The notes under the pieces: generated by a model
Told to the model about the DNA's origin: nothing
Databases searched by the model: none
The model's input: the letters and a program-made list of their open reading frames with translations, nothing else
Source of the DNA: Candidatus Accumulibacter regalis
GTDB lineage: Bacteria > Pseudomonadota > Gammaproteobacteria > Burkholderiales > Rhodocyclaceae
Direction: 5' to 3'
Length of the DNA stretch: 64,000 nt
NCBI GenBank assembly: GCA_000585075.1
Contig: JEMY01000004.1
Coordinates: 1 to 64,000, forward strand
Translations under genes and position numbers: made by a program
Shown here: positions 1 to 64,000 of the stretch, piece by piece
Position numbering within the stretch: position 1 is the stretch's first letter
How the letters are laid out: the number at the start of each line of letters is the position of its first letter

Positions 1-1509
1 CGCCCGCGTGGCGAGCGCGGCGACAGCGGCGCGCCAGGGCACGCCTGGCGGCTCGGCGCGGAGCGAGAAGCGACGCCCGAGCCAGCCGCCCTGCTCGCCG
101 GCACGGTGGTCGAAATGCGCGACCTCTACTACAACACGCCCGCGCGCCGAAAATTCCTCAAGTCCGACGCGACCGAGTTCGCGCACTGTGCCGAAGCCGT
201 CAGGCGCATTGCTCTGGCGCACCCCGCAGTCGCCTTCACGCTGACCCACAACGGCCGCGTCAGCCTGCACCTGAAGAAGAGCGACGCCCGCGCTCGTGTC
301 GGCGCCATCATCGGCGACGACTTCCTGGCCGAGTCGCGGCCACTCGACGCGCTCGCCGGGCCGCTGCGCGTCTTCGGTTTCTGCGCGCTACCGGCCTACT
401 CGCGAGCGCGCAATGACGCCCAGTACTGCTACGTCAACGGTCGCTTCGTACGCGACAAGCTGCTCGTGCATGCGCTGCGCGAGGCCTACCAGGACCAGCT
501 GCACGGCAGCCGCTACCCGGCTTACTGCGTATTCCTCGAGATCGACCCGGCGACCGTCGACGTCAATGTGCATCCCCAGAAAACCGAAGTCCGCTTTCGC
601 GATGCGCGCGCCGTGCACCAGTTTGTCTTTCACGCCGTACAGCGTCTGCTCGCCAGTCCGCTCCTGGCCACGACCGGTGCTGCAGCGCGGCCAGAGCCCG
701 GGGCCGAGCAGACGCGCTGGCCGCAAGGCCCCACTGCCCCATCGGCGCCGGCGAGCGACGAATCCTCGTACGCCTCTCGTGTGCCGTACCAGGGGTCGCT
801 GCGCGTCGGCAATCCGGGTGCCGCCAGCAGCACCGCTGCGTACCTCGCCTTCGTCGGCGGGGTCCAGGCAGCGGATGGCGGCCAGCCCGGCGCACTGCCC
901 GACTCGGCCCCGCCAGCGACCGGCGTGCCGCCGCTCGGTTACGCACTCGCGCAGCTTCACGGCGTCTATATCCTGGCGCAGAACAGCCAGGGCATGGTCG
1001 TCGTCGACATGCACGCAGCGCACGAGCGCATCCTCTACGAAAAGCTCAAGCAGGCGCTCGCCGATCAGCAAGTGGCCACCCAGGCGCTGTTGATCCCAGC
1101 CGTTTTCAGCGCCGAAGCGGTCGACGTCGCCGCTGCCGAGGAGTATGCCGAAGTGCTGCAGCAGCTCGGCTTCGATCTGGCGCCGATGGGCCCGTGCCAA
1201 CTCGCCGTGCGACGGGTCCCGGTACTGCTACAGGCCGCCGACCCGGAAAGCCTGGCGCGCTCGCTGCTCGACGAGCTACGCGAGCACGGTGTCAGCCAGC
1301 TGCTCACCGCGCGCCGCAACGAGTTCCTCGCCGGCATGGCCTGCCACGGCGCGGTGCGCGCCCGCCGCCTGCTGTCCATCGCCGAGATGAATGCGCTGCT
1401 CCGCCAGATGGAGGAAACCGAACGTGGCGACCAGTGCAACCATGGCCGTCCGACCTGGACGCAGCTGAGCATGGCCGACCTCGACCGCCACTTCCTGCGC
1501 GGCCGCTGA
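1..1509 (+). CDS. mutL: DNA mismatch repair protein MutL (5' end cut by the window)
   Basis: The reading frame is open from base 1 and 502 residues are visible; the N-terminal ATP-binding motifs lie before the window. The visible start contains the MutL segment [16 protein letters not shown], followed by the GHKL transducer region, a variable proline/alanine-rich linker (about bases 670-940) and the C-terminal dimerisation domain. That domain carries [12 protein letters not shown] (bases 1006-1041), which fits the metal-binding endonuclease motif D-Q-H-A-x2-E-x4-E with Met for Gln, then ACHGAVRA and CNHGRP. MutL proteins with this motif nick DNA themselves, as expected where MutH is absent. 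miaA starts two bases after the stop, so the two are probably cotranscribed. Identity is very secure. Confidence 0.97.
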
Positions 1510-1511
1510 GC

Positions 1512-2465
1512 GTGTCCGTCGAGAGTCACGCAGCGCTGCCACCGGCAATCCTGCTCATGGGGCCGACGGCCAGCGGCAAGACGGCGCTGGCCATGGCGCT
1601 GGCCCGCCGTTTTCCCGTCGAGCTGATCAGCGTCGATTCGGCGCAGGTCTTTCGCGACATGGACATCGGCACGGCCAAGCCCGACGCCGCGACGCTGGCC
1701 GAATTCCCGCATCACCTGATCGACGTACTGCCACCGACCGAGGCCTATTCGGCGGCGCGTTTTCGCGCCGACGCGCTGGCGGTGATGGCCGAAATCAGCG
1801 CGCGTGGCCACGTGCCTCTGCTCGTCGGCGGCACCATGCTCTACTTCAAGGCGCTGCTCGAAGGCCTCGCCGAGCTGCCGCAGGCCGATCCGGCGACACG
1901 TGCGGCGATTGACGGCGAAGCCGCGATGCGCGGCTGGCCGGCGCTGCACGCCGAGCTGGCGCAGATCGACCCGGAAACGGCAGCGCGTCTGCACAGCACC
2001 GATGCGCAACGCATCCAGCGAGCCCTTGAGGTGTTCCGCCTGAGCGGTCGACCACTGTCGGCCCTACTTGCTGCTGGCAAGGCGCAGGCAGCCGCGTACG
2101 CCTTCACGGCCATCGGCCTGCTGCCGTCCGACCGCGCAGTCCTGCACCAGTGTATCGCCGAGCGCTTTACCGCCATGCTCGCCGCCGGCCTGGAAGCGGA
2201 GGTAGCCATGCTGCGCGAACGCTACCCGCTGCACGCTGCGCTGCCGGCGATGCGTTGCGTCGGCTACCGGCAGGTGTGGGAAGTGCAGGATGGCCTGCTG
2301 CCGCAGCACGAATTGCGCGAGCGCGGCATCTACGCGACCCGCCAGCTGGCCAAGCGGCAGCTCACCTGGCTCAAGAACACGCTGCGCCCGCAGGTGGTCG
2401 TCGACTGCCTCGCCGCCGATGCCGATGAGCGCGTCGCCCGCCTGCTCGGCGACGTCCTGCGCTGA
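1512..2465 (+). CDS. miaA: tRNA dimethylallyltransferase MiaA
   Basis: The 317-residue protein transfers a dimethylallyl group from DMAPP to N6 of adenosine 37 in tRNAs reading codons that begin with U. Residues near the start give the P-loop GPTASGKT, followed by [19 protein letters not shown], the DAQR segment and a C-terminal region ending in TWLKN. A GTG start at 1512 is chosen because it follows the mutL stop by two bases and gives the usual short leader before the P-loop; upstream in-frame codons would run inside mutL. The mutL-miaA pairing is common in proteobacteria. The stop is TGA at 2463-2465. Confidence 0.95.
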
Positions 2466-2522
2466 ACGGGTTTTCCGTCGCCTTGATGGGCTGGCGGGAA
2501 GTGTGCCGCCGGCCTGCTTCGC

Positions 2523-3752
2523 CTATTGAGCGCGCGCCTTCGCGTCGGCGTTGGCGCCACCGGAAAGTAAGGCCTCGCAGCCCTCGACCAGCCGGCCGAC
2601 GGCAAGCGACTGATCAATGCTGGACAACTGCGCCGCGTACTCAACCGCGCGCGCCGCGAGGCTCTCGTCGTCCAGCAGCCGCCTGAGCAGTTTCGGAAGC
2701 AGGGCCGGATTGCCGTCGGGCGCCAGCAGGACGCCGGCGCCGAGCGCTTCGACGCGATGGCTGGTCATCGTCTGCTCCATCTGCGTCGGCAGGAGCAGCA
2801 AGGGCTTGCCATGGTCGAGCGCAATGTCGCTCATGCCCCCAGCGTGACAGATGATCGCTGCGCACTGCTTGACCACTTCGCTCATCTGCAGCGGCGTGGC
2901 ACTGAAGGCGACACGCGCGGATTCATGACGCTTGCGCAATTGTTCGGGCAGGCCCGCGGCGTAGATCAGATAGCGCGCCCTGCTCTTGCCGATGGCACCG
3001 AGAACGGCGTCGAGGTGCTTGTAGTCCGATTTGAGATAGGCGAAGACCGGCGGCGCGTCGCCCGCAGGCCAAACCGGCCCGCTGCCCATGCTCAGACTGT
3101 TGACCGGCCCAATATAGTTGGCGTCGGCTCGCTCGCCATAGACATCGAGTCTCGGTCGCGCACAAAGGTAAGTCGCCTCCGCTTCGAAGAGATCCGCGAC
3201 CTGCGCGATCAGCGGCGCGCCGAGCTCCTTGAGTACCGCGTTACAGTTGCGGGTCGTGCGTTCCTCGGTCTCCGCCAGACGATGATGGTCGCCCGCGCCA
3301 TTGGCCCACCAGCGGTAACGCGGCAAGGGGCGAACACGCGGCGGAACGGCAAAGCTGTTGCCGACAATCACGCGTGCAACGTCAAAGCCCCGGGCCGCGA
3401 GCAGCGCCGTCGGGGCGTGGTCGAAGAGCATCAGGTCGGGCCGCAGCAGCGTCCACAGCGAGCGCCAGGCGCGAGCGATGGACAACAGCCCGTCCGCTTT
3501 GAGGAAGCCGAATCGGTAAAGCGTCTCGGTGAAGTTCAGGTCCGGCGGCAGACCCTGTACGGGAGTGAGCCACACCGGCGCCTGCAGGAACTCGATGGCA
3601 TGCGGACCAAGAACCGCCTCTGCACGTGAAATATCGCGCAGAACCAGTACCGGCCGATGTCCCTGCGCCCTGAGCTGGAGGGCGATTGTCAGATAGCGCC
3701 CGACGTGCCCCAGGGCAGCTCCGAGCTCCCAGTTCAAGACGATGGTCGCCAT
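2523..3752 (-). CDS. MGT/UGT-like glycosyltransferase (GT1, GT-B fold)
   Basis: The 409-residue protein resembles nucleotide-sugar-dependent glycosyltransferases of the GT1 / macrolide-glycosyltransferase type. The N-terminal half begins with a Rossmann-like stretch containing ALGHVGRYLTIALQL (compare the G-H-x-x-P/R-x-x-x-L loop of the family). The C-terminal donor-binding half has CAAIICHAGGMSDIALDHGKPLLLLP and EQTMTSHRVEALGAGVLL, the usual H-x-G-x-x-(T/S) and E-Q donor motifs. There is no signal peptide or membrane segment, so it is probably cytosolic or peripheral. It lies downstream of the PEP-CTERM gene on the same strand but a hairpin separates them. Donor and acceptor cannot be told from sequence. 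Confidence 0.8.
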   Translation of the reverse strand: MATIVLNWELGAALGHVGRYLTIALQLRAQGHRPVLVLRDISRAEAVLGPHAIEFLQAPVWLTPVQGLPPDLNFTETLYRFGFLKADGLLSIARAWRSLWTLLRPDLMLFDHAPTALLAARGFDVARVIVGNSFAVPPRVRPLPRYRWWANGAGDHHRLAETEERTTRNCNAVLKELGAPLIAQVADLFEAEATYLCARPRLDVYGERADANYIGPVNSLSMGSGPVWPAGDAPPVFAYLKSDYKHLDAVLGAIGKSRARYLIYAAGLPEQLRKRHESARVAFSATPLQMSEVVKQCAAIICHAGGMSDIALDHGKPLLLLPTQMEQTMTSHRVEALGAGVLLAPDGNPALLPKLLRRLLDDESLAARAVEYAAQLSSIDQSLAVGRLVEGCEALLSGGANADAKARAQ

Positions 3753-3776
3753 TCAGCCGCTACTCCTCACGGAAAC

Positions 3777-3797
3777 AACGGGCGCCTGGCGCCCGTT
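3777..3797 (-). terminator. Hairpin between the PEP-CTERM gene and the glycosyltransferase gene
   Basis: The sequence is a near-continuous palindrome (AACGGGCGCC / GGCGCCCGTT around one base) between two minus-strand genes, just past the stop of the PEP-CTERM gene. Only a weak T-rich tail (GTTTCC) follows on the minus strand, so termination may be partial. Confidence 0.5.
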
Positions 3798-3817
3798 GCG
3801 TTTCAAGACCTGCTCGC

Positions 3818-4765
3818 CTAGCCGCGCTGTCTGCGCCGCCGCAAGCCAAGCGCTGCCAGCCCCATGCCCAGCAAACCAACGGTGGCAGGTTCGGGTACCT
3901 GCACCGCGGTAAGCACAATGGCAGGCGGGCCGGGGAGCGGCGTGGTATTTAGGTTGTCCGGATCGCCCAGCGACGAATACGACGAACCGGTATAGGTACA
4001 GGGGGAGACTGCGAGAGCGAGAGCGACACCATCGCCGTAACCGTCGCCGTAACCGTCGCCATAGCCGTCGCCACCACTGCAGCCGGTGCCAATGGTGAAA
4101 TCACCGTAGGCGTGACTGACCAGATCATAAACGACGCTAGTCGACTCGCCAATGCCCAGAATGCCGAGATCAATGTTCACATAGGTGCCGCCCCAGGAAT
4201 AGGAGGTACCCGAATGCGATGCTCCGTCCAGTTCGCTCCCACCCCGCGTCAGATCGCCATTGCTTGCAATCCTGGCGCTACTGCTGAACAGCGGGGTGCT
4301 CGAACCGTCGCGATTGATATTGACCGCGTATTCGGCGTAGCCCGTACCGCCCGCTCCCGGATCGGTAGACATGCTTCCGTAGTAGATGAAGAAATTGAAA
4401 GCATAGTGCTGCGCGACGCCGCTGTCGTTGGTAATGCTCCACGAGCGGATGAAGTGGCCGGTGCTGTCAAATACTCCGACGCCGTCGGCGCTCGCGCGGT
4501 AGGGTCCGTTGGCGTGACCCCAGGCATCACCGCTGGCATTCGAATCGGCGTCGCTGGCAGTGGCATTGGCACTCGCATAGGGAAGACTCGTATTTGGCCC
4601 CGAAACTTGCACCGGAGTGACGCCCACTTGGGCCATGCCCTGGGCGCTGAGCCCGTCGACGACGGTCGCCGCTGCCGGCAGCGAGGTCAGCATTCCCAGG
4701 CTGGCCAGGATGATTGCGAGTTGCTTGCGAGCGAGAAGCTGCGGACGCAGCAGGGATCCTTGCAT
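3818..4765 (-). CDS. PEP-CTERM sorting-domain secreted protein
   Basis: The 315-residue exported protein has an N-terminal signal peptide (basic start, then LAIILASLGMLTSLPAAA) and a C-terminal sorting tail VPEPATVGLLGMGLAALGLRRRRQRG: the PEP motif, a hydrophobic helix and an arginine cluster. Such tails are processed by exosortase and the proteins are linked to exopolysaccharide and flocs. The middle is Gly/Ser/Asn/Asp-rich with a (GDGY)n run. The start at 4765 is chosen for the signal peptide and an AAGGA ribosome site; the longer open frame lacks both. No exosortase gene is in the window. Expression is probably sigma-54 dependent, judging by the promoter at 4881-4896. Confidence 0.88.
   Translation of the reverse strand: MQGSLLRPQLLARKQLAIILASLGMLTSLPAAATVVDGLSAQGMAQVGVTPVQVSGPNTSLPYASANATASDADSNASGDAWGHANGPYRASADGVGVFDSTGHFIRSWSITNDSGVAQHYAFNFFIYYGSMSTDPGAGGTGYAEYAVNINRDGSSTPLFSSSARIASNGDLTRGGSELDGASHSGTSYSWGGTYVNIDLGILGIGESTSVVYDLVSHAYGDFTIGTGCSGGDGYGDGYGDGYGDGVALALAVSPCTYTGSSYSSLGDPDNLNTTPLPGPPAIVLTAVQVPEPATVGLLGMGLAALGLRRRRQRG
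4026..4073 (-). repeat. Short tandem repeat coding for (GDGY)n
   Basis: A 12-base unit (forward-strand form like CCGTCGCCGTAA) is repeated about four times with small changes inside the PEP-CTERM gene, giving a Gly-Asp-Gly-Tyr run. Its length could vary by slippage without a frameshift. Confidence 0.75.
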
Positions 4766-4834
4766 TTCTGTTCCTTGACGAATAATTGAATTGGGCCGCA
4801 ACCAGGGGTCTGGTCGGCCAGGGTTCGCGTAGAT

Positions 4835-4853
4835 CCCTTGACCGCTGCAAGGG
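4835..4853 (-). other. Small hairpin in the PEP-CTERM mRNA leader
   Basis: CCCTTG and CAAGGG form a perfect 6-base stem around a 7-base loop, between the predicted sigma-54 start site and the start codon. A role is unknown. Confidence 0.35.
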
Positions 4854-4880
4854 TTCTCGCGCCACTCCTGGGAAACCAAA

Positions 4881-4896
4881 AGCAAAACGCGTGCCA
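4881..4896 (-). promoter_or_regulatory. Sigma-54 (RpoN) promoter of the PEP-CTERM gene
   Basis: On the minus strand the sequence reads TGGCACGCGTTTTGCT, an exact match to the -24/-12 consensus TGGCACG-N4-TTGC(A/T). The predicted start site near 4870 gives a leader of about 105 bases before the ATG at 4765. PEP-CTERM genes of EPS-forming betaproteobacteria are known to be controlled by RpoN with the PrsK/PrsR two-component system, so position and target agree. The rest of the 4766-5194 gap holds no convincing gene. Confidence 0.85.
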
Positions 4897-4987
4897 CCAC
4901 ACAGCCCATCGCAAACGGCGGCTTGCAATTCAGATACTTGCCTTTCTGTTCGACGCACCAGCCGTCCATTGAGCAATGCTCGGCGAC

Positions 4988-5013
4988 CGCGACGTGTAAA
5001 AAAACGCGACGTG
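4988..5013 (-). promoter_or_regulatory. Direct repeat upstream of the sigma-54 promoter, possible activator site
   Basis: CGCGACGTG occurs at 4988-4996 and again at 5005-5013, about 90-115 bases upstream of the -24 element. That is the usual distance range for an enhancer-binding activator such as PrsR. The assignment rests on position and repetition only. Confidence 0.35.
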
Positions 5014-5194
5014 AAATAGTAGGCACTTCCTGGCCCCACGACGGGGGCTGGGGGATTCTTGCCCCGATTTGGCGAACAGGGTGGCTCCATGGCGCAGGTG
5101 AAATCCAGTCACCCAGCAGCTTTCACGCTGATGTCATGTCCGCGGAAAGCACCATCAAAAATGCAACACCAACGGCCAAGTCGGCGGGCCGACC

Positions 5195-7150
5195 TCAGGC
5201 GGCGCTGCGCACTTCCTCGATACTCACCGTTTGCTGCAGGACGTCACGAACCCCATTGCCGATTTCCGTCAGCACCTTCATTTGCGACAGCAGGTTGTTC
5301 TCGACGTGCACCAGCTCTTCGATACGCTCTTCCAGCGTATCGGTCGCCTGGTGAATGCGCTTGATGCTCTCCAGGCGGCGCTTCAGCTGGATATGATGCT
5401 CGCGAATCTGAATCTCCATCGGCGCCATGATCGCCTTCAGCCATGACTCCGCATCACGGTTGGCGTGCTCGAAAGTCTTGCGCACCTGCACCGTAACCTC
5501 CTCGAAGAAGCGCTGCGTGAGCTGCGACTTTTCGTGAGTCAATAACTGGAACATGGTGTTGATATGCGTGTCGCACCACTGGTCGAGGCGATCGATCTCC
5601 GTTTCGTAGCGCCGCAGCGAAAATGCGATCGGCGTACCCAGCTTCAGGCCGTGCTCGACGGAGAACTTCTTGTAGATGACCTCCATCATGGTCATGATTT
5701 CGGTGACCTCGGCGTGCGATCTGCGGAGGTTGCCACGCGCACTGGCAAAAAACTGCGCCATCGCCGTGGATAGCGTCTTCGAAAAAGTCGCCGCAACCAT
5801 CGCTTCACGCGTGCTGTTGGTCAGCAGGCGCAGGGAGTCGAGACCGAGATGCGCAAACAGCTTGTTGGTCAGCTGCGAAAAGACGCTGCGCACCGCATAG
5901 TAGCGCTGCAAGCCCGTCTCGAACTCCTCCTTCTCGAGACGCACCTTGCCCATCATGTATTCGACAACACCCTTGTTCTTGCCGCGCAGTTCGGTGAGCT
6001 CGACGAGTTGCTCGCGCAAGCCGAGCAGGCGCGAGTCGAGCAGGCTGCGCGTGCGCAAGTAGCAGTCGGAGAACTCGCTGTCGGTGTTGTCGCGAACGAT
6101 TTCCTGCTTGGCCGGGATCAGCTCGTCGGTAAGCGCGCGCTCAAGCTCTAGCAGCCGACTGCGCGCGAGCAGCGGCTGATCGTCGTTGATCTTGGCGAGC
6201 AGCGCCTTCTGCGCCGAAACGGGAAAGATCTGGCTTTCCGGCAGGTCCAGTGTCCACGCGCAGCTGTCGACCTGCCGGGCCACTTCAGCGTCGATCTCCT
6301 GCACGGACTTGAGTTCGTCCCACAGGCTGTCGATCTTGTTGAGAACGACGATACGGCCTTTCTTGCGCCGACCCGCGCTGCCAATGTGGTCTCGCCAGAC
6401 GGTCAGATCGGACTGCGTGACGCCAGTGTCGGCGGCCAGGATGAAGAGCACGGCATGCGCGTTGGGAAGCAGCGACAAGGTCAGTTCCGGCTCGGTACCG
6501 ATCGCATTGAGGCCCGGCGTATCGAGAATCACCAGCCCTTGCTGCAACAGGGGGTGCGGGAAATTGATGATGGCGTGCCGCCAGCGGGGAATCTCGACGC
6601 TGCCGTCGTGATCGACGCGGAAAACGGCCGTATCGCCGTCTACAATCGTGAAACCGAGACCTTCCGCGACCTTGCGGTCGACCCGGATGACTTCGCCGAC
6701 GTGCCGAAGCGCCTCCTGCATCGAACCCGCCGAAGCGGTATCAAGCGGGAGAACGGTCCATTCGTCGGGAAAGCGCTTGTACTCGCTGATACTGGTGTTC
6801 GACTCACGACACTCGATCGGCAACAACTCGATCGACGGCGCCTTGCTGGCGTCGAACATCAGTTCGGTCGGACACATCGTCGTGCGACCTGCGGTCGAAG
6901 GCAGAATTCGGTTACCGTAATCGGCAAAAAAAATGGCGTTGATCAGTTCCGACTTGCCGCGCGAGAACTCCGCGACAAATGCCACATGCAAGCGATCTTC
7001 ACGCAGCTTGTCGAGCAGTTGCGAAATTCGTCGATCAGTCTGGGCATCGGTAAGCTCGTTCTCGACGAGCCAGCCAGAAAAATTCGCCAGGGCAGTGGAG
7101 AGCTCGCCACGCCATTCGCTATAGGCGGCAAGATGTTGAGCAAGCGTCAT
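5195..7150 (-). CDS. Dynamin-family GTPase
   Basis: This is a 651-residue large GTPase of the bacterial dynamin-like group. The G domain shows a P-loop (EFSRGKSELINA, about residues 61-72), a TTMCPTEL switch, the G3 box ILDTPGLN and the G4 box VLNKIDSL. The C-terminal half is long, helical and charged, with likely coiled coils, as in the stalk of dynamin-like proteins, and no clear membrane helix. Family members bind or remodel membranes on GTP hydrolysis; the role here is unknown. It is a single gene, whereas many bacterial dynamins come as tandem pairs. The ATG at 7150 is consistent with a full-length N-terminus. Confidence 0.85.
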   Translation of the reverse strand: MTLAQHLAAYSEWRGELSTALANFSGWLVENELTDAQTDRRISQLLDKLREDRLHVAFVAEFSRGKSELINAIFFADYGNRILPSTAGRTTMCPTELMFDASKAPSIELLPIECRESNTSISEYKRFPDEWTVLPLDTASAGSMQEALRHVGEVIRVDRKVAEGLGFTIVDGDTAVFRVDHDGSVEIPRWRHAIINFPHPLLQQGLVILDTPGLNAIGTEPELTLSLLPNAHAVLFILAADTGVTQSDLTVWRDHIGSAGRRKKGRIVVLNKIDSLWDELKSVQEIDAEVARQVDSCAWTLDLPESQIFPVSAQKALLAKINDDQPLLARSRLLELERALTDELIPAKQEIVRDNTDSEFSDCYLRTRSLLDSRLLGLREQLVELTELRGKNKGVVEYMMGKVRLEKEEFETGLQRYYAVRSVFSQLTNKLFAHLGLDSLRLLTNSTREAMVAATFSKTLSTAMAQFFASARGNLRRSHAEVTEIMTMMEVIYKKFSVEHGLKLGTPIAFSLRRYETEIDRLDQWCDTHINTMFQLLTHEKSQLTQRFFEEVTVQVRKTFEHANRDAESWLKAIMAPMEIQIREHHIQLKRRLESIKRIHQATDTLEERIEELVHVENNLLSQMKVLTEIGNGVRDVLQQTVSIEEVRSAA

Positions 7151-7250
7151 GACCAGTTCCAGCTCAGGAAGAAGGTCTCGACTCTATCACAAAAGGCAGA
7201 GCAATCAGTGACATGGCATAGTGACCGCGAAAGGCCGGTCGCGCCGGCGG

Positions 7251-8078
7251 TCAACGCTGGCACGCCGGACAGTAGAAAGTCGAACGACCGGCCTGACGAA
7301 GCACCCGTATCGGCGTCGCACAAACCGGGCAAGGCTCGCCCTGGCGATCATAGACTGCGCAAGAAAGCTGGAAGCAACCGGCACCGCCATCGCTGTGCAC
7401 GTAGTCGCGAACCGTGCTGCCGCCGGCGGCGATCGACGCGACGAGCGTCGCACGAATCGCCTGCGCCAGCAGCCGGTAGCGCTGCAGGCTGATCCTGCCG
7501 GCACGACGCAGGGGTGAAATACCGGCGCGAAAAAGGCTTTCGGCGGCATAGATGTTACCGATGCCGACGACCAGATGGCTGTCCATCAGCAGCGGCTTCA
7601 CCGGCATCCGCCGCCCGCGCGTGGCCGCATAAAGCCACTCGCCGGAGAAGCCATCGGCCAGCGGTTCCCTACCCAGCACAGCGAGCGCCGGATGGGTTTC
7701 GACGTCGACACCTTCGTGCCAGAGCAGCGCACCGAAGCGACGTGGGTCGCGCAGGCGCAGGACGGTATGCTTGAAAACCAGGTCCACGTGGTCGTGCTTC
7801 TGCGCCGGCGTCGCCGGCGGCACGAGGCGCAGACTGCCCGACATGCCGAGGTGGATCAGCAGCCAACCGCCGCCGCGACTGCTGGCGCAGTCGAGCAGCA
7901 GATACTTGCCGCGCCGTAGAATGGCGTCAACACGCAGGCCGGCGAGCCGCGCATCGAGACCGAGCGGGATCGCGTGACGCAAGGCCGGCGTGCGCACGAC
8001 CGCACCGACCAGGCGTCGCCCGGGCAAATAGGGAAGCAAACCCTGGCGACTCACTTCGACTTCAGGCAGTTCCGGCAT
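7251..8078 (-). CDS. mutM: Formamidopyrimidine-DNA glycosylase (Fpg/MutM)
   Basis: The 275-residue enzyme removes 8-oxoguanine and ring-opened purines and cleaves the resulting abasic site. It begins with the diagnostic MPELPEVE; the proline after Met is the catalytic nucleophile. The conserved lysine segment RRGKYLLLD follows, and the C-terminus is a zinc finger with two C-x2-C pairs (CPVC and CPAC). The start at 8078 is fixed by MPELPEVE; the 17-residue upstream extension of the open frame is spurious. It is divergent from the TPR gene at 8176. Length matches the family. Confidence 0.97.
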   Translation of the reverse strand: MPELPEVEVSRQGLLPYLPGRRLVGAVVRTPALRHAIPLGLDARLAGLRVDAILRRGKYLLLDCASSRGGGWLLIHLGMSGSLRLVPPATPAQKHDHVDLVFKHTVLRLRDPRRFGALLWHEGVDVETHPALAVLGREPLADGFSGEWLYAATRGRRMPVKPLLMDSHLVVGIGNIYAAESLFRAGISPLRRAGRISLQRYRLLAQAIRATLVASIAAGGSTVRDYVHSDGGAGCFQLSCAVYDRQGEPCPVCATPIRVLRQAGRSTFYCPACQR

Positions 8079-8175
8079 TGCTGCTACCCCGAAAAGTCCA
8101 TAACATGCGCAGCAGGAATTATGACGCAATCTCCCCCGTCAGCTCCTGCAACCGTTGGCAGCAAGCAAGGAAACC

Positions 8176-9969
8176 ATGAAACCGATCATCAGCACTCTCC
8201 TCTGCGTCTCGCTGTCGCTCGCCCTCGGCATGCCCGCCCAGGCGGCCAACGAGGCAGCGCCCGCCGAGCAGAACAAGGCGACGAAGCAGAACAAGGCGAC
8301 GAAGCAGAACAAGGCGGGCAAGCGTGCGCCGAAGAGTGCTTTGCCACCGGCACTCGCACCGCATCCCGAGGCCACCGACAACAGCGAGCTGACCGGCCAG
8401 ATCGTCTACCAGGTTCTGCTCGCCGAAGTCGCCTTGCAGCGCGGTCGCAGCGAGTTCGCCAGCCAGGCCTACGCCGACCTGGCAGTGCGCACGCGCGACC
8501 CCGGAATCCTCGAAAGAGCCATCGAGGTAGCCGGTTACGCGCGCCGTTTCGATCGCGTCCTCGAACTCGCACGCCTGTGGGTGCAGATCGAGCCGGACTC
8601 GAAACGTGCGCAGCAGGTCCTCGTCGGCGTACTGGTGCTGACCAATCAGCTCGCCGGGCTGGCACCCCAATTGATCAACATGCTCGAGGCCGACCAGCCG
8701 GCACTTCCCGGCAATCTGCTGGCGCTCAATCGGATGTTTGCCCGCAGCCCGGATCGCAAGGCCGTCCTGCAATTGATCACCCAGATCGGCAGCCATTTCC
8801 CGGACCTTCCCGAAGCGCACTACGCGATCGCCGTCGCGGCCAGTTCTGCGGGTGAAAACGAACGCGCGCTGGCCGAGGTACGGCAGGCGATGGCGCTGCG
8901 TCGGGATTGGCAGATCGGCGCGATGCTGGAAGCGCAGTTGCTGACGCGCCAATCACCGGCCGAAGGCATCGCTTCGCTGCAGAGCTTTGTCGACAGGAAT
9001 CCGGAAGCGCGCGACGCACAGCTTCACCTGGCACGAGCCCTGGTTGGCGAAAAGCGCTATGCCGAGGCCAAGCGCATCTTCGAGCAGTTGCTGCAGGCCT
9101 ACCCGAACAACCCGGACGTGGTCTTCCCGGTGGCTATCCTTGCCCTCCAGGAAGACGACACGAAGCTTGCCGAAGAGCAACTCAAGCATTTGATAACGCT
9201 TGACTTCCCGGACAAGAGCGCGCCTTTCTATTACCTTGGCCAGATCGCCGAGGAAGGCCGGCGTGGCGATCAGGCGCTGGCCTACTATCAGCATGTTGGC
9301 CCTGGCGAACACTATCTCCCGGCGCAGATCCGCAGCGCTGCCATTCTTGCCCGGCAGGGCAAACTCGACGAGGCGAGAAGCCAGCTCCACGCGGCGGCGG
9401 CGAGAGAGCCGCAAGTGCGCGTGCAGATGTTGATCGCCGAAGCGACACTGCTGCGTGACGCCAAACAGACAGCAGCGGCCCTGGCTTTGCTGGAGCACGA
9501 GCTGAGCGAGCAAACCGATCAGCCCGAGTTGCTCTACGAGTCGGCGTTGCTGGCCGAGCGACTCGGCCGCCTGGAAGTCATGGAAAGCCGTCTGCGCAGG
9601 CTGATCGCCCTGCAACCGGACAGTGCGCAGGCTTACAACGCGCTCGGTTACTCATACGCCGATCGCAACACACGGCTGGCCGAAGCACGTCAATTGATCG
9701 AAACGGCGCTCAAGCTGGCGCCCAACGACCCCTTCATTCTCGACAGCATGGGCTGGGTACTGTTTCGCCAGGGGGACCTCAATGGCGCGCTGAGCCATCT
9801 GGAGCGCGCTTACGCGCAGCGCCCCGACGCCGAGATTGCCGCCCACATCGGGGAAGTCCTGTGGGTGCTCGAGCGCCGGGACGAGGCGCTGCGCACCTGG
9901 AATGAGGCACTCAAGCGGCATCCGGATAGCGAGGAGATCAAGGAAGTGCTGCAGAGGTTCGCGCCCTGA
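8176..9969 (+). CDS. Exported tetratricopeptide-repeat protein
   Basis: The 597-residue protein has a signal peptide (MKPIISTLLCVSLSLALGMPAQA) followed by a Lys/Gln-rich low-complexity linker and many TPR units through most of the chain (for example ALGYSYADRNTRLAEARQLI and DSMGWVLFRQGDLNGALSHL). TPR solenoids mediate protein contacts; this one is probably periplasmic or outer-membrane associated. The start at 8176 has an AAGG ribosome site and yields a good signal peptide. It sits directly upstream of lolB and ispE, an order common in Betaproteobacteria, so it probably belongs to the envelope-related part of this operon. No enzymatic domain is seen. Confidence 0.85.
   Translation: MKPIISTLLCVSLSLALGMPAQAANEAAPAEQNKATKQNKATKQNKAGKRAPKSALPPALAPHPEATDNSELTGQIVYQVLLAEVALQRGRSEFASQAYADLAVRTRDPGILERAIEVAGYARRFDRVLELARLWVQIEPDSKRAQQVLVGVLVLTNQLAGLAPQLINMLEADQPALPGNLLALNRMFARSPDRKAVLQLITQIGSHFPDLPEAHYAIAVAASSAGENERALAEVRQAMALRRDWQIGAMLEAQLLTRQSPAEGIASLQSFVDRNPEARDAQLHLARALVGEKRYAEAKRIFEQLLQAYPNNPDVVFPVAILALQEDDTKLAEEQLKHLITLDFPDKSAPFYYLGQIAEEGRRGDQALAYYQHVGPGEHYLPAQIRSAAILARQGKLDEARSQLHAAAAREPQVRVQMLIAEATLLRDAKQTAAALALLEHELSEQTDQPELLYESALLAERLGRLEVMESRLRRLIALQPDSAQAYNALGYSYADRNTRLAEARQLIETALKLAPNDPFILDSMGWVLFRQGDLNGALSHLERAYAQRPDAEIAAHIGEVLWVLERRDEALRTWNEALKRHPDSEEIKEVLQRFAP
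8267..8316 (+). repeat. 18-base tandem repeat in the TPR gene (QNKATK units)
   Basis: AGCAGAACAAGGCG recurs at 8267, 8285 and 8303 with an 18-base period, coding for QNKATK-like units just after the signal peptide. It probably forms a flexible basic linker. Confidence 0.85.
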
Positions 9970-9992
9970 CCCTGACTTCGCTCTATCCGGCG

Positions 9993-10616
9993 GTGGGCGC
10001 ACCCAGGCTCGACCCTCGTCGCTCGCTGCTCTCCGCGATGCTGCTTCTCGCGCTGCTCGCACTGACCGCGTGCAGCACCGCGCCCGCGCCTGCCAGCCTG
10101 CCCTCGCCTGCCCAGCGCGACGAGCTGCAGGACTTCTCGCTCGCCGGCCGCTTCTCTCTGCGCCAGGAAGGGCAAAGCTACACCGGCCGGCTCGATTGGC
10201 GACACGCCGACGACGGCGACGAGCTGCTCCTTTCGTCCCCGCTCGGACAAGGCATGGCCGAAATCGTCAGCAACGCTGCCGGCGCCCGCCTGACCAGCGC
10301 TGACGGAAGGACGCAAGGCGCAGCCAGTGCCGACGAACTGCTGCAGGCTGTCCTCGGTTACCCGCTGCCCCTGGACAAGCTGGCCGACTGGGTACGCGGG
10401 CGCAGCCCGCAGGGCGGGGTGATGGCCGTCGACGCCTGGGGCCGCCCTTCGCGCCTGCACTACGAAGACTGGCGAATCGCCTACGAGTACGACAGCGACG
10501 ACCCGCAGGCGCTTCCTGGCCGTCTCCTCGTCGAGCGCGAGACGCTCCTCGAACTTCGCCTGCGCATCGACCAATGGCTGCCCCTGGCCAGGCCATCGAC
10601 GCCATCGCCGCGATGA
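9993..10616 (+). CDS. lolB: Outer-membrane lipoprotein insertion protein LolB
   Basis: LolB is the outer-membrane lipoprotein that receives lipoproteins from LolA and inserts them. The protein is about 207 residues, with a lipoprotein signal peptide whose lipobox is LTAC (Cys about residue 27) and a LolB-like body (FSLAGRFSLR, GRLDWRH near the N-terminus, and a C-terminal W-R-I-x-Y strand). The start is uncertain: no ATG precedes the signal peptide, and GTG at 9993 is the most suitable codon. The stop overlaps the chosen ispE start (ATGA at 10613-10616), as usual for the lolB-ispE pair. Confidence 0.9.
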   Translation: MGAPRLDPRRSLLSAMLLLALLALTACSTAPAPASLPSPAQRDELQDFSLAGRFSLRQEGQSYTGRLDWRHADDGDELLLSSPLGQGMAEIVSNAAGARLTSADGRTQGAASADELLQAVLGYPLPLDKLADWVRGRSPQGGVMAVDAWGRPSRLHYEDWRIAYEYDSDDPQALPGRLLVERETLLELRLRIDQWLPLARPSTPSPR

Positions 10617-11476
10617 CCGCCAGCCGCCAGATTTGGGATTGGCAAAGCGTCTATCCCGCGCCGGCCAAGCTCAACCTCTTCCTGCACGTCGTCGGTCAGC
10701 GAGCCGATGGCTACCATCTGCTGCAAACGCTGTTTCGTTTCCTCGACCACGGCGACCGCCTGCACTTCGCCCCGCGCGCCGACGGCGCCATACACCTGGC
10801 AACGCCGCTGCCGGGCGTGCCGCCGGAGAGCGACCTTACGCTTCGCGCCGCGCGCCTGCTGCAGGCGGCGAGCGCTTGCCGCCAGGGCGTCGACATCAGT
10901 ATCGACAAGCGCCTGCCCATGGGCGGCGGCCTGGGCGGCGGCAGTTCGGATGCGGCCACCGTCCTGCTGGCGCTCAACCACCTCTGGAAACTCGATTTGC
11001 CTCGCCGGCAGCTGCAGGAAATCGGCCTGCAGCTGGGTGCCGACGTGCCCTTCTTCATTTTCGGGCGCAACGCGTTTGCCGAGGGCGTCGGCGAAGCATT
11101 GCAGGCCGTCGAACTGCCGGCGTGCGGCTACCTGGTCCTCGAGCCGCCACTGGCGGTGGCCACGGCAGCCATCTTTGGCGCCCCGGAGCTGAAACGCGAT
11201 TCCTTGCCGATCCGCGCCGAGCAATGGCACCCGGGGTTCGGCGGCAATGACCTGCAGACCGTCGTGGCGGCCCGCTTCCCGGTCGTTGCCGAGCACCTCG
11301 CCTGCCTGTCGGCCTTCGCCCCGGCGCGCATGAGCGGCTCGGGCGCCTGCGTTTTCGCTGAATTCGAAAGCGCCGAACAGGCCCAGGCGGCACTGCGGAA
11401 AATTCCCGCAAAGCTCCGTGGCTGGGTGGCTGCAGGCCTCGACGAGCATCCCCTGCGCGCACTGGCGAGCGGGTAG
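10613..11476 (+). CDS. ispE: 4-diphosphocytidyl-2-C-methyl-D-erythritol kinase IspE
   Basis: This 287-residue GHMP-family kinase phosphorylates CDP-methylerythritol in the MEP isoprenoid pathway. Seen are PAPAKLNLFLHVVGQRADGYH near the N-terminus, the ATP loop LPMGGGLGGGSSDAA and the C-terminal MSGSGACVF. ATG 10613 is preferred over the in-frame ATG at 10574 because it overlaps the lolB stop and gives the normal short leader before PAPAKLNL. It also supplies precursors for the DMAPP used by MiaA. Confidence 0.95.
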   Translation: MTASRQIWDWQSVYPAPAKLNLFLHVVGQRADGYHLLQTLFRFLDHGDRLHFAPRADGAIHLATPLPGVPPESDLTLRAARLLQAASACRQGVDISIDKRLPMGGGLGGGSSDAATVLLALNHLWKLDLPRRQLQEIGLQLGADVPFFIFGRNAFAEGVGEALQAVELPACGYLVLEPPLAVATAAIFGAPELKRDSLPIRAEQWHPGFGGNDLQTVVAARFPVVAEHLACLSAFAPARMSGSGACVFAEFESAEQAQAALRKIPAKLRGWVAAGLDEHPLRALASG

Positions 11477-11511
11477 GCGACACCAGGTCAGGAGAATTAT
11501 TGCTTTCGCGC

Positions 11512-11540
11512 TTCTTTTCCTGAGCAATCCTGGGTATAAT
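11512..11540 (+). promoter_or_regulatory. Sigma-70 promoter for tRNA-Gln
   Basis: A perfect -10 TATAAT lies at 11535-11540, with a weak -35 (TTCTTT) 17 bases upstream at 11512-11517. The predicted start near 11547 lies about 33 bases before the tRNA. Confidence 0.7.
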
Positions 11541-11579
11541 GCGCGCCTCGTTCGCCAGCCAGGCGATGCGAGCGACAGC

Positions 11580-11656
11580 TGGGGAGTCGCCAAGTTGGTC
11601 AAGGCACCGGATTTTGATTCCGGCATTCGAAGGTTCGAATCCTTCTTCCCCAGCCA
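11580..11656 (+). tRNA. tRNA-Gln (anticodon TTG)
   Basis: A full 77-base cloverleaf can be drawn. The acceptor begins TGGGGAG and closes with TTCCCCA, G is the discriminator and CCA is encoded. The anticodon stem is CCGGA/TCCGG around TTTTGAT, giving anticodon TTG for CAA codons. The T arm contains GGTTCGAATCC. Its place between ispE and prs is common in Betaproteobacteria. Confidence 0.97.
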
Positions 11657-11673
11657 CTCCATTTCTGTCAAAG

Positions 11674-11697
11674 CGGGCAGGCTGCCTCACCTGCCCG
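11674..11697 (+). terminator. Terminator-like hairpin after tRNA-Gln
   Basis: CGGGCAGG and CCTGCCCG form an 8-base stem with an 8-base loop, followed by the T-rich TCTTGCTTTAT. It sits between the tRNA and prs. Confidence 0.6.
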
Positions 11698-11710
11698 TCT
11701 TGCTTTATAC

Positions 11711-11730
11711 GGCGCCGCTCCTGCGGCGCC
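11711..11730 (+). other. Hairpin in the prs leader
   Basis: GGCGCCGC and GCGGCGCC form a perfect 8-base stem with a 4-base loop, ending 15 bases before the prs ATG and next to its GGAAAG ribosome site. It could affect prs translation; no known riboswitch is recognised. Confidence 0.4.
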
Positions 11731-11745
11731 TCTGGAAAGCGCACC

Positions 11746-12696
11746 ATGGCCTACGACAGCCTGATGGTTTTCACCGGCAACGCCAACCCCGCATTGGCTG
11801 CCGACGTTGTCAAGCGCCTCAACATATCGCTCGGCCGAGCACAGGTTGGTCGCTTTTCCGACGGTGAAATCAGCGTCGAGATTCAGGAGCACGTGCGCGG
11901 AATGGACGTGTTCATCCTGCAATCGACCTGCGCGCCGACCAACGAGAACCTGATGGAGCTGCTGGTGATGGTCGACGCGCTCAAGCGCGCCTCGGCGGCC
12001 CGCATCACCGCCGCCATCCCGTATTTCGGCTATGCCCGCCAGGATCGCCGCGTGCGCTCGGCGCGGGTGCCCATCGCCGCCAAGCTGGTCGCCGACCTGC
12101 TCGCCGCTGCCGGCGTACACCGCGTTTTGACCATGGACCTGCACACCGAGCAGATCCAGGGCTTTTTCAACATCCCGGTCGATAACATCTATTCGCTGCC
12201 GATCATGCTCGGCGACGTCTGGAAGAAGGACTTCGACCACCTGATGGTCGTCTCGCCCGATGTCGGCGGCGTGGTGCGCGCGCGCGCGCTGGCCAAGCGT
12301 CTCGAGTGCGACCTGGCGATCATCGACAAGCGGCGCCCGAAGGCCAACGTTTCGGAAGTGATGAACATCATCGGCGAAGTCCAGGGACGAACCTGCGTGA
12401 TCATGGACGACCTGGTCGACACCGCCGGGACGCTGTGCAAAGCGGCGACCGCGCTCAAGGAGCACGGCGCCCGGCACGTCCTCGCCTACTGCGTCCACCC
12501 GGTCCTTTCCGGCCAGGCCGTGGCGCGGATCAACGCTTCCGATCTCGATGAACTGGTGGTCACCGACACCATTCCCCTGCGTGACGACGCAAAGAATTCA
12601 CCGCGCATACGGCAGCTGTCGGTCGCCGAAGTGATGGCCGAGACGATTCGCCGCATCAGCAACGAGGATTCGGTTTCGTCCCTGTTCATCGAATAG
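11746..12696 (+). CDS. prs: Ribose-phosphate pyrophosphokinase (PRPP synthetase)
   Basis: The 316-residue enzyme makes PRPP from ribose 5-phosphate and ATP for nucleotide, histidine and tryptophan synthesis. Conserved features are [21 protein letters not shown], the catalytic loop region [23 protein letters not shown], and the PRPP-binding [13 protein letters not shown]. Length is standard for the class I enzyme. The ATG at 11746 gives the usual N-terminus. rplY follows after a hairpin. Confidence 0.98.
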
Positions 12697-12763
12697 GGCA
12701 GCGGACGCGGCGCAGCCAACGCCTTGCGAACGAAGCATCAGAAGCATCAGAAACATTTTCCAA

Positions 12764-12791
12764 CCCCTCGCCTGGTCGCGGGCGGGGCTTT
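12764..12791 (+). terminator. Imperfect hairpin between prs and rplY
   Basis: CCCC(T)CGCC and GGCGGGG pair around a short loop, followed by CTTTTG. It lies downstream of prs and 22 bases before the rplY start, so it could act as a terminator or attenuator. Confidence 0.5.
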
Positions 12792-12812
12792 TGCAACAAC
12801 CAGGAGCTGTCC

Positions 12813-13460
12813 ATGAAGTTCGAAATTGAAGCGCGCAAGCGCACTTTGCAGGGGTCCGGAGCGAGCCGCCGCCTGCGCCGCGAAAACCGGGTCCCGGCCA
12901 TCGTCTACGGTGGCACGGCCGGTCCGCAGATGATCGACATCGACCACAACGAAATCCTGCTCAACCTGCGCAAGGAAGGCTTTCGCTCGTCGGTTCTGAC
13001 GCTCAAGCTCGATGGCCAGCGCCAGCAGGCCTTGCTGCGTGACGCCCAGGTGCACCCCTGGAAGCCGCTCGTTCTGCACTGCGACTTCCTGCGCGTCGAT
13101 GCCACCCATGCCATCCATCAGCGCATTCCGCTGCACTTCCTGAACGGCGAAATCGCTCCGGGCGTCAAGCTTGAAGGCGGTGCCGTCGCCGCGGCGCTGA
13201 ACGACATCGAAGTCAGCTGCCTGCCGCAGCACCTGCCGGCGTTCATCGAAGTCGACCTGAAGGAACTCGCGCTCGGCGACATGATCCACGTTTCCGAACT
13301 CGTCTTCCCGGACAAGGTCACTCCGGTGGTTTCCGGCGACGACCAGGTCGTCGTCTCGATCATCGCTCCGAAGGTCGTCGAGGAGGAGGAGGTCGAAGGC
13401 GAAGAAGTGGAAGGCGCCGAGGCAGCTGCCACGGACGAGAAGGACGAGAAGGACGACTAG
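12813..13460 (+). CDS. rplY: 50S ribosomal protein L25, long Ctc/TL5 form
   Basis: The 215-residue protein binds 5S rRNA in the large subunit. The N-terminal L25 domain (about residues 1-95, with GSGASRRLRRENRVPAIVYG) is followed by the TL5/Ctc beta domain and an acidic Glu-rich tail. This is the long form seen in many bacteria, unlike the roughly 94-residue E. coli L25. An AGGAG ribosome site precedes ATG 12813. It lies between prs and pth, the normal betaproteobacterial order. Confidence 0.96.
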   Translation: MKFEIEARKRTLQGSGASRRLRRENRVPAIVYGGTAGPQMIDIDHNEILLNLRKEGFRSSVLTLKLDGQRQQALLRDAQVHPWKPLVLHCDFLRVDATHAIHQRIPLHFLNGEIAPGVKLEGGAVAAALNDIEVSCLPQHLPAFIEVDLKELALGDMIHVSELVFPDKVTPVVSGDDQVVVSIIAPKVVEEEEVEGEEVEGAEAAATDEKDEKDD

Positions 13461-13491
13461 GCCAGCAGCCCGGCGTCCAGCCAGACCCAGG

Positions 13492-13521
13492 CCGCCGTCC
13501 GGCACTCGCTGCCCACGGCGG
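13492..13521 (+). terminator. Rho-independent terminator after rplY
   Basis: CCGCCGT and ACGGCGG pair perfectly around a 16-base loop, followed by TCTTTTCTTT. It lies between the rplY stop and the pth start. Confidence 0.65.
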
Positions 13522-13550
13522 TCTTTTCTTTGACCCATGCCATTGATGTC

Positions 13551-14126
13551 ATGCCCCCACCCCGCCTGATTGTCGGCCTAGGCAACCCCGGCGGCCAATA
13601 CGAGGATAACCGGCACAATGTCGGCTTCTGGTTCGTCGACCAGCTCGCTGCTCGCCTACAGGCACCGCTGACGGCGCAGGGGAAGTTCCTCGGCCGCGTC
13701 GCCCGCCGGGGAGAATTGTGGTTGCTGCAACCGATGACCTACATGAACCTCTCCGGCCAGGCGGTTGCTGCGCTGGCGCGCTTCTACAAGATCGCCGCCG
13801 ACGAAACGCTGGTCGTCCACGACGACCTGGATCTCGAACCGGGCAGCATCCGCCTCAAGCAGGGCGGCGGCAACGGCGGGCACAATGGTCTGAAAGACAT
13901 CCAGGCGCGACTGGCGACGGCGGATTTCTGGCGCCTGCGACTGGGCATCGGTCATCCCGGCGAGCGCGCCGAAGTCGTCAGCTACGTCCTCAAGGCACCC
14001 CGGCGCGAAGAGCAGGAGCTGATCGACCGCGCCCTCGACCGCTGTCTGCTCGCCTGGCCCGACCTCGCCGCCGGCGATTACGCGGCCGCGCAACGACAGC
14101 TGCACGTCAAGACCGTCTCACCATAG
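13551..14126 (+). CDS. pth: Peptidyl-tRNA hydrolase
   Basis: The 191-residue enzyme frees tRNA from prematurely released peptidyl-tRNA. Seen are [21 protein letters not shown] with the catalytic His of [20 protein letters not shown] with the conserved Asp, and [16 protein letters not shown] 13551 is taken because it lies ten residues before the GLGNP motif; the TTG upstream at 13530 is less likely. ychF follows 10 bases downstream, the usual pairing. Confidence 0.97.
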
Positions 14127-14136
14127 GAATCCGAGC

Positions 14137-15228
14137 ATGAGCCTCAAATGCGGTATCGTCGGCCTGCCCAACGTCGGCAAATCGACCCTCTTCAACGCTC
14201 TGACCAAAGCGGGAATCGCCGCCGAGAACTACCCCTTCTGCACCATCGAGCCCAACGTCGGCATCGTCGAAGTGCCCGATCCACGCCTCGCGCAGCTGAC
14301 CGCCATCGTCAAGCCGCAGCGGGTACAGCCGGCGATCGTCGAGTTTGTCGATATTGCCGGGCTGGTTGCCGGCGCCTCGAAAGGCGAAGGCCTGGGCAAC
14401 CAGTTCCTGGCCAACATCCGCGAGACCGACGCCATCGTCAATGTCGTGCGCTGCTTCGACGACGAAAACGTCGTCCATGTTTCGGGCCGCGTCGACCCGC
14501 TCTCGGACATCGAAACGATCATGACCGAGCTGGCGCTCGCCGACCTCGCCGCCGTCGAACGCACCCTCAACCGCGACAGCAAGAAAGCGCGCTCGGGCGA
14601 CAAGGAAGCGCAGCAGCTGGTCGCCGTTCTCGAACGCCTGCTGCCGCACCTCAACGAAGGCCACCCGGCGCGAACGCTGACGCTTTCCAGCGACGAAAAA
14701 GCGCTGCTCAAGCCGCTCTGCCTACTGACCATCAAACCGACGATGTACGTCGGCAATGTCCTCGAAGACGGATTCGAGAACAACCCCCATCTCGATAGCC
14801 TGCGCGCCCACGCGGTCAAAGAAGGCGCGCCGGTGGTCGCCCTCTGCGCCAAGATAGAAGCCGAGCTCGCCGATCTCGACGACGAAGACAAGCACGCTTT
14901 CCTCGCCGACCTCGGACTCGAAGAGCCCGGCCTCAACCGCCTGATCCGCGTTGGCTACCAGCTGCTCGGGCTGCAGACCTACTTCACCGCCGGCGTCAAG
15001 GAAGTCCGCGCCTGGACCATCCACGTCGGCGACACCGCCCCGCAGGCGGCCGGGGTCATCCACACCGACTTCGAGAGGGGCTTCATCCGCGCCCAGACCA
15101 TCGCCCTCGCCGACTTCATCACCTACAAGGGTGAACAGGGCGCCAAGGAAGCCGGGAAGATGCGCGCCGAAGGCAAGGAATACGTCGTCAAGGACGGCGA
15201 TGTGCTGAACTTCCTGTTCAACGTCTGA
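14137..15228 (+). CDS. ychF: Redox-regulated ATPase YchF (Obg-like)
   Basis: This is a 363-residue P-loop NTPase of the OLA1/YchF subfamily, which prefers ATP and binds ribosomes. The P-loop is GLPNVGKST, followed by the G2 region [10 protein letters not shown] and [20 protein letters not shown]. Instead of the usual NKxD it has a variant G4. A C-terminal TGS domain (about residues 280-363) ends FLFNV. Length is typical. The start has an AGGA ribosome site. Confidence 0.97.
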
Positions 15229-15297
15229 CGCAAGGGACGAGGCCGCGCTGGAACTCGGCCACCTCCCTCCTCTTGCACATCGTGATGCGTACAGACC

Positions 15298-15432
15298 ATG
15301 CGCATCACGAGCAGGGCGCCCGAAATGGACGCCGCCACCCTCCCGCAGGCGTTACTCATGGCCCTCAAGCAACGGCAGCGCGAAGAATGGCTGGCCGAGA
15401 ACAGGGCAGCCATCGCTGCGCTGCATTCCTGA
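15298..15432 (+). pseudogene. Possible remnant of a CcdA-type antitoxin
   Basis: A 44-codon frame (ATG 15298, in-frame ATG 15325) ends with QREEWLAENRAAIAALHS. The pattern W-L-x-E-N-R-x-A-I resembles the C-terminal, toxin-binding end of CcdA/RHH antitoxins. The DNA-binding N-terminal half is not recognisable and no CcdB-like gene follows, so this looks like a decayed fragment. The rest of the gap 15229-15705 holds only the palindrome described separately. Confidence 0.4.
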
Positions 15433-15639
15433 TGAGACTTTCAGCGACCCTGACAGTCGCTTGAAACCATGCCGCCGCTGGCATCCCTATGGTCCCTACT
15501 GCGTGAAACCCTACCTTAGCCAAGGCAAGAGTGAGGACTTGGCCCTCCGTCATTTCGCTGGCCCTTGCCCCTGAAGCACACCTGGTATGACGACATCAAT
15601 TGGTCGGCCCAAACCCTAATTAATTCGGTCAGTAGCGCA

Positions 15640-15670
15640 ACCCCCCCCGTTTTGGGGGGTATCGGATACC
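15640..15670. promoter_or_regulatory. Compound palindrome upstream of the LuxR-type regulator
   Basis: ACCCCCC (15640-15646) and GGGGGGT (15654-15660) form one inverted repeat around CCGTTTT. The overlapping GGTATC-G-GATACC (15658-15670) forms a second perfect one. They end 35 bases before the regulator start and could be an operator for autoregulation or a cruciform element. Confidence 0.5.
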
Positions 15671-15705
15671 GCCGCCGTGGTGATAGCATTGCTGTCGGAG
15701 GGGAG

Positions 15706-16827
15706 ATGACGACGGACAGGCTCGACAGCGGTCTGTGTGCGCTGATCGATATCATCTACAGGCGGCAGACGCCGAATCGCGACCCACTAGCACTCATGCC
15801 CGAGTGGTTTGACGCGTTGCGCCGCCTGCTCCCCTTCTCGTCGGGTGTCTTCATGCCCATCGACCCGGTTGGCGGCGCGCTGTGCCAGGGCTATACGCAT
15901 GACTGCGATCAGCACGACATGCGCGACTACCTCACGCATTACCAGATCCTGGATCCCTACCTTATCTGGCAACCGGCACTCAACAACCCGGACGCCGTGG
16001 TGCGCCTGTCGGACGTCACCGATATCGGCAGAACGGTACGCGGCGAGTTCGGCCAGTTCATGAACCGCATCCCCTATTTCCACGCGCTGGCCGTGATTCC
16101 ACAGCTGAACGGCGTGCCGCTGGGCGCTTTTTCGGTGCACCGCCAGCGTCGGCAACGCGACTTCGACCCGCGCGAGATGGCGCTGTTTCAGTGGTTCGTG
16201 GGCCATGCCACGACGGCAATCGACTACCTCTCGCTACGGCGCCAACGCGATGATCAGCGGCCCGCGGCGGTACTGGTGATGAGCCGCGAAGGCAAGATCC
16301 AGGCGCTGAGCGCGGAAGCACAACGTATCGTCGAATCCCTGCCTGAGAAAGAGCCGCAGATTCTGCCCGGACGATGCGATGCTTCGCGCATCTGGCGCTG
16401 TGGCAGCGAGGTCTTCGTCGTCAGCACCCGGCGCGTCGACCCGGCCAGCCTCATTGGCCTGGGCCATGCCATTCGTGTGCCACATTCTGTCGCCATCGAC
16501 CGACTCGCGCAGCGGCTGAGGGTATCCGAAGGCGAGCAGCGCCGAGAGTTTGCCGTGACCCTGGAGAAGCTCGACGTCAACGACGCCGTGCGCGGCGAGG
16601 TTTTCGGGCTCCATCTGTCGCCGCAGCAGAAGCGTGTGGCGATCCTCCTGCTCAAGCGTTACGAGCCGCGTCAGATCGCCGAAATCCTCGCCCTCTCGCC
16701 GCACACGGTGCGCGACTACGTGAAGGACATCTACCGCCGTGCCGGCGTAAACGGCTACGAAAAGCTGGTCAGCAGGCTGTCGAACGGCAACGGCGCCAGT
16801 CCCTCGCCAAGCGGCCCGACGACCTGA
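15706..16827 (+). CDS. LuxR-type HTH transcriptional regulator
   Basis: The 373-residue protein has an N-terminal sensor-like region (about residues 1-200, GAF/PAS-like, with no motif I can name) and a C-terminal LuxR/GerE helix-turn-helix (LSPQQKRVAILLLKRYEPRQIAEILALSPHTVRDYVKDIYRRAGV). There is no receiver domain, so it probably senses a ligand or protein directly. ATG 15706 is chosen for the strong GGAGGGGAG ribosome site; the longer frame would read through the palindrome. The GMC oxidoreductase operon starts 278 bases downstream and is a plausible target. The signal is unknown. Confidence 0.8.
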   Translation: MTTDRLDSGLCALIDIIYRRQTPNRDPLALMPEWFDALRRLLPFSSGVFMPIDPVGGALCQGYTHDCDQHDMRDYLTHYQILDPYLIWQPALNNPDAVVRLSDVTDIGRTVRGEFGQFMNRIPYFHALAVIPQLNGVPLGAFSVHRQRRQRDFDPREMALFQWFVGHATTAIDYLSLRRQRDDQRPAAVLVMSREGKIQALSAEAQRIVESLPEKEPQILPGRCDASRIWRCGSEVFVVSTRRVDPASLIGLGHAIRVPHSVAIDRLAQRLRVSEGEQRREFAVTLEKLDVNDAVRGEVFGLHLSPQQKRVAILLLKRYEPRQIAEILALSPHTVRDYVKDIYRRAGVNGYEKLVSRLSNGNGASPSPSGPTT

Positions 16828-17105
16828 CGGCTGCCGCTCGCTGGCGCGATGTCCGGCAAGGTGACTGGCGCGCCAGGTGGCCGGGTCTTGTTCTTGTATA
16901 AGCATCCCGTGCCTGCCCCGGAGCATGCGTTGACCGCGCTACGGTGTTCAACGATACTCTGGTGGGCGCCGCCGAGCGCCCGTTTTGTCATATCGTCACG
17001 TCCTGGTCCTGGCCGGGTCATGGGTGACAAGCCAAGAAGCCCTTGCTCCCCGGTCAATTTTCCGAGATGGGCCTTGGCGGATTTCATCTGCCGTTTGAGG
17101 AGTCG

Positions 17106-18617
17106 ATGATGCTGCAAAGCGAACAAGTGGATTGCCTTGTAATAGGAAGTGGGTTTGGGGGATCCGTTGCGGCGTCAAGACTTTCCTCGGCGGGAAAAAA
17201 AGTCGTCCTCCTGGAAAGGGGAAAGGAGTGGAAGACAAGCGACGAACAGGACACCTTTTCGAGCTATCGTCATCCAGATGGTCGTTCGGCCTGGCTGAGC
17301 GACGAAACCGTCCTCTTTGAACCGCAGCCCATTCCCAGGTTCACCGGGCTGGTAGAAAGATGTGTCGAGGACGGAGTAACGGTATGGGTGGCCGCCGGAG
17401 TGGGTGGCGGGTCGCTGGTCTACAATACCGTCCTGCTACGCCCCTCCCAGGAAAACTTCGAGAAAGTCTTCGCCAGTGAGGTTTCATATTCCGATTTCGT
17501 GAAGTACTTCGACCGGGTCTATGCGGTCATGCAACCGGAACAGATACCCGATGAAGTATTGAACACGCACTACTATCTGTCCTCGCGGGTCTTCCTCGAG
17601 CAGGCAGCAAAGGCGGGGCTTCATACCGAAAAACTTTTCATCGCCTCGAGTTGGGATATTGCGAAACAGGAAATAAGCGGCGAAAAGAGGCCCTCCGCGA
17701 TAGACGGGGAAATCTGGTACGGAATAAACAGCGGGATGAAGAAAAGTCTCGACAGGAATTATCTCGACATCGGCTTGAGAACCGGCAACCTGGAAATTCG
17801 CCCGCTGCACAACGTGACCGGAATTCGCGAAGATGATTCCGATGGCTTTGCTGTTCACTATCAGCGAATCGACAGCAGCGGCAAATCGCTCGAAGAAGGA
17901 ACGATCACCACCCGACGTCTTTTTCTTGGCGCCGGGTCCATTGGCACTTCCAGGCTATTGATCAAAGCAAAGGGCAAGGGAACGCTGCCGAAACTGAACG
18001 ATTTTGTCGGCAAATTCTGGGGCGACAATGGCGACACGTTTGCCACGAGAAACGTCGGCACGGAGACCAACCCTGGCCAGGGGGGACCGGCAAGCGTGGT
18101 CATCAAACACCACGACAACCCGATTTCACCGCAGACAATAATCGTCTACCCGCAATGGGATGCGCCAGAGGGCACGCTGACTTCGCTTGGAATGAGCATT
18201 CCGCAGGACCATGGCGAGTTCAGATACGATGATCGTGACGAATCCGTGAAGTTATTCTGGCCGATCGACTCACCAGGCGTAAGGAAGGTACTTGACGGCG
18301 TAAATCATACCTATTCGTTGATGGATGCCTGTATCGATATCGAGGCCGAGGCACCCGATTCGCAGGACTCCGGACAGACGAGCAACGGCCGCACACACCC
18401 GACGACGCAGGCCGTGAACGGGATCACCGCCCATCCACTCGGCGGAGTCGTGATGGGCAAGGCGTGCGACTACTACGGGCGAGTAATGGGCTATGACGGC
18501 CTGTATGTAATGGATGGCGCATTCATTCCCGGGTCAACCGCTGCAACAAATCCCGCCCTGACCATCGCAGCCTTTGCCGAGCGCTCGATCGAAAATATAA
18601 TCGCCAACGACCTGTAG
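17106..18617 (+). CDS. GMC-family FAD oxidoreductase (cholesterol-oxidase-like)
   Basis: The 503-residue flavoprotein has the dinucleotide-binding motif VIGSGFGGSVAASRL near residue 13 and ERG at the end of the second strand. It also has VGGGSLVYNTVLLRP and a C-terminal block HPLGG ... DGLYVMDGAFIPGSTAATNPALTIAAFAER, as in cholesterol oxidase-like GMC enzymes. These oxidise alcohols; the substrate here is unknown. No signal peptide is seen. A GAGGAG ribosome site precedes ATG 17106 (17109 is an alternative). By eye its codon use is richer in A/T than the flanking core genes. It is followed by two small genes on the same strand. Confidence 0.8.
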   Translation: MMLQSEQVDCLVIGSGFGGSVAASRLSSAGKKVVLLERGKEWKTSDEQDTFSSYRHPDGRSAWLSDETVLFEPQPIPRFTGLVERCVEDGVTVWVAAGVGGGSLVYNTVLLRPSQENFEKVFASEVSYSDFVKYFDRVYAVMQPEQIPDEVLNTHYYLSSRVFLEQAAKAGLHTEKLFIASSWDIAKQEISGEKRPSAIDGEIWYGINSGMKKSLDRNYLDIGLRTGNLEIRPLHNVTGIREDDSDGFAVHYQRIDSSGKSLEEGTITTRRLFLGAGSIGTSRLLIKAKGKGTLPKLNDFVGKFWGDNGDTFATRNVGTETNPGQGGPASVVIKHHDNPISPQTIIVYPQWDAPEGTLTSLGMSIPQDHGEFRYDDRDESVKLFWPIDSPGVRKVLDGVNHTYSLMDACIDIEAEAPDSQDSGQTSNGRTHPTTQAVNGITAHPLGGVVMGKACDYYGRVMGYDGLYVMDGAFIPGSTAATNPALTIAAFAERSIENIIANDL

Positions 18618-18654
18618 TCGTTCTGCACGTTTTCCAAGACACCCCGGAGCCAGC

Positions 18655-19224
18655 ATGAAAAAGAGGACGAATTATTACCAGGGTCTCGCGGCCGACTATT
18701 CAAGACCCGGTCTCGTAGAGGAGCCGTTGAAAAGTGACTTGATCGCACTTGCCGTGAATATCAACAAGATGCAGGAAAAGTCGCTACCGGCAATCGACGA
18801 AGACTATACGATGGCCAGAATCGAACAGGAAAACAGGGAGTGGTGGCCGACTCATTGCGAGGCATTGAGACAGGGCAGAGGGGATATCCTCACCGGGGAA
18901 TACCGGCAGGAGCTGGTCTATTTCTGCCAGGACGGACCGTTCTACGGCATTGAAGAACAGAAAGTCAGAGAACAGCACTGGTGGGCGTTAATCGCGCAAC
19001 CGGGCGTGTGCATGGCCTGGCCGATCGTCATGTTTCATGGGGAATTCGTATGGTTCGAATGGAACTGCATCGACGATCAGACGAGTGAAACGCTTGCCAA
19101 AGGAAGCGTTTCCTGGGTCAGGCGAGGCCATCGAGGCGGCTGCTATTTCAAGGGTGAGCAGTTGACGTTCTATAGAGACGTCTTTTCATCTCCAGAATTG
19201 CTGCAACTGATCACCAGGAACTAA
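18655..19224 (+). CDS. Uncharacterised protein, possibly NTF2/SnoaL-like
   Basis: I do not recognise this 189-residue protein with certainty. It is soluble and rich in Trp, Glu and Phe. The C-terminal half (GEFVWFEWNCIDDQ ... GSVSWVRRGHRGGCYFKGEQLTFYRDVF) has the alternating pattern of an NTF2/SnoaL-like cone fold, often found in small isomerases or cyclases and as a helper of oxidoreductases. It starts 38 bases after the GMC gene and is probably cotranscribed with it, so it may act on the same substrate. Codon use resembles that of the GMC gene. Confidence 0.55.
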   Translation: MKKRTNYYQGLAADYSRPGLVEEPLKSDLIALAVNINKMQEKSLPAIDEDYTMARIEQENREWWPTHCEALRQGRGDILTGEYRQELVYFCQDGPFYGIEEQKVREQHWWALIAQPGVCMAWPIVMFHGEFVWFEWNCIDDQTSETLAKGSVSWVRRGHRGGCYFKGEQLTFYRDVFSSPELLQLITRN

Positions 19225-19375
19225 CTTCCGACGGCCGGACTCCATAGAGTCCGGCCTGGCCGGCTGGACTTCCGATTCCGAGGGAGCCCGCTTCTGGCGA
19301 GCGGATAGTGGACCTTGTGCGCGACGCCTTGACCTCCGAAGAATTGCCCAAGCTGATCACGAAAAGGAAACGACC

Positions 19376-19732
19376 ATGACCACGCCCTACCCGAACGCCG
19401 TTCTCGATGACAAGGATCTCCAGGAAAAACTCGCCGCAATCAACCCGAAGTACGGTCCCTGGGTGACCCGGGTGGCTGGCGAAGTGTGGGGCCTTCCGCT
19501 GCTCGACCAGAAGACCAAGGCCTTGATCGCCCTGACGACGGACGTCGTCAACCAGAGTCCGCTGGGCGGTTCTGGCAGCGCCTTCGCCGCGCACGTCCAT
19601 ATTGCCATGGCGCAGGGAGCCAGCCGCGAGGAGATCGAAGAGTTGTTCTTGTTCCTGACCGTTTATGCGGGTTTCAACAAGATGGTTGGCTGCTTTGCCG
19701 CCCTCAACGACTTGCTTGACGCCAAGTCCTAG
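19376..19732 (+). CDS. Carboxymuconolactone decarboxylase-family protein
   Basis: The 118-residue all-helical protein fits the CMD/AhpD superfamily: LLDQKTKALIALTTDVVNQ, then AFAAHVHIAMAQGASREEIEELFLFLTVYAGF. The AhpD C-x-x-C redox pair is absent, so it is closer to the decarboxylase or lactonase side, or is non-enzymatic. It has an AAGGA ribosome site before ATG 19376. It lies 150 bases after the NTF2-like gene and may be the third member of that group. Confidence 0.75.
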   Translation: MTTPYPNAVLDDKDLQEKLAAINPKYGPWVTRVAGEVWGLPLLDQKTKALIALTTDVVNQSPLGGSGSAFAAHVHIAMAQGASREEIEELFLFLTVYAGFNKMVGCFAALNDLLDAKS

Positions 19733-20274
19733 CGCCAGCACGGCACCGGAAGGCCGCGACGCGACGGACGGCGACTAAGCCGCAGGGTGGCCTTCCTCCG
19801 TTGTAACCACGAGACGGGCGCCCGCCGACTGGCGGGCTGAAGCGCTGGGCGTGCCTGCAGGGAACCGGTGTTCGCCCCGTCAGTCGGTCTGCCCGCTGCC
19901 CGCGCGGCATTTGCAGAACAGGGAACCAGCGCGTACCATCGGTCGGCGTCGCACGCTGTCTGAGCCATTCCTGGAACGGGGCTGCCACGCGGCATACTCA
20001 GCCGTTCTCGTGCCGGCTGGCTGTTGACCGCCGTTCTCGTTGTCCATCGCCACCTGGTGTTCCGGGAAGCCCGAGCGGCCGTTTGACTGTGACATGACAG
20101 CTATCACGCCACGCCGCCATCCCGCTGCCACCTTCGGATCGCATCGCACCCGCAGCGACATCGCAGTGCCTGGCGTCAAGGGCAACTGCAAAGGGGCGCG
20201 CGTGGCTGCCAAGCGCGGCAGAATTTTTGTTTGCCATCCATGACTGAGTTCCAACCTACTCAAGGAATCGTGCC
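19733..20274. other. Gene-free stretch with one inverted repeat
   Basis: No convincing gene is seen in these 542 bases; short frames lack ribosome sites and homology I recognise. GGAAGGCC (19748-19755) and GGCCTTCC (19789-19796) form an 8-base inverted repeat with a 33-base spacer after the CMD gene, which might end transcription. A short GC stem followed by AATTTTTGTTT lies near 20210-20232, just before the DJ-1 gene. Confidence 0.4.
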
Positions 20275-20919
20275 ATGACCGAAACCTCCCCCCTCCCTCC
20301 CCTGCGCGGCATCGTTGGCGAAGCGACAAAAGGCAGGATCGGCGTCCTCGTCGAAGAACACTTCGACATGACCGAGTACCGCCTTTTCAACGACCTGTTC
20401 CCCAGGCACGGCTACCAGGTCGTCTATCTCTCGCACCTGTGGGGCAACGCCAACCTGACCTTCGGTTCCAATCCCGACAACGGTTGGGTCGAAGAGCACG
20501 TGCTGGTGGAGACCGAAATCAATTCGGTCAAGGCGGACGAGTTCAAGGGCATCATCATCATCGGTGCTTACGCCAGCGACCGCCTGCGCTATCAGGTCAC
20601 GCCGCGCAAGGGCGAACCGAATCAGGCGCCGGCGGTCGTTTTCCTGCGCCAGGCGATGGCCGCGCCGAAGGTCAAGCTCGGCACCATCTGCCACAGCCTG
20701 TGGCTGCTCTGCGCCGACCGCGCGCTGCTCCAGAACCGCCGCGTCACCTGCGCCCACAACATCATCTGTGACGTCGAAAACGCCGGCGCGGAAGTCATCT
20801 ATGGCCCCGAGGGAACCGTCGATCTCGTCGTCGATGGCAACCTGATCACCGGCAAGCATCCGGGGATCACCGAACAGTTCATCAGCCGCTTTCTGAGCGA
20901 AATCGAGAAAGCGGATTGA
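20275..20919 (+). CDS. DJ-1/PfpI-family glutamine-amidotransferase-like protein
   Basis: The 214-residue protein has the DJ-1/PfpI fold. The strand-loop-helix KVKLGTICHSLWLL places the conserved nucleophile at Cys139 followed by His. An early strand GRIGVLVEEHFDMTEYRLFNDLFPRHGYQVVYLS carries the conserved Glu region. Members include chaperones, glyoxalase III-like enzymes and amidases, so the reaction cannot be fixed. Start ATG 20275 has AAGGA upstream. A methyltransferase gene follows 106 bases later. Confidence 0.85.
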   Translation: MTETSPLPPLRGIVGEATKGRIGVLVEEHFDMTEYRLFNDLFPRHGYQVVYLSHLWGNANLTFGSNPDNGWVEEHVLVETEINSVKADEFKGIIIIGAYASDRLRYQVTPRKGEPNQAPAVVFLRQAMAAPKVKLGTICHSLWLLCADRALLQNRRVTCAHNIICDVENAGAEVIYGPEGTVDLVVDGNLITGKHPGITEQFISRFLSEIEKAD

Positions 20920-21025
20920 CCCGCTTCCTGTCGCACCCGCTCGCCGTCGTTCTCGTCGCGAGCGACCGCGGCCGCGCCGGGCGCAGGGCGGCCGACGGCG
21001 CAGGTCCGGCCCACGAAAGCGATCG

Positions 21026-21871
21026 ATGCCGCCGCCCGTCTCGCTCGTAGAAAGCTACGACCGGTACTTCGCCAGCCGGCTCTACGAGCAGCGCTATCCG
21101 CAAGCCAACCCGTCGACGCTGGCCATTGTGCTTGACCAGCTCGGTGCGCAGGGCGGAAGCGTTCTCGACATCGGCTGCGGCAGCGGCCGCTATGCCGAAG
21201 CACTGCTCGAACGCACGCCGCTGTCGGTCGTCGCCTGCGACGTCAGCCGGGAAGCCATCGACGAGCTGTCTTCTCGATACGCCGGGCACGTGGCGAGCGG
21301 ACGCTTGCGCCCGCTGCTCGGCGACCTGTCGGTGGTGGCGAAGAGCATCGATCCGGACGAGAGGTTCGACCTGGCGATCATGCTTTTCGGCGTGCTCGCT
21401 CACATCTATTCGCGCGCACTGCGCCGCCAGACCCTGGCCGCCATCCGGGTGCTGCTCCGGCCAGGCGGGCGGATCGTGGTCAGCGTGCCGAACGCCGGGC
21501 GGCGTTTTCCCCGCCAACAGGTGGCGTCGCGGAAACTGGTCGAAGCGGGACACCTCGAGCTGGGCGACGTTCTCTACGAACGGACTTCCGATGACGGGGT
21601 GGTCGAGATGTACTACCACCTGTACGGCCTCGATGAATTCGTGCAGGAGCTCGAGGAACAGGGATTTCGCATCCTTCACGTCGGCGCCGAAAGCGTTCTT
21701 CCGGAAAGTGGCGTCGTGCGCTCGAAGGTGCTGCACAAGCTCGACCGCCTGCTGACCAGGCTCCTGCCGCTGCGCTACGCCTACGGCTTTCTCGCCGTCG
21801 CCGAAGCAAGCGGCGACGGCGATGAGAGCACCCGGATGGCGCAGCCACCCGCACCCGGCCAACGGCAGTAA
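21026..21871 (+). CDS. Class I SAM-dependent methyltransferase
   Basis: The 281-residue protein has the SAM motif I VLDIGCGSGRYAEAL (about residues 48-62), then VVACDVSREAIDEL and a motif IV-like FDLAIMLFGVLAHI. LRPGGRIVVSVPN lies on strand 5. The substrate is unknown. The last 20 or so residues are low-complexity (Pro/Gly/Gln). The next gene starts 10 bases downstream, suggesting cotranscription with the transporter set. Confidence 0.85.
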   Translation: MPPPVSLVESYDRYFASRLYEQRYPQANPSTLAIVLDQLGAQGGSVLDIGCGSGRYAEALLERTPLSVVACDVSREAIDELSSRYAGHVASGRLRPLLGDLSVVAKSIDPDERFDLAIMLFGVLAHIYSRALRRQTLAAIRVLLRPGGRIVVSVPNAGRRFPRQQVASRKLVEAGHLELGDVLYERTSDDGVVEMYYHLYGLDEFVQELEEQGFRILHVGAESVLPESGVVRSKVLHKLDRLLTRLLPLRYAYGFLAVAEASGDGDESTRMAQPPAPGQRQ

Positions 21872-21881
21872 AGCCGCGGTG

Positions 21882-23513
21882 ATGGCCCGCCGTCTGCTGC
21901 TTCTTGCCGTCTGGCTGTTTCCCTTGCTGGCCCTCGCCTGCGGACGCACCGCACTGGCAGCGCCACCAACGCCGGCCGACCGGCTCGATCTGATCGAGAA
22001 GCGCGGCGCCCTGATTGCCGGCGTCAAATCGGACTACCCGCCGTTCGGCATGCGCGACGGCAACGGCCGCCTGATCGGCTTCGAGGCCGACCTCGCCGGC
22101 GAACTCGCGCGTCGTCTCGGCGTGCGCCTGCAACTGGTTGCCGTGACATCGACCAACCGCCTGCAGAAGCTCGAGGAAGGCGCCATCGACGTGGTCATCG
22201 CCACGCTCGGCGACACCCCACAACGCCGCGAGATCGCCACCCTGGTCGAGCCCAGCTACTACGCCAGCGGTGCGACCGTCGTCGCGCCGCCCAATAGCCA
22301 CCTGTCGACCTGGGCCGACCTGCGCGGCAGAAAGGTCTGCGCCACGCAGGGCGCTTACTTCAATCGACCGATGGCGCAGCGCTTTCTGCTCGAACTGCAG
22401 GTCTTCAACGGAACGCGCGACACCCGCCTGGCGCTGCGCGACGGGCGCTGCGACGCCTGGCTTTACGACGACACCGGCATCGTCGGCCTGCTCGCCGACA
22501 GCGACCTGGCAAACTACGAGACGCCGCTGCCGTCGATGATGGTCTCGCCGTGGGCGATTGCGCTGGCCGCCAGCGAGCGCGGCTCCCGACTCGAGCAGGT
22601 CATCTCGGATACCATCGCCGACTGGCACCGCAGCGGCTGGCTGATTGCCGCCGAGCAGCGCTGGGCGATCAAACCCAGCCGCTTCCTGGTCGACATGCGC
22701 GAACTGTGGACACGGCTACAGCCGGACGGTCGCCCGCTCTGCACCCGCCAGAGCAAGGCCGACGGCGACCAATGGCCGGCGGAATGCCGCAACAGGTTCC
22801 TGCTCAGCTCGGCCGACGTCGACGGCATCCAGCGCTTCGGCCTGTTGCTCAAGGAACGGGCGGGCTTCGACGTGAGCATCATCCACGACGCCTACGACCG
22901 CAGCCTCTTCCTGCATGGCCTGTGGGTGACGCTGCAGCTGATGGTGGCGTGCATTGCCGGCAGCCTCGCCGTCGGTTGCCTCGGCGCCCTGGCGGCGGAA
23001 GCCGGCCTGCCCTGGCTGCGCGGCCTGGTCCGTTCGTTCGCCGCGCTCGCCCGCATGACACCGCCGCTGCTGTTGATCTACCTGGTCTCCTTCGGCGTCG
23101 GCCACGTCATCGTCAGTCGCTTCGGCTGGACCTTCGACGGCGCGGCGATCGCCATCGTCTGCCTGTCGACGTACACCGGCTGCGCCATCGTCTCGGCGCT
23201 GCTCGACGCGACGGCAGTCCTCAGGCAACAGCAGGCCGGCTTCGCGCTGCGCTGGCGGACGCTGGCGCAGTCCCTGCGCCTGGCCTACGCGCCGGTCGTC
23301 GCCTCGCTGATCAACGTCGTCAAGGCAACCGGCATGGCCAGCGTCATCGCGGTCCCGGAACTGGTTTCGGCAGCGACGGCGATCGTCGCCGAACGCGGCA
23401 ACGCGGCGGTGATGATGAACGTCTTGATGATCACCTATTTCCTGCTCGTGCTGGCCGTCGTCCAGTTCTTCAACCTCCTCGAACGAAGGATTCTGCGCCG
23501 TGGCGAGCACTGA
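21882..23513 (+). CDS. Fused amino acid-type ABC substrate-binding protein and permease
   Basis: The 543-residue protein combines two modules. A signal-like helix (RRLLLLAVWLFPLLALACG) is followed by a family 3 solute-binding domain (about residues 30-270: KRGALIAGVKSDYPPFGMRDGNGRLIGFEADLA ...). A His/Gln/Glu-type inner-membrane permease domain follows (about residues 330-540, with LHGLWVTLQLMVACIAGSL and the coupling segment near LRLAYAPVVASLINVVKATGMASVI). Such fusions keep the binding protein at the membrane. ATG 21882 is chosen for the hydrophobic leader. The downstream permease gene overlaps it by 14 bases. No ATPase gene is nearby. Confidence 0.85.
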   Translation: MARRLLLLAVWLFPLLALACGRTALAAPPTPADRLDLIEKRGALIAGVKSDYPPFGMRDGNGRLIGFEADLAGELARRLGVRLQLVAVTSTNRLQKLEEGAIDVVIATLGDTPQRREIATLVEPSYYASGATVVAPPNSHLSTWADLRGRKVCATQGAYFNRPMAQRFLLELQVFNGTRDTRLALRDGRCDAWLYDDTGIVGLLADSDLANYETPLPSMMVSPWAIALAASERGSRLEQVISDTIADWHRSGWLIAAEQRWAIKPSRFLVDMRELWTRLQPDGRPLCTRQSKADGDQWPAECRNRFLLSSADVDGIQRFGLLLKERAGFDVSIIHDAYDRSLFLHGLWVTLQLMVACIAGSLAVGCLGALAAEAGLPWLRGLVRSFAALARMTPPLLLIYLVSFGVGHVIVSRFGWTFDGAAIAIVCLSTYTGCAIVSALLDATAVLRQQQAGFALRWRTLAQSLRLAYAPVVASLINVVKATGMASVIAVPELVSAATAIVAERGNAAVMMNVLMITYFLLVLAVVQFFNLLERRILRRGEH

Positions 23514-24144
23514 GATCGTCGACCTGCTGTGGACGTGGACGCCCTTCCTGGCCGGCGGCTTCGCGTGGAACATCCTCATTTCACTGGTCGCCATGCTCAT
23601 CGGCACGCTGTTCGGCGCCGTTCTTGCCCGCCTGCGCCTTTCCGGGCCAGGGCCGCTGGCGCACGCCAGCCTGCTGCTCACCGAACTGACGCGCAACATC
23701 CCGACCTTCGTATTTCTGTTCTATCTCGCCTTCCTGATTCCGGCAGAGTTCGCCATGGCCGGCGACCTGTATGCCTTTCCGGTCTGGCTCAAGGCGTCGC
23801 TGGCGCTCTCGGTGGCCGTCATCGGCTTCGTCTCCGACAATCTCTTCGTCGCCCTGCAGCACCGGCAAAACCGGAACCACGCGGCGGCGCTGCTCTTCAT
23901 TCCCAGCTGGACGACCTATCTGCTGATCATCGTCATGGCCTCGAGCACGGCTTCGGTGATCGGCGTCGGGGAAATCGTCTCGCGCTGCAATGTGGTCATC
24001 GCCGCGGTCGGCGGCGATGAAACGATGCTCTGGGTGTACACTTACGCGATCGCCTACTTCCTGCTCTTCTGCCTGCCGCTGAACTGGGCAATGGGCTACG
24101 CGCGAAAGCGCCTGCTGGCACGCATCGAGGCGGCAGCGTCTTGA
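23500..24144 (+). CDS. Amino acid-type ABC transporter permease
   Basis: This 214-residue membrane protein of the His/Glu/Gln/Arg/opine permease family has about five hydrophobic segments. WNILISLVAMLIGTLFGAVLARLR gives the family start, and TELTRNIPTFVFLFYLAFL the conserved TRxxP-like segment. GTG 23500 has GAAGGA upstream and overlaps the end of the fused gene. It probably forms a heterodimeric channel with the permease half of that protein. Substrate unknown. Confidence 0.85.
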   Translation: MASTEIVDLLWTWTPFLAGGFAWNILISLVAMLIGTLFGAVLARLRLSGPGPLAHASLLLTELTRNIPTFVFLFYLAFLIPAEFAMAGDLYAFPVWLKASLALSVAVIGFVSDNLFVALQHRQNRNHAAALLFIPSWTTYLLIIVMASSTASVIGVGEIVSRCNVVIAAVGGDETMLWVYTYAIAYFLLFCLPLNWAMGYARKRLLARIEAAAS

Positions 24145-24170
24145 ATCGCCAGCGACTTCTGGGGAACACA

Positions 24171-25094
24171 TTGAAACGGATTGCTGCCACTCTTCGCGCT
24201 GCCACTGTTCGCCTGCCAGCCCTTGCCGGGGCAGCGCTGCTGGCATTCGCCGTGCAGGGCCCGGCCCACGCCGAGCCGGTCCTCGAACGCATCCGGAACA
24301 GCGGCGTCCTCAACGCCGGCACCCGCGCCGACGCCGTTCCCTTTGGCTACCGGGTCAAGGCGGCCGGTGAAAACAAGGAGCGCCTGGTCGGCTTCTCGGT
24401 CGACCTGATCGACGAAATCCGCAAGAAACTGAGCAAGAAATTGGGTCGCGAAATCGAAACCCGGTTGCGCACGACCACCGCCAGCGACCGCATGGAGCTG
24501 GTCGCCAGCCAAGCCATCGACATCGAGTGCGGAATCACCACCCCCACCTGGGAACGCCAGAAAACCGTCGATTTCTCGATTCCCTTCTTCGGCAACGGCA
24601 CGCGCATCATGGTCCTGCGCACAAGTGGCCAGGGCCTGGGCAGTCTGCATGGCCGACGCATCGGCGTCGCCGCCGGAACGACGACCGAAGGAATTCTCAA
24701 GCAGCACGTGCCGGATGCGCTGATTGTCGAGGTGCCGGACATGGCCACCGGCTTCGAGATGTTCGCCCGCGGCGAACTCGACGGCCTGGCCAACATCGGC
24801 ATCGTGCTGCGCGCGATGGTCGAGAAGAGCCCGCTGAAGAGCAAGGTCACCCTGCTGCCACGCACCGAAGAGCTGTCCTACGAAGCGATGGCCTGCAGCC
24901 TGCCGCAGAACGACTCCGAGTGGCGCGCCTTCGTCAACGAGGTCTTTGCCGACCTCCTGGAGGGCGTCGACCAGTACCGTGGCGGCTATTTCGAGATCTA
25001 CGACAAATGGTTCGGACCACGCGGCGTCGTCTATTTCCCGCTCGATTACGTCGTCGCCCAACGCCTGTCCGCGTCGATCATCTGGCTGAAGTAG
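24171..25094 (+). CDS. Periplasmic amino acid-binding protein (family 3)
   Basis: The 307-residue protein has a signal peptide (KRIAATLRAATVRLPALAGAALLAFAVQGPAHA) and a family 3 solute-binding body: LERIRNSGVLNAGTRADAVPFGYR, LVGFSVDLIDEIRKKL, DIECGITTPTWERQKTVDFSIPFF. Resemblance is closest to glutamate/aspartate-type binders. The start is uncertain: TTG 24171 has GGGGAA upstream and the best signal peptide, while TTG 24141 overlaps the previous stop. It serves the same transporter; two binding domains for one permease pair suggests two substrates or a sensing role. The SpoIIE-type phosphatase starts 10 bases later. Confidence 0.85.
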   Translation: MKRIAATLRAATVRLPALAGAALLAFAVQGPAHAEPVLERIRNSGVLNAGTRADAVPFGYRVKAAGENKERLVGFSVDLIDEIRKKLSKKLGREIETRLRTTTASDRMELVASQAIDIECGITTPTWERQKTVDFSIPFFGNGTRIMVLRTSGQGLGSLHGRRIGVAAGTTTEGILKQHVPDALIVEVPDMATGFEMFARGELDGLANIGIVLRAMVEKSPLKSKVTLLPRTEELSYEAMACSLPQNDSEWRAFVNEVFADLLEGVDQYRGGYFEIYDKWFGPRGVVYFPLDYVVAQRLSASIIWLK

Positions 25095-25104
25095 GCCCTT
25101 CGCC

Positions 25105-27156
25105 ATGACCCTGCGCCGCCGCCTTTTCCTCCTCGTCACGACGATCCTCGTCATCGGCCTGCCCAGTACCGCCGGGGTGTTCGCCTATGTCTCGTGGCAG
25201 TCCGTCCTGCAACGGACCGAGAGCGAGGGAACGCTGATCGCCCAGACCCTCGCCCAGTCAGTCACCTTCATCCAGCAGGTGCCGGCGGTGATCAACCAGA
25301 TCGTCGACAAGGAGGTGCGCACGCAGGCCGACATGGTGGCCCAGCTGACGCAGCTTGCCCGCCGGAAAAATGCGTCCGCCGAGGATATCAACCGCACCCT
25401 GCGGACGATCGCGGCGAATAATGGCATTCCGGAAATCTGGGTCAGCGACGCCCGCGGCAACCCCCTCTTCTGGTCGCTCGACGACATCGATGCGCGCATC
25501 GCCGTCGACTCCGGGCTGACCCTGCTACCAGTGTTCAAGCCGCTCCTGCAGGGGCAGCAATTCAGCGTATCGAGCGATCTGCAGATCCGCGACCTCGACC
25601 ATCGGGAACTCTACTATGGCGCCGTTGCGACGCCGGATCGCCAGGGAATGGCGCTGATCGCCCGCCTGCCGAGTCGCGCCAACCGGATCATCCACAGCGT
25701 CGGCCTCAAGCGCATGGTGGAGACCGTCCTCTCGGCGGCACAGATCGACACGATCTGGATTTTCGATAGCCAGCTCGAGCCTCTGGCCGCCACCTCGGAC
25801 CCGCGCACGAACACGACGACCAGGTTGAGCGAAGCGGAACGCAGCTTCGTCGAAGCGGTCATCAGCACCAGCGCGCCGGCTTCGTACCTCGAAAACAGCG
25901 GCTTCCACAATGCGCTCTTCCAGCAGGCCTTCCTGTACGTTGCGGCGCCGATCTTCGGAGCCGACGGCTTGCCGAACGGCGCGGCGTTGATGCGCCTGCC
26001 GGTCAACATGGCGGCGGAAATGAATTCGCTGCTGCGCGTCGGTGGCGGCGTGACCATCGCCCTGCTGCTGCTCGGCATGACCCTGGCTCTGCCCTTCCTC
26101 AACCGCATCGTCCGGCCGCTGTCGCAGCTGACCCTGCAGACCCATCGCCTGGTGGAGCACAATTTCGATCCCGACCAGGAAATGCACGCCGAACTGCTCA
26201 AGGTGTCGGAAAACCGCAAGGACGAGGTCGGCTATCTGGGCAATGCCCTGTACTCGATGGTCACCACGCTGAAAACCTACATCGCCGACCTCAAGGCGAC
26301 GACCGCCGCCAAGGAACGCATCGAAGGCGAGATGTCGGCGGCGCGCGACATCCAGATGGGAATGCTGCCGCGCGTCTTCGGCTCGCCGCCGGACGCCCGC
26401 TTCGACCTGCATGCGCTTCTCGTACCGGCGAAAGCGGTCGGCGGCGACCTCTTCGACTTCTTTCCGCTCGACGAGCGGCGCCTGTTCTTCCTGATTGGCG
26501 ACGTCTCCGACAAAGGCGTGCCGGCGGCACTGTTCATGGCCGTCACCAAGACGCTGTTCACGGTCGAGGCCAAGCGCGATTCGAGCTCGGTTGCCGGAAT
26601 CATGGAGCGCGTCAATCGAACGCTCTGCGAGAACAATCCGGAAGGCATGTTCGTCACCGTCTTTGCCGGCATCCTCGATCTGGACAGCGGTGAAATCACG
26701 TGCAGCGACGGCGGCCACGAGTTGCCTTTCGTCCTGCGACGCAATGGCCGCTCAGACATGCTCGCCAAGAAGAAGGGCGGGCTGGTGCTCGGCTTCGTCG
26801 CCGATTCGGTCTACCGCGACGACGTCATCCGCCTGCAGCCGGGCGAGGCCCTGGTGGTCTATACCGACGGGGTCACCGAGGCGATGAACAGCGAACACGA
26901 GCTGTTCAAGGAAGAACGCCTGGGCACGACGCTGGACGCGATATCCGACGCCTGCACGGCGCGCACGATCATCGCCAAGGTGATCGATGCCGTGCGCACT
27001 TTCGTCGGCGGCCACCCGCAGAGCGATGACATCACCCTGCTCGCGCTGCGCTGGCAGGGTGCGGCCGGTAACGAGCCTGCCGCGGTGGCGGAGGAGACGC
27101 TGCCTGCCGGCGCCGGCGACGGCACCAGGGCAAGCGTTCTCGGCGGCAACGCGTGA
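25105..27156 (+). CDS. Membrane sensor SpoIIE/RsbU-type serine phosphatase
   Basis: The 683-residue protein has a transmembrane helix at about residues 7-29, a long periplasmic sensor region, a second helix (VTIALLLLGMTLALPFL, about residues 313-330) and a HAMP-like segment. A coiled linker (KERIEGEMSAARDIQMGMLP) leads into a PP2C/SpoIIE phosphatase domain with the metal-site motifs AKAVGGDLFDFF, IGDVSDKGVPAALFM, SDGGHELPF and the final SDDITLLAL. Family members dephosphorylate STAS antagonists in partner-switching pathways, which fits the two STAS genes and the RsbW-like gene downstream. Its close link to the binding-protein gene suggests it may read transporter or ligand state. Confidence 0.9.
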   Translation: MTLRRRLFLLVTTILVIGLPSTAGVFAYVSWQSVLQRTESEGTLIAQTLAQSVTFIQQVPAVINQIVDKEVRTQADMVAQLTQLARRKNASAEDINRTLRTIAANNGIPEIWVSDARGNPLFWSLDDIDARIAVDSGLTLLPVFKPLLQGQQFSVSSDLQIRDLDHRELYYGAVATPDRQGMALIARLPSRANRIIHSVGLKRMVETVLSAAQIDTIWIFDSQLEPLAATSDPRTNTTTRLSEAERSFVEAVISTSAPASYLENSGFHNALFQQAFLYVAAPIFGADGLPNGAALMRLPVNMAAEMNSLLRVGGGVTIALLLLGMTLALPFLNRIVRPLSQLTLQTHRLVEHNFDPDQEMHAELLKVSENRKDEVGYLGNALYSMVTTLKTYIADLKATTAAKERIEGEMSAARDIQMGMLPRVFGSPPDARFDLHALLVPAKAVGGDLFDFFPLDERRLFFLIGDVSDKGVPAALFMAVTKTLFTVEAKRDSSSVAGIMERVNRTLCENNPEGMFVTVFAGILDLDSGEITCSDGGHELPFVLRRNGRSDMLAKKKGGLVLGFVADSVYRDDVIRLQPGEALVVYTDGVTEAMNSEHELFKEERLGTTLDAISDACTARTIIAKVIDAVRTFVGGHPQSDDITLLALRWQGAAGNEPAAVAEETLPAGAGDGTRASVLGGNA

Positions 27157-27197
27157 CGAAGCGGGCGGCTCAACACACACCGCACACGCCGCGCTCG

Positions 27198-27710
27198 CTA
27201 CGCGCTCGTCGCCACCTCGGGAAGATCGATGATCCGCGGCGGATGCCCTACCTGCTCGAGAAATTTCAGCAGGTCGCTGGTGGCGATGGTCGTCGTGCGG
27301 TCGTTTCTGAGCGGGTGACAATTGAGCAGGCCGCAGGCCAGCACACGCTGCTCGATTACCACGCAGACCTGGCCGTGCACGTCGTTGATGGCTGCGAAGG
27401 GCGACACGGCGCCGGGAACGACGCCGAGCAGGCGAGCCAGCGCCTGCTCTCCGGCAAACGAGAAGCGCGGCGCCTGCAACAGGCTCGCCGCGCTGCGCAG
27501 GTCGACGCGCGTCTGCTCCAAGGCCACCAGCAGCCAGTAGCCACCCTTCTTGTCCTTCAGAAACAGGCTCTTGGCGTGACCTCCCGGCAGATCGCCACGC
27601 AGGCGCTTGCTGTCGTCTATCGTTCGCAGCGGCGGATGCTCGACGCTGCGGGTCACAATGCCCAGGTCATCGAGCATGGTGATCAGGTTCTGGCTATCGT
27701 CAGGCGGCAT
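27198..27710 (-). CDS. YbaK/ProX-type aminoacyl-tRNA deacylase
   Basis: The 170-residue protein fits the YbaK/EbsC/PrdX editing-domain family, which hydrolyses mischarged tRNAs such as Ala-tRNA(Pro). Seen are GGHAKSLFLKDKKGGYWLLVAL with the conserved Lys, RFSFAGEQALARLLGVVPGAVSPFAAIND and NCHPLRNDRTTTIA. The pattern is closest to the free-standing ProX group. ATG 27710 is chosen; the longer frame adds an Arg-rich extension without family features. It is convergent with the phosphatase gene and apart from the plus-strand operon. Confidence 0.85.
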   Translation of the reverse strand: MPPDDSQNLITMLDDLGIVTRSVEHPPLRTIDDSKRLRGDLPGGHAKSLFLKDKKGGYWLLVALEQTRVDLRSAASLLQAPRFSFAGEQALARLLGVVPGAVSPFAAINDVHGQVCVVIEQRVLACGLLNCHPLRNDRTTTIATSDLLKFLEQVGHPPRIIDLPEVATSA

Positions 27711-27831
27711 GCAGGTCCTCGAGTATGCGCTTCGTGGCCACCGGCAGGCAGATCGGCCGCCCGGCCAGCGAATCGGGAAAATCATGATTTATAGATGCAA
27801 GCGAGTGCGGCCGGCAATCGACAATTAGCAG

Positions 27832-27861
27832 TTGACCGCCCATCGGGGTCGCGGCTAAGGT
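27832..27861 (+). promoter_or_regulatory. Possible promoter before the AGE-family gene
   Basis: TTGACC (27832-27837) and TAAGGT (27856-27861) are 18 bases apart, about 50 bases before the ATG at 27913. The -10 match is weak. Confidence 0.3.
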
Positions 27862-27912
27862 AGCTGCGGCATTCAGACTGAACAACAAATTCTACAATCG
27901 CGAGGAGCAGTC

Positions 27913-29742
27913 ATGAAGACGCAAGCATATTCCTATTCGGACACCATTGCCGGTTACGTCACCCAAGTCGATCGCGCCGCGCGCAGTTTCGATCTCCAGA
28001 CCAGCAATGGAGGCGAGTTCCGCGCCTACCTCACGCCGAACACCTACGCGCGCATTGCCGAGAACCTCGAGGACTCGTACCAGGATTGCACCGGGCGCAT
28101 GGCTGAAATGCTGCAACCGGGGCAGCAGGTCTTTGCCTACTGCGTCTTCTATCCGCAAGCCGGAGAGTTGCGCGCCGAGGTGAAATCGATGGTCTTCCCG
28201 GGCGAAGGCGCCGGGGTGTACCGGCACGAGGAGCCGGACTGGTGGATCAGGCAGATCCGCTCGATCGCCAATAGCTACCTGCGCTGGCAGTTCAACTACC
28301 CCAGCCAGTCGATCGATTACCGCAACTATCGCACCATCCTGCATCTGGCCGGCGGCAAGAAAGGCGACTACCTGCAGGAGACGGACACCATTTCGCGGAT
28401 GGTCTACGGCATGGCCTCGGCGTATATGCTGACCGGCGAAGAGAGCTTCCTCGAGGCCGCCGAAAAAGGCACCGAGTATCTGCGTGGCCATATGCGCTTT
28501 CGCGACGCCGAAGAGGACCTCATCTACTGGTATCACGGCGTCCAGGTTTCCGGCGACCGCGAGCACAAGCTGCTGACTTCGGAATTCGGCGACGACTACG
28601 ATTCGCTGCCCATGTACGAGCAGATCTACGCGCTCGCCGGACCCACCCAAACCTATCGTCTCACTGGCGATCCGCGCATCCTCTACGACATCGAGAAGAC
28701 GATCGAACTCTTCGACAAGTTCTACAAGGACGACGAAAAAGGTGGCTATTTCTCGCATATCGATCCGATCAGCCTCGACCCCCGCTCGCCCCTGCTCGAC
28801 AAGGGCAACAACCGCGCGCGCAAGAACTGGAACTCGGTCGGCGACCACGCGCCCGCCTACCTGATCAACCTGTGGCTGGCCACCGGCGAGGAAAAGCACC
28901 TCGACTTCCTGGTAGACACCGCCGACACCATCGTCAAGCACTTCCCCGACTACGCGCATTCGCCGTTTGTCCAGGAGCGTTTCCACGAGGACTGGAGCCA
29001 CGACAGCACCTGGAACTGGCAGCAGGACCGCGCAGTGGTTGGCCATAATCTGAAGATTGCCTGGAATCTGATGCGCATCCACAGCATTCGTCCGAATGAC
29101 GATTACGTGCAACTGGCCGAGAAGATCGCCCAACTGATGCCCGACGTCGGTTCCGACCGACTGCGCGGCGGCTGGTACGATGTCGTTGAGCGCACGCTGG
29201 CGCCCGGCGAGGAAGCGCACCGCTTCGTCTGGCATGATCGCAAGGCCTGGTGGCAGCAGGAGCAGGCGATTCTCGCCTACCTCATTCTGCAGGGTTGCCT
29301 GGGCGACAAGGACTACGAGAAGCACGGCCGCGAAGCGGCCGCTTTCTACAACGCCTTCTTCCTCGATCACGACGACGGCGGCGTTTACTTCAACGTCCTG
29401 GCCAACGGCCTGCCCTATCTGCTCGGCAACGAACGACTCAAGGGCAGCCACTCGATGAGCGCCTATCACTCGACCGAGTTATGCTATCTGTCAGCAACCT
29501 ATATCAACCTGCTGATCAAGAAAGAGCCGATGTGCCTGTACTTCAAGCCGCGGCCCGATGGTTTCCCCGGCCGCGTCCTGCGCGTGGCTCCGGACATCCT
29601 GCCCAAGGGCAGCGTCCGCCTGACGGCGGTCGAGGTCGACGGTCGCCCGTACGCGGCATTCGACGCCGACGCACTGTCGGTGCAATTGCCGGACTCGCGC
29701 CAGGATGTCCGCGTCAAGGTGACTCTGACCCCCGTCAAGTAG
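27913..29742 (+). CDS. AGE-family (N-acylglucosamine 2-epimerase fold) protein
   Basis: The 609-residue protein has a small N-terminal beta-rich part (about residues 1-95) and a large alpha/alpha-barrel. The barrel has repeated helical hairpins typical of the AGE/cellobiose-epimerase or glycoside-hydrolase-like group (FLEAAEKGTEYLRGHMR, GGYFSHIDPISLDP, NSVGDHAPAYLINLWLATGE, RGGWYDVVERTLAPG, KAWWQQEQAILAYLIL). No signal peptide is present. Family members isomerise or epimerise sugars. Adjacent glgX suggests a role in glucan or sugar metabolism, but the reaction is unproven. A GAGGAG ribosome site precedes ATG 27913. Confidence 0.75.
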   Translation: MKTQAYSYSDTIAGYVTQVDRAARSFDLQTSNGGEFRAYLTPNTYARIAENLEDSYQDCTGRMAEMLQPGQQVFAYCVFYPQAGELRAEVKSMVFPGEGAGVYRHEEPDWWIRQIRSIANSYLRWQFNYPSQSIDYRNYRTILHLAGGKKGDYLQETDTISRMVYGMASAYMLTGEESFLEAAEKGTEYLRGHMRFRDAEEDLIYWYHGVQVSGDREHKLLTSEFGDDYDSLPMYEQIYALAGPTQTYRLTGDPRILYDIEKTIELFDKFYKDDEKGGYFSHIDPISLDPRSPLLDKGNNRARKNWNSVGDHAPAYLINLWLATGEEKHLDFLVDTADTIVKHFPDYAHSPFVQERFHEDWSHDSTWNWQQDRAVVGHNLKIAWNLMRIHSIRPNDDYVQLAEKIAQLMPDVGSDRLRGGWYDVVERTLAPGEEAHRFVWHDRKAWWQQEQAILAYLILQGCLGDKDYEKHGREAAAFYNAFFLDHDDGGVYFNVLANGLPYLLGNERLKGSHSMSAYHSTELCYLSATYINLLIKKEPMCLYFKPRPDGFPGRVLRVAPDILPKGSVRLTAVEVDGRPYAAFDADALSVQLPDSRQDVRVKVTLTPVK

Positions 29743-29775
29743 CCCCGCACTAAATTCAACGAAGGATTCCGGCCT

Positions 29776-30120
29776 ATGTCAATCGAGCTTGAAGCATTCC
29801 CCCGCGACGGGATGACCGTCGTCGTCGTCAAGGGCGAGATAGACGGCAGCTCTGCGCCCAAGTTGCAGGAGAAGATCCTGCCCCTGCTGCAGAACGATAG
29901 CGCGCTGGTCCTCGATCTCGGCGCGGTCAGCTACATGTCCAGCGCCGGTCTGCGCATGCTGCTCCTGCTCTACCGCCACGCGGCATCGCACAATGGCCGG
30001 GTGGCCATCGCCGGGCTCGCCGAATCGATCAGGGACACCATGGAGATCACCGGCTTCCTGAAGTTCTTCACCGTCGCCAACAGTGTCGATGAGGCACTGC
30101 AGACGCTCAAGAAGGGGTGA
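29776..30120 (+). CDS. STAS-domain anti-sigma factor antagonist
   Basis: This 114-residue single STAS domain (SpoIIAA/RsbV-like) has VVKGEIDGSSAPKLQEKI, ALVLDLGAVSYMSSAGLRMLLLL and a C-terminal ITGFLKFF. The serine in YMSSAGLR is the usual phosphorylation site. In partner switching, the dephosphorylated form binds the kinase/anti-sigma factor. It starts 33 bases after the AGE gene and its stop is directly followed by glgX, so signalling and metabolic genes share a transcript. Confidence 0.9.
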   Translation: MSIELEAFPRDGMTVVVVKGEIDGSSAPKLQEKILPLLQNDSALVLDLGAVSYMSSAGLRMLLLLYRHAASHNGRVAIAGLAESIRDTMEITGFLKFFTVANSVDEALQTLKKG

Positions 30121-30121
30121 G

Positions 30122-32248
30122 ATGGATACGCGTATCGATTTCTACCCGACACACCAGCACGGCGCTTACAAACTGCGTCCCGGGCGGGCGTATCCCTTCG
30201 GTACGACGCTGGTGCCGGGCGGCGTCAATTTTTCGATCAGCTCCGGCCACGCCACCGCGTGCACCCTGGTGCTCTTCGAGAAAGGCGCGCCGGAGCCATT
30301 CGTGGAGATCCCCTTCCCGGAGGCCTTTCGCGTCGGCAACGTCTGGTGCATGGTCGTCTTCGACCTCGAGTGCGAGCGCATCGAGTACGGCTACCGCATG
30401 GACGGCCCCTGGGACCCGGGCGCCGGACACCGCTTCGACCGCTCGAAGGTTCTCCTCGACCCCTACGCCAAGGCGATCGGCGGGCGGACGCACTGGGGCC
30501 AGCCACCCGACTGGAACGACCTATACCCGCAGCGTGCGCGACTGATCTTCGAGGATTTCGACTGGGAAGACGATCGTCCTCTGGAGACGCCGCTCGCCGA
30601 CCTGGTGATCTACGAACTGCACACGCGCAGTTTCACCGCTCATCCGTCGGCCGACGTCAAGCACCCCGGCACCTATGCCGGCATCGCGGCGCGCATCCCC
30701 TACCTCAAGGAGCTGGGAGTGAACTGCGTCGAGCTGATGCCGATCTTCGAGTTCGACGAGTTCGAGAACAGCCGCGCCAACCCGGAAACCGGCGAGATGA
30801 TGCTCAACTACTGGGGCTACAGCACGGTTGGCTTCTTCGCGCCCAAGGCTGGCTTCGCCGCCACCGGACCCTTCGGCATGGAGGTGGACGAGTTCAAGAA
30901 CCTGGTCAAGGAGTTGCATCGCAACGGTATCGAAGTGATGCTCGACGTGGTTTTCAACCACACCGCCGAAGGCAACGAGAACGGTCCGACGCTGTCGTTC
31001 CGGGGAATCGACAACCAGACCTTCTACATGCTCACTCCGGAAGGCTATTACTACAACTTCAGCGGCTGCGGCAACACGCTGAACTGCAACAGCCCGGTCG
31101 TCCGCAACATGGTTCTCGACTGCCTGCGCTACTGGGCGGCCGAATACCACATCGACGGTTTCCGCTTCGACCTGGCCTCGATCCTTGGCCGTGCGCCGAG
31201 CGGCGCCCCCTTGCCCAACCCGCCCTTGCTGGAAAGCCTGGCCTTCGACCCGGTGCTCGCCAAGTGCAAGCTGATCGCCGAAGCCTGGGATGCCGGCGGC
31301 CTGTATCAGGTCGGCTCATTCCCGGCCTACGGACGCTGGGCCGAGTGGAACGGCAAGTACCGCGACGACATTCGCCGTTTCCTGAAAGGAGACGAAGGCA
31401 TGGTGCCGGTGATGGCCGAGCGCATCCAGGGCTCGCCCGATCTCTACGGCTGGAACGAACGCGGTCCGACCGCGTCGATCAACTTCATCACCTGCCACGA
31501 CGGCTTCACGCTGCACGATCTGTTCACCTACAACGACAAGCACAACGACGACAACGGCGAACATAATCGCGACGGCGGCAACGACAACCATAGCTGGAAT
31601 TGTGGCGCCGAAGGCGAAACCGACGATGCGCAGGTCAATGCCCTGCGCCAGCGCATGATCAGGAATGCCCTGGCCATCCTGCTCATGAGCCACGGCGTAC
31701 CCATGCTCCTGATGGGCGATGAACTGGGCCGCACGCAGCGTGGCAACAACAATACCTATTGCCATGACAACGAGCTGAACTGGCTCGACTGGACGCTGCG
31801 CGAACGCAACAGCGACCTGTTCGACTTCACGCGCAAGATGATCGCCCTGCGCAAGGCACACCCGCTGCTGCGTACCGGCGAGTTTTTCGGAACCAGCCGC
31901 TCGCCGGCCGACATCATCTGGCACGGTACGCAAGCGTGGAAAGCCGACTGGTCGGAAGACTCGCGCGCCCTGGCTTTCCTGCTCCGCGAACGTCAGGCCG
32001 GTCAAGGCGGGAATTCCACGCCGGTCCTGTACATGGCGATCAACAGCTTCTGGGACGCCCTGCCCTTCGAACTACCCGAACTGCCCGGTCGCTATCACTG
32101 GCACCTGTTTGCCAATACCAGCCTGGCGGCCCCCGACGACATTCGGGAACCCGGCGAGGAAATACCGCTGCAGGAGAATCTGCAGAGCTTCCTGGTTGGC
32201 GGCCGCGCCGTGGCCATACTCATCGGGCGCCCGCGCCTGCCAGCCTGA
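30122..32248 (+). CDS. glgX: Glycogen debranching enzyme (isoamylase-type, GH13)
   Basis: The 708-residue enzyme hydrolyses alpha-1,6 branches of glycogen limit dextrins. The N-terminal CBM48/isoamylase domain (about residues 15-140, PFGTTLVPGGVNFSISS) is followed by the GH13 barrel with VMLDVVFNHTAEG. The catalytic residues fall at Asp350 (GFRFDLA), Glu387 (IAEAWD) and Asp460 (TCHDGF). A C-terminal beta domain closes the protein. ATG 30122 is one base after the STAS stop. Together with the AGE-type protein it ties this operon to glycogen turnover, as expected for an organism that stores glycogen. Confidence 0.93.
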   Translation: MDTRIDFYPTHQHGAYKLRPGRAYPFGTTLVPGGVNFSISSGHATACTLVLFEKGAPEPFVEIPFPEAFRVGNVWCMVVFDLECERIEYGYRMDGPWDPGAGHRFDRSKVLLDPYAKAIGGRTHWGQPPDWNDLYPQRARLIFEDFDWEDDRPLETPLADLVIYELHTRSFTAHPSADVKHPGTYAGIAARIPYLKELGVNCVELMPIFEFDEFENSRANPETGEMMLNYWGYSTVGFFAPKAGFAATGPFGMEVDEFKNLVKELHRNGIEVMLDVVFNHTAEGNENGPTLSFRGIDNQTFYMLTPEGYYYNFSGCGNTLNCNSPVVRNMVLDCLRYWAAEYHIDGFRFDLASILGRAPSGAPLPNPPLLESLAFDPVLAKCKLIAEAWDAGGLYQVGSFPAYGRWAEWNGKYRDDIRRFLKGDEGMVPVMAERIQGSPDLYGWNERGPTASINFITCHDGFTLHDLFTYNDKHNDDNGEHNRDGGNDNHSWNCGAEGETDDAQVNALRQRMIRNALAILLMSHGVPMLLMGDELGRTQRGNNNTYCHDNELNWLDWTLRERNSDLFDFTRKMIALRKAHPLLRTGEFFGTSRSPADIIWHGTQAWKADWSEDSRALAFLLRERQAGQGGNSTPVLYMAINSFWDALPFELPELPGRYHWHLFANTSLAAPDDIREPGEEIPLQENLQSFLVGGRAVAILIGRPRLPA

Positions 32249-32270
32249 CCAATAGACCAATAGACCAATC
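32247..32270 (+). repeat. Three copies of an octamer after glgX
   Basis: GACCAATA is repeated three times (last base of the third copy differs), beginning within the glgX stop. It separates glgX from the second STAS gene; no function is evident. Confidence 0.7.
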
Positions 32271-32286
32271 CGTGGAGACAGCAAAC

Positions 32287-32604
32287 ATGACATTCAGCAC
32301 CCGTGTGGAAATGAAGGGCCGCGAGGCATGGATCAACCTCGAAGGCGAACTTGACGCCGCCGTGGCCGGCGAGTTCCGCCAGGCCATCGAGCAGGTCGCA
32401 GAGCAAAAACCCGAGAAGCTCGTCCTCTTCGTCAGCAAGCTGCAGTTCATGGCCAGCGCCGGCCTGCGGGTACTCGTATTCGCCAAGCAGCAGATGGGAC
32501 GGGACGTCAGCATTTACGTCGTTGGCGCCGGCGGTCCGGTCCTCAACACCCTGCAGATGAGCGGCTTCGACCAGTCTGTGTACGTCCAGGAAAGCTACCC
32601 CTGA
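32287..32604 (+). CDS. Second STAS-domain anti-sigma factor antagonist
   Basis: This 105-residue STAS protein has the core INLEGELDAAVAGEFRQAIEQ, KLVLFVSKLQFMASAGLRVLVFAKQ and MSGFDQSVYV. The phosphorylatable Ser is retained in MASAGLR. It differs clearly from the STAS protein at 29776, so the two are not a recent duplication. It lies 29 bases before the RsbW-like kinase gene, the classical antagonist-kinase pairing. Confidence 0.9.
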   Translation: MTFSTRVEMKGREAWINLEGELDAAVAGEFRQAIEQVAEQKPEKLVLFVSKLQFMASAGLRVLVFAKQQMGRDVSIYVVGAGGPVLNTLQMSGFDQSVYVQESYP

Positions 32605-32633
32605 GCCCGGCGGACGTACGCTCCTGATCGCTC

Positions 32634-33065
32634 ATGACACGGTACAGCATCCCAGCCAACCTGGCGGCGCTGTCGACCATCCGCCAACTGCTCACGCAGG
32701 CTTGCCGGGAGGCCGGCCTGGACGACGCAGCCAGCTATCGCCTGATTCTGGCGGTTGACGAGATTGCCACCAACATCATTACCCACGGCTACCAGGAGCA
32801 GGGAACGACGGGCGACATTGCCATCGCCATCGACGCCAGCAAGCAGCGGCTGAGCGTGCTTCTCGAGGATACGGGAGTGGCCTACGATCCGCGTGCGCAG
32901 GGCATGCCGACTGCCGAAGACCTCGGCAGACCCCTGTCCGACCGGGAAATCGGCGGGCTGGGCGTCTTCCTGGCCCTGCAGGGCGTCGATCGCTTCGACT
33001 ATCAGCGCCACGGCGAGGTCAACCGCAACACCCTGGAAGTGGACCTGCCGCAAGGCAAAGGCTGA
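32634..33065 (+). CDS. RsbW/SpoIIAB-like serine kinase (anti-sigma-type ATPase)
   Basis: The 143-residue protein is a GHKL/HATPase domain of the RsbW type. The N box is YRLILAVDEIATNIITHGYQ, followed by VLLEDTGVAYDP and EIGGLGVFLALQGVDRFDYQ. Such proteins phosphorylate STAS antagonists and may sequester a sigma factor or another target. With the SpoIIE-type phosphatase and two STAS proteins it completes a partner-switching set. No sigma factor gene is in the vicinity, so the output could be elsewhere or be metabolic. Confidence 0.9.
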   Translation: MTRYSIPANLAALSTIRQLLTQACREAGLDDAASYRLILAVDEIATNIITHGYQEQGTTGDIAIAIDASKQRLSVLLEDTGVAYDPRAQGMPTAEDLGRPLSDREIGGLGVFLALQGVDRFDYQRHGEVNRNTLEVDLPQGKG

Positions 33066-33135
33066 CCGGGCAAGAAAGCGCACCTGCCTGGCAAGGTCGC
33101 GCCGGCCCGAAGCAAGCGCGAACGTTGACCAATGT

Positions 33136-33159
33136 CGGGCGCCTTACTGCAAGCGCCCG
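33136..33159. terminator. Hairpin between convergent RsbW-like and HD-GYP genes
   Basis: CGGGCGC and GCGCCCG pair around a 10-base loop that contains the HD-GYP stop codon. It lies between convergent genes and may serve both; there is no clear T tract. Confidence 0.4.
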
Positions 33160-34421
33160 CTCAGCCGCAGAAGCCAGTCCCGGATCGCGACTTCCCCTGG
33201 CTGTTCGCTGCTCTCCAGTGTCGGAAAGCGGCAGAAAACATCCTGGATGATCCCGTTCAGCTGCCAACCCGCTTCACGCGCTAGCATGGCCACTTCGCCC
33301 AGCGCGTCCGGCTGGTCACCGATGTCGAGGCACACCGACTTGAGCTGATCAGGGTGCAGACCGGCGTCGGCCAGTGAACGCTCCAACGCCACGACGCGAT
33401 CAGTCAGAAAAGCGCCAACCGTCGGCGCGCCTGCAGCGTAGTTCACCAACTCTGAACGGGCCTGGCTCCATTCGCCGAAGTCCTCATCAAGGCGCTTGAG
33501 CCGCTCGGCGTTGCGGCGGTCCTGCTCGACATCGCTCGCGTCGACGGCGCCTTGCTCGAGCAGTCGCAATATCGCTTTCGACATCCGCGCATCGAACTTG
33601 ACGTGGTTCAGCCGCAGGATCAGCGACAGGCGTCTCTCGGGTGCCCGGATGTCCTTGTCCAGAACACCAGCGACGACCTCCGCGAGCAGCAGTATGCGGC
33701 CCATCACGCTGATCTCGGCCCCCTTGAGTCCGCGCGGATAGCCGCTCCCGTCGTGCCGTTCATGGTGCTCGAGAATGGCTCTGCCGACTGCCTGCGGGTA
33801 TTCCGGTTGCTGCTTGACGATCATCGCGGAAGTGAGCGGGTGCGCATGCAGCTGTCGCCGTTCGGCGGCATCGAACCTGTGTTCCGCCTGGAGCATCTCC
33901 GGGTCGATATGCAACATGCCGGCATCCTGGAGCAGGGCCGCCGCCGCCAGCGCCCGCAACTCGGCCACCTTGAACTCCTGGCGTATGCCCAAGTGAAGTG
34001 CAATCAGCGCCACCTGCAGGCTGTGGCCGAAGATGGCGCCGCGACGATCACGGGCGACGGTCAACCTGAAGGCGATCGGCTTCGGAAGGGCAATGCTGCC
34101 GATGGCCCCGAGCAAGGTGACGCGATCACTGAGTTGGGCAGCGAGCTGCCCGTAGAAAGGGCGCTCGTCGATGAGCTTCTCGGCCAGATCGCGTAACTCG
34201 TCCAGCGTGACCGCCTGCTCCGCCGTGAGGCTTTCGTCGATGGGCACCTGCAAGCGGTGATTGAGCAGGCGCTCGAACAGCCGGCTATCAACGCGCACGC
34301 CGCGCTCGACCACCTTGATTCCGTTGCTGGAAAGGATCGGCTGGTGGGCGACCACGTTTTGCGTGTCGCCAAGCTCGGTGGCCGCCTTGAGGTAGTGTTC
34401 GTCGTTGGTTTCTTCGGCCAT
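33144..34421 (-). CDS. Degenerate HD-GYP-domain protein
   Basis: The 425-residue protein resembles HD-GYP cyclic-di-GMP phosphodiesterases. GHSLQVALIALHLGI, then LHAHPLTSA and HHERHDGSGYPRGLKGAEI give a good GYP part. The signature HD, however, is QD (ALLQDAGMLHID) and the later D-x-F-D-A-L-T region is AEVVAGVL, so metal ligands are missing and catalysis is doubtful. It may be a c-di-GMP-binding or scaffold protein. The start at 34421 (MAEETNDE) is chosen over a 103-residue Arg/Ser-rich extension; AAGGA lies somewhat far upstream. It converges on the partner-switching operon. Confidence 0.75.
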   Translation of the reverse strand: MAEETNDEHYLKAATELGDTQNVVAHQPILSSNGIKVVERGVRVDSRLFERLLNHRLQVPIDESLTAEQAVTLDELRDLAEKLIDERPFYGQLAAQLSDRVTLLGAIGSIALPKPIAFRLTVARDRRGAIFGHSLQVALIALHLGIRQEFKVAELRALAAAALLQDAGMLHIDPEMLQAEHRFDAAERRQLHAHPLTSAMIVKQQPEYPQAVGRAILEHHERHDGSGYPRGLKGAEISVMGRILLLAEVVAGVLDKDIRAPERRLSLILRLNHVKFDARMSKAILRLLEQGAVDASDVEQDRRNAERLKRLDEDFGEWSQARSELVNYAAGAPTVGAFLTDRVVALERSLADAGLHPDQLKSVCLDIGDQPDALGEVAMLAREAGWQLNGIIQDVFCRFPTLESSEQPGEVAIRDWLLRLSGRLQ

Positions 34422-34974
34422 CAGCGCGTATTTTTCCTTCACCGCTTTCGGAGAGTGAAAACAATCGTTTCCTTCGGGGAACCCCTGCGCAGATCTTCGA
34501 CGATCGGTGGCGCTGGATGGCCAGTTCCTTGAAATCCGCAGCCCACTCCTGGTTCGGTCGCTCGACTTTCCACTGGCCTGGAAAGACCTTAATTCTACAT
34601 CAGCATTGGCCAGCGACATCTCGGGGCGCCCGAGCCGAGTGATCAACGAAAGTGTCGATTTCTTTGCCATCAAGTCGCATGAACCCGCGCGGCAGCTGCT
34701 TCGCCGCGTGCCGGGGCACAGCAAGCTCAATGAAGATCAGGCCTTGGCAGGCGCGCCGGAACAAGTCGAGGTCGGCCGGCGTAAGACGTGCACCGCCCGG
34801 CCGTAATCATCGGCACCAACCGGGTCCTCGCCGACAGGGGGTGTCGGCGAATGACGCTTCGCCCGGCGCACGTCTGCTGGACCATGCCGGGCATTCGCAA
34901 CGCCAGCAGGCAGCGTTTCGTGCCCCATCCACTGCCCACCGAAACGGGTGTAAATGGATGTAGTATTGGGCTTC
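34422..34974. other. Gene-free stretch at the left edge of the accessory island
   Basis: These 553 bases separate the divergent HD-GYP and Fic genes. Short frames exist on both strands but none has a ribosome site or a recognisable product. A minus-strand TAGAAT (near 34591-34596) could be a -10 for the HD-GYP gene. I see no att-like repeat or integrase. Confidence 0.4.
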
Positions 34975-36045
34975 ATGATCCGCTCCGACACCGTCCAGAT
35001 CACTCCAGAAATCCTGAGCCTCATCGCGGAAATCGATGAGTTCAAGGGTGCGTGGCGCGCGCTCGGCAGCTTGGCGCCGGATCGGCTCTCGGCATTGCGG
35101 CGGGTGGCGACCATCGAAAGCATCGGCTCATCGACGCGCATCGAGGGCAGCCAGCTTTCGGACCGCGAGGTCGAACGTTTGCTCTCCCGGCTGCAGATCA
35201 AGCCGTTCACCACGCGCGATGAGCAGGAGGTCGCCGGCTACGCCGATGTGATGGAGCGAGTGCTCTCGTCCGGGCCGGACATTGCCCTGACCGAGAACCA
35301 CATCCAGCAGTTGCACCGCGACTTGCTGACGCACAGCGAGAAAGACGCGTGGCACCGTGGAAGCTACAAGACCTCCTCCAACAGCGTGGCGGCGTTCGAC
35401 GACGATGGCAGGCAACTCGGCGTCGTATTCGAAACGGCGACGCCCTTCGACACCCCTCGCCTGATGAGCGAACTGGTGACCTGGTTCAATTGCGAGCGCG
35501 CGGTCTCCGGAACACGCCGGCTACACCCCTTGTTGCTCATCGGCGTGTGGGGCGTGGTGTTCCTGGAGATCCATCCGTTCCAGGACGGCAACGGCCGCCT
35601 GAGCCGTGTGCTGACCACCCTGTTGTTGCTGCAGGCTGGCTATGCCTACGTCCCTTACAGCTCACTCGAAAGTGTCATCGAGCGAAGCAAGGAAGCCTAT
35701 TACCTCGCCTTGCGCCAGACGCAGGGGACCATTCGCAGCGAGACGCCCGACTGGCAGCCGTGGCTCGACTTCTTCCTGCGCGCCGTGGCCGAACAGATGC
35801 GGCGGCTCGGCCGCAAGATCGAACGCGAGAAGCTGGTGCTCGCCACCCTGCCCGAGCTGTCGCTGCAAATCGCCGAGTTCGCACGCGAGCATGGCCGCAT
35901 CACCATGGGCGACGCGATCAGGCTCACCGGCAGCAACCGCAACACGCTAAAGCAGCACTTTCGCGCGCTGGTGGGACACGGGCATTTGAGCCTCCATGGC
36001 AGCGGGCGCGGCGTCTGGTATGAGCTGAGGTGGGAGCTTCCATGA
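34975..36045 (+). CDS. Fic-domain protein (AMPylase type, class II)
   Basis: The 356-residue protein has the full Fic active-site loop HPFQDGNGRLSR starting at His200, which in known members transfers AMP or another nucleotide moiety to target proteins. An N-terminal inhibitory helix SSTRIEG places the autoinhibitory Glu at about residue 57, so activity is probably switched off at rest. A C-terminal winged-helix-like part (about 290-350, ITMGDAIRLTGSNRNTLKQHFRALV) suggests DNA binding. ATG 34975 is preferred to 34954. Its stop overlaps the start of the HsdR-like stub (ATGA), an arrangement known from type I restriction loci that carry Fic genes. Confidence 0.88.
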   Translation: MIRSDTVQITPEILSLIAEIDEFKGAWRALGSLAPDRLSALRRVATIESIGSSTRIEGSQLSDREVERLLSRLQIKPFTTRDEQEVAGYADVMERVLSSGPDIALTENHIQQLHRDLLTHSEKDAWHRGSYKTSSNSVAAFDDDGRQLGVVFETATPFDTPRLMSELVTWFNCERAVSGTRRLHPLLLIGVWGVVFLEIHPFQDGNGRLSRVLTTLLLLQAGYAYVPYSSLESVIERSKEAYYLALRQTQGTIRSETPDWQPWLDFFLRAVAEQMRRLGRKIEREKLVLATLPELSLQIAEFAREHGRITMGDAIRLTGSNRNTLKQHFRALVGHGHLSLHGSGRGVWYELRWELP

Positions 36046-36167
36046 TCGACATTCGTCCGCAGAGCAACTTCACACCGCTCAAGGAACTCGATGAGCAACT
36101 CGAGCGCTTGGGCTTACTGGCTGAGCGCTACTTTGCGGACGACCCGAAGACGAACCAGAGGCGCTAG
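36042..36167 (+). pseudogene. N-terminal stub of a type I restriction HsdR-like protein
   Basis: Only 41 codons remain: it starts IDIRPQSNFTPLKELDEQLERLG and ends LLAERYFADDPKTNQRR before a stop. From family knowledge, LGxLAERYFxxDPxT is the beginning of the N-terminal domain found in some HsdR/helicase proteins of type I restriction systems, which are about 1000 residues long. The frame is cut just where the family continues, so this appears to be the scar of a deletion. It overlaps the Fic stop by four bases. Confidence 0.55.
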
Positions 36168-36184
36168 CCTGAGGGGCTCCAGCA

Positions 36185-37150
36185 ATGAGCGACATCAAAC
36201 TCTTCCACGTGCAGTTAGGCAAAGCCACCGAACTGCAAGGCGATGCCTCGGATCTCGAAAGGCCACTGCAATCGCTGATCGAGGCCAACCTGGAAACGCT
36301 GCTTGGCATCCGCTTTCTGGCGACCGAATACTCCACCGGCAAGACGCACGCCGGCCGCATCGACTCGCTGGGCCTGGACGAGAACGATTGCCCAGTGATT
36401 CTCGAATACAAGCGCTCGGTTGGCGAAAACGTCATCAATCAGGGCTTGTTCTACCTCGACTGGTTGATGGACCACCAGGCCGAGTTCAAGCTGCTGGCGA
36501 TGGACAAGCTGGGCAAGCCAGCCGCCGACCGCATCGACTGGACTGCTCCCCGGCTGGTGTGCATCGCAGCAGACTTCACCAAGTACGACGGGCACGCGGT
36601 GCAGCAGATCAACCGCAATATCGAGCTGATTCGCTACCGTCGCTTTGGCGAGGAACTGTTGCTGTTGGAGCTGGCCAACGCCACCAGCGCAAACAACAGC
36701 CATGGCACCGCCATTAAGTCCGTCAAAGGACCCAAGGCGAAGGTGGTTGCAGCAAAATCGACCTCCGGTGACAGGGCGTTTGCCGACTGGCTGCCGCTGC
36801 TGCCGCCGCACCTCACGAACTTGCTCACATCACTGGAAGACTATGTCGTTTCGCTGGGTGACGACGTGCAGCGCAAGGAATTGAAGCTCTACCTGGCATT
36901 CAAGCGCTTGAAGAACTTCGCAACCGTGGTGGCGCAAAAGAACCGCCTATTGCTCTACCTGCACCTGAACCCCGAAAAGCTTTCGCTGCTTCCAGCTAAC
37001 GGCCGCGATGTGGGTCAGCAAGGACATTGGGGCACGGGCGACCTGGAGCTGTCGCTCACCAGTCAGGCCGACCTGGACACGGCGAAGCCGCTGATCCTGA
37101 TGTCTTACGAAGGCAGAGGGGCGGCGGGCACACATGCTACTGCCAGTTAA
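36185..37150 (+). CDS. DUF5655 protein with a PD-(D/E)XK nuclease-like N-terminus
   Basis: The 321-residue protein starts with a region resembling the NucS/DUF91 nuclease fold: AGRIDSLGLDENDCPVILEYKRS supplies the D ... E-x-K catalytic pattern at about residues 58-80. The C-terminal part (about 200-315, DDVQRKELKLYLAFKRLKNFATVVAQKNRLLLYLHL) looks like the DUF5655 domain. Proteins of this build are found in defence neighbourhoods, but their activity is not well established. It starts 17 bases after the HsdR stub, perhaps because a deletion joined them. Confidence 0.7.
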   Translation: MSDIKLFHVQLGKATELQGDASDLERPLQSLIEANLETLLGIRFLATEYSTGKTHAGRIDSLGLDENDCPVILEYKRSVGENVINQGLFYLDWLMDHQAEFKLLAMDKLGKPAADRIDWTAPRLVCIAADFTKYDGHAVQQINRNIELIRYRRFGEELLLLELANATSANNSHGTAIKSVKGPKAKVVAAKSTSGDRAFADWLPLLPPHLTNLLTSLEDYVVSLGDDVQRKELKLYLAFKRLKNFATVVAQKNRLLLYLHLNPEKLSLLPANGRDVGQQGHWGTGDLELSLTSQADLDTAKPLILMSYEGRGAAGTHATAS

Positions 37151-37286
37151 TAGGCGACCTTCATTCATCAACCTATTGGAACTTTCAGGTTTCGGTATCG
37201 GCTCGCAAGCTGGATACGAAAGCGCTCACGGCGAGTACCTCACCAGTCTGCTGGTAGTGCAAGCGTGGGACGAGGCCTCAAAATGA
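37134..37286 (+). CDS. Small open frame of unknown nature
   Basis: A 50-codon frame (MLLPVNRRPSFINLLEL ... VVQAWDEASK) overlaps the end of the DUF5655 gene and fills the gap before the ATPase gene. There is no clear ribosome site. It may be a fragment of a lost gene. Confidence 0.25.
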   Translation: MLLPVNRRPSFINLLELSGFGIGSQAGYESAHGEYLTSLLVVQAWDEASK

Positions 37287-37308
37287 CGATTCCCATGGAG
37301 ATCGCGGC

Positions 37309-38706
37309 ATGCTGACCGAGCTACACATCAAGAATTTCAAGGCCTGGCAGGATACAGGACCGATTCGGCTTGCGCCATTGACAGTGATCTTTGGCGCCAA
37401 TAGCTCTGGCAAATCCAGCCTCGGTCAACTGGTGATCGCCTTGAAACAGACCGTTCAGTTAGCTGATCGAAAGCGCGCCCTTCACCTGGGCGACGAAAAC
37501 TCGCTGATCGATCTTGGCACCTTTGCCGACTGTCTTTTTGCCCATGATCTGAAGCAGTTGCTCGAGTTCTCCCTGCGCTGGCGTCTACCTTCGGCACTGA
37601 CCGTGAAGAATTCCCTGGATCCTGCGAAATCCTACCATGGCGACGAACTTCGGCTGTCAAGCACATTACGCGCCGATAAAGCCGAACAACCACAAACGAT
37701 CGCCTTCAGGTACGAACTGTTCGATGGGGAGAACGAGGTTCTCGCAGTCGGGCATCATGCTCGCGGCACCTCTCAGGCAAAACTCGAATGTGCCCCTTTG
37801 AAGCTGGTGCGAGCGGTCGGGCGCGGTTGGCCCGTAGAGCCGCCGGAAAAGTTCTACCGCTTCGCCGACCGTACACTGCTGCGCTACCAGAATGCGGACT
37901 TTCTTGCCGACTTTGCACTACAGACCGAGAGCATCCTGGAGCGAATGTATTTCCTCGGACCGCTGCGTCGACCCGCGCGCCGCGTCTATCAATGGTCGGG
38001 CGACACCCTCCCGGATGTCGGCGCGCAGGGCGAATACGCCATCCCTGCCCTGTTGGCAGCAACAGCGCAGGAACGCAAGCTCACTCGAGGACACCGGCAG
38101 CGCGTTCTGCGATTCGACGAGTTCATCGCGCGCTGGCTGGCCGATCTGGGAGTTATCCACAGCTTTACCGTTCAAGCGGTCGCCAAGGGCCGCAAGGAAT
38201 ACGAGGTCCTTGTAAGGACTCATCCGAAATCGCATCAGGTCAGGTTGACCGACGTGGGCTTCGGTGTCTCACAGGTTTTGCCGGCACTGGTGCAGGCGTT
38301 CTATGCCCCTCCTGGGTCGACAGTCTGGATGGAGCAACCCGAGATTCACTTGCACCCTCAGGCCCAGTCCAACCTGGCCGACGTGTTCATCAGCGCAGTG
38401 AAGTCTTACGAGGGCAGCGTCCCGCGCAACATGCAGCCGATCGTCGAAACGCATTCCGAACACTTTCTTGCGCGCCTCCAACGGCGTGTGGCCGAAGAAC
38501 AGATCAGCGCCGACGATGTGGCGATCTATTTCGTCAAGCGCGACGGCGCTGCGGCCCAGATGGACGCGCTGAAGCTGAACATATTCGGTGAGATCGAGAA
38601 CTGGCCCGATAACTTCTTCGGGGACGAGATGGGTGATATCGCAGCCCGCACAATGGCCGCATTAAGGCGCCAGGCCGCAACCCACAAGAATGGGGAACGC
38701 GGGTGA
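37309..38706 (+). CDS. AAA ATPase, OLD/RloA-like (DUF3696 type)
   Basis: The 465-residue ABC/SMC-type ATPase has Walker A IFGANSSGKSSLG (about residues 25-37), a signature-like region LTDVGFGVSQVLPALVQAF, Walker B WMEQPEIHLHPQAQ and the switch His in VETHSEHFLARLQRRVAE. The tail resembles DUF3696. There is no TOPRIM nuclease domain, unlike OLD proteins. Such ATPases act as sensors paired with a separate nuclease in several defence systems. The next gene (PIN-like) overlaps it by four bases (GTGA) and the RNA ligase follows in the same way, so the three are translationally coupled. All ATPase motifs are intact. Confidence 0.85.
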   Translation: MLTELHIKNFKAWQDTGPIRLAPLTVIFGANSSGKSSLGQLVIALKQTVQLADRKRALHLGDENSLIDLGTFADCLFAHDLKQLLEFSLRWRLPSALTVKNSLDPAKSYHGDELRLSSTLRADKAEQPQTIAFRYELFDGENEVLAVGHHARGTSQAKLECAPLKLVRAVGRGWPVEPPEKFYRFADRTLLRYQNADFLADFALQTESILERMYFLGPLRRPARRVYQWSGDTLPDVGAQGEYAIPALLAATAQERKLTRGHRQRVLRFDEFIARWLADLGVIHSFTVQAVAKGRKEYEVLVRTHPKSHQVRLTDVGFGVSQVLPALVQAFYAPPGSTVWMEQPEIHLHPQAQSNLADVFISAVKSYEGSVPRNMQPIVETHSEHFLARLQRRVAEEQISADDVAIYFVKRDGAAAQMDALKLNIFGEIENWPDNFFGDEMGDIAARTMAALRRQAATHKNGERG

Positions 38707-39242
38707 ACGCCGTAGTGATTGGTACCAACGTGTTGCTGGTCACCAATGGTAGTCATCCCGACGTTTCCGCAGCCTGCCGTAGCGAGTGCGTGACCCGGCT
38801 AGCGGCACGCATGAAAGGGGGCGAAGTGGTGATCGACGATGCCTACCGCATCCTGCGCGAGTACCAGAAAAAGACGCAACCCAACCAGCCCAAGGGTGCC
38901 GGTGACGTATTCCTCAAGTGGTTGCTGCAAAATGCCGCCAATCCGAAGCGCGTGCATCGGGTCGCACTCACCGAAAACCCGCCCGAAGAGTTCCAGGAGT
39001 TTCCCGACGCGAGGCTGCAGCGACATTTCGACGCCAGCGATCGCAAGTTCGCAGCCGTGACCCACGCGCACCCGGACAAACCTCCGATCTGGCAAGCGGC
39101 TGACTGCAAGTGGCTGGCGTGGTGGCCGCAACTTCAGGCCTGCGGTGTCAAGGTAGAGTTCCTCTGCCCATTGGACGTGCAACAGGTCTACGCGGCAAAA
39201 TTCCCTAACCGGGAAGCGCCGGGCCTGCCAGACGGCGCATGA
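38703..39242 (+). CDS. PIN-like nuclease domain protein
   Basis: The 179-residue protein looks like a PIN-fold ribonuclease. The first strand is VVIGTNVLLVTNG, followed by VIDDAYRILREYQ with the second acidic residue, DASDRKFAAVTHAH with the third, and QAADCKWLAWWPQL with the fourth. The first catalytic Asp expected in the strand (D-T-N-V) is Gly7, so activity may be lost or altered. It starts with GTG inside the ATPase stop and its own stop overlaps the RNA ligase start. By position it would be the effector, with the ATPase as sensor. Confidence 0.65.
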   Translation: MNAVVIGTNVLLVTNGSHPDVSAACRSECVTRLAARMKGGEVVIDDAYRILREYQKKTQPNQPKGAGDVFLKWLLQNAANPKRVHRVALTENPPEEFQEFPDARLQRHFDASDRKFAAVTHAHPDKPPIWQAADCKWLAWWPQLQACGVKVEFLCPLDVQQVYAAKFPNREAPGLPDGA

Positions 39243-39925
39243 CCAACTTCTTCCGCTTTCCCCACACCCCGCATCTCGCCTGGCTGGGCACCGGTGAGCC
39301 GCGTGATGACAAGGTGTTGTCAGCGGCCGAGGCGAGGGCACTGCTCGATGCCACGGTCGTGGTCGAGGAAAAACTTGATGGTGCCAACCTGGGCCTCTCG
39401 GTCGGGCCTGACGGGCGGGTGCGCGCACAGAACCGCGGTCAGTACCTGCAACCACCGTTTGGCGGCCAATTCGCCCGCTTGAACGGGTGGCTAACAGCCC
39501 ACGAAGGCGCCTTGTTTGACGCCCTGGATACGCACCTAATTGCGTTTGGTGAATGGTGTACAGCGAGGCATTCGCTGGAGTACACCGCCCTGCCCGACTG
39601 GTGGCTGGTGTTCGATGTCTACGACCGCCGTGAGGGCCGCTTCTGGTGCACTCGCCGCCGTGACGAGTGGGCGCACGATCTCGGCCTGACAACAACACCC
39701 GCACTGTTGCGCGGTCAGACCGACCTGGCAACTTTGAAAGACACGCTGAACGAGCATCGCAGCCGCTACCGCGACGGGCCCATGGAGGGTGTGGTGATCC
39801 GCGTTGACGACGAGCACTGGTTACACCAGCGCGCCAAACTGGTCCGACCTGATTTTACACAGCAGATCGACCAGCACTGGCGCCGTAACGCACTGGTCTG
39901 GAATCACCTCGAACCGACGACATGA
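39239..39925 (+). CDS. ATP-dependent RNA ligase family protein
   Basis: The 228-residue protein has the nucleotidyltransferase-ligase motifs: VEEKLDGANLGLS (motif I, nucleophile Lys45), FGEWCTARHSLEY and WWLVFDVYDR (motif III region), EGVVIRVDDEHW (motif IV), and RAKLVRPDF (motif V). This matches the RNA_ligase (Rnl2-like) family; it is short, with no extra domain. RNA ligases seal tRNA or other RNA breaks. Being coupled by ATGA overlap to a PIN-like nuclease, it may repair or counteract RNA cleavage by that protein. Confidence 0.85.
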   Translation: MTNFFRFPHTPHLAWLGTGEPRDDKVLSAAEARALLDATVVVEEKLDGANLGLSVGPDGRVRAQNRGQYLQPPFGGQFARLNGWLTAHEGALFDALDTHLIAFGEWCTARHSLEYTALPDWWLVFDVYDRREGRFWCTRRRDEWAHDLGLTTTPALLRGQTDLATLKDTLNEHRSRYRDGPMEGVVIRVDDEHWLHQRAKLVRPDFTQQIDQHWRRNALVWNHLEPTT

Positions 39926-39944
39926 GCGACGTCGACGACCCGAG

Positions 39945-40325
39945 ATGAGACCACTGGACCGCACCCGCATCGAGAAGGCCGCCGACTGCGGTTTCGACCT
40001 CCCGCCGGCACTGCGAGAAAGCGGCTTGCTCCTTGCATCAACAAGGTTTCCCGAAACCGTCGAGGTACGCGTGACGAGCGGCACGCGTTTCGAGCTGAGT
40101 GTGAGCGATGCGAGCTTGCTGGAAGCCCTGCCGCTTGCACAAAATGGCTGGAAGCTCGCAGAAGGAATCCCGGCGCTGTACGCAGTGCTCGAACGGGCCG
40201 CAGCGACTGCTCGAACCATGCCAGATCGCGTCGCGGCACAGTTCCATCTGGCGACGAAGTCGATGCCGCGCTCGACGGAAGCCGAGCGCATGGCGCTTCA
40301 TCGTTCAGCGGTGTTAAGGCCGTGA
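39945..40325 (+). pseudogene. N-terminal part of an HNH endonuclease, catalytic domain missing
   Basis: The 126-codon frame (MRPLDRTRIEKAADCGFDLPPALRESG ...) resembles the N-terminal region of HNH_2-type restriction-like endonucleases. In such proteins the segment PRSTEAER is followed by a V-G-Q-x-x-F/Y-R stretch and then the HNH core. Here it continues HRSAVLRP and stops, with no HNH residues. This is family knowledge from memory. It lies between the RNA ligase and the second Fic gene, 19 bases after the former. Confidence 0.5.
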
Positions 40326-40378
40326 AAAGAAGGCGATCTTGTGCATAGAACCCGAATCAACGCAACGGAAAACCAGTC

Positions 40379-41428
40379 ATGAACACCCTCTGCCTCTTCG
40401 CCGCAGGCACCCTCCCCGTCCACCCCGCAGCGGCGTGGTATCTCGCCGACCTCGGAGAGTTTCGCGGCAAACAGGAGCTATATACTCGCCAATCGCCGCA
40501 GCGATTGAAGGCCTTGCGCGAACACGCGCTGATCGAAAGCGCGCTAGCGAGCAACCGCATCGAGGGGGTGTCGATCGAAGCGGCGCGGGTACGCGATGTG
40601 TTGGTGACGGCCCGACCCTTGTTTCGCGACCGCGACGAGGAGGAAGTACGCGGCTATCGCGATGCCCTGTCCTGGATACATCAGGCAGCACCCCGCATTG
40701 ACGGGGCTACGGTGCAGCGCCTGCACGCTCTGGCGCGTGGCGAGATCTGGGACGCAGGGCGCTACAAGGAAAGGGACGCCGACATCATCGAACGTTATCC
40801 GGATGGTCGCGAACGGGTGCGCTTTCGCACCGTGGCGGCGGCGGAAACAGCTGCCCGCATGGCGGCGCTGCTGACCGCCTGGCACGCTTGCCGGGAGGAA
40901 AGCTGGGTGCATCCGCTGATCGCGCTGGCGGCGTTCAATCTGGATTTCCTGTGCATTCATCCGTTCCGCGACGGCAATGGCCGCGTATCGCGCCTGCTGT
41001 GCCTGCTGCAAAGCTATCAACTGGGCTACGAAGTGGGGCGCTACATCAGCCTGGAACGTCTCATCGAGCAAAACAAGGACCGGTACTACGAGACCCTCGA
41101 GCAAAGTTCGCAGGGCTGGCATGAAGGCAGGCACGACCCGTGGCCATACATCAACTACCTGCTATCGATCCTGAAGACGGCTTATCGCGAGTTTGCCGAG
41201 CGCGTCGGCGAAACGAAAGCGCCGCGCGGCGCCAAGCGAGATCAGGTGCTGGCCGGGATTGAGCGCCTCGCCACCGAGGCCGGCGATTTCTCGATCAGCG
41301 CACTGAAACAAAGCTGTCCGGGCGTCGGCCGCGACATGGTGCGCCGGGTTCTTCGCGAGCAGCAGGCGGCGGGCGTAGTCGAGTGCAAGGGACGCGGTCC
41401 TGGGGCAAGCTGGGCGAAGAAGAGGTAA
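40379..41428 (+). CDS. Second Fic-domain protein
   Basis: The 349-residue Fic protein has the active-site loop HPFRDGNGRVSR starting at His194 and the N-terminal inhibitory segment SNRIEG with Glu at about residue 62. It is only distantly similar to the Fic protein at 34975, so it is not a tandem duplicate. The C-terminal third (FSISALKQSCPGVGRDMVRRVLREQQAAGVV) looks like a winged helix. ATG 40379 gives a complete N-terminus. It closes the accessory island; the formate dehydrogenase operon follows after 119 bases. Confidence 0.88.
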   Translation: MNTLCLFAAGTLPVHPAAAWYLADLGEFRGKQELYTRQSPQRLKALREHALIESALASNRIEGVSIEAARVRDVLVTARPLFRDRDEEEVRGYRDALSWIHQAAPRIDGATVQRLHALARGEIWDAGRYKERDADIIERYPDGRERVRFRTVAAAETAARMAALLTAWHACREESWVHPLIALAAFNLDFLCIHPFRDGNGRVSRLLCLLQSYQLGYEVGRYISLERLIEQNKDRYYETLEQSSQGWHEGRHDPWPYINYLLSILKTAYREFAERVGETKAPRGAKRDQVLAGIERLATEAGDFSISALKQSCPGVGRDMVRRVLREQQAAGVVECKGRGPGASWAKKR

Positions 41429-41547
41429 TTGCCCTCAAATAGGGGTAATAGAGAGGGTACTAACGGTCCTGACGTCGATGATCGGTAGTGTGTCGACAAT
41501 CGGTGAGCGTTTGTTAGCATGGCCACTTCGAATCGGGAAAGCCGCGC

Positions 41548-43248
41548 ATGCACAGCAGCGAGCAGCCTGCAACAGGACGACGCAAGGGACGCGGGCAGCG
41601 CCGCGGACGGCGCGTCGACGCCGCCACGCGGGACGCCGTCGCCGGACTTCTCGCCGACTTGCCGCTGCGCCGCGACCTCTTGATTGAACACCTGCACCGA
41701 CTTCAGGATACGCGCGGCTGTCTGCGTGCCGGTGACCTGTTGGCGCTGGCTGATCTGCTGCGCATCGGTGTCGCCGAGGTCTACGAGACGGCGACGTTCT
41801 ACGCCCACTTCGACATCCGCGAGGACGAGGAGCCGGCGCCGGCGCTCGCCGTCCGGGTCTGCGACGGCCTCAGCTGCCGACTACAGGGAGCGCTGCAACT
41901 CGATTCGGCCTTGCGTGCGCGTCTGCCGCCGGCCGACGCCAGAGTCTTGCGCGCACCGTGCATGGGCCGTTGCGACCTGGCGCCGGTGGTGCAGGTCGGC
42001 AAGCGCCACGCCGACCGTGCCAGCGCCGCCGACGTGCTGGCGCTGATCGATGAGGGTGCATTCACGCCCCTGCCGCTCGTCGGCGAGAGCCTGGATGCCT
42101 ACCGCGCACGCGGCGGCTACCGGCAACTGCAGGCGCTGCGCGACGGTGCCTTGCCGGTCGAAACGGTATTCGCCGAACTCGAGGCGGCCGGGCTGCGCGG
42201 CATGGGCGGCGCCGGTTTCCCGACCGCGCGCAAGTGGCGACTGGTGCGCGCCGCGCCGGCGCCGCGCTACCTGGTCTGCAACGCCGACGAGGGCGAGCCG
42301 GGCACCTTCAAGGATCGCGTGATTCTCGAGGAGCAAACGCACCCGTTCCTTGACGGCCTGCTGCTGGCGGCGGCCTGCATCGACGCCGACCGCTGCTGGA
42401 TCTACCTGCGCGACGAGTACCCTGCTGCGCACGCGCTGCTGCGCCGCGAGATCGCCGCGCTCGAAGCGGCGCAGCTCGTCGAGCCGGGCTTCATCGACTT
42501 GCGGCGCGGTGCCGGCGCCTACATCTGCGGCGAGGAATCGGCGCTGATCGAGTCGATCGAGGGCAAGCGCGGCTACCCGCGACAACGCCCGCCCTACGTC
42601 GCCGAAGCGGGGCTGTTCGGACGCCCGACGCTGGTCAACAACGTCGAGACGCTGGCGCTGGTGCCGACCATTCTCGCCGCCGGCGGTGCGCGCTTCGGGG
42701 CACTGGGCGGCGAGGGCTTTGCCGGCCTGCGCAGCTACTCGGTCTCCGGTCGGGTGCGCGAACCGGGCGTCAAGCAGGCACCGGCGGGAATCAGCACGCG
42801 CCAGCTGATTGACGATTACTGCGGCGGCATGGCCGAGGGGCATCAGCTGCTGGCCTACCTGCCTGGCGGTGCCTCGGGCGGGATTCTGCCGGCGAGCCTG
42901 GCCGACCTGCCGCTGCACTTCGGCGAACTTGAGAAACACGGCGCGCTGATAGGATCGGCGGCGCTGATCGTGCTTTCCGACCGCGACGACCTGCGCGCCG
43001 CGGTGCAGGCGCTGCTCGAATTCTTCGCCGACGAGAGTTGCGGCCAGTGCACGCCGTGCCGAATCGGCACCGAGAAGATGCTGGCGCTGTTCGAAGCGCC
43101 CGAACTCGACGTCAGCCTGCTCAACGAGCTGGCCGCGCTGATGCGCGATGCATCGATCTGCGGGCTCGGCCAGGCGGCGCCCAATCCGCTGACCACGGCG
43201 CTGCAGTATTTCCCGCAACACCAGCTGGCAAGGAAGCGCGATGAGTGA
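41548..43248 (+). CDS. Formate dehydrogenase NAD-binding subunit, NuoE-NuoF fusion (FdsG+FdsB-like)
   Basis: The 566-residue protein joins two subunits. Residues about 25-170 form a NuoE/FdsG thioredoxin-like 2Fe-2S domain with cysteines in CDGLSC and APCMGRC. Residues about 190-560 form the NuoF/FdsB part: FMN site GLRGMGGAGFPTARKW, NADH site GAGAYICGEESALIESIEGKRGYPR and a 4Fe-4S site SCGQCTPCR plus the later Cys in ASICGLG. It passes electrons from the formate-oxidising subunit to NAD+. It overlaps the next gene by eight bases. The N-terminal 22 residues are Arg/Gly-rich. Confidence 0.9.
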   Translation: MHSSEQPATGRRKGRGQRRGRRVDAATRDAVAGLLADLPLRRDLLIEHLHRLQDTRGCLRAGDLLALADLLRIGVAEVYETATFYAHFDIREDEEPAPALAVRVCDGLSCRLQGALQLDSALRARLPPADARVLRAPCMGRCDLAPVVQVGKRHADRASAADVLALIDEGAFTPLPLVGESLDAYRARGGYRQLQALRDGALPVETVFAELEAAGLRGMGGAGFPTARKWRLVRAAPAPRYLVCNADEGEPGTFKDRVILEEQTHPFLDGLLLAAACIDADRCWIYLRDEYPAAHALLRREIAALEAAQLVEPGFIDLRRGAGAYICGEESALIESIEGKRGYPRQRPPYVAEAGLFGRPTLVNNVETLALVPTILAAGGARFGALGGEGFAGLRSYSVSGRVREPGVKQAPAGISTRQLIDDYCGGMAEGHQLLAYLPGGASGGILPASLADLPLHFGELEKHGALIGSAALIVLSDRDDLRAAVQALLEFFADESCGQCTPCRIGTEKMLALFEAPELDVSLLNELAALMRDASICGLGQAAPNPLTTALQYFPQHQLARKRDE

Positions 43249-46054
43249 CGCGACGCAAGTGGCGCAGGTACGCTTCACTTTCGACGGTCGCGAGCTGACG
43301 GCGCTGCCCGGCGAAACGATCTGGCAGGCTGCCAGGCGTGCCGGAACGACGATTCCTCATCTGTGCACGCGGGGGGCGCCGGACTATCGGCCGGGCGGCA
43401 ACTGCCGCGCGTGCATGGTCGAGATCGACGGCGAACGCAACCTGGCGCCGAGTTGCAGCCGCCAGGTCAGCGCAGGAATGGGCGTGCGCAGTGATACTTC
43501 CGAGCGCGCGCTGAACAGCCGGCGGCTGGTGATTGAACTGCTGCTTGCCGAGCAGCCAGCGCGCGCGCTGGCACATGATCGCAACGCGTCGTTCTGGCAC
43601 TGGGCCGAGCAGCTGGGATTGCAGGGAAGCCGCTTCCCGCAACGCGCAAGCAGGGTGCCCCCTCCCCCCGCCGACCGCAGCCACCCGGCGATGACCGTTC
43701 AGCTCGACGCCTGTATCCACTGCCAGCTGTGCGTGCAGGCCTGCCGCGACATCCAGGCCAACGACGTCATCGGCATGGCCGGTCGCGGCGCCGCGGCGAA
43801 GATCGCCTTCGATGTCGACGACGCCATGGGCGACTCGAGCTGCGTCGGCTGCGGCGAGTGCGTACAGGCCTGCCCGACCGGCGCGCTGATGGCGACGACG
43901 ATGCTGGCGGCAGACGGCAGCGGCCTGCTCGCCGCCGGAGAGACCGTCGACCGCGTCGTACCCAGCGTCTGCCCCTACTGTGGCGTCGGCTGCCAGATCG
44001 ACTATCAGGTGCGCAACGAGCAGATCGTCGCCGTGACCGGCCGCAACGGTCCGGCCAACCGCGAGCGCCTGTGCGTCAAGGGACGCTTCGGCTTTGATTA
44101 CGTGCACTCGCCGCAGCGCCTGTTGAAGCCGCTGATCCGCCGTGACGACGCCCCCAAGATCCCCGACGCAGCCTTCGACCCGGCCAATCCTTCGACGCAC
44201 TTTCGCGAGGCGAGCTGGGACGAAGCGCTGCAACGCGCCGCCGCAGGGCTGCGCTCGCTACGCGACGGACACGGTGGCAACGCGCTCGCCGGCTTCGGTT
44301 CGGCGAAATGCAGCAACGAGGAAGCCTACCTGTTCCAGAAGCTGGTGCGCACCGGCTTCACGACCAACAACGTCGACCATTGCACGCGGCTGTGTCACGC
44401 GTCGTCGGTGGCGGCGCTGATCGAAGGCGTCGGTTCGGGCGCCGTGTCGGCGTCGTTCATGCAGATCGACAACGCCGAGCTGGCGATCCTCATCGGCTGC
44501 AACCCGGAAGCCAACCACCCGGTCGCCTCGACCTTCTTCAAGCGCGCCGCGCGCAAGGGGACGCGGCTGATCGTCATCGATCCGCGCCGGCACGGCCTGG
44601 CGCGCTTTGCCGACGAAACACTGCAGTTTCGCCCGGGCAGCGACGTCGCGCTGCTCAACGCGATGCTGCATACCCTCGTCGACGAGGAACTCTTCGACCC
44701 CGCCTACGTCGCCCGCCACACCAGCGGCTTCGAAGCGATGCGCGCACACCTGGCGACCTACAGCCCGGAAGCGATGGCCGAGGTCTGCGGCATCGCCGCC
44801 GGCAAGATCCGTGCGGTGGCTCGTCTCTACGCGCGCTCCAAAGCGTCGATGATCTTCTGGGGGATGGGAATTTCCCAACACGCGCACGGTACCGACAACG
44901 CGCGCTGCCTGATCGCCCTGGCGCTGATGACCGGGCACATCGGTCGCCCGGGCACCGGCCTGCATCCGCTGCGCGGGCAGAACAACGTCCAGGGCGCATC
45001 CGACGCCGGCCTGATCCCGATGGTCCTGCCCGACTACCTGCCGATCTCGCTGGCCGCCAACCGCGCGCGCTTCGAAAAGCTGTGGGGTGTCACCCTCGAC
45101 CCGCAACCGGGGCTGACGGTCGTCGAGATCATGAACGCCGCGGCGGTCGGCGACATCCGCGGCATGTACATCGTTGGCGAAAACCCGGCGATGTCCGACC
45201 CCGACCTCAAGCACGCGCGGCAGGCGCTGGCGTCGCTCGAACATCTGGTGGTGCAGGACCTGTTTCTCACCGAAACGGCGATCTACGCGGACGTCATTCT
45301 GCCGGCATCGGCCTGGCCGGAGAAGGAAGGCACGGTGACGAACACCAATCGCCAGGTTCAGCTCGGCCGCCAGGCCCTGCCCCTGCCGGGCGATACGCGC
45401 CCGGACTGGTGGATCATGCAGGAGCTGGCGCGCCGCCTCGATCTCGACTGGCAATACGACGGGCCGGCGGCGGTCTACGCCGAAATGCGCCAGGCCATGC
45501 CGTCGCTGGCCAACATCAGCCGTGATCGGCTCGAACGGGAAGGCTCGGTCAGCTACCCCTGCGCCGGCGACGACCAGCCGGGTGCAGACGTCGTCTTCGC
45601 GGACGGCTTCCCGACGCCAAGTGGCCGTGCCGGCTTTGTCGCCGCGGCGCTGCTGCCGCCCGACGAGCAGCCCAGCACGGACTACCCGCTGGTCCTGTCC
45701 ACCGGGCGACTGCTCGAACACTGGCATACCGGCGCGATGACCCGCCGCAGCGCCGCACTCGACGCCCTCGAGCCGGCAGCAGTGGTGACCGCCAGCGACG
45801 AAGACCTGCGCCGGCTCGGCATCGCCGACGGCGAGCGCGTGCGGCTGATCACCCGGCGCGGCGAGATCGAGGCCACGGCGCACGCCGACCCGGCGGTCGC
45901 GGCGCACGCCGACCCGGCGGTCGCGGCGGGGTCCTTGTGGCTGCCCTTCTGCTTCCACGAAGCCGCCGCCAACCGCCTGACCAACCCGGTGCTCGACCCC
46001 TTCGGCAAGATCCCCGAGTTCAAGTACTGCGCCGTTCGCATGGAGCGTGCCTGA
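43241..46054 (+). CDS. Formate dehydrogenase molybdopterin subunit (FdsA-like)
   Basis: The 937-residue catalytic subunit of a cytoplasmic NAD-linked formate dehydrogenase has an N-terminal 2Fe-2S ferredoxin domain (CTRGAPDYRPGGNCRACMVEIDGERN). Then come two 4Fe-4S clusters (CIHCQLCVQAC, CVGCGECVQACPTGA), the molybdopterin-proximal cluster VCPYCGVGC and the Mo-bisPGD domains. The catalytic residue is Cys385 (TRLCHASS), coded TGT, not selenocysteine. The C-terminus ends with the usual KIPEFKYCAVR. A 24-base in-frame duplication near residues 880-896 (HADPAVAA twice) is unusual. fdhD starts at the next base. Confidence 0.95.
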   Translation: MSDATQVAQVRFTFDGRELTALPGETIWQAARRAGTTIPHLCTRGAPDYRPGGNCRACMVEIDGERNLAPSCSRQVSAGMGVRSDTSERALNSRRLVIELLLAEQPARALAHDRNASFWHWAEQLGLQGSRFPQRASRVPPPPADRSHPAMTVQLDACIHCQLCVQACRDIQANDVIGMAGRGAAAKIAFDVDDAMGDSSCVGCGECVQACPTGALMATTMLAADGSGLLAAGETVDRVVPSVCPYCGVGCQIDYQVRNEQIVAVTGRNGPANRERLCVKGRFGFDYVHSPQRLLKPLIRRDDAPKIPDAAFDPANPSTHFREASWDEALQRAAAGLRSLRDGHGGNALAGFGSAKCSNEEAYLFQKLVRTGFTTNNVDHCTRLCHASSVAALIEGVGSGAVSASFMQIDNAELAILIGCNPEANHPVASTFFKRAARKGTRLIVIDPRRHGLARFADETLQFRPGSDVALLNAMLHTLVDEELFDPAYVARHTSGFEAMRAHLATYSPEAMAEVCGIAAGKIRAVARLYARSKASMIFWGMGISQHAHGTDNARCLIALALMTGHIGRPGTGLHPLRGQNNVQGASDAGLIPMVLPDYLPISLAANRARFEKLWGVTLDPQPGLTVVEIMNAAAVGDIRGMYIVGENPAMSDPDLKHARQALASLEHLVVQDLFLTETAIYADVILPASAWPEKEGTVTNTNRQVQLGRQALPLPGDTRPDWWIMQELARRLDLDWQYDGPAAVYAEMRQAMPSLANISRDRLEREGSVSYPCAGDDQPGADVVFADGFPTPSGRAGFVAAALLPPDEQPSTDYPLVLSTGRLLEHWHTGAMTRRSAALDALEPAAVVTASDEDLRRLGIADGERVRLITRRGEIEATAHADPAVAAHADPAVAAGSLWLPFCFHEAAANRLTNPVLDPFGKIPEFKYCAVRMERA
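45881..45928 (+). repeat. 24-base tandem duplication in the formate dehydrogenase gene
   Basis: A 24-base unit beginning CACGCCGACC is repeated exactly at 45881 and 45905, adding eight residues (HADPAVAA) in frame in a surface region of the C-terminal beta domain. Confidence 0.9.
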
Positions 46055-46990
46055 ATGAGCGATCGCCAGGAATCTGCAGGTCGCGAAGGCGGCACAGGCT
46101 TCGTCCTCGCGCCCGACCCCGACGATCCAGGGCTCACGCGCCGGGTCGAAGGCTGCGACCAGCACGGCCAGCCGCTCAGCCTGAACGTGGTCGTCGAACG
46201 GCCGCTGACCCTGTACCTGAACGGTACCGAAGTGGTCACCCTGATGACCATCGGCGACCACCCCGAGCTGCTCGCGCTGGGCTTCCTGCTCAACCAGAAC
46301 ATGCTCGCTGCCGACGATGCCGTCACCGCCATCGAACACGACGCCGAGCTTGACGTCGTCGTCGTCCGTACGCGCAGCGAATCGACCTACGAACAGAAGC
46401 TGAAGCGCAGGATTCGCACCTCGGGCTGCGCGCAGGGAACGATCTTCGCTGACCTCATGGAGCGTTTCGACGACATCCGCCTCGACGCTGCCGCCGAGCT
46501 GCGCAGTTCATGGCTGCACAGCCTCTTGCAGCAAATCAGCCGGCAACCGAGCCTGTACCAGAAGGCCGGCGCGATCCATGGCTGCGTCCTCTGCCAGCGT
46601 GACCGGCCGCTGGTCTACATGGAGGACGTCGGCCGGCACAACGCCGTCGACAAGATCGCCGGCTACATGCAGCAGCAGGGCCTTGGCGGGCGCGACAAGA
46701 TCTTCTACACCACCGGACGCCTGACCAGCGAAATGGTGATCAAGACGGTACACATGGAAATTCCGATTCTCGTCTCGCGCTCCGGTTTCACGGCATGGGG
46801 CGTGGAGCTGGCAAGGCGCGCCGGACTGACGCTGATCGGACGCGCCAAGGGGCAGCGCTTCGTCGTTCTGGCGGGGGGAGAAAGGCTGCGCTACGATCTC
46901 GATCTCGACAGTACGGCGAGCGGCGAGCACGACGAACCGGCCGACGGGCAAGGAAGCCGGCGAAACCGCGGCATTGCGCGCAAGCGTTGA
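46055..46990 (+). CDS. fdhD: Formate dehydrogenase accessory sulfurtransferase FdhD
   Basis: The 311-residue protein delivers sulfur to the molybdenum cofactor of formate dehydrogenase. Seen are NGTEVVTLMTIGDHPELLALGFLLNQ, TSGCAQGTIF in place of the C-x-x-C region of E. coli FdhD (one Cys retained), GAIHGCVLC, EDVGRHNAVDKIAGYM and TTGRLTSEMVIKT. The ATG directly follows the catalytic subunit stop. It has a basic, charged C-terminal tail. Required for the operon's enzyme. Confidence 0.95.
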   Translation: MSDRQESAGREGGTGFVLAPDPDDPGLTRRVEGCDQHGQPLSLNVVVERPLTLYLNGTEVVTLMTIGDHPELLALGFLLNQNMLAADDAVTAIEHDAELDVVVVRTRSESTYEQKLKRRIRTSGCAQGTIFADLMERFDDIRLDAAAELRSSWLHSLLQQISRQPSLYQKAGAIHGCVLCQRDRPLVYMEDVGRHNAVDKIAGYMQQQGLGGRDKIFYTTGRLTSEMVIKTVHMEIPILVSRSGFTAWGVELARRAGLTLIGRAKGQRFVVLAGGERLRYDLDLDSTASGEHDEPADGQGSRRNRGIARKR

Positions 46991-46991
46991 C

Positions 46992-47516
46992 ATGAAACTC
47001 TTGCAACGGATCGCCATCACCCTGCTGCTGCTCGCTGCGCTGCTGTTGTCCGCCGGCCGGATCGGCCTGCTCGCCGGAGTGCCACCGCGCGACCTCGGCG
47101 TGCACGACGGCAGGCTCAAGCCGCCGTCGCCAACCGCCAACAGCGTCAGCAGCCAGGCCAGGCTGTGGCCCGATCACCCGCAGCGTGACTATGCCGATAT
47201 CGCGCCGTTTGCGCTGCACGAGGACGGGCCAGCGACCATTGCCGCCCTGAAGGCACTCCTGGCCAGTGAGGCGAGCGCCACCGTCGTCGACAGTCGCACC
47301 GACTACCTCTACGTGCAGTACACGACGCCATGGCTGAAATTCGTCGACGACGTCGAATTCTGGTTCGACCCGATCAATAACGTGATCCAGGTACGCTCGG
47401 CGTCGCGCATCGGGCGCAGCGACCTTGGCGCCAATCGTCAGCGAATAGACGCACTGCGCGGGCGACTCAAAACGATGCTCGCGACGGGGAAAGCCTCGGC
47501 CGAAGCCGGCAGATGA
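46992..47516 (+). CDS. DUF1499-family protein
   Basis: The 174-residue protein has an N-terminal membrane or signal helix (LLQRIAITLLLLAALLLSAG), then the DUF1499 pattern: PPSPTANSVSSQ, DYADIAPF, VVDSRTDYLYVQYTTPWLKFVDDVEFWFDPINNVIQVRSASRIGRSDLGANRQRIDALR. Function of the family is unknown. ATG 46992 is one base after the fdhD stop. It may be envelope-anchored and its link with formate dehydrogenase may be chance. Confidence 0.85.
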   Translation: MKLLQRIAITLLLLAALLLSAGRIGLLAGVPPRDLGVHDGRLKPPSPTANSVSSQARLWPDHPQRDYADIAPFALHEDGPATIAALKALLASEASATVVDSRTDYLYVQYTTPWLKFVDDVEFWFDPINNVIQVRSASRIGRSDLGANRQRIDALRGRLKTMLATGKASAEAGR

Positions 47517-47600
47517 GCCGCTCGGATGGCTTGCCGAACGGACGCTTACCGCCCTTGCAGTTCCTCACCCGGGGGAGGCGACGGGCACTGATCGGCGGCG

Positions 47601-48707
47601 CTACCGCCCTGTCCGGACGCAGTTCTTGCCATCCTGCTTGGCCACATAGACGGCCTGGTCGGCCGCCTTGATCAGCTCGTCGAAGCTCTTTATGGCCGGC
47701 GTTCTGGCAGCAAGGCCAACGCTGATGCTGCCGTGCCAGGGCTCGCCACCGGTCGGCACGCGCAGTGCGGCGACCGCTTTCCGGGTCAACTCGGCGATGT
47801 GCAGTCCACCGGCTTCCTCCGTATCCGGGCAGATCACCAGAAACTCGTCGCCACCGAGACGGCAGACGACGTCGTCACTGCGGAAGGAATGCTGCAAGGT
47901 CTTGGCCAGTTCGGTGAGCACGGCATCGCCGGCGTCGTGGCCACAGGAATCATTGACCTGCTTGAAGTGATCCGCGTCGATCATCATGCAAACCAGCGGC
48001 GAATCGTTCGCAACCGACTCCTCCCAGAGCGAGGCGAGCGCCCGCAGAGCGTGGCGACGGTTGGGCAGCCCGGTCAGGGCGTCGGTCAGGGAAAGCTCGA
48101 CGAGTTGCAGATTCGCTTCCGAGAGCTCGCGGGTGCGTTGCCTGACTTTCTCTTCCAGCGACTGATTCAAGGCCAGCAAATCGCGATTCCTCGCCGAGAC
48201 CTGCTTGAACAAGGCATTCAAGGCGACGAGCAAAGGCTCGGTGGCATTGTCTCTGGATCTCTCCTCTTCCTCATAGGCCCTTGCCGAGTCGATTCCGCTC
48301 CTGATCGCGGTAATCTGCCGGGCCATATTCTGATCCGAACCAAGAATGTGATAGGCCAGCCAATGCGTGAGAAAATCCAGGAGACTCCTTGCCGGGTCAA
48401 CATCATCAGGAGAAACACCGGAATGCATCGCGCGTATCTCATTGAGAAAGCTGCGATGCCCTTCAACGTGCTGACTCAGGTGCCGCCGATCGATACCGAC
48501 CTCGATCATCAAGGCTTCCTCTTCCTGGAAATGGTATCTTGCGTAATCGGCGAGCTTCCTGAAAACCTCTTCAATATCATTGAATGCGACTTTGTTTTCC
48601 GACAGCAGGTAGCCAAACTGATTGATGATCCCGACCAGATGCTGGTGTTGCTGATCGACATCTGAAAGCCCGGTCACAAAGTTCTCGTCCCAATGAAATG
48701 ATTCCAT
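47601..48707 (-). CDS. Hemerythrin-domain diguanylate cyclase
   Basis: The 368-residue protein has an N-terminal bacteriohemerythrin domain (about residues 1-135; iron-ligand pattern HW, DQQHQHL, HFQEEE, HVEGH, HWLAYHI..D), a coiled linker (about 160-205) and a GGDEF domain ([18 protein letters not shown], then [10 protein letters not shown]). The GGDEF motif is intact, so it should make cyclic di-GMP from GTP, probably in response to O2 or NO sensed at the di-iron site. It is followed upstream by the tpiA terminator, so it is a separate transcript. Confidence 0.92.
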
Positions 48708-48792
48708 ATGCGCTTTCTTGCCTCGGCGTTGATTTTCGGCCTGTAAAGACGCTGCAGCATGGGCGCCTTCCGCAGCGCGGTGGCGATCGCCC

Positions 48793-48827
48793 GAAGAAAA
48801 AAAACGGGCGCCGCGATGCGGCGCCCG
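48793..48827 (-). terminator. Rho-independent terminator of the pgk-tpiA operon
   Basis: CGGGCGCCGC and GCGGCGCCCG form a perfect 10-base stem with a 3-base loop; on the minus strand it is followed by eight T residues and TCTTC. It lies about 23 bases after the tpiA stop. Confidence 0.92.
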
Positions 48828-48849
48828 CGCTTCTCAAGCCTGGAAAGAC

Positions 48850-49617
48850 TTACTTGCTGATCGACTCGCCGGGGGTCACGATACCCAGGAAGCTGTCGGC
48901 CTTGAGCGCGGCACCGCCGATCAGGCCACCGTCGATGTCTTTCTGCGCGAGCAGGCCGGCGGCGTTCTCCGGCTTCATCGAGCCACCGTACTGGATGCTG
49001 ATCGACTGCGCGACGTCGTCACCGAAGAGCTTGGCGAGCAGGCCGCGCACCAGCGCGTGCGCCTCCTGCGCTTCGGCATCGCTGGCGGTGACACCGGTAC
49101 CGATGGCCCACACCGGCTCGTACGCGACAACGGTGCGCAGCGCGTCATCGGCGGAAAGACCCGCGTAGGCGCCATTCACCTGCGTGGTGAGCACGCTCTC
49201 GAGCTTGCCGGCCTTGCGCTCTTCGAGCGTCTCGCCGATGCAGACGATCGGTCCCATGTCCAGCGAAAGAACCTTCTTGATCTTCTTGTTGACGGTTTCG
49301 TCGGTCTCGCCGAAGTAGGAGCGCTGTTCGGAGTGACCGATGATGACCATGTCGACACCGATGTCCTTGAGCATGTCGGCGCTGACCTTGCCGGTGAAGG
49401 CCCCCTGGTTTTCCCAGTGCACGTCCTGCGCAGCGAGCTTGACGTTGCTGCCCTTGACCACGTCGGCGACTTTGGCCAGAGCGAGATAGGTCGGCGCGAT
49501 GGCGACGACGACGTTCTTGATGCCTTTGGCAGCGGCGACCACGTCGGCGGCAAGCTTGACTGACTCGGCGACGCTCTTGTTCATCTTCCAGTTGCCGGCG
49601 ATAACGATTTTACGCAT
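48850..49617 (-). CDS. tpiA: Triosephosphate isomerase
   Basis: The 255-residue enzyme interconverts glyceraldehyde 3-phosphate and dihydroxyacetone phosphate. Seen are GNWKMNK with the catalytic Lys, IIGHSEQRSYFGE with the catalytic His, AYEPVWAIGTG with the catalytic Glu, and the C-terminal phosphate loops YGGSMKPENA and GLIGGAALKADSF. Length is standard. It lies 72 bases downstream of pgk on the same strand. Confidence 0.98.
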   Translation of the reverse strand: MRKIVIAGNWKMNKSVAESVKLAADVVAAAKGIKNVVVAIAPTYLALAKVADVVKGSNVKLAAQDVHWENQGAFTGKVSADMLKDIGVDMVIIGHSEQRSYFGETDETVNKKIKKVLSLDMGPIVCIGETLEERKAGKLESVLTTQVNGAYAGLSADDALRTVVAYEPVWAIGTGVTASDAEAQEAHALVRGLLAKLFGDDVAQSISIQYGGSMKPENAAGLLAQKDIDGGLIGGAALKADSFLGIVTPGESISK

Positions 49618-49658
49618 GGTGTTCCTTTTGTCTGTTGTCCAGGATTCAGGGAGAGAAA

Positions 49659-49683
49659 CGGCCCCGGCACGCTGCCCGGGCCG
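49659..49683 (-). terminator. Hairpin between pgk and tpiA
   Basis: CGGCCC and GGGCCG pair just after the pgk stop; on the minus strand TTTCTCTCC follows. It may reduce readthrough or define mRNA ends between the two genes. Confidence 0.4.
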
Positions 49684-49689
49684 CTCGGC

Positions 49690-50946
49690 TTATTTCTCGG
49701 AGAGCGCCGCGACGCCCGGCAGCACCTTGCCTTCGAGGTACTCGAGCGACGCACCGCCACCCGTAGAGGTGTGCGTGACCTTCTTCTCGGCGCCATACTT
49801 CTTGGCCGCGGTGGCCGTGTCGCCACCACCGATCACGGTCGTCGCGCCCCTGGCAGTTGCCTCGACGATGGCGTCGGCCATCGCCTTGGTGCCGGCTTCG
49901 AACTTGGCGAATTCGAAAACACCGGCCGGGCCGTTCCAGATGACGGTCCTGGCGTTGACGATTGCATCGCTGAACACCTTCGTCGATTCGGGTCCGCAGT
50001 CAAGCCCCAGCCAGCCATCTGGAATGCCATCAACATCGTTGGCGACGCCGGTGTTGGCGTCGGCGTCGAATTTGTCGGCGATGACGAAATCGGTCGGCAG
50101 CAAAATCTGCTTGCCGTTGGCCTTCGCCTTGGCCATCAGATCGGGGACCAGCTTGGCGCCCTCTTCGTCGAACAGCGAGTTGCCGATCGGCATTCCGGAG
50201 ATGACCTTCTTGAAGGTGAAGGCCATGCCGCCACCGATGATGATCTGGTCTGCCTTGTCGAGCAGGTTGTTGATCAGCTGGATCTTGTCGGCAACCTTGG
50301 CGCCGCCGAGGATCGCCAGCAGCGGCCGTTGCGGCGATTCAAGCACGGCCGAAAAAGCGGCCAGTTCCTTGTTCATCAGGTAACCCGCCGCACGCTGCGG
50401 CAGCTGCACGCCGGTCATCGACGAGTGATCGCGGTGGGCAGTCCCGAAGGCGTCGTTGATGTAGACGTCGGCCAGTTTGGTGAGCGATGCGCGGAAGGCC
50501 TTGACCTTCTCGGGGTCGGCCTTGATCTTGCTGACACTGCCGTCGGCGCCCTTGACCGTGCCCTTGCCTTCTTCCTCGATATGGAAGCGCAGGTTCTCGA
50601 GCAGGATGATTTCGCCGGGTTTGATCTTCGCGCACGCGGCTTCGACTTCAGGGCCGACGCAGTCGGCAAGGAAGCCCACCGGACGCCCGATCAGGCCTTC
50701 CAGCGCGGTGGCCACGGGCTGCAGGCTGAATTGCGGCGTGACCTTGCCGTCGGGACGTCCAAGGTGCGACATCAGAATCACCGCGGCGCCCTTGTCGAGC
50801 GCGTACTTGATCGTCGGCAAGGCAGCTTCGATACGCTTGGTGTTGGTGATCGCTCCCGTGACCTTGTCCTGAGGGACGTTGAAATCGACGCGGATCAGGA
50901 CACGCTTGCCGTCGAGAGCGAGATCTTCGATGAACAGTTTGGACAT
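49690..50946 (-). CDS. pgk: Phosphoglycerate kinase
   Basis: The 418-residue glycolytic kinase transfers phosphate from 1,3-bisphosphoglycerate to ADP. Seen are [76 protein letters not shown] and [14 protein letters not shown]. An insertion (about residues 120-140) makes it slightly longer than E. coli Pgk, as in some other betaproteobacterial-type enzymes. ATG 50946 starts at the usual point. Confidence 0.98.
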
Positions 50947-51304
50947 GGTTTCCTCGAGAAAGAATGGTGGTTGATTGAAGGCGGACTAAGAATCGAAAAT
51001 GGCATGGCGTCTCCGTTTCGGCTACAAAACGACCCCTCAACAGAGCACCTTTCAGCCACTGCGTTGAGAACAGGGAACATCGGGGAAAGCGTTTTAACCA
51101 CGCAGACGAAGTATCCTTGGCGCCGCTTCCCGAGTCAAATGCCCGTGCCGTGAGCGGTGCAAGCGGCGTCTCGAATACCCTGACAGGGTCTTCCTCTGGT
51201 CCGCAGAAACTGCTTTTCAGGCGCACGGGGAAGGTGGCCGCAAAGGCCATTTGTTTGTCGTTACGAAAAATGCGCGGCGAGCCATCTCTGGCGCAAGACA
51301 GGCT
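50947..51304. other. Gap between pgk and the carbamoyltransferase gene
   Basis: These 358 bases should hold the pgk promoter and the end of the carbamoyltransferase transcript. I see no strong hairpin, no RNA gene and no convincing short gene. The region 50990-51110 is less GC-rich than its surroundings. Confidence 0.4.
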
Positions 51305-53071
51305 TCAGGCAGCAGCCGGAGCCAGCGCATCGGCGGCAACATCCGCCTTGACGACCAGCACGTCTTCCATCACCAGATACTCGAGGTCCGAGCCGAAGAA
51401 CATATTCAGCGCATCGGTCGGCGAACAGATCATGGCTTCGCCGCGACGGTTGAGCGAGGTGTTGAGAACGACGCCATTGCCGGTCAACTTTTCCAATTCG
51501 ACCATCAGGTCGTAGTAGCGTGGGTTGTATTCGCGCTGCAGCACCTGTGCCCGCGACGTGCCGTCTTCGTGCACCACTTCCGGAACGCGTTCCTGCCAGC
51601 CGTCGGCGACCTTGAAGGTGAAGGTCATGAATGGCGCCGGGTGATCGCTGCCGAGCATCTGCGGGCCGACGCTGTCGAGCATGCTCGGACAGAACGGACG
51701 CCAGCGCTCGCGGAACTTGATTTGCGCGTTGATCCGGTCGGCGACACCGGCAACGCTCGGGCAGCCGAGGATCGAGCGGCCGCCGAGCGCGCGCGGACCA
51801 AACTCCATACGCCCCTGGAACCAGGCCACCGGATTGCCGGCCACCAGCAGCGCGGCAATTTCCTGTGGCACTGCGCGCAGCCGCCGCCATTGCGGTCTTG
51901 CCGGATGACGGGCACAGGCAGCGACGACGTCTTCGTTGCTGTACGCCGGACCGAGGAAGACGTGCGCCATCTTTTCGATCGGCACGCCTCTTTGTACCGA
52001 GACGTAGCCGGCGGCGCCGACTGCCGTGCCGGCGTCGCCCGACGCCGGCTGCACGAACAGCTCCCTGACGTCCGGACGCGCGATGATCTTCTGATTGAGC
52101 TTGACGTTCAGCGCGCCGCCACCCGAAAAAGCAAGCCGCCCGGTTTCGCGCAGGATGTCGCCCAGATAGTGCTCGATCATCTGCAGCGAAAGATCCTCGA
52201 ACAGCTTCTGCATGCTCGCCGCGTAATGGATGTAGGGGTCGTCGGCGCTGTCACCGGCCCGCCTCGGGCCCAGCCACTCGATCAGCTTCGGCGAAAAATA
52301 GTAGCCCTTGCCCTGCTCCTTGTAGCGGCGAAAACCGATCACGTTGGCGTAGTCGGTATTGACCGTCAGCTCGCCGTTCTCGAATTTGGCCAGACGCGAG
52401 AAATCGTAGCGTTGCGGGTCGCCGTAGGGCGCCATTCCCATCACCTTGTACTCGCCGTCGAGCATCTCGAAACCGAGATACTCGGTCAAGGCGCCATAAA
52501 GGCCGCCGAGCGAGTCGGGATCGTAGAACTCCTTGATCTTGTGAATGCGGCCGTTCTCTCCGTAGCCGAAGAAGGTCGTCGCGTACTCGCCCTTGCCGTC
52601 GATACCGAGGATTGCCGTCTTCTCGGTGAAACCCGAGCAATGGTAGGCGCTGGAGGCATGCGCCAGATGGTGCTCGACCGGCACGATCTCGGTCTTCTTG
52701 AGATCGAAGCCAAGCTGCAGCAGGCACCATTCGATGCGCTTGCGGTAGCGGAAAAAGCGCCGGTTGCCGGTCAGGATCGCGTCAAGCGCGCGCTCCGGCG
52801 CGTACCAGTAGCGCCGGGCATAATGCCAGCGGGCACCTTCGGCGAGGCTGATCGGCGCGAAGGGAATGGCCACCGCGTCGACGTCGGCCGGCCTGATGCC
52901 GGCAAATTCCAGGCAGAACTTGGCCGCCTCGTAGGGCATGCGGTTCTTGGCGTGCTTGTCGCGAACGAAGCGCTCCTCTTCCGCTGCGGCAACCAGCTTG
53001 CCATCGATGTACAGCGCCGCCGAAGGATCGTGGGTCAGCGCGCCGGAAAGTCCGAGAAGGGTCAGGGCCAA
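51305..53071 (-). CDS. NodU/CmcH-family carbamoyltransferase
   Basis: The 588-residue enzyme has an N-terminal Kae1/TsaD-like ATPase-fold domain. It begins LGLSGALTHDPSAALYIDGKLVAAAEEERF, with the metal-binding HHLAHASSAY, FSGGGALNVKLNQ and QPASGDAGTAVGAA. The C-terminal part is YrdC-like, with WFQGRMEFGPRALGGRSIL. Members attach carbamoyl from carbamoyl phosphate to sugars, antibiotics or other hydroxyls. No antibiotic or Nod genes are nearby, so the target is unknown, possibly a surface glycan. The start is uncertain: TTG at 53071 gives the normal N-terminus; the longer frame adds a 70-residue unrelated leader. Confidence 0.85.
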   Translation of the reverse strand: MALTLLGLSGALTHDPSAALYIDGKLVAAAEEERFVRDKHAKNRMPYEAAKFCLEFAGIRPADVDAVAIPFAPISLAEGARWHYARRYWYAPERALDAILTGNRRFFRYRKRIEWCLLQLGFDLKKTEIVPVEHHLAHASSAYHCSGFTEKTAILGIDGKGEYATTFFGYGENGRIHKIKEFYDPDSLGGLYGALTEYLGFEMLDGEYKVMGMAPYGDPQRYDFSRLAKFENGELTVNTDYANVIGFRRYKEQGKGYYFSPKLIEWLGPRRAGDSADDPYIHYAASMQKLFEDLSLQMIEHYLGDILRETGRLAFSGGGALNVKLNQKIIARPDVRELFVQPASGDAGTAVGAAGYVSVQRGVPIEKMAHVFLGPAYSNEDVVAACARHPARPQWRRLRAVPQEIAALLVAGNPVAWFQGRMEFGPRALGGRSILGCPSVAGVADRINAQIKFRERWRPFCPSMLDSVGPQMLGSDHPAPFMTFTFKVADGWQERVPEVVHEDGTSRAQVLQREYNPRYYDLMVELEKLTGNGVVLNTSLNRRGEAMICSPTDALNMFFGSDLEYLVMEDVLVVKADVAADALAPAAA

Positions 53072-53397
53072 GATGGAGATCTCACAGAGTCGCTTTTTCG
53101 GCCCGCAAGCCGATGGGCAGCGAACCGACGAAAGCTGCGAGTATACCTGCACCGGCAACGCTTCTGTTCTGTCATCCACCCGCTTCCAGGCGCGCGCAGG
53201 AATCCTGGCGAGGAAGCGACGATCGAGCACTGCAAGCGGCGCGCTCGAATCCGGCTCTTGGAGCAGCACTTCTTGCGGCACGCAATTTCTTGCCTAAAGC
53301 AATAGCCTGTCCGATAATCACCCGAGAGGCTCAACGCACGATGCGCCCACACCACGGGCATGGAGACGTCGATCGAGAACTTGCGCAATCCAAGATC
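53072..53397. other. Divergent promoter region between carbamoyltransferase and livG
   Basis: These 326 bases contain no convincing gene. They hold the likely livG promoter at 53290-53318 and must also hold the carbamoyltransferase promoter, which I could not place. Confidence 0.4.
53290..53318 (+). promoter_or_regulatory. Sigma-70 promoter of the liv operon
   Basis: TTGCCT (53290-53295) and GATAAT (53313-53318) are 17 bases apart, placing the start near 53325, about 73 bases before livG. Confidence 0.55.
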
Positions 53398-54171
53398 ATG
53401 AACGATTACATTCTCCAAACGAATGATCTGGTCAAGGAATTCAAGGGATTTGTCGCCGTCGATGGCGTCAGTCTGAAGATCAGGCGTGGGCACATCCACG
53501 CCATGATCGGTCCCAACGGCGCCGGCAAGACCACCTGCTTCAACCTGCTCACCAAGTTTCTTCAACCCACCCGTGGCAGCATCCGTTTCAACGATATCGA
53601 CATCACCCGCGACGAGCCGGCAAGGATCGCGCGACGCGGCATTGTTCGTTCTTTCCAGATTTCGGCAGTCTTCCCGCATCTGACAGTGCTCGAGAACGTC
53701 CGCATCGCCCTGCAGAGAAAGCTCGGATCTTCTTTCCATTTCTGGCGCTCGGACAAGGCCCTGAGCCGGCTCGACGACCGCGCTGTCGAGCTACTTGCCG
53801 ACGTCGGCCTCGATTCCTACAGCCGGATGCTTGCCGTCGAGTTGCCCTATGGTCACAAACGCGCGCTGGAAATCGCCACGACGCTGGCGCTTGAACCCGA
53901 GCTGATTCTGCTCGACGAGCCGACCCAGGGAATGGGGCATGAAGACGTCGACCGCGTGATGCAACTCATCAAGAAGGTGTCGGCCGACCGCACCATCCTG
54001 ATGGTCGAACACAATATGAAGGTCGTTGCCGGCATCTCGGACACGATCACCGTGCTGGCGCACGGCGCGGTGTTGGCGGAAGGCCCGTACGCCGAGGTGG
54101 CCAGCAATCCACAGGTGATCGAGGCCTACATGGGCACGGCCCAACGCGAGCCCGAGGGGATCGGCGCGTGA
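53398..54171 (+). CDS. livG: Branched-chain-type ABC transporter ATPase LivG
   Basis: The 257-residue ATPase has Walker A IGPNGAGKTTCFNLL, Q-loop region RSFQISAVFPHLTVLENV, a divergent signature (VELPYGHKRALEIATTL), Walker B PELILLDEPTQGM and the H-loop VEHNM. The length and the insert before the signature are typical of LivG. ATG 53398 (start NDYILQTNDLV) is chosen although its ribosome site is poor; ATG 53341 is an alternative. livF overlaps its stop (GTGA). Part of a complete five-gene transporter. Confidence 0.93.
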   Translation: MNDYILQTNDLVKEFKGFVAVDGVSLKIRRGHIHAMIGPNGAGKTTCFNLLTKFLQPTRGSIRFNDIDITRDEPARIARRGIVRSFQISAVFPHLTVLENVRIALQRKLGSSFHFWRSDKALSRLDDRAVELLADVGLDSYSRMLAVELPYGHKRALEIATTLALEPELILLDEPTQGMGHEDVDRVMQLIKKVSADRTILMVEHNMKVVAGISDTITVLAHGAVLAEGPYAEVASNPQVIEAYMGTAQREPEGIGA

Positions 54172-54878
54172 GTGCGGCCGTCGAATATCTGCGCATTCGC
54201 GACTTGCATGCTTTCTACGGCGAATCGCACATCCTGCATGGAATGGACCTGCGGGTGAATCGCGGCGAGTGCGTATCGCTGCTCGGCCGGAACGGCGCCG
54301 GCCGTACGAGCACACTGCGCGCCATCCTCGGCCTTACCGGAAAAAGAACGGGATCGATCATGCTCAATGGCCGCGAGACCATAGCCATGACGACGCATCG
54401 CATCGCGCAGCTTGGCGTCGGCTATTGCCCGGAAGAGCGCGGCATCTACGCAAGCCTGAGTTGCGAGGAGAACCTGCTTCTTCCACCGCGTATTGGCAAC
54501 CGGGGAATGAGCCTGGAAGAAATCTACCGAATGTTCCCGAATCTTGCCGAGCGTCGCCACAGTCCGGGGACGCGCCTGTCCGGTGGAGAACAGCAGATGC
54601 TGGCCATGGCGCGCATACTCTGGAGCGGTGCACAGTTGTTGCTGCTCGACGAGGTTTCCGAAGGGCTCGCGCCGGTGATCGTGCAGCAGCTCGCTGCAGT
54701 GATTGGCGACCTGAAGAGCAAGGGGTTTACGATCATTCTGGTCGAACAGAACTTCCATTTTGCGGCGCCTCTGGCGGATCGCATGTACATCGTCGAACAC
54801 GGCCAGATTGCTGCCGAAATTGCGCAGGACGAGATCGAGACCAAGCAGGAACTGTTACAGGAGTATCTTGGCGTTTGA
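54168..54878 (+). CDS. livF: Branched-chain-type ABC transporter ATPase LivF
   Basis: The 236-residue ATPase has Walker A LGRNGAGRTSTLRAI, with Arg in place of the Walker Lys (G-A-G-R-T instead of G-K-T), signature RLSGGEQQMLAMARIL, Walker B LLLLDEVSEGLAP and H-loop VEQNFHF. The Lys-to-Arg change in Walker A is noteworthy, though LivF proteins often show variants here. It starts with GTG within the livG stop. It pairs with LivG to drive the transporter. Confidence 0.92.
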   Translation: MSAAVEYLRIRDLHAFYGESHILHGMDLRVNRGECVSLLGRNGAGRTSTLRAILGLTGKRTGSIMLNGRETIAMTTHRIAQLGVGYCPEERGIYASLSCEENLLLPPRIGNRGMSLEEIYRMFPNLAERRHSPGTRLSGGEQQMLAMARILWSGAQLLLLDEVSEGLAPVIVQQLAAVIGDLKSKGFTIILVEQNFHFAAPLADRMYIVEHGQIAAEIAQDEIETKQELLQEYLGV

Positions 54879-54936
54879 AGGGTTCCACCTGTCGGATTCG
54901 CCATCCGGCGCAACAATAACCAGAGGAGACAACAAT

Positions 54937-56169
54937 ATGAGATACGAACTGCGTAAGCTCGCGCTCGCCCTGATGCTGATCCCGGCCGCCAACATTGCCG
55001 CGGCACAAACCAGCCCCGGCACCATGAAGCTCTCGGACAACACGGTCAAGATCGGCGTGCTCACCGACATGTCGGGCGTTTATTCCGATCTCGGCGGACA
55101 GGGCGCGGTGACCGCCGTGCAGATGGCGATCGACGACTACAAGGCGCAGTACAAGCCGAAGTTCAAGATCGAGATGGTCTATGCCGACCACCAGAACAAG
55201 GCTGACGTCGGGTCCAACAAGGTGCGCGAGTGGTACGACACCGAGGGCGTGGACATGGTCACCGACGTGCTCAACTCGGGGGTCGCCCTGGCCGTCGCCA
55301 AGGTCACGCAGGAAAAGAAGCGCATCGTGATGTTCGTCGGCTCGGCTTCGACGCGCCTGACCGACCAGGACTGCACGCCGAACACGGTGCATTACGCCTA
55401 TGACACCTATTCTCTGGCCAATGTCGCCGGCAAGGCGATCGTCAAGAACGGTGGCGACACCTGGTTCTTCCTCACCGCCGATTATGCCTTCGGTCAATCG
55501 CTCGAAAAGGATACGACAGACGTCATCAAGGCCAACGGCGGCAAGGTGCTGGGCTCGGTGCGACATCCGCTCAATGCCTCGGATTTCTCTTCCTACCTGC
55601 TGCAGGCTCAGGCCTCGAAAGCCAAGATCATTGGCCTGGCCAACGCCGGCGGCGACACCATCAATGCGATCAAGGCGGCCAGCGAATTCGGCATCACGAA
55701 GAATCAGCAGCTTGCCGGCCTCCTGATGTTCATCACCGACATCCACGCCCTCGGCCTGCAAACGACGCAGGGCATGCTGCTGACTGCCGGCTTCTACTGG
55801 GACAGGGACGAAGACACGCGCAAGTTCAGCAAGCGCTATTTCGAGAAGACGAAGCGCAACCCGACGATGGTGCAGGCTGGTGACTACTCGGCGGTCACCA
55901 CCTACCTGAAGGCGGTGCAAGCGGCCGGTACGGACGACGCGGAGGCGGTGATGGCGAAAATGAAAGCCATGCCGATCAACGACTTCTTCGCCAAGAACGG
56001 CAAGATCCGCGTCGACGGCCGCATGATCCACGACATGTATCTGATGCAGGTGAAGAAGCCGTCCGAGTCGAAATATCCCTGGGACTATTACGACATCAAG
56101 AGCGTCGTCCCGGGCGACGAGGCATTCCAGCCTCTGTCGGTCTCCAAGTGCCCGCTGGTGAAGAAGTAA
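54937..56169 (+). CDS. Branched-chain-type substrate-binding protein (LivK-like)
   Basis: The 410-residue periplasmic binding protein has a signal peptide (RYELRKLALALMLIPAANIAAA) and the type I binding fold of the Leu/Ile/Val family: KIGVLTDMSGVYSDLGGQGAVTAVQMAIDDYKA, YADHQNKADVGSNKVREW and FFLTADYAFGQSLE. Binders of this larger size handle amino acids, amides, urea or aromatic acids, so the substrate is open. AGAGGAGA precedes ATG 54937. It lies between the ATPase and permease genes. Confidence 0.9.
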   Translation: MRYELRKLALALMLIPAANIAAAQTSPGTMKLSDNTVKIGVLTDMSGVYSDLGGQGAVTAVQMAIDDYKAQYKPKFKIEMVYADHQNKADVGSNKVREWYDTEGVDMVTDVLNSGVALAVAKVTQEKKRIVMFVGSASTRLTDQDCTPNTVHYAYDTYSLANVAGKAIVKNGGDTWFFLTADYAFGQSLEKDTTDVIKANGGKVLGSVRHPLNASDFSSYLLQAQASKAKIIGLANAGGDTINAIKAASEFGITKNQQLAGLLMFITDIHALGLQTTQGMLLTAGFYWDRDEDTRKFSKRYFEKTKRNPTMVQAGDYSAVTTYLKAVQAAGTDDAEAVMAKMKAMPINDFFAKNGKIRVDGRMIHDMYLMQVKKPSESKYPWDYYDIKSVVPGDEAFQPLSVSKCPLVKK

Positions 56170-56219
56170 TCGGGATCGTCGGCGCGGAGAATTACTCCGT
56201 GCCGACGTGACGACAAGCG

Positions 56220-57107
56220 ATGAGCGAAATCTTCGGTATCCCCGTGCAAGCGTTGATGGCCCAGCTGATGCTGGGTCTGGTCAATGGCTCGTTCTATGCC
56301 GTGCTCAGCCTCGGCCTGGCGGTGATCTTCGGCATGCTGAACATCATCAACTTCGCCCACGGCGCCCTGTACATGATGGGTGCCTTCCTGGCCTGGATGG
56401 GGCTCGAGTACCTCGGCATCGGCTACTGGCCGACGCTACTCCTGGCACCGCTGGCGGTCGGCGTGTTCGGTATCATCGTCGAGCGCGGCATGCTGCGCTG
56501 GCTGTACAAGCTCGATCATCTTTACGGACTGCTGCTGACCTTCGGCCTGGCGCTGGTCATCGAGGGCTTCTTTACCAACGCCTATGGCGTCTCCGGACAA
56601 CCATACTCGATACCCGCGCAACTGTCGGGGGGCTTCAACCTGGGCTTCATGTTCCTGCCCTACTATCGCGGCTGGGTAATTGTCGCCTCGCTCGTGGTTT
56701 GCTTCGCCACCTGGTTCGGAATCGAGAAAACGCGCCTGGGAGCCTATCTGCGTGCGGCCACCGAGAATCCGCAACTGACCCAGGCCTTCGGCATCAACGT
56801 GCCAATGATGGTCATGCTGACCTACGGCTTCGGCGCCGCCCTGGCCGGCTTTGCCGGCGTGCTGGCGGCACCGGTCATCCAGGTCAGCCCCTTGATGGGA
56901 TCGCACCTGATCATTACCGTCTTCGCGGTGGTGGTGATCGGTGGCATGGGCTCTATCCTGGGGTCCATCCTCACCGGCCTGGGCCTCGGGGTAATCGAGG
57001 GGATAACCAATCTGCTCTACCCGGCGGCGTCGAACACGGTGGTCTTCGTCATCATGGCGATTGTCCTGATGGTACGGCCGGCCGGATTGTTCGGAAAAGA
57101 GAAATGA
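56220..57107 (+). CDS. livH: Branched-chain-type ABC transporter permease LivH
   Basis: The 295-residue inner-membrane protein has about eight hydrophobic helices. It contains LVNGSFYAVLSLGLAVIFGMLNIINFAHGALYMMGAF, the conserved start of LivH permeases, and ends with VLMVRPAGLFGKEK, a family hallmark. It starts 50 bases after the binding-protein stop. Its stop overlaps the livM start (ATGA). Confidence 0.95.
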   Translation: MSEIFGIPVQALMAQLMLGLVNGSFYAVLSLGLAVIFGMLNIINFAHGALYMMGAFLAWMGLEYLGIGYWPTLLLAPLAVGVFGIIVERGMLRWLYKLDHLYGLLLTFGLALVIEGFFTNAYGVSGQPYSIPAQLSGGFNLGFMFLPYYRGWVIVASLVVCFATWFGIEKTRLGAYLRAATENPQLTQAFGINVPMMVMLTYGFGAALAGFAGVLAAPVIQVSPLMGSHLIITVFAVVVIGGMGSILGSILTGLGLGVIEGITNLLYPAASNTVVFVIMAIVLMVRPAGLFGKEK

Positions 57108-58036
57108 GCAGAAACGCCTTTGCTTACCTGGCGCTCCTGGCCGTGGGGATCGCCTTGCCTTTCTTCGTCTACCCGGTGCTGGTGATGAAGATCCTGTGTT
57201 TCGCCCTCTTCGCCTGCGCCTTCAACCTGCTGCTCGGCTATACCGGCCTGCTTTCCTTCGGTCATGCGGCGTTCTTCGGGACGGCCGCCTACGTCGCCGG
57301 CTACGCCATCAAGGGCTGGGGATTCCCGACCGAACTGGGCCTGCTGGCCGGCACCGCCGCGTCGGCGCTCCTCGGCTGGGCGGTCGGCAGCCTGGCCATC
57401 CGCCGCACGGGCATCTATTTCGCCATGGTGACCCTGGCGCTGGCGCAAATGGTCTATTTCATCTTCCTGCAGGCGCCGTTTACCGGCGGCGAGGACGGTC
57501 TCCAGGGAATCCCCAGGGGAACGATCCTCGGGCTGATCAGCCTGTCCGACGACCTCAACCTCTATTACTTCGTACTGGCGATCTTCGTCTTCGCCTTCTG
57601 GCTGATCTACCGCACCATCCATTCGCCCTTCGGGCATGTCCTGACCGCCATCCGCGAGAATGAGCCGCGCGCGATATCGCTCGGCTACGACGTGGCGAAG
57701 TACAAGCTGCTCGCCTTCGTGCTTTCCGCCGGGCTGTCCGGACTGGCCGGCGCCACCAAGATGCTGGTATTCAAGTTTGCCACGCTCACCGACGCCCACT
57801 GGCATGGCTCGGGCGAGGTGGTGCTGATGACCATACTGGGCGGCATGGGCACGGTACTCGGGCCGGTGGTGGGATCAAGCGTGATCGTGACTCTGCAGAA
57901 CGAGTTGGCCGACAAGGTCGGCTCGCTGGTCACGGTCATCATGGGGGTGATCTTCGTGGTCTGCGTACTGGCCTTCCGTCGCGGCATCGTCGGCGAGGTT
58001 TCAGCGCTCTACAAGCGCATGATCGGCGCCCCGTAG
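57104..58036 (+). CDS. livM: Branched-chain-type ABC transporter permease LivM
   Basis: The 310-residue membrane protein has about nine hydrophobic segments. Seen are FNLLLGYTGLLSFGHAAFFGTAAYVAGY, RRTGIYFAMVTLALAQM, HSPFGHVLTAIRENEPRAISLGYDV and GGMGTVLGPVVGSSVIV, all LivM landmarks. ATG 57104 starts within the livH stop; the same frame happens to be open through livH but has no coding features there. It completes the transporter. Confidence 0.95.
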   Translation: MSRNAFAYLALLAVGIALPFFVYPVLVMKILCFALFACAFNLLLGYTGLLSFGHAAFFGTAAYVAGYAIKGWGFPTELGLLAGTAASALLGWAVGSLAIRRTGIYFAMVTLALAQMVYFIFLQAPFTGGEDGLQGIPRGTILGLISLSDDLNLYYFVLAIFVFAFWLIYRTIHSPFGHVLTAIRENEPRAISLGYDVAKYKLLAFVLSAGLSGLAGATKMLVFKFATLTDAHWHGSGEVVLMTILGGMGTVLGPVVGSSVIVTLQNELADKVGSLVTVIMGVIFVVCVLAFRRGIVGEVSALYKRMIGAP

Positions 58037-58060
58037 AAGCGGTGCGGCGGCCCACCGGAG

Positions 58061-58080
58061 CGGGGGGTGCCCACCCCCCG
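58061..58080 (+). terminator. Hairpin after livM
   Basis: CGGGGGGT and ACCCCCCG form a perfect 8-base stem with a 4-base loop, 25 bases after the livM stop, between convergent genes. No T tract follows. Confidence 0.4.
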
Positions 58081-58120
58081 GCCCCACCTGCTGCCGCTGC
58101 CCTGGCCCTGACGCCCTGGC

Positions 58121-58624
58121 TTAAGCAGCGACAGGAAGTCGTGCCAGGTAATCCTGATGCGCAGCCAGGCTGAGTGCCTTGGGACGCAACGCCTTGACTG
58201 CTGCCAGAGCGTCCTCTTTGGTGTAACCGCGTTCGACGAGGATCTGCGCCGCCATCAGGCCCGTCCGGCCCGAACCGCCCTTGCAATGCACGGCGATCCG
58301 CTTGCCAGCGTCGAGCAGACGATGCACCGCCACCCGCTGCGCCTGCCAGGAGGCCGCAAAATCCTCTGCCGGCGCGTGATCGTCCTCGATTGGCAGGTGA
58401 AACCATTGCAGCCCGTTTTGCGCGCAGAGCGTCGGCAGATCGGTCACCGCGTTGCTCGCCATTTCGGCCTCCGGCATCAAGGTGATCACGGCGCTGGCGC
58501 CGGCGGCCTTGAGTTGCTTGAGCGCGTTCTCGGTATCCAGCTCCTTGCTCCCCGGGCAGGGAGTCAGAATCAGACCGCCAGCAGGCGCTGCCAGGGACAA
58601 TAGGTCGGACGGATGGGTATGCAT
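58121..58624 (-). CDS. Protein tyrosine / dual-specificity phosphatase-like protein
   Basis: The 167-residue protein has the C-x5-R active-site loop VHCKGGSGRTGLMAA with Cys114. A likely general acid Asp lies in HLPIEDDHAP. It resembles the cyclin-dependent kinase inhibitor 3 / dual-specificity group found in bacteria near metabolic genes. It is small and soluble; the target is unknown. It is divergent from the sugar dehydrogenase gene and convergent with livM. Confidence 0.85.
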   Translation of the reverse strand: MHTHPSDLLSLAAPAGGLILTPCPGSKELDTENALKQLKAAGASAVITLMPEAEMASNAVTDLPTLCAQNGLQWFHLPIEDDHAPAEDFAASWQAQRVAVHRLLDAGKRIAVHCKGGSGRTGLMAAQILVERGYTKEDALAAVKALRPKALSLAAHQDYLARLPVAA

Positions 58625-58763
58625 GGGGGCACCTGTAGTGGATGGATCGGGCCGCCAAGTCTACCGCGCTTTCCATCCGCGTTGAATGTGCGCCACGGTG
58701 GCCCGATACTGCCAAGCTTGCTCGCGTCGATTTTTCGCCGCGTGTCTTTTTCAAGGAATCGCG

Positions 58764-59918
58764 ATGCTGAACAGCCTTTTCCTCCGCTCGCACAATCCGC
58801 CTGCACTATCGTCCGTGCTCGCCCTTTGTTGCGCGCTGTACTCGACAAGCGCGGTGGCGCTGCTGTTCGCCAGCGAGCAGCAGCGCTTTCGCGTAACGAT
58901 CGTCAGCGAAGGTCTCGAACACCCCTGGGGCCTGGCGTTTCTGCCCGACGGGCGGATGCTGGTCAGCGAACGTCCCGGGCGGTTGCGACTGGTGGGCGCT
59001 GACGGCCGGGTCGATCCGGAGCCGCTGCACGGCTTGCCGCCGATCGCCGCCGTCGGCCAGGGCGGGCTGCTCGACGTCGCGCTGCATCCCGACTATCGCG
59101 ACAACGGCTGGATCTACCTATCCTACGTGGCCAGCGGACCCGGCGGCTACGGAACCGAGGTTCTCCGGGGCAGGCTCAAGGGCAGGACGCTGGTCGACGT
59201 GCAGGTCCTGTTCCGGATGCTGCCAAAGTCGACGCGCGGACAACACTTCGGCTCGCGGCTGGTCTTTGATCGCCAGGGCTACCTGTACATCACCCTCGGC
59301 GATCGCGGCGAGCAGCAGCGGGCGCAGCGCCTGGACGATCATGCCGGGTCGGTGATCCGCCTGCACGACGACGGCCGCGTCCCGGCCGACAATCCCTTCC
59401 GTGATCATCCCGGCGCTCGTCCAGAGAAGTTCACCCTCGGCAATCGCAACCTGCAGGGTGCTGCGCTACATCCGCAAAGCGGCGAGCTATGGACCCACGA
59501 ACATGGACCGCAGGGCGGTGACGAGATCAACATCATCCGCGCGGGCGTCAATTACGGCTGGCCGGTAATCACCTTCGGCCGCAACTACGGTACCGGAACG
59601 GCGATCGGCGAGGGAACGGCAAAGCCCGGCATGGCGCAGCCGCTGTACCAATGGACGCCGTCGATCGCACCGTCAGGAATGGCTTTCTACACTGGCGAGC
59701 GCTTTCCGGCCTGGCGCGGCAACCTCTTCGTCGGCGCCCTGCGCGACCAGATGCTGGTAAGGTTGGAGCTCGACGGCGCACGCGTGGTCCACGAAGAGCG
59801 TCTGCTGCAAGGCGCGATCGGGCGCATTCGCGACGTGCGCAACGGACCGGACGGCTTCGTCTATCTGCTCACCGACAGTCCGAAAGGCGTCATTGCGCGA
59901 CTCGAGCCCGTGCCGTGA
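58764..59918 (+). CDS. PQQ-dependent aldose sugar dehydrogenase-like protein
   Basis: The 384-residue protein has a signal peptide (ending around TSAVA) and a six-bladed propeller of the soluble glucose dehydrogenase / YliI type: LEHPWGLAFLPDGRMLVSERPGRLR, QGGLLDVALHPDYRDNGWIYLSY, QHFGSRLVFDRQGYLYITLGDRGE, THEHGPQGGDEINII and APSGMAFYTG. It should be periplasmic and oxidise aldose sugars if PQQ is available; no pqq genes are seen here. AAGGA precedes ATG 58764. Confidence 0.9.
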   Translation: MLNSLFLRSHNPPALSSVLALCCALYSTSAVALLFASEQQRFRVTIVSEGLEHPWGLAFLPDGRMLVSERPGRLRLVGADGRVDPEPLHGLPPIAAVGQGGLLDVALHPDYRDNGWIYLSYVASGPGGYGTEVLRGRLKGRTLVDVQVLFRMLPKSTRGQHFGSRLVFDRQGYLYITLGDRGEQQRAQRLDDHAGSVIRLHDDGRVPADNPFRDHPGARPEKFTLGNRNLQGAALHPQSGELWTHEHGPQGGDEINIIRAGVNYGWPVITFGRNYGTGTAIGEGTAKPGMAQPLYQWTPSIAPSGMAFYTGERFPAWRGNLFVGALRDQMLVRLELDGARVVHEERLLQGAIGRIRDVRNGPDGFVYLLTDSPKGVIARLEPVP

Positions 59919-59959
59919 ATACCCCGAATCCCGCGAATACCGCAAATACCGTGCCCCTG

Positions 59960-60442
59960 ATGCACGCATCCAGCGACGGGTCCACCGGCAAGCCAGTGTT
60001 TCAGGAACTCGATCATGATCCACACGCGGCGGCCACGAGCGACGCCGGTGACTACGACTGCCGCCGCTGCGGCGCCTGCTGCGCCGCTTTTCGCGTCTCG
60101 TTCTATTGGGCCGAGGCCGACTCTTTCGGCCTGCCCACGGCTCTCGTCGAGCAGATTGGACCGTGGTACGCGTGCATGGCTGGCAGCAACGATCCCTCGC
60201 CGCGCTGTCACGCGCTGGCCGGAGATATCGGCAGCGCTGTGGTCTGCACCGTCTATGCTCAACGCCCCTCGCCGTGCCGCGAAGTTCGGGCAGGCGACCT
60301 GCAGTGCGCCCGCGCCCGCCACCGCTACGGACTACCCGCCGTCGTCGCCACCGAGGGCGACGCGATGAGCAACCCGGCCGACGTCACCCTGTCAACGGCT
60401 CAGCACCCCCGTCAGGGAAGCGCCCCCCGCTCACCAACATGA
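59960..60442 (+). CDS. YkgJ-family cysteine cluster protein
   Basis: The 160-residue protein has the Zn/Fe-chelating pattern YDCRRCGACCAAFRVSFYW (C-x2-C-x2-CC) with further conserved cysteines at VVCTVYAQRPSPCREV, typical of YkgJ/CxxCxxCC proteins. Function of the family is unclear. The start is uncertain: ATG 59960 is used, but GTG 59915 overlaps the previous stop and would add 15 residues of repetitive Asn/Thr/Pro. The C-terminal 30 residues are low-complexity. It is probably cotranscribed with the sugar dehydrogenase gene. Confidence 0.75.
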   Translation: MHASSDGSTGKPVFQELDHDPHAAATSDAGDYDCRRCGACCAAFRVSFYWAEADSFGLPTALVEQIGPWYACMAGSNDPSPRCHALAGDIGSAVVCTVYAQRPSPCREVRAGDLQCARARHRYGLPAVVATEGDAMSNPADVTLSTAQHPRQGSAPRSPT

Positions 60443-60710
60443 GCGCTACGGCGGCCCCGCGCAGTGCTGTCCCGGTCATCGACCGATGGCACCCCAAGGA
60501 CGAAGAACCTATACTTCAGGCGTTGCGGCGAACGCGACTTGCCTAGCTCAGGCGATCACCGCTGGGCGTTCTCTCATGCCACCTGTGGCCAATGTATGAC
60601 CAGGGAAGCTCTGGAGCTGTCGGTGACTACCCTAATTGGGCGCGGTGCGCTTCTCGGCAACGCTGGTGCTGAGCCCCCAGTCCTGCCACCCTCAGCACCG
60701 GGAGTCCTCG

Positions 60711-61520
60711 ATGCCAGCATACCCTCGCCCCGCTGCACACCCCCTTCAGTCTCGCCCGGCAGGATGCGGGCCGGCGCATCGCTCGCGGCAGCAGCGTGCG
60801 TGCCGTTTCCTGGCCTTGCTGGTCGGGCTGTGGGCGCCGTTGGGAGGCGCGGTGGCAGCCACTGAGCTTGATTACGCCGCGGCGCGCACGCGCATGGTCG
60901 AGCAGCAACTGGCCTCGCCCTGGCGGGGAATAAGCGATCCGGCCGTGCTCAGGGCGATGGCCACGGTACCGCGCCACGAGTTCGTCCCTGCCGAAGTGCA
61001 GCCCTACGCCTACGACGACCGACCGTTGCCGATTGGCTACGCGCAGACGATCTCGCAACCGTACGTGGTTGCCTTCATGACCGAAAAGCTGCGGCCGAAA
61101 AGCACCGATCGGGTCCTGGAAATCGGCACCGGCTCGGGTTATCAGGCGGCCATCCTGTCGGCACTGGTGAACGAGGTGTACAGCATCGAGATCGTCGAAC
61201 CGCTGGCCCGACGCGCGCAGGGTGACCTCGCCCGCCTCGGTTACGACAACGTCAGGCTGCGCCACGGGGACGGCTACAAGGGCTGGCCGGAGGCGGCGCC
61301 TTTCGACGCGATCATCGTTACCTGCGCGCCCGATCATGTGCCGCAGCCGCTGATCGACCAGCTGCGCGACGGTGGGCGAATGATCATCCCGGTCGGCGAG
61401 CGCAACGATCAGATGCTCTACCTGCTGAAGAAACGCGGCGGCGAATTGCAGCGCGAGGCCGTTCTGCCGGTCCGCTTCGTACCGATGACCGGCGCCGTAG
61501 ACGCGAACTTCGGGCGCTGA
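60711..61520 (+). CDS. pcm: Protein-L-isoaspartate O-methyltransferase with an export signal
   Basis: The 269-residue protein has the PCMT fold: [57 protein letters not shown] motif [16 protein letters not shown] and [19 protein letters not shown]. It methylates isoaspartyl residues in damaged proteins. The N-terminus adds about 70 residues with a hydrophobic helix ([18 protein letters not shown]), which points to export or membrane anchoring, unlike the cytoplasmic E. coli enzyme. ATG 60711 has GGGAG upstream. Confidence 0.9.
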
Positions 61521-61611
61521 TTGGCGAAACCCGGACAAGGCCGTGCATAGGGACGCAGACAGCGGACGGTAGCGCTGTGCGGACAGGCGAGGGAAGCTGG
61601 GGGAAGTGGTG

Positions 61612-61639
61612 GGAGGAGCGCGGCAAGCCGCGCTCCTCC
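61612..61639. terminator. Strong hairpin between convergent pcm and phaC
   Basis: A perfect 13-base stem (GGAGGAGCGCGGC paired with its complement) with a 2-base loop lies between the two convergent stops. It is likely to end transcription from either side. Confidence 0.7.
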
Positions 61640-61716
61640 TTCTGCAGACTGCTCCGACTCGCCTGGCGGCCAGTCGGACTACGCCACGCCGTTGCCGACG
61701 CGAACGGCTACGCGAC

Positions 61717-62823
61717 TCAGGCGCTGTGGTCGCGCAACCACTTGCCAACCGTCGGCGCCAGCACCTTCTGTGCCAGGCCACCGGTATAGATGCCGATGTG
61801 GCCGGTGGCGATCGGGACTTCGGTGTAATCCTTGCTGCCCACGTGCTTGCCGAGGGCGACCGTGCACGGAGGCGGCACGATATGGTCTTTCTCGGCGAAG
61901 ACGTTGAGGATCGGAATCGTCAGGTTCTTGAGATCGACCTTGCGACCGCCGACTTCGAGCGTACCCTTGACCAGTTTGTTGCCCTTGAGGAAGTCGCGGA
62001 CGAATTCCTTGAACATCTGACCACCGGCGTCCGGGCCACCAAACAGCCATTTTTCCATGCGCAGGAAATTCTGCAGCGCCTGACGATCGTCGAGGATATC
62101 GATCACGTCGGCATACTTGCCAAAGTTCAGGATGAACGGCGAAGCCATCATGAACGACTCGTTGAGCACCGTCGCGGGCACGTTGCCGTGCACGGCAACC
62201 AGCTGCTCGACGTCCGCTTCACCGCCCATGGTAAACATCAGGCCTTCGTGCGGCTTGTGATTCGCCTTGTAGGCGTCGAAGTCGATCGGCGTCACGGTCA
62301 GGACCAGATGGCTGATCTTGTCCGGATTCAGGGTCGCGTAGGTGGTCGACATGGCGCCACCCTGGCAGATTCCGAGCAGGGCGATTTTGTCGACACCATG
62401 GTGCTGGCGAACGAAATCAACGGTTTCGTCGAGGTAGCCGTTGATGTAATCGTCCATGTTGCGGTACTTGTCCACCGGACGCGGGTAGCCCCAGTTGTTC
62501 AGGTAGACGTCGATACCTTCGTTCAACAGATTGCGCACCAGAGAACGATCGGGTTGCAGGTCGGCCACTTCGTAGCCGTTGATCAGCGGCGGCACGATGA
62601 GCAGCGGCGTCTTCATGACCTTCGCCTGCTCGACCAGCGCGTGGTAGTGGTACACCTCGATTCCGTCCTGCTCGAAGACGATGTCCTTCGGCGTGCTGCC
62701 GATATCGATGTCGTCGTCGGTGAGGTTGGTGAGGTTGCTCACGCCTTTGGTGAGCTTGGCGTTCAGGGCTGCGGATTCAGCCGCGACGTCGGCGGGAAGA
62801 ATCTGAATGGGGAATGAAAACAT
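61717..62823 (-). CDS. phaC: Class III poly(3-hydroxyalkanoate) synthase subunit PhaC
   Basis: The 368-residue catalytic subunit polymerises 3-hydroxyacyl-CoA. The lipase-like box GICQGG places the catalytic Cys at residue 153; the Asp lies in FAEKDHIVPP and the His in ATGHIGIYTG. The size, near 360 residues, is that of class III PhaC, which needs PhaE, rather than class I (near 590). AGGAGG precedes ATG 62823. phaE lies 66 bases upstream on the same strand. Confidence 0.96.
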   Translation of the reverse strand: MFSFPIQILPADVAAESAALNAKLTKGVSNLTNLTDDDIDIGSTPKDIVFEQDGIEVYHYHALVEQAKVMKTPLLIVPPLINGYEVADLQPDRSLVRNLLNEGIDVYLNNWGYPRPVDKYRNMDDYINGYLDETVDFVRQHHGVDKIALLGICQGGAMSTTYATLNPDKISHLVLTVTPIDFDAYKANHKPHEGLMFTMGGEADVEQLVAVHGNVPATVLNESFMMASPFILNFGKYADVIDILDDRQALQNFLRMEKWLFGGPDAGGQMFKEFVRDFLKGNKLVKGTLEVGGRKVDLKNLTIPILNVFAEKDHIVPPPCTVALGKHVGSKDYTEVPIATGHIGIYTGGLAQKVLAPTVGKWLRDHSA

Positions 62824-62889
62824 AGGGATAGCTTCCTCCTAAAGGTCTATTAGCTTGTCAGCCGAATCAACAAGATGCGGGCGCTCTGC

Positions 62890-63960
62890 TTACTCGCTCT
62901 TGGCACGACGCGCCGCCGTGGTACGGGCGGCAGGCTTGGGTGCTGCGGCGGACGCAGGAAGCAAGGCCTTCTTGAGAGCACGCACTTCTCTCTTGAGATC
63001 GTGGATCACCTGGTAGGCCTGGTCGATCTCGGTACGCGTCGGGATGTCGAACTTCGTCAGGAGGTCCTCGACGACGGCACGCTGGGTGAGCGTGAAGCGC
63101 TGCTGGGCCTTGGTGAACTCGTTCTGCGTGTCGAGGAATTCCTGCTTGTTGAAGGTCACCAGCAGCGATTTGTCGGCAGTGCGATACCAGAGGCGCATGA
63201 GGTCGCGAACAGCGGTGATCTTCTCACCCTTGGCGGCCAGCTTGCCCAGTTCGTCCACGGTTGCCTCGACGGCCTTGGCCAGTGCCTCGGCGAAGGCCTG
63301 GTGAAACGCGAGACTGGTCTTGCGCAGGTCAACGCCGGCGTCGACCATGCGCAACAGCTTGGCGTTCTTCTCACGCGAGGCACCGAAGAGCGGAATTTCT
63401 CCGAGACCTCCGAGCGCGCTAGCCTCGCCTTCCATCGACAGCAGGCGATTGATTCCGGCGGTGCCACCGAGCATCGCCTCGCCAACGTGACCGGTCGAGG
63501 CAGCCTGCATCAGGAAGGTCATCCAGGGACCCATGGCGCCCGGCAAGTCCTTGCTCATCGTCTGGCCGAGATCGCCGAGGTGCGAACCCATACCCATGCT
63601 GCGCTGCAGCATGGCGGTCGATTCCTTGGCCCAGTTTTCGGCAAAGCCCTTGAGGTCGGGACGCCAGTCCTTGCTCGCCTCGAGGTTCGGCGCGACGATT
63701 TTCATCGACCGGAAAAAGAAATCCATGACCCGGTTCATTGACGCCTGGCTGCTGGTCATGCGATCCATCAACACGCGCGCTGCATCATTGGTACCCTTGC
63801 TCGCCGCTTCGACGCCTTTTTTTGCGGCTTCGACGGGACCCTGGTTGCTGCCTGGGAGATTCTGCAGCAGCCCGGACCAGTCGCTCCACATGCGCTTCTG
63901 CATATCAGCCCAAGCGTTGACGACGCCGCCTAGTTGCTCATTCGGATTATTACTTTCCAC
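62890..63960 (-). CDS. phaE: Class III PHA synthase subunit PhaE
   Basis: The 356-residue partner subunit has the helical, Met/Lys/Ala-rich character of PhaE, an acidic N-terminus with WADMQKRMWSDWSGLLQ and an end part VRDLMRLWYRTADKSLLVTFNKQEFLDTQNEFTKAQQRF. After it come FDIPTRTEIDQAYQVIHDLKREVRALKK and an Ala/Pro/Lys tail. It starts with GTG 63960, preceded by AAGGAGAT. PhaE activates and stabilises PhaC on granules. Confidence 0.93.
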   Translation of the reverse strand: MESNNPNEQLGGVVNAWADMQKRMWSDWSGLLQNLPGSNQGPVEAAKKGVEAASKGTNDAARVLMDRMTSSQASMNRVMDFFFRSMKIVAPNLEASKDWRPDLKGFAENWAKESTAMLQRSMGMGSHLGDLGQTMSKDLPGAMGPWMTFLMQAASTGHVGEAMLGGTAGINRLLSMEGEASALGGLGEIPLFGASREKNAKLLRMVDAGVDLRKTSLAFHQAFAEALAKAVEATVDELGKLAAKGEKITAVRDLMRLWYRTADKSLLVTFNKQEFLDTQNEFTKAQQRFTLTQRAVVEDLLTKFDIPTRTEIDQAYQVIHDLKREVRALKKALLPASAAAPKPAARTTAARRAKSE

Positions 63961-64000
63961 TCGTTTGATCTCCTTCCAGTGTGTCGGACACGCCTACCGA

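Follow-up and report, generated by a model that had tools for sequence, protein, structure and literature searches.

Three overlapping genes in the stretch of DNA analysed here (the window: 64,000 nucleotides of Candidatus Accumulibacter regalis, contig JEMY01000004.1, positions 1 to 64,000) form, as judged from their arrangement and the motifs of their products, one operon for an ABC-type ATPase, a PIN-fold protein and an RNA ligase with a nick-sealing fold. The reading that we favour, with moderate confidence, is that of a HEC-03 pair of ATPase and PIN to which an RNA ligase has been added, so that an ATPase-gated RNase would arrest infected cells and the ligase would repair or limit the damage. 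A sequence-only reading of the same DNA had described the operon and interpreted it as a defence system in which the ligase limits self-damage; the operon observation is confirmed here, and its interpretation is partly supported.

The operon and its products

The three genes lie on the forward strand at 37309-38706, 38703-39242 and 39239-39925, and neighbours overlap by 4 bp each, just as expected from the earlier proposal that they are read as one unit; chance overlap was considered and rejected. The first gene encodes an AAA/ABC-type ATPase of 465 amino acids with a C-terminal DUF3696 domain that was assigned to HEC-03B with the help of PADLOC (model PDLC04148, E 3.2e-132) and Pfam (AAA_15, AAA_21 and DUF3696), and its ATPase motif residues are kept in at least 19 of 20 aligned rows.

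The second gene has a GTG start 4 bp into the ATPase gene and encodes a divergent PIN-fold protein of 179 amino acids that matches the PADLOC model HEC-03A (E 3.2e-24). When the PIN profile was run against the sequences of solved structures, nothing meaningful was returned, and Foldseek gave no match at E 0.001; the protein nevertheless has the PIN fold, so that its identification as a PIN ribonuclease from the letters alone was correct as far as family is concerned. The notion of a working cutter in this particular genome probably has to be given up. Residue 7 is aspartate in all 47 other rows of the underlying alignment (A3), as it is in every further relative with a readable N-terminus, and glycine in the window protein, which thus lacks one of the acidic metal-binding residues that its relatives share, although the acidic residues D45, E53, D110 and D113 are kept in 48 of 48 rows including its own. 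Because Gly7 replaces the first catalytic aspartate, the window PIN is probably impaired as a nuclease, with cutting predicted to be lost, and we reject an active PIN in the window genome. The rest of the protein is conserved, with four amino acid differences over 138 codons and a dN/dS of 0.23 relative to Candidatus Accumulibacter appositus (locus L002), a comparison from which residue 7 is absent as the L002 protein lacks its N-terminus. Between the same two genomes, the ligase differs at 20 of 228 amino acids (dN/dS 0.28) and the product of the adjacent Fic gene at 12 of 349 (dN/dS 0.09).

The third gene starts with an ATG 4 bp into the PIN gene and encodes an ATP-dependent RNA ligase of 228 amino acids that consists of the catalytic domain only, with Lys45 as the nucleophile. 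When examined against PF09414, it proved to contain the KxDG nucleophile and the remaining nucleotidyltransferase motifs. All 14 motif positions checked, including the last lysine, are invariant, and the nearest folds are nick-sealing RNA ligases, which agrees with the earlier identification of the protein; RNA sealing by this ligase is predicted from these fold neighbours. The alignment covers only part of the full-length Naegleria (about 340 amino acids) and T4 Rnl2 (about 318 amino acids) chains. None of the PADLOC models matched the ligase at E 0.1.

Recurrence of the gene order and mobility of the ligase

The distribution of the three genes was followed in three overlapping surveys, covering 398 genomes of the window's phylum (Pseudomonadota), 369 of its class and 230 of its order, and in the surroundings of the best 80 of at least 578 confirmed ligase relatives; the latter set is biased towards close relatives, and since some genomes are common to both, the surveys and the best 80 loci are not independent. 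The thresholds were E 1e-40 for the ATPase and E 0.001 for both PIN and ligase, and as only the top candidates per genome were scored, weaker ATPases could have escaped notice. On this basis, 15 of the 398 genomes of the phylum sample have the ATPase, and precisely these 15 have the PIN, the two genes being adjacent in every one of them. ATPase genes without the PIN gene, which would have spoken against a functional unit if they prevailed, thus did not occur in the 398 genomes at these thresholds, and 11 of the 15 loci also contained the ligase; the ATPase-PIN loci of four genomes (G016, G196, G350 and G077) have no adjoining ligase. Ligase matches were present in 17 of the 398 genomes. Eleven of these, the window included, are full-length (E < 1e-60) and show the order ATPase-PIN-ligase without exception, and the remainder comprises one partial match (G003) and five weaker ones with neither PIN nor ATPase alongside. 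The class sample yielded six matches, of which G430, a trio, was new, and the order sample nine, of which eight were new; all eight have the PIN gene and seven the ATPase gene, one locus being cut by a contig end, and the ATPase of G957 is divided over two overlapping open reading frames. When the surveys are pooled, a full-length ligase directly follows the PIN in 20 of 20 genomes and the full trio is present in 19 of them, the contig of the last one ending too early. Recurrence of the trio across genomes is therefore supported. Within the window's genus, a PIN match was obtained for seven of 28 genomes; five of these are full, a sixth is interrupted by a contig end and the seventh is a remnant.

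The picture obtained with the nearest relatives is similar in that the PIN gene lies directly upstream of the ligase gene in 76 of the best 80. We distinguish type A, the window type, with ATPases 53-82% identical to that of the window; type B, with ATPases of 33-44% identity and PINs of 20-28% identity to the window's (12 rows) that have the same motif residues; and type C, PIN-ligase pairs without any match to the ATPase profile at E 10 within the locus. Leaving out the window's own locus (L001), the 76 divide into 33 loci of type A, 25 of type B, 13 of type C and a further five (L002, L014, L032, L037 and L047) that are broken or lie at contig ends, L014 having been placed by eye. An ATPase was seen in 58 of the best 80 loci. 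Nine of the 13 type C loci are from organisms named Aquabacterium, and at least eight of the 13 adjoin the same divergent gene, read as exeA-like, which makes these loci look vertically inherited. Only three of the best 80 (L033, L042 and L067) have no PIN upstream, and L038, which stops at a contig end, was not judged. The ligase of L067 stands alone in a setting that we read as housekeeping; it is the only such case among the best 80, and a regular solitary occurrence of the ligase in housekeeping contexts, which had been named as a possible objection, is thus not what we found.

The ligase has, by the evidence of tree and sequence comparisons, moved between strongly diverged ATPase-PIN pairs. 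On a tree of 84 ligases, context A requires 15 changes and context B 11, and the well-supported (starred) branches alone force at least five changes each. Compared with means of 28 and 22 after shuffling, the context labels nevertheless remain clustered, which counts against our favoured reading. In 41 A-B pairs whose ligases are at least 72% identical, the median identity of the PINs is 26%, as opposed to 75% in 47 A-A pairs, a few of these values stemming from short local matches; in the pair L040 (type B) and L058 (type A), the ligases share 84% and the PINs 30% identity. Different partners also occur. In L042, genes for PD-T4-4 A and B (E 4.6e-203 and 2e-93) directly precede the same ligase, and in L033 (1453-4422), from Verrucomicrobiales, a PDC-S46 AAA_13 protein (E 1.2e-212) is followed by the ligase, each combination being represented by one locus. 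As the ligase is missing from four of 15 ATPase-PIN loci it is dispensable, and these patterns characterize it as a swappable accessory rather than an obligate subunit. The earlier idea of a fixed trio has to be corrected accordingly, and PIN-ligase pairs exist without an ATPase. The region of L042 (3996-8923) additionally encodes a 240-amino acid protein after PD-T4-4 and the ligase and, further on, an HNH_2 protein; a small C-terminal ligase fragment (7998-8159), about 1.3 kb past the full ligase, is perhaps the trace of an earlier copy.

Plasmids contribute to this distribution, which is patchy and partly plasmid-borne. Among 22 matching plasmid records, eight were examined and five of these carry the full trio: two from Aeromonas and one each from Azotobacter, Rhodococcus (Actinomycetota) and Tistrella, those of Aeromonas and Rhodococcus being conjugative. 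On one Aeromonas plasmid the ligase gene is split at IS256 copies and the ATPase and PIN genes read intact. Two of the eight contain distant ligases (30-33% identity) and no PIN. Both of these lie near an AAA ATPase gene: the one on a Pseudomonas aeruginosa plasmid (L087, 5956-7974) sits beside an HD + AAA_33 protein, possibly as a healing-sealing repair pair, and the other is on a Variovorax plasmid (L088, 4965-7458). A search of E. coli with the type B trio of Lelliottia gave no match. Eleven phage records contain a distant ligase, and as these reach 31% identity at best, the ligase has no close relative among them; six loci on viral contigs comprise one full trio (L136), one ligase at a contig start (L135) and four distant ligases.

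Relation to known systems and proposed mechanism

The adjacent ATPase and PIN genes of the window correspond to HEC-03B and HEC-03A of PADLOC-DB 2.0.0, and the ligase is the component without a counterpart there. Because the top-scoring HEC-03B loci of the survey (G196 and G016) have no ligase alongside, we regard the window locus as a three-gene variant of HEC-03. The earlier reading knew no name for the trio; its ATPase-PIN pair does have one. A description of the ATPase-PIN-ligase trio was not found in the literature searched, as judged from titles and the beginnings of abstracts. The trio may be mentioned in a survey by Burroughs and Aravind (2016) that deals with RNA-repair systems in conflicts. 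The main text of the PADLOC papers has no passage on HEC. In a passage of PMC12988326, HEC is explained as Hma-embedded candidate, HEC-06 is related to be among several with activity, and the candidates are attributed to a preprint (10.1101/2024.01.29.577857; Payne et al., 2024); PMC13356809 names HEC-03 once.

PARIS also combines an ABC-type ATPase with an RNase effector, and the window ATPase matches the AriA model (E 3.6e-23), but the effector is the Toprim protein AriB there and HEC-03A with its PIN fold here. Membership in PARIS was rejected for this reason. To our knowledge, a ligase is not among the components of PARIS. Cleavage by AriB leaves a 3'-OH, as confirmed in a passage of PMC12409363. 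VapBC shares the PIN fold, yet has a small antitoxin gene where the window operon, consisting of ATPase, PIN and ligase, has an enzyme, and a plain VapBC system was rejected since such an antitoxin gene is absent from the operon. Repair by the bacterial Pnkp1-Rnl-Hen1 system relies on end healing, whereas no end-healing gene (kinase or phosphatase) lies within the window operon. The proposed likeness is that this system repairs ribotoxin-cut RNA (PMC4411300, in part). PD-T4-4, which stems from a functional anti-phage selection according to a section of PMC9519451, is connected to our operon through the ligase of L042 and differs from it in both the ATPase and the second protein.

For the HEC-03-ligase operon, we propose the following sequence of events. 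The ATPase would sense infection or another insult and, in response, set free or activate the PIN ribonuclease. Structured cellular RNA, most likely tRNA, would then be cut by the PIN, so that translation would stop. The ligase, made from the same mRNA, would seal breaks with 3'-OH and 5'-phosphate ends; as an enzymatic antidote it would clear leaky cutting in healthy cells and let cells recover afterwards. Ligases of this type directly join such ends. We infer the sensing step, the RNA target, the end chemistry of the PIN, the antidote role and phage defence from the operon, the folds, the motifs, the linkage and the swapping; an anti-phage role in particular is proposed from genomic association. 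VapC products carry a 3'-OH and a 5'-phosphate as stated in part of a review (PMC7180214), and ends of this type would explain an operon that manages without a kinase or phosphatase gene. On the other hand, 5'-OH ends are given for VapC in a passage of PMC6459853; with these, end healing would be needed, which counts against direct sealing. That the ligase is absent from four of 15 loci and can be split by IS256 with ATPase and PIN intact is hard to reconcile with an antidote that is strictly required. The ligase may be important for certain RNA targets only, or may be supplied from elsewhere. A ligase that limits damage, as suggested at the outset, remains the idea that fits best.

A more far-reaching version, which we put forward only tentatively, sees PIN and ligase as a cut-and-reseal toxin-antidote pair, the antidote mending what the toxin has cut and not binding the toxin itself. 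This pair would later have acquired ATPase sensors, and the ligase would have been recruited by the unrelated ATPase defence modules PD-T4-4 and PDC-S46 as a general brake, resulting in reversible RNA-cutting immunity. If so, PD-T4-4 and PDC-S46 should also cut RNA and leave 3'-OH and 5'-phosphate ends. It is common to view tRNA-cutting immune nucleases as one-way suicide switches; if a sealer is conserved together with the cutter, some of them would be built to be reversible. The substrate of the ligase would then offer a ready assay for the RNA that is cut, and the end chemistry could be predicted for other ligase-bearing systems.

The nearest published idea that we found is HARP-Rnl3, in which a PIN nuclease is likewise linked to an ATP-dependent RNA ligase with a patchy distribution and for which the authors discuss a toxin-antitoxin relationship; according to the portions available of PMC12153264, it differs in its protein families (PIN_5 and TIGR01209), its typically 'bidirectional' genes and its occurrence in archaea and extremophiles, and these portions describe no ATPase. 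The window proteins fall outside these families, the ligase scoring 15.6 bits against TIGR01209 with a cut-off of 136.9. This published co-occurrence of PIN_5 nuclease and RNA ligase (PMC12153264, in part) lends some weight to an RNA maturation pair in which, as proposed for HARP and Rnl3, PIN and ligase would cut and join or circularize a specific cellular RNA with the ATPase as a regulator and immunity not the function. The 13 PIN-ligase loci without an ATPase-profile match, at least eight of them seemingly inherited vertically, point in the same direction. We nevertheless consider maturation unlikely, because the patchiness (15 of 398 genomes, seven of 28 in the genus), the carriage on plasmids and the association with PD-T4-4 and PDC-S46 are unexpected for a housekeeping step.

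It is less probable still that the ligase gene serves RNA repair in general, acting against damage from ribotoxins of phages or competitors and merely sharing mobile cassettes with its neighbours. That it also follows PD-T4-4 and PDC-S46, stands alone in one locus and is absent from four of 15 ATPase-PIN loci would suit such a role, but the position directly after the PIN gene in 76 of the best 80 relatives and in all 20 surveyed genomes, two sets that overlap, is tight for a passenger. Least probable by a small step is a nucleotidyltransferase that adenylates or otherwise modifies RNA ends or a protein, holding the PIN inactive or signalling and not sealing PIN cuts: the restriction to a catalytic domain and the strong adenylation and weak ligation reported in a passage on archaeal Rnl3 (PMC12153264) would fit, but the invariant ligase motifs down to the last lysine and the nick-sealing RNA ligases as nearest folds speak against it.

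Neighbouring genes and decay of the module

The earlier reading had proposed to check whether the trio lies near other defence genes. Both intact Aeromonas plasmid copies indeed have AbiE and Hok/Gef genes a few kb away. A general association did not emerge from a scan of the flanks with PADLOC (E 1e-20), for which the two longest coding-like open reading frames per locus were taken from 44 type A and B loci (88 frames) and compared with 40 frames from ten type C loci: relative to this control there was no clear defence enrichment, the gene calls being crude. Around type A and B loci, 76 families were matched, among the matches listed PLD-helicase, type I/II methyltransferases, BrxH-like helicases and mad2 (two members each) and RtcR-like regulators (three members); around type C loci there were 19 families, with DpdE/ZorD-like helicases (one member each) and mad3 (three members, probably three ABC transporters).

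Directly downstream of the ligase, positions 39945-40325 on the forward strand hold the remnant of a truncated HNH_2 endonuclease gene. By blastn it corresponds to the N-terminal part of a gene that is longer in L002; compared with that locus, about 330 bp have been deleted in the window, and with them the C-terminal half of the gene. The L002 copy matches HNH_2 (E 1.7e-12) and the window fragment has no Pfam match. In 12 of the best 80 loci, the ligase is followed within about 300 bp by an HNH match (partial in two of the 12), and HNH is a possible fourth partner of the module. In G755 (L151, 5742-7503), from the same genus, a deletion has left about 23 PIN residues and 89 ligase residues behind an intact-reading ATPase. 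The module decays readily in the window's genus.

Upstream of the ATPase gene, positions 36185-37150 encode a PDC-S18 candidate (PADLOC E 3.9e-139) with a DUF5655 domain and a sub-threshold NucS-like match. Two Fic-domain proteins (34954-36045 and 40379-41428), both SoFic-like and about 29% identical to each other, flank the cluster of PDC-S18 and HEC-03-ligase genes.
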